From positions 1-33,218 of the forward strand of contig JAPOJV010000021.1 in the NCBI GenBank assembly GCA_029978085.1: 33,218 bases of DNA, given 5' to 3'. The notes beneath the pieces were generated by a model. That model was not told the DNA's origin. It worked only from the letters and a program-made list of their open reading frames with translations, and did no database searches. Below are positions 1 through 33,218 of this stretch, piece by piece. Each line of letters starts with the position of its first letter. Positions within the stretch are counted from its first letter, which is position 1. Source of the DNA: a bacterium. Lineage in GTDB: Bacteria > Planctomycetota > Planctomycetia > Pirellulales > UBA1268. The position numbers were made by a program, and so were the translations under genes.

Positions 1-94
1 ATGTAACACGCGGGCGGAAACCGCGCTGTGATGGGAGAGGGCGTCCGACACGCCCTCGCAAACGCCCCCGGCACCCCCAACCAGGAGATCAGCC

Positions 95-556
95 ATGTCT
101 GGCCGCCAGTCCTACCGAAGCCGTGTTTCGTCCACCCTCCTCACCCTCCAACCGCTCGAGCCGCGGTGCCTCATGGCCGCCGACGCCGGATTCGCAGCCA
201 GCCTTGCCGCAGGCCCGCGACTCGCGGTCGCGCAGGCGGAGGCCGAGGCCACCGCCGGGAGTCAGGCGGCGGAGCAGGCCGTCATCCGCCGCGACGTCAC
301 CCTGGCGGCGGCGGTCGTCGATCCGCGGCGGATGACCGACGCTGTCGGACAGCTGATGGTTCACGGACCGCTGCCCGGCGGGGGGGCCACCTCGCCGATC
401 GCCACGGAGACCTTCGGAAGCAATGCGGTCCCGCAGGATCAGGCCGCCCGACAGGCGTTGGCAAATGGCAGCACACGCACATTCGCACACATCGGGAATT
501 TCAACTTCAGCATCAGACCATTCGGGGCTGATTACAGCGAAACCAACAACGTTTAG
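95..556 (+). CDS. Short protein with planctomycete LEPR-type N-terminal motif (LQPLEPRCLMAAD)
   Basis: ORF translation contains LEPRCLM near the N-terminus, the motif usually found on large planctomycete surface proteins; the remainder is low complexity and unrecognised. Confidence 0.55.
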   Translation: MSGRQSYRSRVSSTLLTLQPLEPRCLMAADAGFAASLAAGPRLAVAQAEAEATAGSQAAEQAVIRRDVTLAAAVVDPRRMTDAVGQLMVHGPLPGGGATSPIATETFGSNAVPQDQAARQALANGSTRTFAHIGNFNFSIRPFGADYSETNNV

Positions 557-1125
557 CCCACGTGACGCGGTTCGTTCGGATCACGGGCGTCTGCGACTCA
601 TGCGCCAAACCACGCTCCCGCGACACCTCGCGGATCACATGGGCCAAGCCCATGGCCTGGGTCGGCGAGGATATTCAACTTGAGTGCCGGGGCGTGGCGT
701 TGACATCAGTCTCATCGCGTTGCGTCCAAGCCGGGGGCTGATCCGGAAGATCCTCGCGCGTCTCGGTCAGATGCTCAATGCACCCCCGCTCCCGCACCAC
801 TCTCCGCTGTCGCCCTCCTCGAACACTCTCCGACCGCGCATACACCCCCGCTCGATCAGCCGACAGGCACCTACCGGAAGCCGCCTGCCGCAGGCACTCG
901 ATCTTGTCACCCGCAGTGACCGCAACGGGCACGACGTTCTGGGCAGCCCGAATGAGCTGCACGTCTAAGAGCGACGCCAGCATGCAGCACGACTTGATCT
1001 CGGCGACGATCCAAGCGTTTTTCGGCGATTTACCCAACAGGCTGCCGAACAGCTGCCACTCTTGGGGCTTGAGCACGTGAGGCTGCCCGATCCCGAACCG
1101 CGTTCTTTCCCGTGATATTCGCAAT

Positions 1126-1207
1126 GCCGGAGGTGGGACTTGAACCCACACGCCCTTGCGGGCAACGGATTTTGAGTCCGCCGCGTCTGCCATTCCGCCA
1201 CTCCGGC
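1126..1207 (-). tRNA. tRNA-Leu (CAA)
   Basis: Reverse complement gccggagtggcggaatggcagacgcggcggactcaaaatccgttgcccgcaagggcgtgtgggttcaagtcccacctccggc: perfect 7-bp acceptor stem, TTCAAGTCC T-loop, variable arm, anticodon loop CTCAAAA; no encoded CCA. Confidence 0.95.
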
Positions 1208-1321
1208 TCGTGAGGGGCGTCGCCGATTCCGAAGCCTACGCCGACACCCGCGGCATTGCCAGCGGCGGTAGAGTGTCTGGGCTGATCCTGCCGGTTTCGT
1301 GCGCTTCGGGAGTGTGCCCGC

Positions 1322-2599
1322 ATGAACGTCGTCGTGTTCGAGGATGCCGCCGTCGCACAGCTCGGCGACCTCGTCGTCGCCCGCCCCGCCTGCGACCTCA
1401 CGCTCGGATCCCACACGCTCGTGGAGGCCCTCGGGCATCTCGGCCACGTGCGGCGGGCCGTGCGGCCGCATCTGGCGGCGCATCTCGCCGGCCTCGGCGG
1501 TCGCCTCGCCGTCTGGGGCGGCGCGGCTGACGCAGGCTGGCAGCCGCCCGCGTCACGGCACGGGGCCGTCGCCCTGCTCGTGAACGCCCGGGTGGTGCCG
1601 AGCCGTGAGAACCTGGTTTCACTTCGCGGGCTCGTCGAAGCTGGCCACCGTGGCGCAGTACGGCAGGCGGGCAGCATCGCCGCGGCCGTCCTTCATCTGG
1701 ACGCCGACGGTGGCGGACCCGATCACGCCATCGTTGAACGACTCCTCGCCGGCGGTGAGGATCCCGTCGCCGCGATCGAGTCGCTCGTGCTGCCGGATGC
1801 AGCGGCAGAGCTCGCGGTCATCGCCGCGCCGCACGACATCATCACGGCCCACGAGCGAGCGATCGCCGGATCACTCGCAGTGCGAATCGACTCCGGGGCC
1901 TATCAGGAACTTCGGCCGGGTCTGTTCGTTGCCGCGGGGGGCCACGTGGCTGACCCCGTTGTCGTGCGCAGCGGCCCGGTGGTGGTCGAAGCCGGCGCCG
2001 AGATCGGACCGTTCGTCTGCCTCGATGGTCCGATCTGGATCGGGCCAGGCGCCCGCGTGAATCCGCACGCGTGGCTGCGGGCCGGCACGGCCGTGGGCCG
2101 CAGCTGCCGCGTGGGGGGCGAGATCGAGGCCAGCGTGCTCGAGCCATTCTCCAACAAGGCTCACGAGGGCTTCCTCGGCCACAGCCATCTGGGCAGCTGG
2201 GTGAATCTCGGAGCGGGCACGATCACGAGCAACCTGAAGACAAGCTACGGTTCGATCCGGCTGCACGAGCCGCGGTGTGACGGCGGCGCCGACGTGATCG
2301 ACACCGGCCGGCAGTTCCTCGGCGCGGTCATCGCCGACTTCACGAAGACCGCCATCCATACGTCGCTGCCCTGCGGCTGCCGCATCGGCCCGGCGGCCAC
2401 GGTCGGGGGCAACGTGCCGGAGGTCGTGCCCGGGTTTTCCACCATGATTGGCGGCGGCCCGAGCGGCAGCCGCGCGACGGTCGAGCAGGTGACCACGGTG
2501 CTCGGGCGGATGATGGCCCGCCGCGGCCTCGAACTCCTGCCCGTTGACCGCGACCTCGTGCAGGCCGTCGCCGGCCTCGCCGTCCCCACGGTCGGCTGA
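1322..2599 (+). CDS. GlmU-like sugar nucleotidyltransferase / acetyltransferase (alternative bacterial GlmU type)
   Basis: N-terminal MNVVVFEDAAVAQL..RPACDLTLGSHTLVEAL and C-terminal left-handed beta-helix with NKAHEGFLGHSHLGSWVNLGAGTITSNLK. Confidence 0.8.
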   Translation: MNVVVFEDAAVAQLGDLVVARPACDLTLGSHTLVEALGHLGHVRRAVRPHLAAHLAGLGGRLAVWGGAADAGWQPPASRHGAVALLVNARVVPSRENLVSLRGLVEAGHRGAVRQAGSIAAAVLHLDADGGGPDHAIVERLLAGGEDPVAAIESLVLPDAAAELAVIAAPHDIITAHERAIAGSLAVRIDSGAYQELRPGLFVAAGGHVADPVVVRSGPVVVEAGAEIGPFVCLDGPIWIGPGARVNPHAWLRAGTAVGRSCRVGGEIEASVLEPFSNKAHEGFLGHSHLGSWVNLGAGTITSNLKTSYGSIRLHEPRCDGGADVIDTGRQFLGAVIADFTKTAIHTSLPCGCRIGPAATVGGNVPEVVPGFSTMIGGGPSGSRATVEQVTTVLGRMMARRGLELLPVDRDLVQAVAGLAVPTVG

Positions 2600-2636
2600 T
2601 TCCGCTTCTTCCCGGGGCGGGCTACGATACTCGGCT

Positions 2637-3515
2637 ATGACGCTCACAGACGCCTACGCCACTGGTCGGTTCGGACTCTCGTTCGAACTGTTTCCCCCCA
2701 AGACGCCCGAGTCGGAAGCCGTGATGTGGCGCACGGTGGACGAGCTCATGGCCTACCAGCCGGCACTCATCACGTGCACCTACGGCGCCGGTGGCTCGAC
2801 GCAGTCGAAGACGCTCGACGTGATCTCGGGCGTGAAGGCCCGGCACAACGTGCCGGTGGCCAGCCACCTCACCTGCGTGGGCAGCTCGGTGGACGAACTC
2901 CGTCACTACCTGCGCGAGGCCCGCGACCGCGGCGTGGCGGCGATCGTGGCGCTGCGAGGCGATCCGCCGAAGGGCGAAACCTCGTTTACGCCCGTGGCTG
3001 GCGGCCTGCGGTATGCATCGGAACTCGTGGCCCTGATCCGCGGCGAGTTTCCCGAGTTCGGCATCCTCGTGGCCGGCTACCCGGAGACGCACCAGGAGGC
3101 CGTGAGCCCTGCGGCCGATCTCGAGAACCTCAAGCGGAAGTGCGACGCCGGCGGCGATGTCGTGGTGACGCAGCTCTTCTACGACAACGCCGACTTCCTG
3201 CGGTTTCGTGAGCAGTGTGGGGCCCTCGGGATCACGGCCCCGATCGTGCCGGGCGTGATGCCCGTCACTAATTACGCCCAGATCCGCCGGATAGCCAGCC
3301 TGTGCAAGGCGCGGCTGCCCGACGACTTCACCCGCGAGTTCGAGGCGGCGGGGGACGACGAGGCGGCGCAGTTCGAGGCCGGCGTGGCCCTGGCCGCCCG
3401 GCAGGTGGAGGGGCTCTTGGCCGCGGGTGTGCCCGGCATCCACTTCTATGTGCTCAACAAGTCGCCCGCGACCAAACGCGTGCTGGAGCACGTCGGCCTC
3501 CGGCCGAGGGAGTAG
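2637..3515 (+). CDS. metF: Methylenetetrahydrofolate reductase
   Basis: SFELFPPKTPESE, CTYGAGGSTQSKT, PGVMPVTNYAQI, GIHFYVLNKS motifs; internal ATG at 2637 is the family-consistent start. Confidence 0.93.
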   Translation: MTLTDAYATGRFGLSFELFPPKTPESEAVMWRTVDELMAYQPALITCTYGAGGSTQSKTLDVISGVKARHNVPVASHLTCVGSSVDELRHYLREARDRGVAAIVALRGDPPKGETSFTPVAGGLRYASELVALIRGEFPEFGILVAGYPETHQEAVSPAADLENLKRKCDAGGDVVVTQLFYDNADFLRFREQCGALGITAPIVPGVMPVTNYAQIRRIASLCKARLPDDFTREFEAAGDDEAAQFEAGVALAARQVEGLLAAGVPGIHFYVLNKSPATKRVLEHVGLRPRE

Positions 3516-3590
3516 CCCGGCGACGCCGTCGCCACGTAGCCCGGCGACACCGTCGCCGGAAAGCAGCTTGTCACGGCGTGACAAGCCTAC
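3512..3590. repeat. GTAG-REP locus A: three hairpins (GTAG-cc-GGCGAC-GCC-GTCGCC; GTAG-cCCGGCGAC-ACC-GTCGCCGG; GCTTGTCAC-GGC-GTGACAAGC-CTAC)
   Basis: Palindromes at 3519-3533, 3541-3559 and 3566-3586, with GTAG at 3512 and 3536 and CTAC at 3587; between convergent metF and the response regulator. Confidence 0.8.
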
Positions 3591-3604
3591 GAGTGAGTGA
3601 CGGC

Positions 3605-4102
3605 CTATCGGGGCGGCTGGTCGTCGTCCATCGTGCGGATGTAGCTCCGCAGCCGCTCCAGCTCGTCGCTCACGTGGCGGAGCTTGAGCATGTTCTCGAC
3701 CCGCTTCACGAGCTCCACCTTGTTGACGGGCTTCGAGAGGAAGTCGTCGGTGCCCGCCTCCACGGCCCGCTCGATGTCGCCCAGCTCGCCGAGGGCCGTC
3801 ACCATCAGGATCATGATCCGGCTGGTGGCGGGATTCGACTTCAGCTGCTGGCAGACCTCGAAGCCGGAGAGCTTCGGCATCATCACGTCGAGCAGGATCA
3901 CGTCGGGATCAAAGCTCGCCACCTTGTCGAGCGTGTCGCGGCCATCGACCGCGGTCGCGATCGTGCAGTCGACGTCTGCGAGATAGACCTCGAGCAGCTC
4001 GCGGTTCGGCTCGTTGTCGTCGGCGATGAGCACGCGGCTCCGACGGGCCGCGGTGGCGGCTGCGGCGGACGACTGCGAGGGGGCAGGGGCAGGCTTCGGC
4101 AT
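3605..4102 (-). CDS. Response regulator, receiver domain only (stand-alone REC)
   Basis: VLIADDNEPNRELLEVYL, DVILLDVMMPKLSGFEVC, MVTALGE, DDFLSKPVNKVEL; no output domain. Alternative ATG at 4144. Confidence 0.9.
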   Translation of the reverse strand: MPKPAPAPSQSSAAAATAARRSRVLIADDNEPNRELLEVYLADVDCTIATAVDGRDTLDKVASFDPDVILLDVMMPKLSGFEVCQQLKSNPATSRIMILMVTALGELGDIERAVEAGTDDFLSKPVNKVELVKRVENMLKLRHVSDELERLRSYIRTMDDDQPPR

Positions 4103-4130
4103 GGAGGATTCCAGATGAGGGGCGGCCCGA

Positions 4131-4670
4131 TCAGGTGAACTCAAAGAGCGACTGGCTCTTCACGATCGCCCGATCCTCGGGGAACGTATGGAACGCCTGC
4201 ACGAGCAGGCCACGGGGCCGGGTTTCGATGTCGATGAAGCTCACGGCGCCGAGGGCCAGCCGGCCGCCATCCTGAAAGCGATGGAGCAGACCCCGTTTGG
4301 TGCCGGCCGCCACCAGCTCCTGCTGAAACGACCACAGCACGTCGTCGGTCACCGTCTCGAGCTGGAAGCAGGTCTCGTAGCTCGTGCCGCCACGGCACTC
4401 CATTCGGTCGCCTCGCTCGCCCACGATGCGGTGGGACAGCAGCCGACGCTTGAGCGGCAGCGGCTGGGCCGCGTCGGTGGCCACCTCGGTGAGCGTGAGA
4501 CCCTCCCGCCGCCAGGTGAGCACATGGCCGGCCGTCGTGATCGCGATGCTGGCCGAGTAGCCGCCGCGGTCGATCGACCGCGACGCGCAGATCGTGAACA
4601 GCTCGGGATGCACGATCCGCCCGTAGAGCTGAAACACGAGGTCTGCAGCCTTGGGCCGAACCGATAACAC
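4131..4670 (-). CDS. DUF2617-like protein
   Basis: Start GTG (4668-4670) gives VLSVRPKAADLVFQLYGRIVHPELF...QAFHTFPEDRAIVKSQSLFEF, resembling DUF2617 from memory. Confidence 0.55.
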   Translation of the reverse strand: MLSVRPKAADLVFQLYGRIVHPELFTICASRSIDRGGYSASIAITTAGHVLTWRREGLTLTEVATDAAQPLPLKRRLLSHRIVGERGDRMECRGGTSYETCFQLETVTDDVLWSFQQELVAAGTKRGLLHRFQDGGRLALGAVSFIDIETRPRGLLVQAFHTFPEDRAIVKSQSLFEFT

Positions 4671-4816
4671 GATGGTGACTCTCCCTGCCACGGCGGTCTC
4701 GAGCCGCGCGGCCCGACCGACACGCAGTGCATGACGACAGCTGCAAAGTATAGGAGGAGCCTCCGGGGGCCACCAAGCGATGACAGGCATGCACGTACTG
4801 CCCGGCGATCAGGCGT

Positions 4817-5698
4817 CTACAACAGCCCCACGAGGAGGTCATAGAATGCATGCGTGCCCGCGGCGATCCCGAACCCACGCAGCAGAAACACGACGGAAAA
4901 AAACACACCGGCCGCGAGCCGGAATGAAAAGCTGTAGAGTTCGAAGGTATCGCCAAGCGGGCCGACATAGTGGGCGAGGCTGAAGAGCGTGCTCGTGATC
5001 AGGATTGCCCAGGCCGCCGCGGCGATCGGCCCGCTGCCGAGCCGCCCGAGCAGCCACGCCACCGCCGGCAGGAGCAGCAGCCGGAACAACACCTCCTCGT
5101 AGAGGCCGGCGCCGCAGTAGCCGATGATGCGGGCGAGAGCCCCTTCCAGCAGGCCCGCAGGCGGCCCTGCCGCTGCTGCGAGCGGCCACAACGCGATCGA
5201 CTGGAACTCGAGGGGCCACAGCTGCTGCTGGAGCCGCGCAATGCCGACGAGGGCCACGGCCCAGAGCACGCATTCGCCAGCCATGCCCAGCAGCACGGCC
5301 GGGCTGAAGTGCCAGCGGTCGTGCTCCACGTGGTGCCAGGCAAGGAGGCCCACGATCGTGACGGCTGGCAGCAGGAAATAGGACCCAAAACCACAGGCGT
5401 CGAGCAATTGCCGCAGCCAGACGTCGGCGCCGTTGCGGGGCGTGCCGCGGCCGAGCCAGAGCACGCCCCCTTCGTACGCCAGCACCAGCGGCAGTGAGAA
5501 CACGAGGCTCGTCAGCGGCGTGCGCGAGACCGCCCAGTAGCTCGGCGCCGAGGGTGATGCCGACGCGTCAGCGGTGTTTTCCGCGGCGAAATCAGTGGCG
5601 CCTGCGAGGACGTCGTCGTCTGCAGGTGCGAAGCCCGCGCCATCTGCGTCGGCATCCGGATATTCGTCGTCGACATGGTCATCGGGGAGAGCGGGCAT
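4817..5698 (-). CDS. CPBP family intramembrane (glutamic) metalloprotease
   Basis: Multiple TM segments and EExxxR motif (GLYEEVLFRLLLLPAVAWL). Confidence 0.8.
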   Translation of the reverse strand: MPALPDDHVDDEYPDADADGAGFAPADDDVLAGATDFAAENTADASASPSAPSYWAVSRTPLTSLVFSLPLVLAYEGGVLWLGRGTPRNGADVWLRQLLDACGFGSYFLLPAVTIVGLLAWHHVEHDRWHFSPAVLLGMAGECVLWAVALVGIARLQQQLWPLEFQSIALWPLAAAAGPPAGLLEGALARIIGYCGAGLYEEVLFRLLLLPAVAWLLGRLGSGPIAAAAWAILITSTLFSLAHYVGPLGDTFELYSFSFRLAAGVFFSVVFLLRGFGIAAGTHAFYDLLVGLL

Positions 5699-6046
5699 CG
5701 TGTGATTTTCTCAAGACGCTTGCGCAGCGAGTGTCGCGCCGCTCGTTTTTGCGCGCGTTCCTCGCCTGCGCCGGCGTTGCCTTGACAACATTCCGAGCAT
5801 TCACAGAATGCGAGACATCATCGCACCGCGTTGGCCGTGACGGCCAGCTTTGCGACATACGAACAACAGGAATTTCGTCGGAGTAGTTCGGGGGGCGACG
5901 ACTTGAGGGATCGACTGTCGACGACCTTGGTCGTGGCCTGGATGTCCCCCCCGTTTTCCGGCGACTTTCCCTGTTTTGAGCCGCTGGTGCGTGCCCGTCT
6001 GCTCGTCCGTCGCTCGAGAATTTGCCCCGGCGGGCCCGATGGCCTG

Positions 6047-6052
6047 TAGAAT
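6047..6052 (+). promoter_or_regulatory. Candidate -10 (TAGAAT) upstream of folK; -35 weak (TTGCCC, 19-nt spacing)
   Basis: Sequence match to sigma70-type -10, 35 nt upstream of the folK ATG. Confidence 0.3.
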
Positions 6053-6087
6053 ACGGCGATCCGACTCGCTCGAGGGACGGGACAGCC

Positions 6088-7182
6088 ATGGCACGATGCC
6101 TCATCGGATGCGGCTCCAATCTGGGCAGACGGCGTGAGCAGCTCGACAGGGCTGTCGAACTGCTGCGTTTCATGCCGGGCGTGGCGCTCCTCGCAGTGAG
6201 CCGCTTTCGCGAGACAACGCCCGTGGGCGGCCCCGCAGGGCAGGATCCGTATCTGAACGGCGCATGCCTGATCGAGACCGACCTGCCGCCGCAGGACGTC
6301 TTGGGGATGCTCGCAGCCGTGGAGAACACGCTGCATCGCGAGCGGCATGAACGCTGGGGCGAGCGGACGATCGATCTCGACCTGCTGCTCTACGACGATC
6401 TCGTGGTCGAGACGGAGTCGCTCACGCTGCCGCACCCGCGAATGACCACCCGGCGATTCGTGCTCGAGCCGTCCGTCGAGATCGCCGCCGATCTCACCGT
6501 GCCGACGGCCGCCTGCACCGTGCGGGATCTCCTCGACAACATCTCCGTGTCGCATCCGCTCGTGGCCGTCGTGGGCGTGCCCGGGAGCGGGGCGCACGAA
6601 GTGGCTGAGGCGGTGGCCGACGCCACGCTCTCGCGACTGGTGCGGGCGCCAGCACCATTGCCCGCGGCACTGCCGCCAGGATCAGCCGCCTGGTCGCAGA
6701 CGCTCTCCGCTTGGGCGCGGCCGCTGGCGAGCGCAGGCTGGCACGACGAGCCGCACGGCGCGATCGCCGACTTCTGGCTCGACGCGGTCGCCGTGGCGGC
6801 GGCTGAGGAACTGCCCCGCGAGTCGCTCGCCCGACTCGAAGCCGAGCTCGACGCCGTCGCCCGCACGACGATCCAGCCGCATGTGGCGATCCTGCTCGTC
6901 GCCGACGCGGCGACGCTCGAGGAGCGGATCGCCTTCAGCTGTCGGCAGGCCGATCGCTGGTCGAACGTGTTTGCCGACGTGGCGCGGGCCGGCGGCGCCG
7001 TCTGCACCGCGCCCGAGGCGGCCGTCGCGGCGCTCGTGCGGATGCAGGAACGGCTCGTCGCGCGGCTGCGGTCGCGCGAGGCCCGCTCGCCACGGGCGCC
7101 GAAGGCCGTGGTGGTGGTGCCCGCCGACGACCTGGGCCGGGCCACCGCCGAGGCGACGGCGGCGGTCGAGGCGATGCTCTGA
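6088..7182 (+). CDS. folK: HPPK (2-amino-4-hydroxy-6-hydroxymethyldihydropteridine pyrophosphokinase) fused to a P-loop-kinase-like C-terminal domain
   Basis: IGCGSNLGRRREQLDRA, RERHERWGERTIDLDLLLYDD, LPHPRMTTRRFVLEPS; then a second domain starting VAVVGVPGSGAHEVAEAVA. Confidence 0.88.
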   Translation: MARCLIGCGSNLGRRREQLDRAVELLRFMPGVALLAVSRFRETTPVGGPAGQDPYLNGACLIETDLPPQDVLGMLAAVENTLHRERHERWGERTIDLDLLLYDDLVVETESLTLPHPRMTTRRFVLEPSVEIAADLTVPTAACTVRDLLDNISVSHPLVAVVGVPGSGAHEVAEAVADATLSRLVRAPAPLPAALPPGSAAWSQTLSAWARPLASAGWHDEPHGAIADFWLDAVAVAAAEELPRESLARLEAELDAVARTTIQPHVAILLVADAATLEERIAFSCRQADRWSNVFADVARAGGAVCTAPEAAVAALVRMQERLVARLRSREARSPRAPKAVVVVPADDLGRATAEATAAVEAML

Positions 7183-8060
7183 TGACCGCGGCCGTGAAGG
7201 TGGCGCAGATCCGCGCACCGGCCGCGATGCGGGCCGCCGTGCTCGAGGCGCGGGCCGCCGGACGACGGGTCGGCTTCGTGCCCACGATGGGCGCGCTCCA
7301 TGAGGGACACGCGAGCCTCGTCGAACGGGCTGCCGCCGAGTGCGACGATGTCGTCGTGTCGATCTTCGTGAATCCCACCCAGTTCGGCCCCACGGAAGAC
7401 TTCGCCCGCTACCCGCGGACACTCGCCGCCGATGCGGCGCTCCTCGAGCCGCGTGGGGCACGCTGGATCTTCGTGCCCGAGCCCGCCGACATGTACCCGC
7501 CGGGTGCAGCGACCCGCGTGGTCGTCGATGGGCCCGCGCGGCCGTTCGAGGGAGAGATTCGGCCCGGGCACTTCGCCGGCGTGGCGACGGTCGTGTGCCG
7601 GCTCTTTCATTGCGTGCCGGCCGACGTGGCCTACTTCGGCGCGAAAGACTGGCAGCAGACGCTCGTCGTGAAGCGGATGGTGTGCGACCTCGGCCTGCCG
7701 ATCGAGATCACGGTCTGCCCCACCGTCCGCGAAGCCGATGGCTTGGCCATGAGCTCGCGGAACGCCTATCTCGGTGTCGACGAGCGGCAGCGGGCCGTCG
7801 CCCTGCACGAGGGACTCTGTGCTGCCGAGCGGCTCTGGCAGTCCGGGGCCGACGTGGCCGCAGTCGAGCTGGCCATCCGTCAGCCGCTCGAGGCGCGGGG
7901 CATCGCCATCGACTACGCCGCCGTCGTCGCCGCCGAGACGCTCGAGCCGCTGCCCGTTGCCGGCGCCGAGCCGCCCGCCATCGCTCTGGTGGCCGGCCGC
8001 CTCGGCTCCACGCGGCTGATCGACAACCGTCTGCTGCCGCCGCGGTCGAGGACTCGCTGA
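7182..8060 (+). CDS. panC: Pantoate--beta-alanine ligase
   Basis: VGFVPTMGALHEGHASLV, SIFVNPTQFGPTEDFARYPR, YFGAKDWQQ; 1-nt overlap (TGATG) with folK. Confidence 0.95.
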   Translation: MTAAVKVAQIRAPAAMRAAVLEARAAGRRVGFVPTMGALHEGHASLVERAAAECDDVVVSIFVNPTQFGPTEDFARYPRTLAADAALLEPRGARWIFVPEPADMYPPGAATRVVVDGPARPFEGEIRPGHFAGVATVVCRLFHCVPADVAYFGAKDWQQTLVVKRMVCDLGLPIEITVCPTVREADGLAMSSRNAYLGVDERQRAVALHEGLCAAERLWQSGADVAAVELAIRQPLEARGIAIDYAAVVAAETLEPLPVAGAEPPAIALVAGRLGSTRLIDNRLLPPRSRTR

Positions 8061-8064
8061 CACG

Positions 8065-9126
8065 ATGCGATCGACGCTCTTTCACGTGCCGTTGCATCTG
8101 GGCTCGGGCCCCGACGCCTGGCCCCTCTTCGGCTTCGGCATCCTCCTGGCCGTGTGGGCCGTGGCCGGCGGAGCGGTGTTCATTCGCACCGCGATCCGGC
8201 ACGGCGTGCAGCAGGCGGCGTCGGCCCTCGGCCTGCCGCTGCTCGTGGCCGGGGCGATGATCGCCTGGGGACTGCCGGCGCTCGATGATGGACAGGGCGT
8301 GCCCGTGCGCGGCTACGGCGTGATGCTGCTGGCGGCTGCTGCGGCCGGCACCTGGCTGTCGATCGTCCGCGGTCGCGCGGCCGGATTCGATGCCGACACG
8401 ATCCTCGCCCTGGGAATGGAAGTGTTTCTGTGGGGCCTCGTCGGGGCGCGGCTCTTTTACGTGATCGAATATCGCGAACAGTTCTTTCGGCCCGGCATGA
8501 GCCTGGTCGAGTCACTCGGCAGCGTGCTGAACCTCGCGGCCGGCGGGCTCGTCGTGTTTGGCTCGCTGCCGACGGCGGCCTGGGCGGCCTGGCGATTCGC
8601 GCGTCGCCGTGGCCTGCCACTGCTCAGGCTCGCCGACTGCATCGCGCCGGGACTGCTCGTCGGACTCGCCCTCGGTCGCGTGGGCTGCTTTCTCAATGGC
8701 TGCTGCTACGGCGGGCCGTGTGACCTCCCGTGGGCGGTGCGATTTCCGCCGGAGAGTCCCCCGTGGCTCGATCAGGCTGCTCGCGGGCTGCTGCGCCCCG
8801 CTGGCGAATCAGGGGGACAGCCCTGGAGCCTGCCGATCCACCCCGCCCAGCTGTATGCCGCGATCGACGCGGCGCTGCTCGCCATCGTGGCGATGCTCTA
8901 CACGCCGCTGGCCCGTCGTGACGGTCAGGTGTTTGCCCTCGTGCTGACGTTGCATCCGCTGTCGCGGCTGCTCTTGGAGGCGATCCGGGTGGACGAGCCG
9001 CCGGCCCTCGGCACGCCGCTGTCGATCTCGCAGCTCGTGTCGCTCGTGCTCTTGACCCTGGCCGCGGCCCTCTGGTGGTGGATCGCCCGGCAGGCCCCCA
9101 CTCAGCCCGCCAAGGAGCTGCCATGA
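8065..9126 (+). CDS. lgt: Prolipoprotein diacylglyceryl transferase
   Basis: VRGYGVMLLAA, WGLVGARLFYVIEY, GLALGRVGCFLNGCCYGGPCD; polytopic membrane protein. Confidence 0.9.
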   Translation: MRSTLFHVPLHLGSGPDAWPLFGFGILLAVWAVAGGAVFIRTAIRHGVQQAASALGLPLLVAGAMIAWGLPALDDGQGVPVRGYGVMLLAAAAAGTWLSIVRGRAAGFDADTILALGMEVFLWGLVGARLFYVIEYREQFFRPGMSLVESLGSVLNLAAGGLVVFGSLPTAAWAAWRFARRRGLPLLRLADCIAPGLLVGLALGRVGCFLNGCCYGGPCDLPWAVRFPPESPPWLDQAARGLLRPAGESGGQPWSLPIHPAQLYAAIDAALLAIVAMLYTPLARRDGQVFALVLTLHPLSRLLLEAIRVDEPPALGTPLSISQLVSLVLLTLAAALWWWIARQAPTQPAKELP

Positions 9127-9455
9127 GCCAGCCAGACCAGCCGCGACGGCCCGCTGACCAGCCCCCGCGGCCTGCCCCGCCTGGCAGCCCGGTGGTCACG
9201 ATCCGGTGTCGGGAACACGGCCCGCTCGTCGTCGAACTGCCCGTCCTCGACGGCCAGGCTCAGGTGGGGCTGCGGGTGACCGACCACACCGGCCGGGAGT
9301 TTCCCCTGCCCAGTCACAAGCGGGCCGTCGCCCTGTGCCGCTGCGGCCAGACGGGCACGCGGCCGTTCTGCGATGGTTCCCACAAGGACTGCGGGTTCAC
9401 CGCGAGCGACCTCGCCCCCTCCACACGGGTGGATTTTCCAGGGTCCCCATCCTGA
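9123..9455 (+). CDS. CDGSH iron-sulfur domain protein
   Basis: CRCGQTGTRPFCDGSH; ATGA overlap with lgt. Confidence 0.85.
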   Translation: MSQPDQPRRPADQPPRPAPPGSPVVTIRCREHGPLVVELPVLDGQAQVGLRVTDHTGREFPLPSHKRAVALCRCGQTGTRPFCDGSHKDCGFTASDLAPSTRVDFPGSPS

Positions 9456-9666
9456 CAGACCGGTAAGGTCGATGGTGTCCGTGCCGGATGTGCCGCCGGT
9501 GCATATGGCGGAAGCTCTTCCCGGAAAACGACTTACGTCATACGGCGTGGGCAAAAAATGGGTGTCGGGTGGCCCGAACGATATGGACTGACCTCGGAAA
9601 CACCTGTAGGGTTTCACGTCCTGGCGGGTTTGAAGCCCGCCTTTCGCAACGGCCCGGACGACATCG

Positions 9667-12219
9667 ATGTCGCAGCAGTCGCACTCCCGGAAGAACTTCT
9701 ACCAGCGGTATAGCGTCGGGATCCTCGCGGTCCTGGTGTTCCTGCTGCCGCTGGTGGTGATCGGGGCGATCAAGGCCAAGGGCAACAACCGCAACGACGT
9801 CAAAGGCTGGCTGCCCCTCGAATACCCGGAAACCCAGACCTACCGGTTCTTCCGCCAGAACTTCCAGGGCGAGGAGTTCGTCCTCGTCAGCTGGGACGGC
9901 TGCACGATGGCCGACCCCCGGCTCGAACTGCTGGCCCGGAAGCTTCTGCCGCCCCCGGAGGAGGCCTCCCGGATCGACCGGCCGCTGTTCTTCAAGACGG
10001 CCCAGACCGGCCCGCGGGCGGTCGCCCAGATGTCGCAGGAGCCGCTTAACCTCGATCCGGCCGAGGCCGTCAATCGGCTGACCGGTGCCCTGATCGGCCC
10101 TCCCCCGGCCGGCGTCGAGCCCAACTCCCCTGCCGACGACCACGCCGCCCGGCAGACCTGCCTGGTGCTGACCCTGTCCGACACCGCCCGGGCCAACCTG
10201 CACGGGGCGATCGACACGATCAAGCGAGTCGCCGTGAAGGAGTGCGGCATCCCCGAAGCCTCTGTCCACATGGGCGGTCCGCCGGTCGACAACGTCTCGA
10301 TCGACAAGGCGGGACAGACGAGCGTGACGGTGCTCTTCGGCCTGTCGCTCGTCGTGGGCGGCATCGTCAGCTGGTGGAGCCTGAAGAGCCCGATGCTTGT
10401 CACGCTCGTCATCGCCTCGGGTGTCTATAGCATGTTCGCGAGCCTCGCGATCGTGTGGTACTCGGGCTATCCGGTCGATGCGATCCTGCTCACGATGCCC
10501 TCGCTGGTCTACGTGGCGACGACGTCGGGCGCGATCCACCTCGCGAACTACTACCGCGACCAGTTCGCTGAAACCGGCGTGCAGGAGGGGGCGGCCGGTC
10601 ACGCGGTCCAGCATGCACTCCTGCCGCTCACGCTGGCCACCGGCACCACGGCCGTGGGGCTCGCCACGCTCGCGGTGAGCGAACTGGTGCCCATCCGGAT
10701 GTTCGGCATCTTCTCGGCGCTCGGCGTGCTTACGAGCTTCGTGATCCTCGTGACGCTCATGCCGGCCGCGCTCGAGCTCTTTCCCCCCAAGCTCAAGATC
10801 GGGGCCGCGGCCGGCGACGACGAGAAGTCGGCTGCATGGCGGCCGATCGAGGCGAGCCCGTGGTGGAAGGTGGGCGAGTGGATCACACGGCATCACGCGC
10901 TCACGGCCACGGCCTGCCTGCTGGTGATGGCCGGCATCGGCTACGGCATGACCCGGGTCGAGAGCAGCGTGCAGCTGATGCGGCTCTTTTCCCCGAAGGC
11001 CCGGATCCGCACCGACTACCAGTGGCTCGAGGATCATCTCGGCCCGCTCGTGCCGATGGAAATCCTCGTGCGGATCGACGACAAGGCCTGTCCGCTCAAC
11101 TTCCTCGAGCGAATGGAACTCGTCGGCGAGATCCAGCAGGAGATCGGCGGCCTCGACGAGGTGGGCAGCTCGCTCTCGACCGTGACGTTCGGCCGCAGCC
11201 TCGACGTGGGCGACTCGGGCGACGGGATCGGCGGCGTGGCGGGCCGGGCCATCGGCCTCAATGCCCGCACGCGGCGGAGCGTGCTCAACCGTCGGCTCAC
11301 CGCCCATCGCGACGACTTCCTCGCGGGTGATTATCTCCGCGAGGCCCAGGTGCCCGGGTCCGACGGCGAGATGCACGCCCAGGAGCTGTGGCGGATCAGC
11401 GCCCGCGTGAGCGCCGTGAAGGAAGTGGATTACGCCCTCTTCAAGGCCGACCTCCAGAAGAAGATCGATCCGATCCTGGCACGGCTCGAGGGCGAGGGTG
11501 TGCCCGGCGTGTCGGTCGACTACACGGGCCTCGTGCCGCTCGTCTACAAGGCCCAGCACTCGCTGCTCGACGGACTCCGGATCGGGTTTATTTGGGACTT
11601 CGCGATCATCGTGGCGGTGATGATCCTGCTCTGCCGGGCCGCTTCGGCCGGGCTCGTGCTCCTGCTGCCGGCCGCGTTCCCCGCGATCATGGTCTTCGGC
11701 GGCATGGGCTGGGGCAACTCGATCCTCAAGTCGCTCGGCACCGGCAACCTGCTCATCGACATTGGCACCGTGATGGCCCCGAGCGTGGCGCTCGGCGTGA
11801 CGGTCGACGACGTCGTGCACTTCATGCTCTGGTTCCGCCGCGGCATCGCCGAGGGCCTTGACCGCCGGAAGGCGACGATGCTCGCCTACAAGGGCTGTGC
11901 GCGGGCGATGTACCAGAGCTGGGGCGTGATCGGGATCGGCCTGTCGGTCTTCTCGCTCTCGCCCTTCGGCCCGACGCAGCGGTTCGGCTACATGATGCTC
12001 TCGATGCTGACGATCGCGCTGGTCGGCAACCTCGTCTTCCTGCCGGCGCTGCTGGCTGGTCCGCTGGGTGCCGTGTTCAGCTGGAGCGTGCTGCGGATCG
12101 AACGGAAGAAGGCCGACCGCGAAGGGCGACGCCGCAAGGTGAAGGTCGACCCTGGCAGCGATGCGCTGCCCGCGCCCCACGTGCTCCCAGGCCCGACCAA
12201 GCAGGTCGTGCATGCCTAA
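9667..12219 (+). CDS. MMPL/RND-family transporter
   Basis: 850 aa, two blocks of TM segments each preceded by a large extracytoplasmic region; GVTVDDVVHFMLWFRR and similar motifs. Confidence 0.85.
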   Translation: MSQQSHSRKNFYQRYSVGILAVLVFLLPLVVIGAIKAKGNNRNDVKGWLPLEYPETQTYRFFRQNFQGEEFVLVSWDGCTMADPRLELLARKLLPPPEEASRIDRPLFFKTAQTGPRAVAQMSQEPLNLDPAEAVNRLTGALIGPPPAGVEPNSPADDHAARQTCLVLTLSDTARANLHGAIDTIKRVAVKECGIPEASVHMGGPPVDNVSIDKAGQTSVTVLFGLSLVVGGIVSWWSLKSPMLVTLVIASGVYSMFASLAIVWYSGYPVDAILLTMPSLVYVATTSGAIHLANYYRDQFAETGVQEGAAGHAVQHALLPLTLATGTTAVGLATLAVSELVPIRMFGIFSALGVLTSFVILVTLMPAALELFPPKLKIGAAAGDDEKSAAWRPIEASPWWKVGEWITRHHALTATACLLVMAGIGYGMTRVESSVQLMRLFSPKARIRTDYQWLEDHLGPLVPMEILVRIDDKACPLNFLERMELVGEIQQEIGGLDEVGSSLSTVTFGRSLDVGDSGDGIGGVAGRAIGLNARTRRSVLNRRLTAHRDDFLAGDYLREAQVPGSDGEMHAQELWRISARVSAVKEVDYALFKADLQKKIDPILARLEGEGVPGVSVDYTGLVPLVYKAQHSLLDGLRIGFIWDFAIIVAVMILLCRAASAGLVLLLPAAFPAIMVFGGMGWGNSILKSLGTGNLLIDIGTVMAPSVALGVTVDDVVHFMLWFRRGIAEGLDRRKATMLAYKGCARAMYQSWGVIGIGLSVFSLSPFGPTQRFGYMMLSMLTIALVGNLVFLPALLAGPLGAVFSWSVLRIERKKADREGRRRKVKVDPGSDALPAPHVLPGPTKQVVHA

Positions 12220-13438
12220 CGGGCCGGAGAGTGATCCCGGCACCGGACTGCCGACCGCGACCGTGGTGCTCAAGCCCAAGCGGGCCCGGCCGTTTTTCGG
12301 CCGGCATCCGTGGGTGCTCGACTCGGCCGTGCTCCGGCTCGACGGCACGGCTGCGGAAGGCGACGTGGTCGATCTGACGACCCATGACGGCACGTTCGTG
12401 GCCCGCGGCCTCTGGAATCCCGCCAGCCGGATTCGTGTGCGGCTCTATGCCTTCGATGCGGCCACGCGGCTCGATGCGGCCTTCTGGCGAACCCGGCTGG
12501 AGGCGGCGGTCGCCTTGCGGCGGGCGCTCGGCCTCGACGACCGCGCCGGCGGCTGCCGCCTCGTGAACAGCGAAGGCGACGACCTCTCCGGCCTGATCGT
12601 GGACCGCTACAGCGACTCTCTGGCCGTGCAGGTGACGGCCGCGGCCCTCGTGCCGCGACTGGAGATGATCTGCGACATCCTCGAGTCGCTCGTGGCCCCG
12701 CGGGCCATTCTCCTGCGGGGCGCCGATCGCGGCCTGGCGAAACTCGAAGGCCTGCATCTGGCCGACCGCGTGGTTCGTGGCACGCCCCCGACCGGCCCGA
12801 TCTTCGTCGCCGAGCGGGGCCTGCGGTTCGGCGTCGATCTCGCCGAGGGGCAGAAGACGGGCTACTACCTCGACCAGCGCGACAACCGGCAGGCCGCGGC
12901 GGCCTATGCCCGCGGCCGGCGGGTGCTCGACATGTTCTGCTACTCCGGCGGCTTCGCGGTGGCCTGCGCGGCGGGCGGTGCCCGCAGCGTGTTGGCCGTC
13001 GATTCGAGTGCCAAGGCGACGACGCTCGCGAAGGCCAACGCCGATTTGAACGGCGCGGCCAACGTGACGGTCGAGACGTCCGACGCCTTCGAGAAGCTCG
13101 ACGCCCTGAGCGCCGCGGGCGAGCGGTTCGGCATGGTGATCCTCGATCCGCCGAAGTTCGCCCGCAGCCGTGCGAGCGTCGACGATGCCCTGCGGGCCTA
13201 CCACCGCATCAACCGTGTCGCCGTCGATCTGCTCGAGCCTGGCGGCATCCTCGTCACCTGCTCCTGCTCCGGCTCTGTGCCGCGGGATGACTTCCTGCAG
13301 ATGCTCGCCGGCGTGGCCCAGCGGTCGGGCCGCCCGATCCAGCTGCTCGAATGCCGTGGCGCGGCCCCCGATCACCCCGTGAGCGCCAGCTGCCTCGAGG
13401 GCGAGTACCTCAAGTGCATCATCGCCCGCGTGGCATGA
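12212..13438 (+). CDS. RlmI-like class I SAM-dependent rRNA methyltransferase (PUA + Rossmann MTase)
   Basis: RARPFFGRHPWVLDSAV, GQKTGYYLDQRDNR, VLDMFCYSGGFAVACA, LDPPKFARS, CSCSG. Confidence 0.9.
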   Translation: MPNGPESDPGTGLPTATVVLKPKRARPFFGRHPWVLDSAVLRLDGTAAEGDVVDLTTHDGTFVARGLWNPASRIRVRLYAFDAATRLDAAFWRTRLEAAVALRRALGLDDRAGGCRLVNSEGDDLSGLIVDRYSDSLAVQVTAAALVPRLEMICDILESLVAPRAILLRGADRGLAKLEGLHLADRVVRGTPPTGPIFVAERGLRFGVDLAEGQKTGYYLDQRDNRQAAAAYARGRRVLDMFCYSGGFAVACAAGGARSVLAVDSSAKATTLAKANADLNGAANVTVETSDAFEKLDALSAAGERFGMVILDPPKFARSRASVDDALRAYHRINRVAVDLLEPGGILVTCSCSGSVPRDDFLQMLAGVAQRSGRPIQLLECRGAAPDHPVSASCLEGEYLKCIIARVA

Positions 13439-13499
13439 ACGACCGGCGGACGGCGGACGCTGACGAACCCGTAGACCCGTCACTCCGCGTGCTCGCGCA

Positions 13500-13647
13500 G
13501 CCGTAGTCCGCACACTCCGTGTGCGGGAGGGGGTGTGAAGGCCGAGGGGCCAATGTTTCAGGATCGAGGCATGCCGACCCGCTGCGGAATAGCCCGGGCC
13601 TGCGGTCTTCACGCCGTGGGCCGCATGCGGAGCATGCGGACTACGGC
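13500..13647. repeat. GTAG-REP locus F: 13-bp perfect outer inverted repeat with inner hairpins CCGCACAC-TCC-GTGTGCGG and CCGCATGC-GGA-GCATGCGG
   Basis: gccgtagtccgca (13500-13512) vs tgcggactacggc (13635-13647); inner hairpins at 13508-13526 and 13621-13639. Confidence 0.8.
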
Positions 13648-13670
13648 GCGAGCGGGTGCGGCGGACGGCA

Positions 13671-13949
13671 TTACAGCCGGCGGAGCCGCGTGAACTCGTC
13701 GATCGTCACCGTGGTGAGCTCGCCGTCGTCGCGGGCGAGGATCAGCACGTCGCTGTAGACCTTGTCGTCGGCGTTGCGGCGGAAGTGGAGGCCATGCCGC
13801 CGCCGCTCCGTCCGCAGCACCTTGCCTACGGTCGTGGTGCTCCACTTCGCGCTGGAGCCCACGGTCACTCCGTGCGCCACCTCCACCCGGTCGCCCGGCT
13901 GGAGCTGCTCGTAAAGACTGCGGGCCTGGTATTCCTCGGGCGTCATCAC
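13671..13949 (-). CDS. Small conserved-looking hypothetical protein (92 aa)
   Basis: Complete ORF MMTPEEYQARSLYEQLQPGDRVEV... directly downstream of ilvC, same strand. Confidence 0.65.
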   Translation of the reverse strand: MMTPEEYQARSLYEQLQPGDRVEVAHGVTVGSSAKWSTTTVGKVLRTERRRHGLHFRRNADDKVYSDVLILARDDGELTTVTIDEFTRLRRL

Positions 13950-13973
13950 ACTCCCTCGCTCAGGCTCTTCGGA

Positions 13974-14978
13974 TCAGACTTCCTTGCTCTCGATCCACTT
14001 CATCATCTTGCGGAGCTGGCGGCCGGTGCGGGTGAGCTGGTGCTCCCGCTCGCGGCGGCGGGTGCTCTTGAACATCGCGGCGCCGGCCCGGTTCTCGAGG
14101 ATCCAGTCGCGGGCGAACTCGCCCGAGCGGATCTCCTCGAGGATCTTCTTCATCTCCGCGCGGGTCTCGTCGGTGATGATCCGCTTGCCGCGGGTGTAGT
14201 CGCCATACTCGGCGGTGTTCGACACGCTGTATCGCATGTACTCCAGGCCGCCCTGGTAGAGCAGGTCGACGATCAGCTTCATCTCGTGGAGGCACTCGAA
14301 GTAGGCCATCTCGGGCTGGTAGCCGGCCTCGACGAGCGTGTCGAAGCCCGCCTTGATCAGCTCCGACACACCGCCGCAGAGCACTGCCTGCTCGCCGAAC
14401 AGGTCGGTCTCGGTCTCCTCGGCGATCGTCGTCTCGATCACGCCGCCGCGGGTGCCGCCGATGCCCTTGGCATAGGCCAGGCCGATCTTCTTGGTCTCGG
14501 CCGAGGCGTTCGGGCCGAGGGCGATCAGGCAGGGCACGCCGCCCCCCTTCACGTATTCGCTGCGGACGAGGTGGCCGGGGCCCTTCGGGGCGACGAGCAG
14601 GATGTCGTGACCGGCCGGCGGCTCGATCTGGCCGAAGTGGAAGTTGAAGCCGTGGCTGGCCATCAGCACGGCACCCTTCTTCAGGTTGGGCTTGATCGCC
14701 GCGCGGTAAACGTCGGCAGCCAGTTCGTCCGGCAGCAGGATGTTGATCACGTCGGCCTGCTTCACGGCGTCTTCGACGCTCATCGGCGAGAAGCCGTGGC
14801 TCTTGGCGAGTTCATAGTTGGGGCCGCCCGGACGCTGGGCCACGACGACATTGAGCCCGCTGTCGCGGAGGTTCTGGGCCTGGGCATGGCCCTGCGAGCC
14901 GTAGCCGATGATGGCGATGGTCTTGCCCTTGAGGGCGGCGAGGTCGGCGTCGGCGTCGTAATAAATCGTCGCGGGCAC
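13974..14978 (-). CDS. ilvC: Ketol-acid reductoisomerase
   Basis: [40 protein letters not shown] start at 14976-14978 (the longer ORF to 15710 is over-extended). Confidence 0.95.
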
Positions 14979-15013
14979 GGGATGCTCCTGGCGTGGTGGT
15001 GGGAGGGTGTGTG

Positions 15014-15571
15014 TCAGGCGAGTGAGTCGGTGGCGTCGGCGGCGTCGGCGGGGCGGCCGCCGTCGGCCGCCTCGGTGAGCTCGCGGGTGGGCAGGCTGCC
15101 CCGCACCATCGCGATTCGGCCGGTGCGGACGAGTTCGAGGATGCCGCGGGGCCGCATCAGTTCGATGAAGCCCTCGAGCTTCTTCTCCGTGCCCGAGATC
15201 TCCACGATCACGCTGTCGCCGGCTACGTCGACGATCCGGCCGCGGAAGATCTCCGCAAGCTCCTTCACCTCCGTGCGGGCGGGGCCGGCCGGAGCCGCCA
15301 CCTTGAGGAGCATCAGATCGCGCTCCACATAGTTGCGGGAGCTGATGTCGTCGACGCGGACGACCGTGACGATCTTTTCGAGCTGGCGGCGAACCTGGTC
15401 GAGCACCCGGTCGTCGCCGCGGAGCACGAATGTCATCCGGGAAAACCGTGGGTCTTCGGTCTCGCCGACGGCGAGGCTGTCGATGTTGTAGCCGCGGGAG
15501 GCGAGCATGCCCGAGACGTGGGCGAGCACGCCGGGGACGTTCTGGACCGTGGCCGAGAGGACGTGGCGCAT
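15014..15571 (-). CDS. ilvN: Acetolactate synthase small (regulatory) subunit
   Basis: [54 protein letters not shown] (ACT domain). Confidence 0.92.
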
Positions 15572-15703
15572 GTCTGCGGAACGGCGGCCGTGAGGCCGGG
15601 CAAGAGGGCGGATGGGTTCGGAGCCCGGCGAGTCTAGCATCCCCCCGGAAAAATCCAGTCGCACCGCCCCGGGGGCGGCATTTCCGGGGGTGGCGGGGCC
15701 GCG

Positions 15704-15736
15704 TTGACACGGCCCGAAAAAAGCCGATAGTGTCAA
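15704..15736 (+). promoter_or_regulatory. Candidate rpsB promoter (TTGACA) embedded in inverted repeat TTGACAC-N19-GTGTCAA
   Basis: TTGACAC 15704-15710, GTGTCAA 15730-15736; about 57 nt upstream of the rpsB GTG. Confidence 0.45.
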
Positions 15737-15792
15737 AGTTTCGCAGCCCCAGCCCGGGTTTTCCCTCCCCTCCCTCCGAAGAGCGTGTTTGC

Positions 15793-16584
15793 GTGTCGAA
15801 CGTCCTGGCCCAGGAATTGATCGAAGCCGGTGTCCACTATGGCCATCGTGCCAGCCGTTGGAACCCGAAGATGCGGCCCTACATCCATGGCCGCCGCAAC
15901 CTCATCCACATCATCGACGTCCGTGAGACGATCCGCGGTCTCTTGCGGGCCAAGAAGTACCTGAAGCAAGTCGCCTCGACCGGCAGCATCGTGCTCTTCG
16001 TCGGCACGAAGCGGCAGGGAGCCGAGGCGGTGGCCCGCGAGGCCGCCCGCTGCGGCATGCCCTACGTGAACGAGCGGTGGCTCGGCGGCACGCTGACCAA
16101 CTTCCGCACGATCCGCAACCGGCTCGCCCGCCTGGAAGAACTCGAGGCGCTGCTGCCGTCGGACGCCTTCTCCACCTACTCCAAGAAGATGCAGTCGTCG
16201 CTGCGGCGCGAGCATCGCAAGATGCTTCGCAATCTCGGCGGCATCCGCACGCTGTCGCGGCTGCCCGAGTGCCTCGTCGTGTTCGACCCCAAGAAGGAGA
16301 AGAACGCCATCAACGAGGCCCGCAAGATGGGCATCACGACGGTCGCCCTGATCGACACTGATTGCGATCCCGATGTCGTCGACCTGCCGATCCCCGGCAA
16401 CGACGACTCGATCCGTTCGATCGAACTGGTGGCCGCGCGGCTCGCCGATGCGATCGCCGAGGGCAAGGCCTCGACGGCCGCCGAGAGTCAGGCCGCCGCG
16501 GAAGGGAGCGACGCCGAGGCCAAGCCGAAGCCGAAGGCCCGCCCGATGGTGGCCAAGCGGTCGGTGCCGAAGCCCGCGACCTGA
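15793..16584 (+). CDS. rpsB: 30S ribosomal protein S2
   Basis: [37 protein letters not shown] start at 15793. Confidence 0.96.
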
Positions 16585-16725
16585 GCCCGGCCTGCCGGCG
16601 TCGGTCGTCGCCCGCTGGACGCCCGCTGAATTGGACCTCGTCCGTGGAAGGCTGAGCCGCCCCGGCGGTTCGGCATTCACGTTCTCCGCATGCACGTCTA
16701 CACATTCTTTCCAGGAGATTGACCG

Positions 16726-17568
16726 ATGGCTGAGATCACTGCCGGGGCCGTGATGGCCCTTCGCGAGAAGACCGGGCTGCCGATGATGGAGTGCAAGAAG
16801 GCGCTCCAGGAATGTGGCGGCAACACGGAGCAGGCCGTCGAGTGGCTGCGGAAACAGGGCATCAAGACCCAGTCGATGCGGGCCGACCGGGAGACCTCCT
16901 GCGGCCGCCTCGCGGTCTACACAGATCCGGCGAAGGGCGTGGGCACGATCATCGAGTTCAAGTGCGAGAGTCCGCCTGTGGCGGGCAGCCCCGACTTCAA
17001 GGATCTCTGCAACGACATCGCCAAGACGCTGGCCCTGGGGCCTGGGGCGGCCACGCCCGCCGACCTGATGGCCCAGAAGAGCCAGGCCCATCCCGGCAAG
17101 ACGCTCGCCGAGTTGAAGGACGACCTCTTCAACCGGATGCGGGAGGTGTTCGAGTTGTCGCGGATCAAGCGGATCGACGCCCCGTGCGGCGGCTATGCCC
17201 ACCACGACGGCTCCAAGGCCGCGATCGTGGAGATCAGCGGCAACACGTCGGCGGCGAACGCGGCCGAGGTGGCCAAGGACATCGCCATGCACGTCGTGGC
17301 GCTCGCCCCGCAGGCGGTTCGCAAGGAAGACCTCGACCCGGCTGTCGTCGAGAAGGAGCGGGAGATCCTCTCCGAGGCCGCCCGCAAGGAGGGCAAGCCG
17401 GAGAACATCATCGCCAAGATGATCGAGGGTCGGCTGCGGAACTTCTTCAGCCAGTGCGTGCTGCTCGAGCAGCCGTTCGTGAAGGATGACAAGCAGACCG
17501 TAGGCCAGCTGGCGAAGTCGGCCGGCCTCGAAGTGAAGTCGGTCGAGAATTGGAAATTGGGTGGATGA
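16726..17568 (+). CDS. tsf: Translation elongation factor Ts
   Basis: ALREKTGLPMMECKKALQECGGNTEQAVEWLRKQG; position after rpsB. Confidence 0.95.
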   Translation: MAEITAGAVMALREKTGLPMMECKKALQECGGNTEQAVEWLRKQGIKTQSMRADRETSCGRLAVYTDPAKGVGTIIEFKCESPPVAGSPDFKDLCNDIAKTLALGPGAATPADLMAQKSQAHPGKTLAELKDDLFNRMREVFELSRIKRIDAPCGGYAHHDGSKAAIVEISGNTSAANAAEVAKDIAMHVVALAPQAVRKEDLDPAVVEKEREILSEAARKEGKPENIIAKMIEGRLRNFFSQCVLLEQPFVKDDKQTVGQLAKSAGLEVKSVENWKLGG

Positions 17569-17571
17569 GGT

Positions 17572-17623
17572 GTAGGCCTGTCACGCCGTGACAGGCTTTC
17601 CGGTCACGGCGTGACCGGGCTAC
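17572..17623. repeat. GTAG-REP locus B: inverted pair GTAG-GCCTGTCAC-GCC-GTGACAGGC ... CCGGTCAC-GGC-GTGACCGG-gCTAC
   Basis: Hairpins at 17576-17596 and 17600-17618, GTAG 17572-17575, CTAC 17620-17623; between tsf and pyrH. Confidence 0.85.
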
Positions 17624-17641
17624 CGTGTTCTGGGTGACATC

Positions 17642-18388
17642 ATGTCCGCCGGCCCTCACAAACGTGTGCTCCTCAAGCTCTCGGGCGAGAGCTTCGCCCG
17701 GCAGGGCGAGCGGGGCATCTCGATGGACGAGGTCGTCCACATCGCCCGGCAGACGGTGCAGGCGGTGGCCCGCGGCACGGAACTGGCCGTCGTGATCGGC
17801 GGCGGCAACATTCTTCGCGGCGGATCGTTCACGGCCGGCAATGCCGCCATCCAGGAGGCCACGGCCCATTACATGGGCATGCTGGCCACGGTGATCAACG
17901 GCCTCGCCCTCCAGGACGCCCTCGAGAGCCTCGGCGCCCAGACGCGGCTGATGACGGCCATCCGCATGGATGGAGTGGCCGAGCCCTACATCCGCCGGCG
18001 GGCGCGGCGGCATCTGGAGAAGGGGCGGATCGTGATCCTCGCGGCGGGCACCGGCAGTCCCTTCGTCACCACCGACACGGCCGCGGCCCAGCGGGCACTC
18101 GAACTCGGTGCCGACATTCTCATGAAGGCCACCCGCGTCGACGGCGTCTATTCCGACGATCCTGAGAAGAACCCGCACGCCGTGCTCTATCGCGAGCTCT
18201 CCTACCAGCAGGTCCGCGAACAGAACCTGCGGGTGATGGATGCGACGGCCATCTCGCAGTGCATGGAGCACCGGATGCCGATCCTCGTCTTCAACTACCG
18301 CCGCGATGGCAACATCGAGCGGGCCGTGACGGGCGAGCGGATCGGCACGCTGATCGGCAGCCCCGACACGGTCGCTGCCGGGGCCTGA
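17642..18388 (+). CDS. pyrH: UMP kinase
   Basis: [46 protein letters not shown]. Confidence 0.95.
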
Positions 18389-18497
18389 CCGGCAGACCGC
18401 CCGCCGCCTGCTTGCCCGGCGTGCAGGACCCGTGCCACAATCCCTGGGCTCTCGCGGCCGCGGCCACGGGAGATCAGTCACCCCAGGAGCGGCCGAG

Positions 18498-19058
18498 ATG
18501 CCCGTCGACGACATACTGCTGGATGCCGAGGAGCGGATGGAGAAGGCGGCCGACGTGTTTCGGCACCAGCTGACGGGTATCCGCACGGGCCGTGCGAATC
18601 CCGGCCTCGTCGATTCGCTGCGGGTGGAAGTCTATGGCTCGCCCACGCCGATCAAGGCGCTCGCCAGCGTGGGGGCGCCCGAGCCCAACCAGATCGTCGT
18701 GCGGCCGTTCGACCCGGGCACGATCAAGGACATCGAGAAGGCGATCCAGGCGAGCGACCTGGGCTTCAACCCGCAGAGCGACGGCCGCGTGATCCGGATC
18801 ACGATCCCGGCCCTGTCGACCGATGTCCGCCGCAAGATGTCGGCCCGCATCAAGGAACTCGCCGAGGAGGCCCGCGTGGCGATCCGCAATGTCCGCCGCG
18901 ATGCCAACAAGGCGGCCGACACGGAGAAGGGGGACGGCGGACTCACCGAGGACGACTGCGACTCCTGCAAGGAAGAGGTGCAGGAGCTGACGAAGAAATA
19001 CGAGACGAAGGTCGGCGACCTCGCCAAGGCGAAGGAAGCCGAGGTCATGGAGCAGTGA
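18498..19058 (+). CDS. frr: Ribosome recycling factor
   Basis: LTGIRTGRANPGLVDSLRVEVYGSPTPI..., family-consistent ATG at 18498. Confidence 0.95.
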   Translation: MPVDDILLDAEERMEKAADVFRHQLTGIRTGRANPGLVDSLRVEVYGSPTPIKALASVGAPEPNQIVVRPFDPGTIKDIEKAIQASDLGFNPQSDGRVIRITIPALSTDVRRKMSARIKELAEEARVAIRNVRRDANKAADTEKGDGGLTEDDCDSCKEEVQELTKKYETKVGDLAKAKEAEVMEQ

Positions 19059-19094
19059 CCCCGGCTCGGGCCACCAACCGCCGGGAGCAGGCCT

Positions 19095-19856
19095 GTGATC
19101 GAAGTCGTCGACCTCGTAAAGCACTACCGGGCGAGTGACGGCGGCATCGTGAAGGCGGTCGATGGCGTGTCGTTCGCCGTGGCTGCCGGTGAGATGGTGG
19201 GCCTGCTCGGCGCGAATGGTGCCGGCAAGACCACCACGCTGCGGGTGCTCGCGACGCTGCTCAAGCCGACGTCGGGCACCGCGTTCGTGGGTGGCCGGGA
19301 CGTGCGCGAGGATCCCGTCGGCGTGCGACGGCGGCTGGGCTACGTGTCGGCGACCACGGGCGTACCGGATCGGCTCACGCCGCGTGAGGTGTTCGACTCC
19401 TTCGGCCGGCTGCACGGCCTCGACCCGGCGGCCCGCGCAGCTCGGGTCGAGCGACTGCTCGACGTGCTCGGCCTACGGTCGTGCGCGGACCGGCCCGCGG
19501 GCCGGCTGTCGTCCGGGCAGCGGCAGCGGGTGTCGGTGGGGCGGGCGCTCGTGCACGATCCGCCGGCGCTCGTGCTCGATGAGCCGACCAGTGCGCTCGA
19601 CGTGGTCGGCTCCCGCGACCTGCTCACGCTGCTCATCGACCTGCGGGCGGAAGGGCATGCGATCCTGCTTTCCACCCACCGGCTCCACGAGATCGAGCAC
19701 CGCTGTGACCGATTCGTCGTGATCCACGGTGGTCGCGTGGTGACCACGGGCACCCGCGCCGACCTCGTCGCGGCGGCGCCGAGCGACGGCCCCGCGACGC
19801 TGGAGGCGGCCTTCTTTGCCGCGATCGACGCGACTGCCGCGGGGGCGCCGCCATGA
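19095..19856 (+). CDS. ABC transporter ATP-binding protein (NatA-like)
   Basis: Walker A LGANGAGKTTT, signature LSSGQRQRVSVGRAL, Walker B ALVLDEPTS; GTG start. Confidence 0.93.
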   Translation: MIEVVDLVKHYRASDGGIVKAVDGVSFAVAAGEMVGLLGANGAGKTTTLRVLATLLKPTSGTAFVGGRDVREDPVGVRRRLGYVSATTGVPDRLTPREVFDSFGRLHGLDPAARAARVERLLDVLGLRSCADRPAGRLSSGQRQRVSVGRALVHDPPALVLDEPTSALDVVGSRDLLTLLIDLRAEGHAILLSTHRLHEIEHRCDRFVVIHGGRVVTTGTRADLVAAAPSDGPATLEAAFFAAIDATAAGAPP

Positions 19857-22069
19857 ATGCTGCACGCAGCGGATGGCGGGGCGGCCTGCGAGCGGCGGTC
19901 GCGATCGCCCGCCGTGATCTCGTGGAGTTCGTCCGCGACCGCCGCACGCTCTTTATCACTCTGCTCCTGCCGGTGGCCACCTATCCGATCCTGGCGCTCT
20001 CCACGGCGCTCGGCGTGCGGACGGCGGCGGTCGAGATCGAGGCCGAGCGGGCGCCCGTGCCGATCGTCGTGGTCGCGTCGGGCCGCGATGCCGCGGCCTT
20101 CGCGGCCCGCGTGGCCGCCGTCGATGCGAGCGTGACCGGCGCCGCCCGGCAGGAGTGGCCGGCATCACTGCGACTGGACGTGGTGCTGCCGGAGGAGGCG
20201 CGGCGGCGGGTGGATGCGGGCGAGGCCGATCTGTGGATCGAGACGCGGCCCCGAATCATCACCGACCTCGACAGTCGCGGCACGGTCGCGATCCCGGTGC
20301 GCTGGTCCGACAGACGGCCGTTGCCGCAGCAGGTGCGGAGTCAATTCGAGGTCGTGATGAAGGCGGTGGCGGCGGATGCACGCACGCGGCGGCTCGCAGC
20401 GGCCGGGCTCCCGGCCGACCTTCTCGAGCCACTGACACTGAGCTATGCCGCTACGAAACCCGGCGAGGCACCCGCGGCCCCGAAGCCGATCGCGCCGGTG
20501 GTGGCCGGCGGTGTGCTCGTGCTCCTGGCGGTGCTGACGCTCACCGGCGCCTTTTACCCCGCCATCGATGCGATCGCCGGCGAGAAGGAGCGGGGAACGA
20601 TCGAGACGCTATTGATCGCCCCGTGCGCCCCCCGCGACATCGTGTTCGGCAAATTTCTCGCGGTGTTCGCCGTCACGGTGGCCACGCTGGTGGTGAACGT
20701 GCTTTCCATCTGCGCGACCGGCGCCGTGGCGGGCCGGTTCCTCCCGCAGGGGCTGAGCCTGGGCCTCCCGGCCGGCGGCCTGCCGATCGTCGTAAGCGTG
20801 CTCGCGTTCGTGGGCCTGGCGGCGCTCTCGGCCGCGACGTGCCTCGCCGTCACCACCGCGGCCAAGAGCGGCAAGGAGGCGCAGAACACGCTCACGCCGG
20901 TGATCCTGCTGGTGAGTGCCTTGGCCGGCACGGCGCTGCTGCCCGGCATGCAGGCCGCGAGTCCGATCGCCGCGGTGCCGTTCGCCGGGCAGGTGCTCGT
21001 CGGCCGTGCCGCCTTCGATCTCGCCGACGGGGCCGCAGGTTCGTCGCTCGCGGTGCTGGCGGGCCTCGCGGTCACGCTGGTGTCGTCATGCCTGCTCACC
21101 GGCCTGCTGCTCGCGCTCACGTCGCTGATGCTCACCGACGAAGACATCCTCTTTCGCGGCCCCGACGTGGCCGCGTCGGGGCTGGCCCGACCCGGCCGCC
21201 GAGACCGACCCACGGTGGTCGAAGGGATCGTGCCGCTCGTCGGCGGCCTGGCCGCGCTCTGGTATGCCCAGGGCCTCACGCCCGACGACCTCGCCCTGGC
21301 GATCCCGCTGCAGCAGGTGCTCACGGTACTGGGGCCGCTCATGCTGGCCGTGTGGTGGCAGCGGGTGAACCTCGTGCGGACGTTCTCGCTCCGCTGGCCG
21401 TGGGGGCTGCCGCTCGGCGCGGGCACGCCCGTCGGCCGCGTCGTCGCGTCGGTGGGAGGCGCGGCGCTCGTGGGGGCCGGCATGTTCGGCCTCGGCGCCG
21501 CAGCCCTCCTGGCCGTGAAGGGCACGAGCCTGTCGGTCGAGGCCGAGGACCTCAACCGCCGACTGCTCGACCTCATGCTGCAGCGGCCGACCTGGCTGGC
21601 ATGGTGCCTCATGGCCCTCGTGCCCGCGGTGTGCGAGGAGTTCTTGTTTCGCGGCTGGGTGCTGGCCGCGTTCACGGGCGGAGGTCGTTCGCTGCGGCGA
21701 GTGACTGCCGCGGTCGTAGCGCAGGCGGCCTGCTTCGCCGTGTTTCATCTGCTGCCCGAGCGGATGCCGCAGACGTTCGCCCTCGGTCTCGCGCTCGGCG
21801 CGATGACGGTGGCCACGCACAGCATCCTGCCGGCGATCGTCTGCCATCTGGTGCACAATAGCCTGCCGCTCGTGCTCGTCATGCTCGCCGGCGGCCGCAC
21901 GGCCCTGGCGCGGGCGGTCGAGTCGGCAGGCGCGAGCGATGGCGTGACGACCATTCCGCCCTGGGCGGTGGTGGCCGCGGTGATCAGCACGGCCTGCGGC
22001 ATCGCCCTGCTCGCCGCGGGCACACGGGCCGCACGCGATGCAGGGCAGTCACGGAGCGACGAACGATGA
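19853..22069 (+). CDS. ABC-2 permease (NatB-like) fused to C-terminal CPBP intramembrane protease
   Basis: AGEKERGTIETLLIAPCAPRDIVFGKFLA permease motif and VPAVCEEFLFRGWVLAAF CPBP motif in one ORF; ATGA overlap with the ATPase gene. Confidence 0.88.
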   Translation: MNAARSGWRGGLRAAVAIARRDLVEFVRDRRTLFITLLLPVATYPILALSTALGVRTAAVEIEAERAPVPIVVVASGRDAAAFAARVAAVDASVTGAARQEWPASLRLDVVLPEEARRRVDAGEADLWIETRPRIITDLDSRGTVAIPVRWSDRRPLPQQVRSQFEVVMKAVAADARTRRLAAAGLPADLLEPLTLSYAATKPGEAPAAPKPIAPVVAGGVLVLLAVLTLTGAFYPAIDAIAGEKERGTIETLLIAPCAPRDIVFGKFLAVFAVTVATLVVNVLSICATGAVAGRFLPQGLSLGLPAGGLPIVVSVLAFVGLAALSAATCLAVTTAAKSGKEAQNTLTPVILLVSALAGTALLPGMQAASPIAAVPFAGQVLVGRAAFDLADGAAGSSLAVLAGLAVTLVSSCLLTGLLLALTSLMLTDEDILFRGPDVAASGLARPGRRDRPTVVEGIVPLVGGLAALWYAQGLTPDDLALAIPLQQVLTVLGPLMLAVWWQRVNLVRTFSLRWPWGLPLGAGTPVGRVVASVGGAALVGAGMFGLGAAALLAVKGTSLSVEAEDLNRRLLDLMLQRPTWLAWCLMALVPAVCEEFLFRGWVLAAFTGGGRSLRRVTAAVVAQAACFAVFHLLPERMPQTFALGLALGAMTVATHSILPAIVCHLVHNSLPLVLVMLAGGRTALARAVESAGASDGVTTIPPWAVVAAVISTACGIALLAAGTRAARDAGQSRSDER

Positions 22070-23193
22070 TGCAGCGACAGGGATCGAGAGCGGCCTGGAC
22101 CGTGGGACTCCTCGTGGCTGCCACCGCCGCGTGGGCTGACGAGCCGGCACCGGTCGCCCCGGAGCCGGCCGCCGCCGCGGGCCCAGCGGAGGTGCAGCGG
22201 CTGCGGGTGGGCGTGATGCCGATCGCCTCCGCGGTGGACTGGACCGGCGATCAACCCGTCGGCGTGATGATCGACATCTGGGAAAACCTGGCGGGCCGGC
22301 TGGGCGTGGAGACCGAATTCGTTCGCGTGGATGCGTTCCCTGCGCTGATCGAGCTGGCAACCTCCGGCACGGCCGACGTGGCGCTCGGGCCGATCGCGAT
22401 CACCGAGGACCGGGAGCGGGTGCTCGATCTCACCCACTCGATCTTCCACTCCGGATTGCGGGTCGCCGTCCGCCAGCGGAACGAGACGGGCTTCCTGGCC
22501 GCGGTGCGGTCGATGCTCTCATGGCAGCTCCTGGAACTCGTCGGCATCGTGGTTGCCCTCGCCCTGATCTCGGGCCACCTCCTGTGGTGGTTCGAACGCG
22601 GCCGCAACGACCATTCGTTTCCGACGGCCTATCCACGGGGCGTCGGAGAGGCGCTCTGGTGGATCATGTCCACGATCATGACCGGCGGCTGCGACGACAA
22701 GCACGTCGACAGCCTGCTCGGCCGGGGCATCGCCTTTGCCTGGATGGTCGGTGGCATCAGCCTTATCGCCGCCTTCACGAGCGTGCTCACCGCGACGATG
22801 ACGGCCGACCGCGTGACGGGCACGATTCACGGCCCGCGGGATCTCGCCGGCCGGGTCGTCGGCGTGCAGGCCGCGGCCGTGACCGGGCCGGTCGTGCGGC
22901 AGCGCGGAGCCATCCCCCAAGAGTTTCCCTCGATCAATGCCGCACTCGATGCGCTCGCGCTCGGCATGGTCGAGGCCGTCGTCTCGGAGAACCAGCAGCT
23001 GATGTTCCTCGTGTCGCAGGCGAGCCGGAATTCGCTCCGCCTCGTGGGGCCGGTCTTCGAGTCGTTCGACTATGGCCTCGGCCTCCCCCCGGGCAGCCCG
23101 CTCCGCGAGCCGCTCAACACGGCGATCCTGCGGATGCGGGAAGACGGCAGCCTCGGGCGATTCATCGAAGAGTGGTTCGGCAAGCACGAATGA
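22066..23193 (+). CDS. Prokaryotic ionotropic-glutamate-receptor-like channel (periplasmic-binding S1/S2 domains split by M1-P-M3 pore)
   Basis: Signal peptide; LRVGVMPIAS..ALGPIAITEDRERVLDLTHSIFHSGLRVAV (S1), TM WQLLELVGIVVALALISGHLLWWFERG, pore GEALWWIMSTIMTGGCDD, TM GRGIAFAWMVGGISLIAAFTSVLTATM, then S2 to the end; ATGA overlap with the upstream gene. Confidence 0.85.
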   Translation: MMQRQGSRAAWTVGLLVAATAAWADEPAPVAPEPAAAAGPAEVQRLRVGVMPIASAVDWTGDQPVGVMIDIWENLAGRLGVETEFVRVDAFPALIELATSGTADVALGPIAITEDRERVLDLTHSIFHSGLRVAVRQRNETGFLAAVRSMLSWQLLELVGIVVALALISGHLLWWFERGRNDHSFPTAYPRGVGEALWWIMSTIMTGGCDDKHVDSLLGRGIAFAWMVGGISLIAAFTSVLTATMTADRVTGTIHGPRDLAGRVVGVQAAAVTGPVVRQRGAIPQEFPSINAALDALALGMVEAVVSENQQLMFLVSQASRNSLRLVGPVFESFDYGLGLPPGSPLREPLNTAILRMREDGSLGRFIEEWFGKHE

Positions 23194-23220
23194 CGGGTCG
23201 ACCTCCTGTGGTGAGAGCTC

Positions 23221-23354
23221 GGGGCTGCCCATGCCCCGAGAGCCGGACGCTCGCTTCGGACATCCTGTCCTTCGCTCGCTCGGATGCCGCCTTCGCTTCG
23301 GCATCCTGCCTGCGCTCGGCGGCATACGCCGGCTCTCGGGGCATGGGCAGCCCC
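23221..23354. repeat. 134-bp element with 26-bp perfect terminal inverted repeats and nested internal hairpins
   Basis: ggggctgcccatgccccgagagccgg (23221-23246) is the exact reverse complement of ccggctctcggggcatgggcagcccc (23329-23354); inner ggatgccg/cggcatcc. Confidence 0.9.
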
Positions 23355-23375
23355 TCACGGGCGTATTTGAGAGCT

Positions 23376-23457
23376 GTAGGCCCGTTGCTCCGCAACGGGC
23401 TGCAAGTAGCCCGGTCACGCCGTGACCGGTGAAGCAGCCTGTCACGGCGTGACAGGC
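23376..23457. repeat. GTAG-REP locus C: three hairpins (GCCCGTTGC-TCC-GCAACGGGC; CCGGTCAC-GCC-GTGACCGG; GCCTGTCAC-GGC-GTGACAGGC)
   Basis: Hairpins at 23380-23400, 23411-23429 and 23437-23457; GTAG at 23376 and 23406. Confidence 0.85.
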
Positions 23458-23482
23458 CCACGGGAAGGCATCGCGATCCGCG

Positions 23483-24046
23483 TCAGGCGATGCCCTGGGC
23501 CTTCATGTCGGCGAGCTCGGCTTCGGTCGGCGTCACCATCGTGCCGAAGAGCCAGTCGCCGACGAGCAGGAACACGTTGAAGTTCTTGTCGGGATGGCGG
23601 TGATGGAGGAAGTGGTGCTGGGCGAGCTTCTTGAAGAGGGGCCACTGCGAAAAGAATGAGCCCCGCGGCTTGTGCATCTCCAGGTGCACCAGGTTCCACG
23701 TGAGATGGTGGAGGCAGACGACGACTGGAAACGTGAGGGCGCCGACGTACGAAAACGGTGCGAGCAGGAGGGTGATCGGCAGCGACTCGACGAGCCCCTC
23801 CAGGACGTTGAGCCGGATCCCACGGTCTTCACCGTGCGGCACCGGCTCGTCGTGAAACTCCTTGAGGTACTGCCGGTGATGCTCGATCGCATGGCTCGTG
23901 AACATCCGCTGCCTGGCCCGCAGATTTTTGAGAAAGGAGAGTCGCGGCCGCTTGTGCATCATGCGGGCATGCACCTGATGCTCGACGATCGACATCACGA
24001 TCGAGAGCACGACGAACCAGGCGACGATCTGCAGAGCCAGAGGCAT
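23483..24046 (-). CDS. Fatty acid hydroxylase/sterol desaturase-like membrane protein
   Basis: Histidine clusters (EHQVHARMMH, HAIEHH, LHHLTWNLVHLEMH, HHFLHHRHPDKNFNVFLLVGDWLFGT) among TM segments. Confidence 0.75.
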   Translation of the reverse strand: MPLALQIVAWFVVLSIVMSIVEHQVHARMMHKRPRLSFLKNLRARQRMFTSHAIEHHRQYLKEFHDEPVPHGEDRGIRLNVLEGLVESLPITLLLAPFSYVGALTFPVVVCLHHLTWNLVHLEMHKPRGSFFSQWPLFKKLAQHHFLHHRHPDKNFNVFLLVGDWLFGTMVTPTEAELADMKAQGIA

Positions 24047-24197
24047 GGGGGAGCACCTCGAGGGTGGGGCGAGCCGGACGTCAGGGGGCGGGGTCGACCC
24101 CTGCGGATCGTCAGGGAAGGGTGTACCAGAATGAGCCGTCCGCGTCGGGGCCAGTTTTCAGGGCATTTTGTGGCGAAGAACCTCACGTCCGGCGTCG

Positions 24198-24226
24198 TTG
24201 ACGCCCTCCGCCCCCGAACGTAGATT
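24198..24226 (+). promoter_or_regulatory. Candidate sigma70-type promoter for ppdK: TTGACG-N17-TAGATT
   Basis: Hexamers at 24198-24203 and 24221-24226 with exact 17-nt spacing, 64 nt before the ATG. Confidence 0.5.
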
Positions 24227-24290
24227 CTGGCTGGTTTCCCGCAGAAAAGCGGTCCTTCCCGTTCCCCTTTCGAAAGGCATCGTCCCGCAC

Positions 24291-27080
<2,790 letters not shown>

Positions 27081-27082
27081 AC

Positions 27083-27124
27083 ACACGCCCGCGGGGCGCC
27101 ACTCATGGCGCTCCGCGGGCGTGT
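27083..27124 (+). terminator. 18-bp stem-loop just after ppdK
   Basis: acacgcccgcggggcgcc-actcat-ggcgctccgcgggcgtgt, one G-U pair, 2 nt after the stop; no T-tract follows. Confidence 0.6.
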
Positions 27125-27161
27125 CGGTAGGGTGACCGAATGGGCGTCGAGTGATACGGAA

Positions 27162-27505
27162 CCGCATTGGTTCGGCCGGCGGTGACGTGCTCGCCGCCGG
27201 CGGATTAAACCCCTTCGGGGCACCTTCGGTGTGACGTCGCGTGCTCAACTGATGTGGTCCGCCAACTCTGGCAGTCAAAATTCACCGGACGGCTGCGCGG
27301 CGTCCCCGACCGACCTCCTGTGGCCCGGTCACGCCGTGACCGGAATGCCTGTCACGGCGTGACAGGACCACGGGAGGACGGTCGGCGAGACCGGAGGAGG
27401 AGCGCAGGGATATCCGTAGCTATGTGCGTGCCACCGGGTACACGGGTGGCGGGAGGAATCCCGTAGCGACGACGGAGCGTCTTGCCGCCGGCCGAACCAA
27501 TGCGG
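27162..27505. repeat. Non-coding segment bounded by perfect 21-bp inverted repeats
   Basis: ccgcattggttcggccggcgg (27162-27182) is the exact reverse complement of ccgccggccgaaccaatgcgg (27485-27505). Confidence 0.9.
27306..27385. repeat. REP locus D: symmetrical doublet (GTGG/CCAC variant heads) with CCGGTCAC-GCC-GTGACCGG and CCTGTCAC-GGC-GTGACAGG
   Basis: Outer arms 27306-27323 / 27368-27385 match at 16 of 18 positions; hairpins at 27325-27343 and 27348-27366. Confidence 0.85.
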
Positions 27506-27557
27506 CCGGGCTTCCTGACCCACCCCACCGCGTCGCCCTGCCGGTACACTCCGCCTC

Positions 27558-28970
27558 ATGGAGCTGACCCCTGAAGCGCAGCGGCTGGCGGTGATCGTCG
27601 GGGTCGTCGTCGTGCTCTGGTTCACCGAGAGCTTGCCGCTGGCGGTGACGGCGCTGCTCGGGGCGGTGGCCTGCGTGGTGTGTGGCGTGGCGCCGGCGAA
27701 GGAGGTGTTTCGGCCGTTCGCCGATCCGCTGATCTTTCTCTTTATCGGATCGTTTTTGCTGGCGGAGGCGATCCGGCTGCATCGGCTCGACCGGCGGCTG
27801 GCATTCGCCGTGCTCGCGGTGCCCTGGGTCGGGGAGCGGCCCGTGCGAATCCTAGCGGCGGTGGCCGTCGTGTCGATGGTCATCAGCGCCTTCATTTCCA
27901 ATACGGTCACGGCGGCGATGATGCTGGCGATCGTGTCGGGGATTTTGGCGGCGGTCGAGGAGGCGGCTGGAGAGGAGCGGCGGCCGGCGTCCGGCTTCGC
28001 GACGGGGCTGTTTCTGTGCATCGCGTTCGCGGCGTCGATCGGCGGTCTGGCCACGCCGATCGGCACGCCCACGAACCTGATCGGTCTGGGATTCATTCGT
28101 GATCAGCTCGGGGTCGCCGTGTCGTTTCCCGGCTGGTGCGCCGTCAGTCTGCCCACGGTGGCGATCCTGGGAGCGATCCTCGTCGCCGTGCTCGCACGGT
28201 TGTTTCCGGCCGGCGTCGAGCGGCTCGATGGCGTGACGGCCTTCGTGCGGACGGAGCGGCGGCGGCTCGGGGCGTGGACGACCGGGCAGCGATCGACGGC
28301 ACTGGCGTTCGCGATCACCGTGGTGCTCTGGGTGGTGCCCGGGCTCGTGCTCGTGGCCGTCGGGCCCGATCATCCGGTGAGCGAATGGCTCCGGGCTCGG
28401 CTGCCCGAGGGGGTGGCGGCGCTCATCGGGGCGATTCTGCTGTTCCTGTTGCCGGGCGACCGACGGCTGGATGGCCGCAGATCGCGGGCCGTGGTCTGGA
28501 GCGAGGCGCGGATCGACTGGGACATCGTGCTGCTCTACGGCGGCGGGCTTGCGCTCGGCGAACTCTGCTTCTCGACAGGTCTGGCCGCGGCCGCGGGCCA
28601 GGGGATCACCGGCTGGATTCCGCACGGCCCCTGGGCGGGCACCGTGCTGGTGGCGGTGGCGGCCGTCGTCGCGGTGGTGACGAGCGAGTTCACGAGCAAC
28701 GTGGCCAGCGCCACGATGGTGGTGCCGATCGTGATCGCCCTCGGTCAGGCCGTGGACGCCGAGCCGGCTGCGGCGGCGCTGGCGGCTACGTTCGCGGCCA
28801 GCCTCGGCTTCATGATGCCGGTCAGCTCACCCTGCAACGCGATCGTCTACGGCTCGGGCCGGATTCCGCTACGGGCGATGATGGCGGCCGGAGCGATTCT
28901 CGACGTGATCGGCGTCGTCGTGATCGCCACGATCGTGCTCGCCGTCACGAGCCTCTGGGGACCGCCCTAA
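27558..28970 (+). CDS. SLC13/DASS-family anion:sodium symporter
   Basis: Duplicated SNT/SNV motifs (SAFISNTVTAAMMLAI; TSEFTSNVASATMVVPI), ATPIGTPTNLIGLGFI, polytopic. Confidence 0.85.
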   Translation: MELTPEAQRLAVIVGVVVVLWFTESLPLAVTALLGAVACVVCGVAPAKEVFRPFADPLIFLFIGSFLLAEAIRLHRLDRRLAFAVLAVPWVGERPVRILAAVAVVSMVISAFISNTVTAAMMLAIVSGILAAVEEAAGEERRPASGFATGLFLCIAFAASIGGLATPIGTPTNLIGLGFIRDQLGVAVSFPGWCAVSLPTVAILGAILVAVLARLFPAGVERLDGVTAFVRTERRRLGAWTTGQRSTALAFAITVVLWVVPGLVLVAVGPDHPVSEWLRARLPEGVAALIGAILLFLLPGDRRLDGRRSRAVVWSEARIDWDIVLLYGGGLALGELCFSTGLAAAAGQGITGWIPHGPWAGTVLVAVAAVVAVVTSEFTSNVASATMVVPIVIALGQAVDAEPAAAALAATFAASLGFMMPVSSPCNAIVYGSGRIPLRAMMAAGAILDVIGVVVIATIVLAVTSLWGPP

Positions 28971-29365
28971 AAACCGCCCTCGATCATTGCGCCGCACTGG
29001 TGGCACCGCGGGATGGCGATCGGCCGCGGAGTGGGCATCTGGCCATCGGCGCACAGCCCATGCAGCCGCGGGAAGCATGGGGGCAACTGGGCGCAGCCGC
29101 GGTTCCACGGGCAGAGCATGCCGAGCTGCCCGCACGGATTGGCCTGGAAGATCCGGTTTCCGTGGTGCATCGGCGGGCAGCTCATGCCGTTGACGTTGCC
29201 ATGCCAGGGCGGCGCCTGCTGGCTGCGGCAGTTGCAGTCGCCCGCGGCCGGCCCCGCGTCGTCCATCACGATGGTCGTCTCCTGGGCATGCGACTCCCGA
29301 AGCGCTGGGAGCGCGCCGCACGCGGCGATGATGAACGCGGCGAAAGCGAAGCGGAGATGGATCAC
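28967..29365 (-). CDS. Secreted cysteine-rich small protein
   Basis: GTG start at 29365, signal peptide IHLRFAFAAFIIAACGALPALRESHAQ, then many Cys incl. DCNC, CGQLGMLCPWNRGCAQLPPC, CHQCG. Confidence 0.6.
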   Translation of the reverse strand: MIHLRFAFAAFIIAACGALPALRESHAQETTIVMDDAGPAAGDCNCRSQQAPPWHGNVNGMSCPPMHHGNRIFQANPCGQLGMLCPWNRGCAQLPPCFPRLHGLCADGQMPTPRPIAIPRCHQCGAMIEGGF

Positions 29366-29588
29366 CGGAGGACTCCTCGGGGTATAGGCTGCGGGCGTTG
29401 CCAGCCAGAGAGAAGTGTCGGCGGTCCGATGGCTCCGCGGTGAGCGGTCGCACCGAAGGGTCCGGATGTGCGGGTGGGTGAAGCTGGATGGGCATCCGGC
29501 CGCGGCAACGCGGCGGGAGGCTGCCGTTCGGGCAGGGTGTGCCGTACGATTGCGGTTCCTCCCGCTTTCCACCACAGGTTTCGCCACC

Positions 29589-30809
29589 GTGAACCCCATC
29601 GAGATTCGGTCCGGCCACGACGAGCCACTCCTCTTCGAGCCCGAGTCGGGCACCGAGGTGGTGGAGTGCGCCGGCCCGGACGGGGTTTCGGGCCCGGCCG
29701 CCCGTGAGGTGGTGCGGGCGGCGGTTACAGCGCCTGCGGACGGACCGCCGCTCGATGCGCATGTCGTGCCGGGCGATCGGGCGGTGGTGGCCGTGGTCGG
29801 GGCGGTGCCGGAGGCCGACGCCGTGCTGGCGGCGATCACCGACCGGCTGCGCACCGCCGGCGTCGAGGCAGCCGACACGAAGGCCCTGTTCGCCGAGCCG
29901 CTCGAGCCGCTGCGGCCGCGGGCCGCGCTGGCGACGGCGACCGCCGAGGGCTTCGGTGAGGTGGCCATGTTCGATCCGGCGAACGACGCGGCCACCGCCT
30001 ACCTCGTCGCGGACGAATCCGGCAATCCGCTCTATCTCGCTCGCGGGCTCGTCGATGCCGACGTCGTCGTCGCGGTCGGCACATGGGGCTGGAATGCGGC
30101 GCTCGGCGGTCGCTCGCTCGAGGGAGAGCTCTGGCCGACGTTCGGCAGGAGGCAGTGTCGGCTCGACCTCGTGCGGTCGCTCGCCCGCCGTGGTCGGCAC
30201 GCGCTCGCCGACTGGCGGACGGGGATGCAGGAGATCACCTGGCAGTTGGGGGTCTGTGCCAGTCTGCGGCTCGTGCCGGGCCGGCAGGGCACGCTGCATG
30301 CGGCATTTTTCGGACTTCCCGATTCGGCCGCCCGGCAGGCACGGGCGGCGGCGGCGGCCTGGTGCCCGCAGATCGACGACCCGGTCGAACTGTCGATCGC
30401 CTCGCTCTCCGATCCGCACGCTGATTTCGGATGCATCACGCGGGCGGTCGCGGCGGCGGGGCGAGTAACCCAGCCCGGCGGCACGATCTGCGTGGTCAGC
30501 CGCGTGACCGAAGGTCCGGGCGTGATCTTCCTGCGCTGGCGGCAGGGCGCGCCGCTCGAGCAACTCGTCCACGAGGCGGTGGCCACGGGCGACCCGGCGC
30601 TGATCGCCGATGCCCTGCAGACGCGGCTCTTCGCGCGGGCCCTCGGTGAGCGGCGACTCGTGCTGCTTTCCGACATCGACGAGGCCACGGTGGAGGAACT
30701 GTCGTTCGGTCACGCCGCGACCGCCGACGTCGTCGATCGGCTCGCTCACCGGGCGGACAGTATCGCCGTGCTGCACGAGGCCGATCTGATGCTCCCCAAC
30801 GCGGGGTGA
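29589..30809 (+). CDS. LarA-like (DUF2088, lactate racemase-type) domain protein
   Basis: GDRAVVAVVGAVPEADAVLAAITDRLRTAGV and overall layout resemble the LarA/DUF2088 fold; GTG start at 29589. Confidence 0.55.
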   Translation: MNPIEIRSGHDEPLLFEPESGTEVVECAGPDGVSGPAAREVVRAAVTAPADGPPLDAHVVPGDRAVVAVVGAVPEADAVLAAITDRLRTAGVEAADTKALFAEPLEPLRPRAALATATAEGFGEVAMFDPANDAATAYLVADESGNPLYLARGLVDADVVVAVGTWGWNAALGGRSLEGELWPTFGRRQCRLDLVRSLARRGRHALADWRTGMQEITWQLGVCASLRLVPGRQGTLHAAFFGLPDSAARQARAAAAAWCPQIDDPVELSIASLSDPHADFGCITRAVAAAGRVTQPGGTICVVSRVTEGPGVIFLRWRQGAPLEQLVHEAVATGDPALIADALQTRLFARALGERRLVLLSDIDEATVEELSFGHAATADVVDRLAHRADSIAVLHEADLMLPNAG

Positions 30810-30823
30810 GACCGTTGCGCGGC

Positions 30824-30901
30824 GTAGGCCCGTCGCGCCGCATGGGGTTGTCACGCCGTGACCACTGCGCTGTTTTTCCGGTCACGGCGTGGCCGGGCTA
30901 C
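30824..30901. repeat. GTAG-REP locus E (degenerate copy)
   Basis: GTAG 30824-30827, core gtcacgccgtgac 30850-30862, ccggtcacggcgtggccgg 30878-30896, CTAC 30898-30901. Confidence 0.75.
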
Positions 30902-30923
30902 CAGGCGGGGTGAGCAGACCTGT

Positions 30924-31901
30924 TCACGGGAGGCGATGGCGGAGGCGGCTGAGAGGGATCGGGCCCCAATGCCGCGAATCGATGCTCGCGGCAGGGTGAT
31001 CACCGAGCACGAAGCACTCGTCGCGGCCGAGCGACCAGGAATGACCGCCGTTCGCACCAGGTCGGTAGAGCACGTCGCGCCACAGCGAGGCCCGCTCGAG
31101 TGAGACCGTGTCGGGCGGTGCCTCGCAGCTGATCGCCAGCTGCGGCGACATCGGTGCGAGATCGCCGTCGGCTGACCAGGGCACGGCCACCTGCCATGCG
31201 GGCGGCGCGCCGGCCGGCAGGCATGAGTGGACGCGCTCGTCGGGCTCGCCGGTGGTGGTCAGCTGCCAGGCGGCCGCCACCAGGTGCCCATCGAGCCGTC
31301 CAGCCACGATCGCATGTCGGCCGGTGGCGGTGAGCCGCCACGGGACGATGCGTGCCCCCACCTGCACCCGCACGCGGACGAAGCCATCCGCCGGCAATTC
31401 ACTCACCCGCAGGATCGCAGCCACGCCCACGTCCCGCACCGGCAGCAGCACGTGACTCCGCACCGACTCGACGCCCGCATCATCGAGCACCTCGTGCGGC
31501 CCTGCCTTCCAGCGTTCGTCATTCCGCCGACTGGTGACCGAGGGCGGCTCTCCTGGGGCAACGGCAAGCCCGAGCTCCGCAAGCAGGGGCGGTTCCTTGA
31601 GGACCGGGTGATCGTCGATCACGAGGTCGCCGTCGCGGATCGCCAACCGCTCGCCGGGGAGGCCCACGACCCGCTTGATCGCCGTGCCATCGGTCGCCCC
31701 GAGGGCCCACCGCTCGAATCGCCGCGGCCGCCGCCAGCGGTCCCCGAGCGGAAACCAGCCCGACCGCACGACCTCACCGGCCAGCAACCCGGGCGCCATC
31801 GATACGCCCTCGACGACATACCGGACGGGCAGGGATGCCCCGGCCGCGACGGCAACCACCGCCGCGGCCGTACCGGCGATCAGCCGCCCACGTTGACCCA
31901 C
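30924..31901 (-). CDS. Signal peptidase I-like (S26) protein
   Basis: [14 protein letters not shown] (Ser box), [13 protein letters not shown] (Lys box), [21 protein letters not shown] (GD..S.DSR.WG box). Confidence 0.8.
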
Positions 31902-33019
31902 TGGTGGCTCTTCGCGCTCTGGAGAACGGCGTCGCAGACCTTCTGGGTCTCGAGCGCGTCGCGGAACGTGGGATGCGCGGGCTGCTTCTTGGCGTAGGCC
32001 TCGAGGAAGTCAGCCACCTGGTGCACGAACGAGTGCTCGTAGCCGATCGCCAGACCCGGCACCCACCACTTGTTCATGTAGGGGTGGTCGCCGTCGGTTA
32101 CGTGCACGCTCTTCCAGCCCCGCATCGGGCCCTCGTCCCGGTAGTCGAACACCTGCAGCCGGTGCAGGTCGTGGAGATCCCACTTCAGGCTCATGTGCTC
32201 GCCGTTGATCTCGAAGGTGTAGAGAGCCTTGTGGCCGCGGGCGTACCGCGTGCTCTCGAAGAGACCGAGCGAGCCGTTCTTGAAGTGGCAGAGAAAGGAG
32301 CAGGCATCGTCGATGTTCACCTTCTCCACCTTGCCGGTGAGCTGGTGCTTCCGCTCCTTCACGAACGTCTCGGTCATGGCCGTGACGTCGGTCACCGACC
32401 CGTTGAGCCACAGGGCCGTGTCGATGCAGTGGGCCAGGAGATCGCCCGTCACGCCGCTGCCGGCGGCGGCCGAGTCGAGCCGCCACAGGGCGGCGCCCCC
32501 CTGCGGGAGATCGGCGTTGATCGTCCAGTCTTGGAGGAACTCGGCCCGGTAGTGGAAGACGCGGCCGAGCTTGCCGGAGTCGATGATCTGCTTGGCGAAC
32601 GTCACCGCCGGGATGCGGCGGTAGTTGTACCAGACCATGTTGGGCACGCCGGCCTTCTCCACGGCCTGGCACATCTTCTCCCCCTCGGCCGCGTCCATCG
32701 AGAGCGGCTTCTCGCAGAGGATCGCCTTGCCATGCTTGGCGGCTTCGATCGCGATCTCGGCGTGGAGGTTGTTCGGCGTGCAGATGTCGATGGCGTCGAT
32801 GTCGTCGGCCGCGACGAGCTTTCGCCAGTCGGTCTCGACCCGCTTGTAGCCCCAGCGGTCGGCGAAGGCCTGCGCCTTTTCGGCGTCGCGGGCGGCGACG
32901 GCCTGGAGGACCGGCAGATATTCGAGATCGAAGAAGTCCTTGACGCGGTTGTAGCCGTTGGAGTGGGCGCGGCCCATGAAGCCGTAGCCGATCATGCCGA
33001 TGCGGAGGGGTTTCGCCAT
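31880..33019 (-). CDS. Gfo/Idh/MocA family oxidoreductase
   Basis: [55 protein letters not shown]. Confidence 0.92.
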
Positions 33020-33037
33020 TTGGGTGAGTCCTTTGTG

Positions 33038-33218
33038 TCAGTTCCAGCCGTGCGCGTCGCGGACGGCGATCATGGTCTTGAGGATGGTGTTCCAGGTGTT
33101 CGGGTTTTCGAGTGTGGCGTTGGGGAACATGCAGCCGTCCCAGCAGATGTGCCGAAAGGCCTTGGTGAGGCTGCCGTCGGTATTGCGCAGCCAGAAGCCG
33201 GCATGCTTGACGATGTCG
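33038..33218 (-). CDS. C-terminal fragment of an unidentified protein, truncated by window edge
   Basis: Reverse-strand reading [59 protein letters not shown], open to the window end. Confidence 0.6.

Follow-up and report, generated by a model that had tools for sequence, protein, structure and literature searches.

A planctomycete GluR0-type receptor with TGGCDD in place of the K+ filter, encoded beside an ABC-2 exporter and protease and fused to them in relatives

The receptor gene and its operon

The window, the whole 33,218-nucleotide stretch of planctomycete DNA analysed here, contains a forward-strand operon in the order ABC ATPase, ABC-2 permease/CPBP protease and, last, a homologue of ionotropic glutamate receptors (iGluRs), with 4-nucleotide overlaps between successive genes (Table 1). 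The ATPase, in whose sequence Walker A (GANGAGKT), an LSSGQ-type signature and Walker B can all be read, is the first gene of the exporter/receptor group, and its orthologue lies upstream of the permease in relatives. The permease/protease gene begins inside the ATPase stop, and its own stop is shared with the receptor start, an arrangement from which we infer translational coupling of the last two genes. The permease/protease matches the NatB-like family NF041647 (NCBIfam ABC_perm_CPBP) over almost its full length (1.8e-114) and keeps the protease motifs; unlike members of that family, it scores below the curated cut-off (383.8 bits against 435) and is joined to a receptor channel. Family likeness allows the guess that the exporter performs NatB-like Na+ export. 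Further upstream, the window encodes ribosomal protein S2, elongation factor Ts, a member of the amino-acid-kinase family (UMP kinase, judging by position) and ribosome recycling factor, and a 558-codon ORF at 13656-15332, flanked by the genes for a methyltransferase and ribosomal protein S2, has no Pfam match. Just downstream of the receptor is a palindrome-rich 276-base element (23205-23480) with 26-base inverted arms at 23221-23246 and 23329-23354. About 40 dispersed near-copies (82-96% identical) were scored in the genome from 444 first-look candidates, and the sequence resembles a miniature mobile or REP-type element.

Table 1. Features of the exporter and receptor genes in the window
Feature	Position	Strand	Basis
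ABC transporter ATPase (NatA-like), GTG start	19095..19856	+	Pfam ABC_tran 1.8e-30
ABC-2 permease fused to CPBP (Rce1-like) intramembrane protease, 738 aa	19853..22069	+	Pfam ABC2_membrane_2, Rce1-like
ATGA overlap: permease/protease stop and receptor start	22066..22069	+	sequence
GluR0-type iGluR homologue, 375 aa	22066..23193	+	ORF, Pfam, AlphaFold2, Foldseek
Signal peptide, residues 1-24 (...ATAAWA/DE)	22066..22137	+	by inspection
S1 half of ligand-binding domain, residues 44-140	22195..22485	+	Pfam, PDB matches, model
M1 helix, residues 153-177	22522..22596	+	AlphaFold2 model
Re-entrant pore helix, residues 189-206	22630..22683	+	AlphaFold2 model
Filter TGGCDDK, residues 206-212	22681..22701	+	alignments
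M3 (inner) helix, residues 217-250	22714..22815	+	AlphaFold2 model, HMMER alignment
S2 half of ligand-binding domain, residues 252-373	22819..23184	+	PDB matches, model, family alignment

Translation of the receptor gene gives an uninterrupted ORF of 375 codons that matches all three of the Pfam families expected from the original prediction, SBP_bac_3 (1.5e-20), Lig_chan (7.1e-11) and Ion_trans_2 (2.4e-6). Among PDB sequences it comes closest to 2PYY, the binding domain of a bacterial receptor (9e-26), to glutamine-binding proteins and to GluA1. A monomeric AlphaFold2 model built with 43 sequences (pLDDT 80.9) has a two-lobed binding domain into which M1, a short pore helix that leads into the filter, and M3 are inserted; the predicted signal peptide is unstructured and of low confidence, and neither M4 nor any other membrane-crossing helix follows S2. 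In this monomer the pore loop is re-entrant between M1 and M3, the pore helix being followed by the filter loop. AMPA receptors are the top structures in a Foldseek search of the PDB (E 1.9e-23), and both HMMER and Foldseek align the pore-loop region with them. The topology that had been predicted, with signal peptide, S1, M1, a re-entrant loop between the two transmembrane helices, M3, S2 and no M4, is thus borne out by the model, and the interruption of its SBP_bac_3 binding domain by a pore module of two helices makes the protein a GluR0-type member of the iGluR family. Like Synechocystis GluR0 and the Group 1 receptors (PMC2950845), it combines a signal peptide and S1-M1-P-M3-S2 order with the ligand Arg and has neither N-terminal domain nor M4; unlike them, it has TGGC[DE][DN] for TVGYGD and Glu for Asp in S2, and its gene is coupled or fused to an ABC-2/CPBP exporter.

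The filter, its relatives and the ligand site

The receptor carries TGGCDD where Group 1 receptors have TVGYGD. The motif is encoded precisely at 22681-22698, where the original prediction had placed it, and the loss of the K+ filter claimed there is confirmed by K+-type receptors of planctomycetes and Verrucomicrobiota, whose TVGYGDK aligns column by column with TGGC[DE][DN]K. No segment of the family is better conserved than this filter (mean consensus fraction 0.88, versus 0.59-0.77 for the remaining segments of the mature protein), and the pore helix and M3 are likewise strongly conserved. C209, the sole cysteine of the protein, and K212 are invariant in 35 of 35 GGC-type sequences of a reduced set. 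Among 32 representatives of the window's clade, position 210 is Asp in 27 and Glu in 5, and position 211 is Asp in 22 and Asn in 10; the '+4' acidic position (D210 here) is Asp or Glu in all members. Because the filter is the most conserved segment, with C209 and K212 invariant, the aligned sequences indicate that TGGC[DE][DN]K is a conserved trait of the clade and not a chance match. An ordinary GluR0-like K+ channel, with a filter that tolerates these changes and still selects K+, would agree with derivation from K+-type receptors and with the frequent retention of three residues, the Thr preceding the filter, its first Gly and the Lys after it. The signature Tyr and second Gly are replaced in every member, however, and, on what is established for the K+ signature, such changes are incompatible with K+ selectivity, which leaves this explanation highly improbable.

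Lig_chan matches occur in 33 of 395 Planctomycetota genomes in a phylum-wide sample, and the readable pores there are TVGYGD except for an LGHKG variant and the present TGGC clade. Two Chthoniobacterales receptors have the filter TGGCENK, and other Verrucomicrobiota in a sample of that phylum have VGGADNK (L206 and L208), intermediate between TVGYGDK and TGGCENK. The filters of relatives form a gradient from TVGYGDK through VGGADNK and TGGCENK to TGGCDDK, and the present filter probably descended from that of a K+-type receptor.

Two further sets of receptors with other pores were observed. In several planctomycetes of the same class, the gene for a second non-K+ type, with the pore LGHKG, adjoins a TVGYGD receptor gene (L030, with two receptor ORFs, and L053, L057, L140 and L145), as if two subunits could form a heteromer. 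Plasmid records from Alphaproteobacteria, Vibrionaceae and one cyanobacterium (L122-L130) encode GluR0-like receptors with the degenerate filters SGKSP.RK, SGKI, ITKGPF, LIGQD and AST-GHRG, annotated, where annotation is given, only as 'transporter substrate-binding domain-containing protein'.

The original prediction also likened the pore to that of AMPA receptors. HMMER pairs the receptor pore ...LWWIMSTIMTGGCDDKHVDSLLGR... with the GluA2 pore, setting MTGGCDD opposite MRQGCDI, with Thr206 in the Q/R position and Asp210 in that of the '+4' acid, so that the predicted register of Gly-Cys-Asp is real. The '+4' acid after the Q/R/N site is critical for polyamine block in GluA2 and in a placozoan receptor (PMC12226733). 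The receptor shares with GluA1-4 the in-register Gly-Cys-Asp, this acid, a Glu at the E705 position and a Pro at the P478 position; unlike them, it has Thr at the Q/R site, lacks equivalents of T480 and S654/T655 and, at 375 residues, has no AMPA-type N-terminal domain and no M4. Outside the filter, the clade shows no greater likeness to GluA2 than K+-type receptors do: with the filter masked, similarity to the GluA2 pore segment has a median of 17.1 bits in the clade versus 26.9 in K+-type receptors. We therefore do not prefer shared ancestry with AMPA receptors as the source of Gly-Cys-Asp. The match looks best read as convergence, because the filter-masked clade is less GluA2-like than K+-type receptors and because it was within the clade that the Asp usual in bacteria gave way to Glu308.

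In a receptor tree made by a quick method with the filter columns excluded, without animal sequences and with some long branches, the window's receptor nests among bacterial receptors, and the 34 GGC receptors of its family form one branch (SH-aLRT 98) with the Chthoniobacterales row apart. The deepest family members (L031 and L037, with named copies L111 and L112) retain Asp in S2; L112 has no permease upstream, and L111 lies too close to a contig end to judge. Receptors of the E308 form make up a later-branching, mostly exporter-linked clade. Viral contigs yielded no close relatives of the receptor.

For the ligand site, GluA2 residue numbers and motifs in general use were transferred through the 2PYY alignment. 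R116 (22411-22413) in S1 aligns with the ligand-carboxylate Arg and is Arg in 31 of 32 members, E308 (22987-22989) in S2 aligns with the amino-group acid, GluA2 E705 (Glu in 30 of 32, Asp in 1 of 32), and P109 aligns with P478. The predicted ligand site stands at the conserved R116 and E308 and fails at T480, S654 and T655, whose places are taken by A111, A271 and V272. This loss is largely family-wide, whereas K+-type relatives mostly retain Thr and Ser/Thr-Thr at these positions. The Ser/Thr pair of S2 and the Thr of S1 bear on ligand specificity and do not define the superfamily; with their equivalents lost, the ligand may be something other than an alpha-amino acid. The description 'amino-acid-gated' is accordingly weaker than first stated, several amino-acid-binding positions having changed.

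Fusion to the exporter and protease in relatives

A scan of a genome collection gave 60 receptor loci, 51 of them informative for upstream context. Nearly all lie in planctomycete metagenome-assembled genomes, several named Pirellulales and many from lakes, and the carriers are mainly freshwater planctomycetes. Permease, protease and receptor occupy a single reading frame of about 1,100 codons at 24 of the 51 informative loci, the permease/protease and receptor genes are adjacent and unfused at 20, and the permease is missing upstream at 7. The same 4-nucleotide overlap (ATGA or GTGA) recurs in 16 of 20 intact adjacent pairs, a count from which L101 and L120 were excluded, as their frames appear disrupted or shifted. 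The receptor genes of L016/L073 and L120 contain an in-frame stop or have a broken frame and are pseudogenes or sequencing errors.

All 19 of 19 fused homologues retain the protease motifs EE(L)xFRG, H-LPER and HxxxN. At the fused junction every frame is open and divergence is highest at third codon positions, as it is in the flanking domains, in 4 of 4 groups tested; the junction itself is less constrained than those domains. The carriers listed by name are all metagenome-assembled genomes, as might be expected if fusion and adjacency were artefacts of assembly or annotation. We reject that explanation and give it almost no credence, since one fused frame recurs at 24 loci in many separate assemblies and the codon-position bias runs across the junction. 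The fused and adjacent states are separated by three changes on the receptor tree, and fused lineages branch first; fusion may therefore be ancestral, with a later split into separate genes. The two parts also occur singly: there are family members with exporter genes and no receptor, and others in which the receptor is present and that permease is not. A permease/protease gene was sought and not found in the two Chthoniobacterales genomes whose receptor has the filter TGGCENK, so the filter change and the exporter link are separable. One genome, G022 (loci L018 and L031, contigs C17 and C8), holds both a TGGCENK receptor with the S2 Asp and an E308-type receptor; no relative of the permease/protease gene was detected in it at E 1e-30.

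The fused junction contains an internal hydrophobic, signal-peptide-like segment, followed in most members by an Ala-x-Ala-like site, so the fused parts may be cut apart after synthesis. The fusion would then act as a polyprotein, with signal peptidase cutting at the internal Ala-x-Ala and releasing the channel in a one-to-one ratio with the exporter. We rate this at even chances: an Arg-rich n-region, a hydrophobic stretch and Ala-x-Ala precede S1 in most fused sequences, and unfused genes have this element as their N-terminal signal peptide, but an uncleaved signal anchor would look the same. A model of the fused protein is of low confidence (pLDDT 68.9, pTM 0.42) and its domain arrangement is left uninterpreted; every Foldseek match listed for this model is an AMPA-type receptor.

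Prokaryotic iGluRs that lack a K+ filter have been on record since 2010 as Group 2 (Ger et al., PMC2950845), and the broad category of non-K+ bacterial iGluRs is therefore not new. The receptor, with GluR0 topology and no recognised K+ filter, agrees with Group 2 as judged against the group's description, which names ten sequences; readable non-K+ relatives from cyanobacteria and proteobacteria differ in motif (SGKSP.RK, LIGQD and ITKGPF). In the full-text literature, subscription papers excepted, we found no report of such receptors in planctomycetes and none of an iGluR fused to an ABC permease. As far as we found, fusion to an ABC exporter and protease is an unreported receptor architecture, and the operon and fusion, of which the original prediction made no mention, are a more surprising feature than the Gly-Cys-Asp pore.

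Proposed working of the receptor

The iGluR fold together with the loss of the K+ filter supports the original claim of a probable ligand-gated, non-K+ channel. We favour, with reasonable though not strong confidence, a minimal iGluR that works as a ligand-gated, weakly selective cation channel in one unit with an ABC-2 exporter and protease; we infer from sequence and family the tetrameric state, conduction, gating, selectivity and ligand, and any physical or functional coupling to the exporter. The receptor would span the inner membrane and expose its binding clamshell to the periplasm. Replacement of TVGYGDK by TGGC[DE][DN]K would remove the K+-coordinating Tyr-Gly frame and encircle the mouth of the pore with acidic side chains, and given this substitution the channel should pass Na+, perhaps Ca2+, instead of selecting K+. 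A periplasmic ligand would shut the clamshell and pull M3 open, letting cations other than K+ flow in down their gradient, and the co-made ABC-2 exporter would act in the same response. The 4-nucleotide overlaps here and the covalent fusion in relatives suggest that the cell makes the channel along with the exporter and that both probably act on one signal or ion flux.

The same gene overlap and fusion with a transporter, together with the altered ligand-site and filter residues, would also suit a non-conducting periplasmic sensor whose clamshell detects a solute, whose transmembrane helices relay this to the ABC-2 permease/protease, and which keeps the pore fold only as a scaffold. We consider such a sensor unlikely: the filter, pore helix and M3 are strongly conserved, which is not expected of a non-conducting relic, the acidic/Cys/Lys pattern is invariant across distant members, and receptors of the same clade occur without the permease. 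The ligand-gated cation channel thus remains our preferred reading. Release of the channel by signal peptidase fits within it, and competes only with the idea that channel and ABC exporter form one covalent machine, in which ligand binding would open the AMPA-like cation pore and the resulting flux or change of shape would directly control the ATP-driven exporter or be reset by it, with the CPBP protease as a built-in regulator; we regard that idea as doubtful.

These receptors bear on the open question of how a K+-selective bacterial ancestor gave rise to the non-selective channel of synapses. The clade, which apparently reached the Gly-Cys-Asp solution independently, forms with its TVGYGD, VGGADN and TGGCEN relatives a natural series through the filter change, in proteins small enough for biochemistry, and the fusion to an exporter and protease gives a bacterial iGluR a concrete cellular partner.
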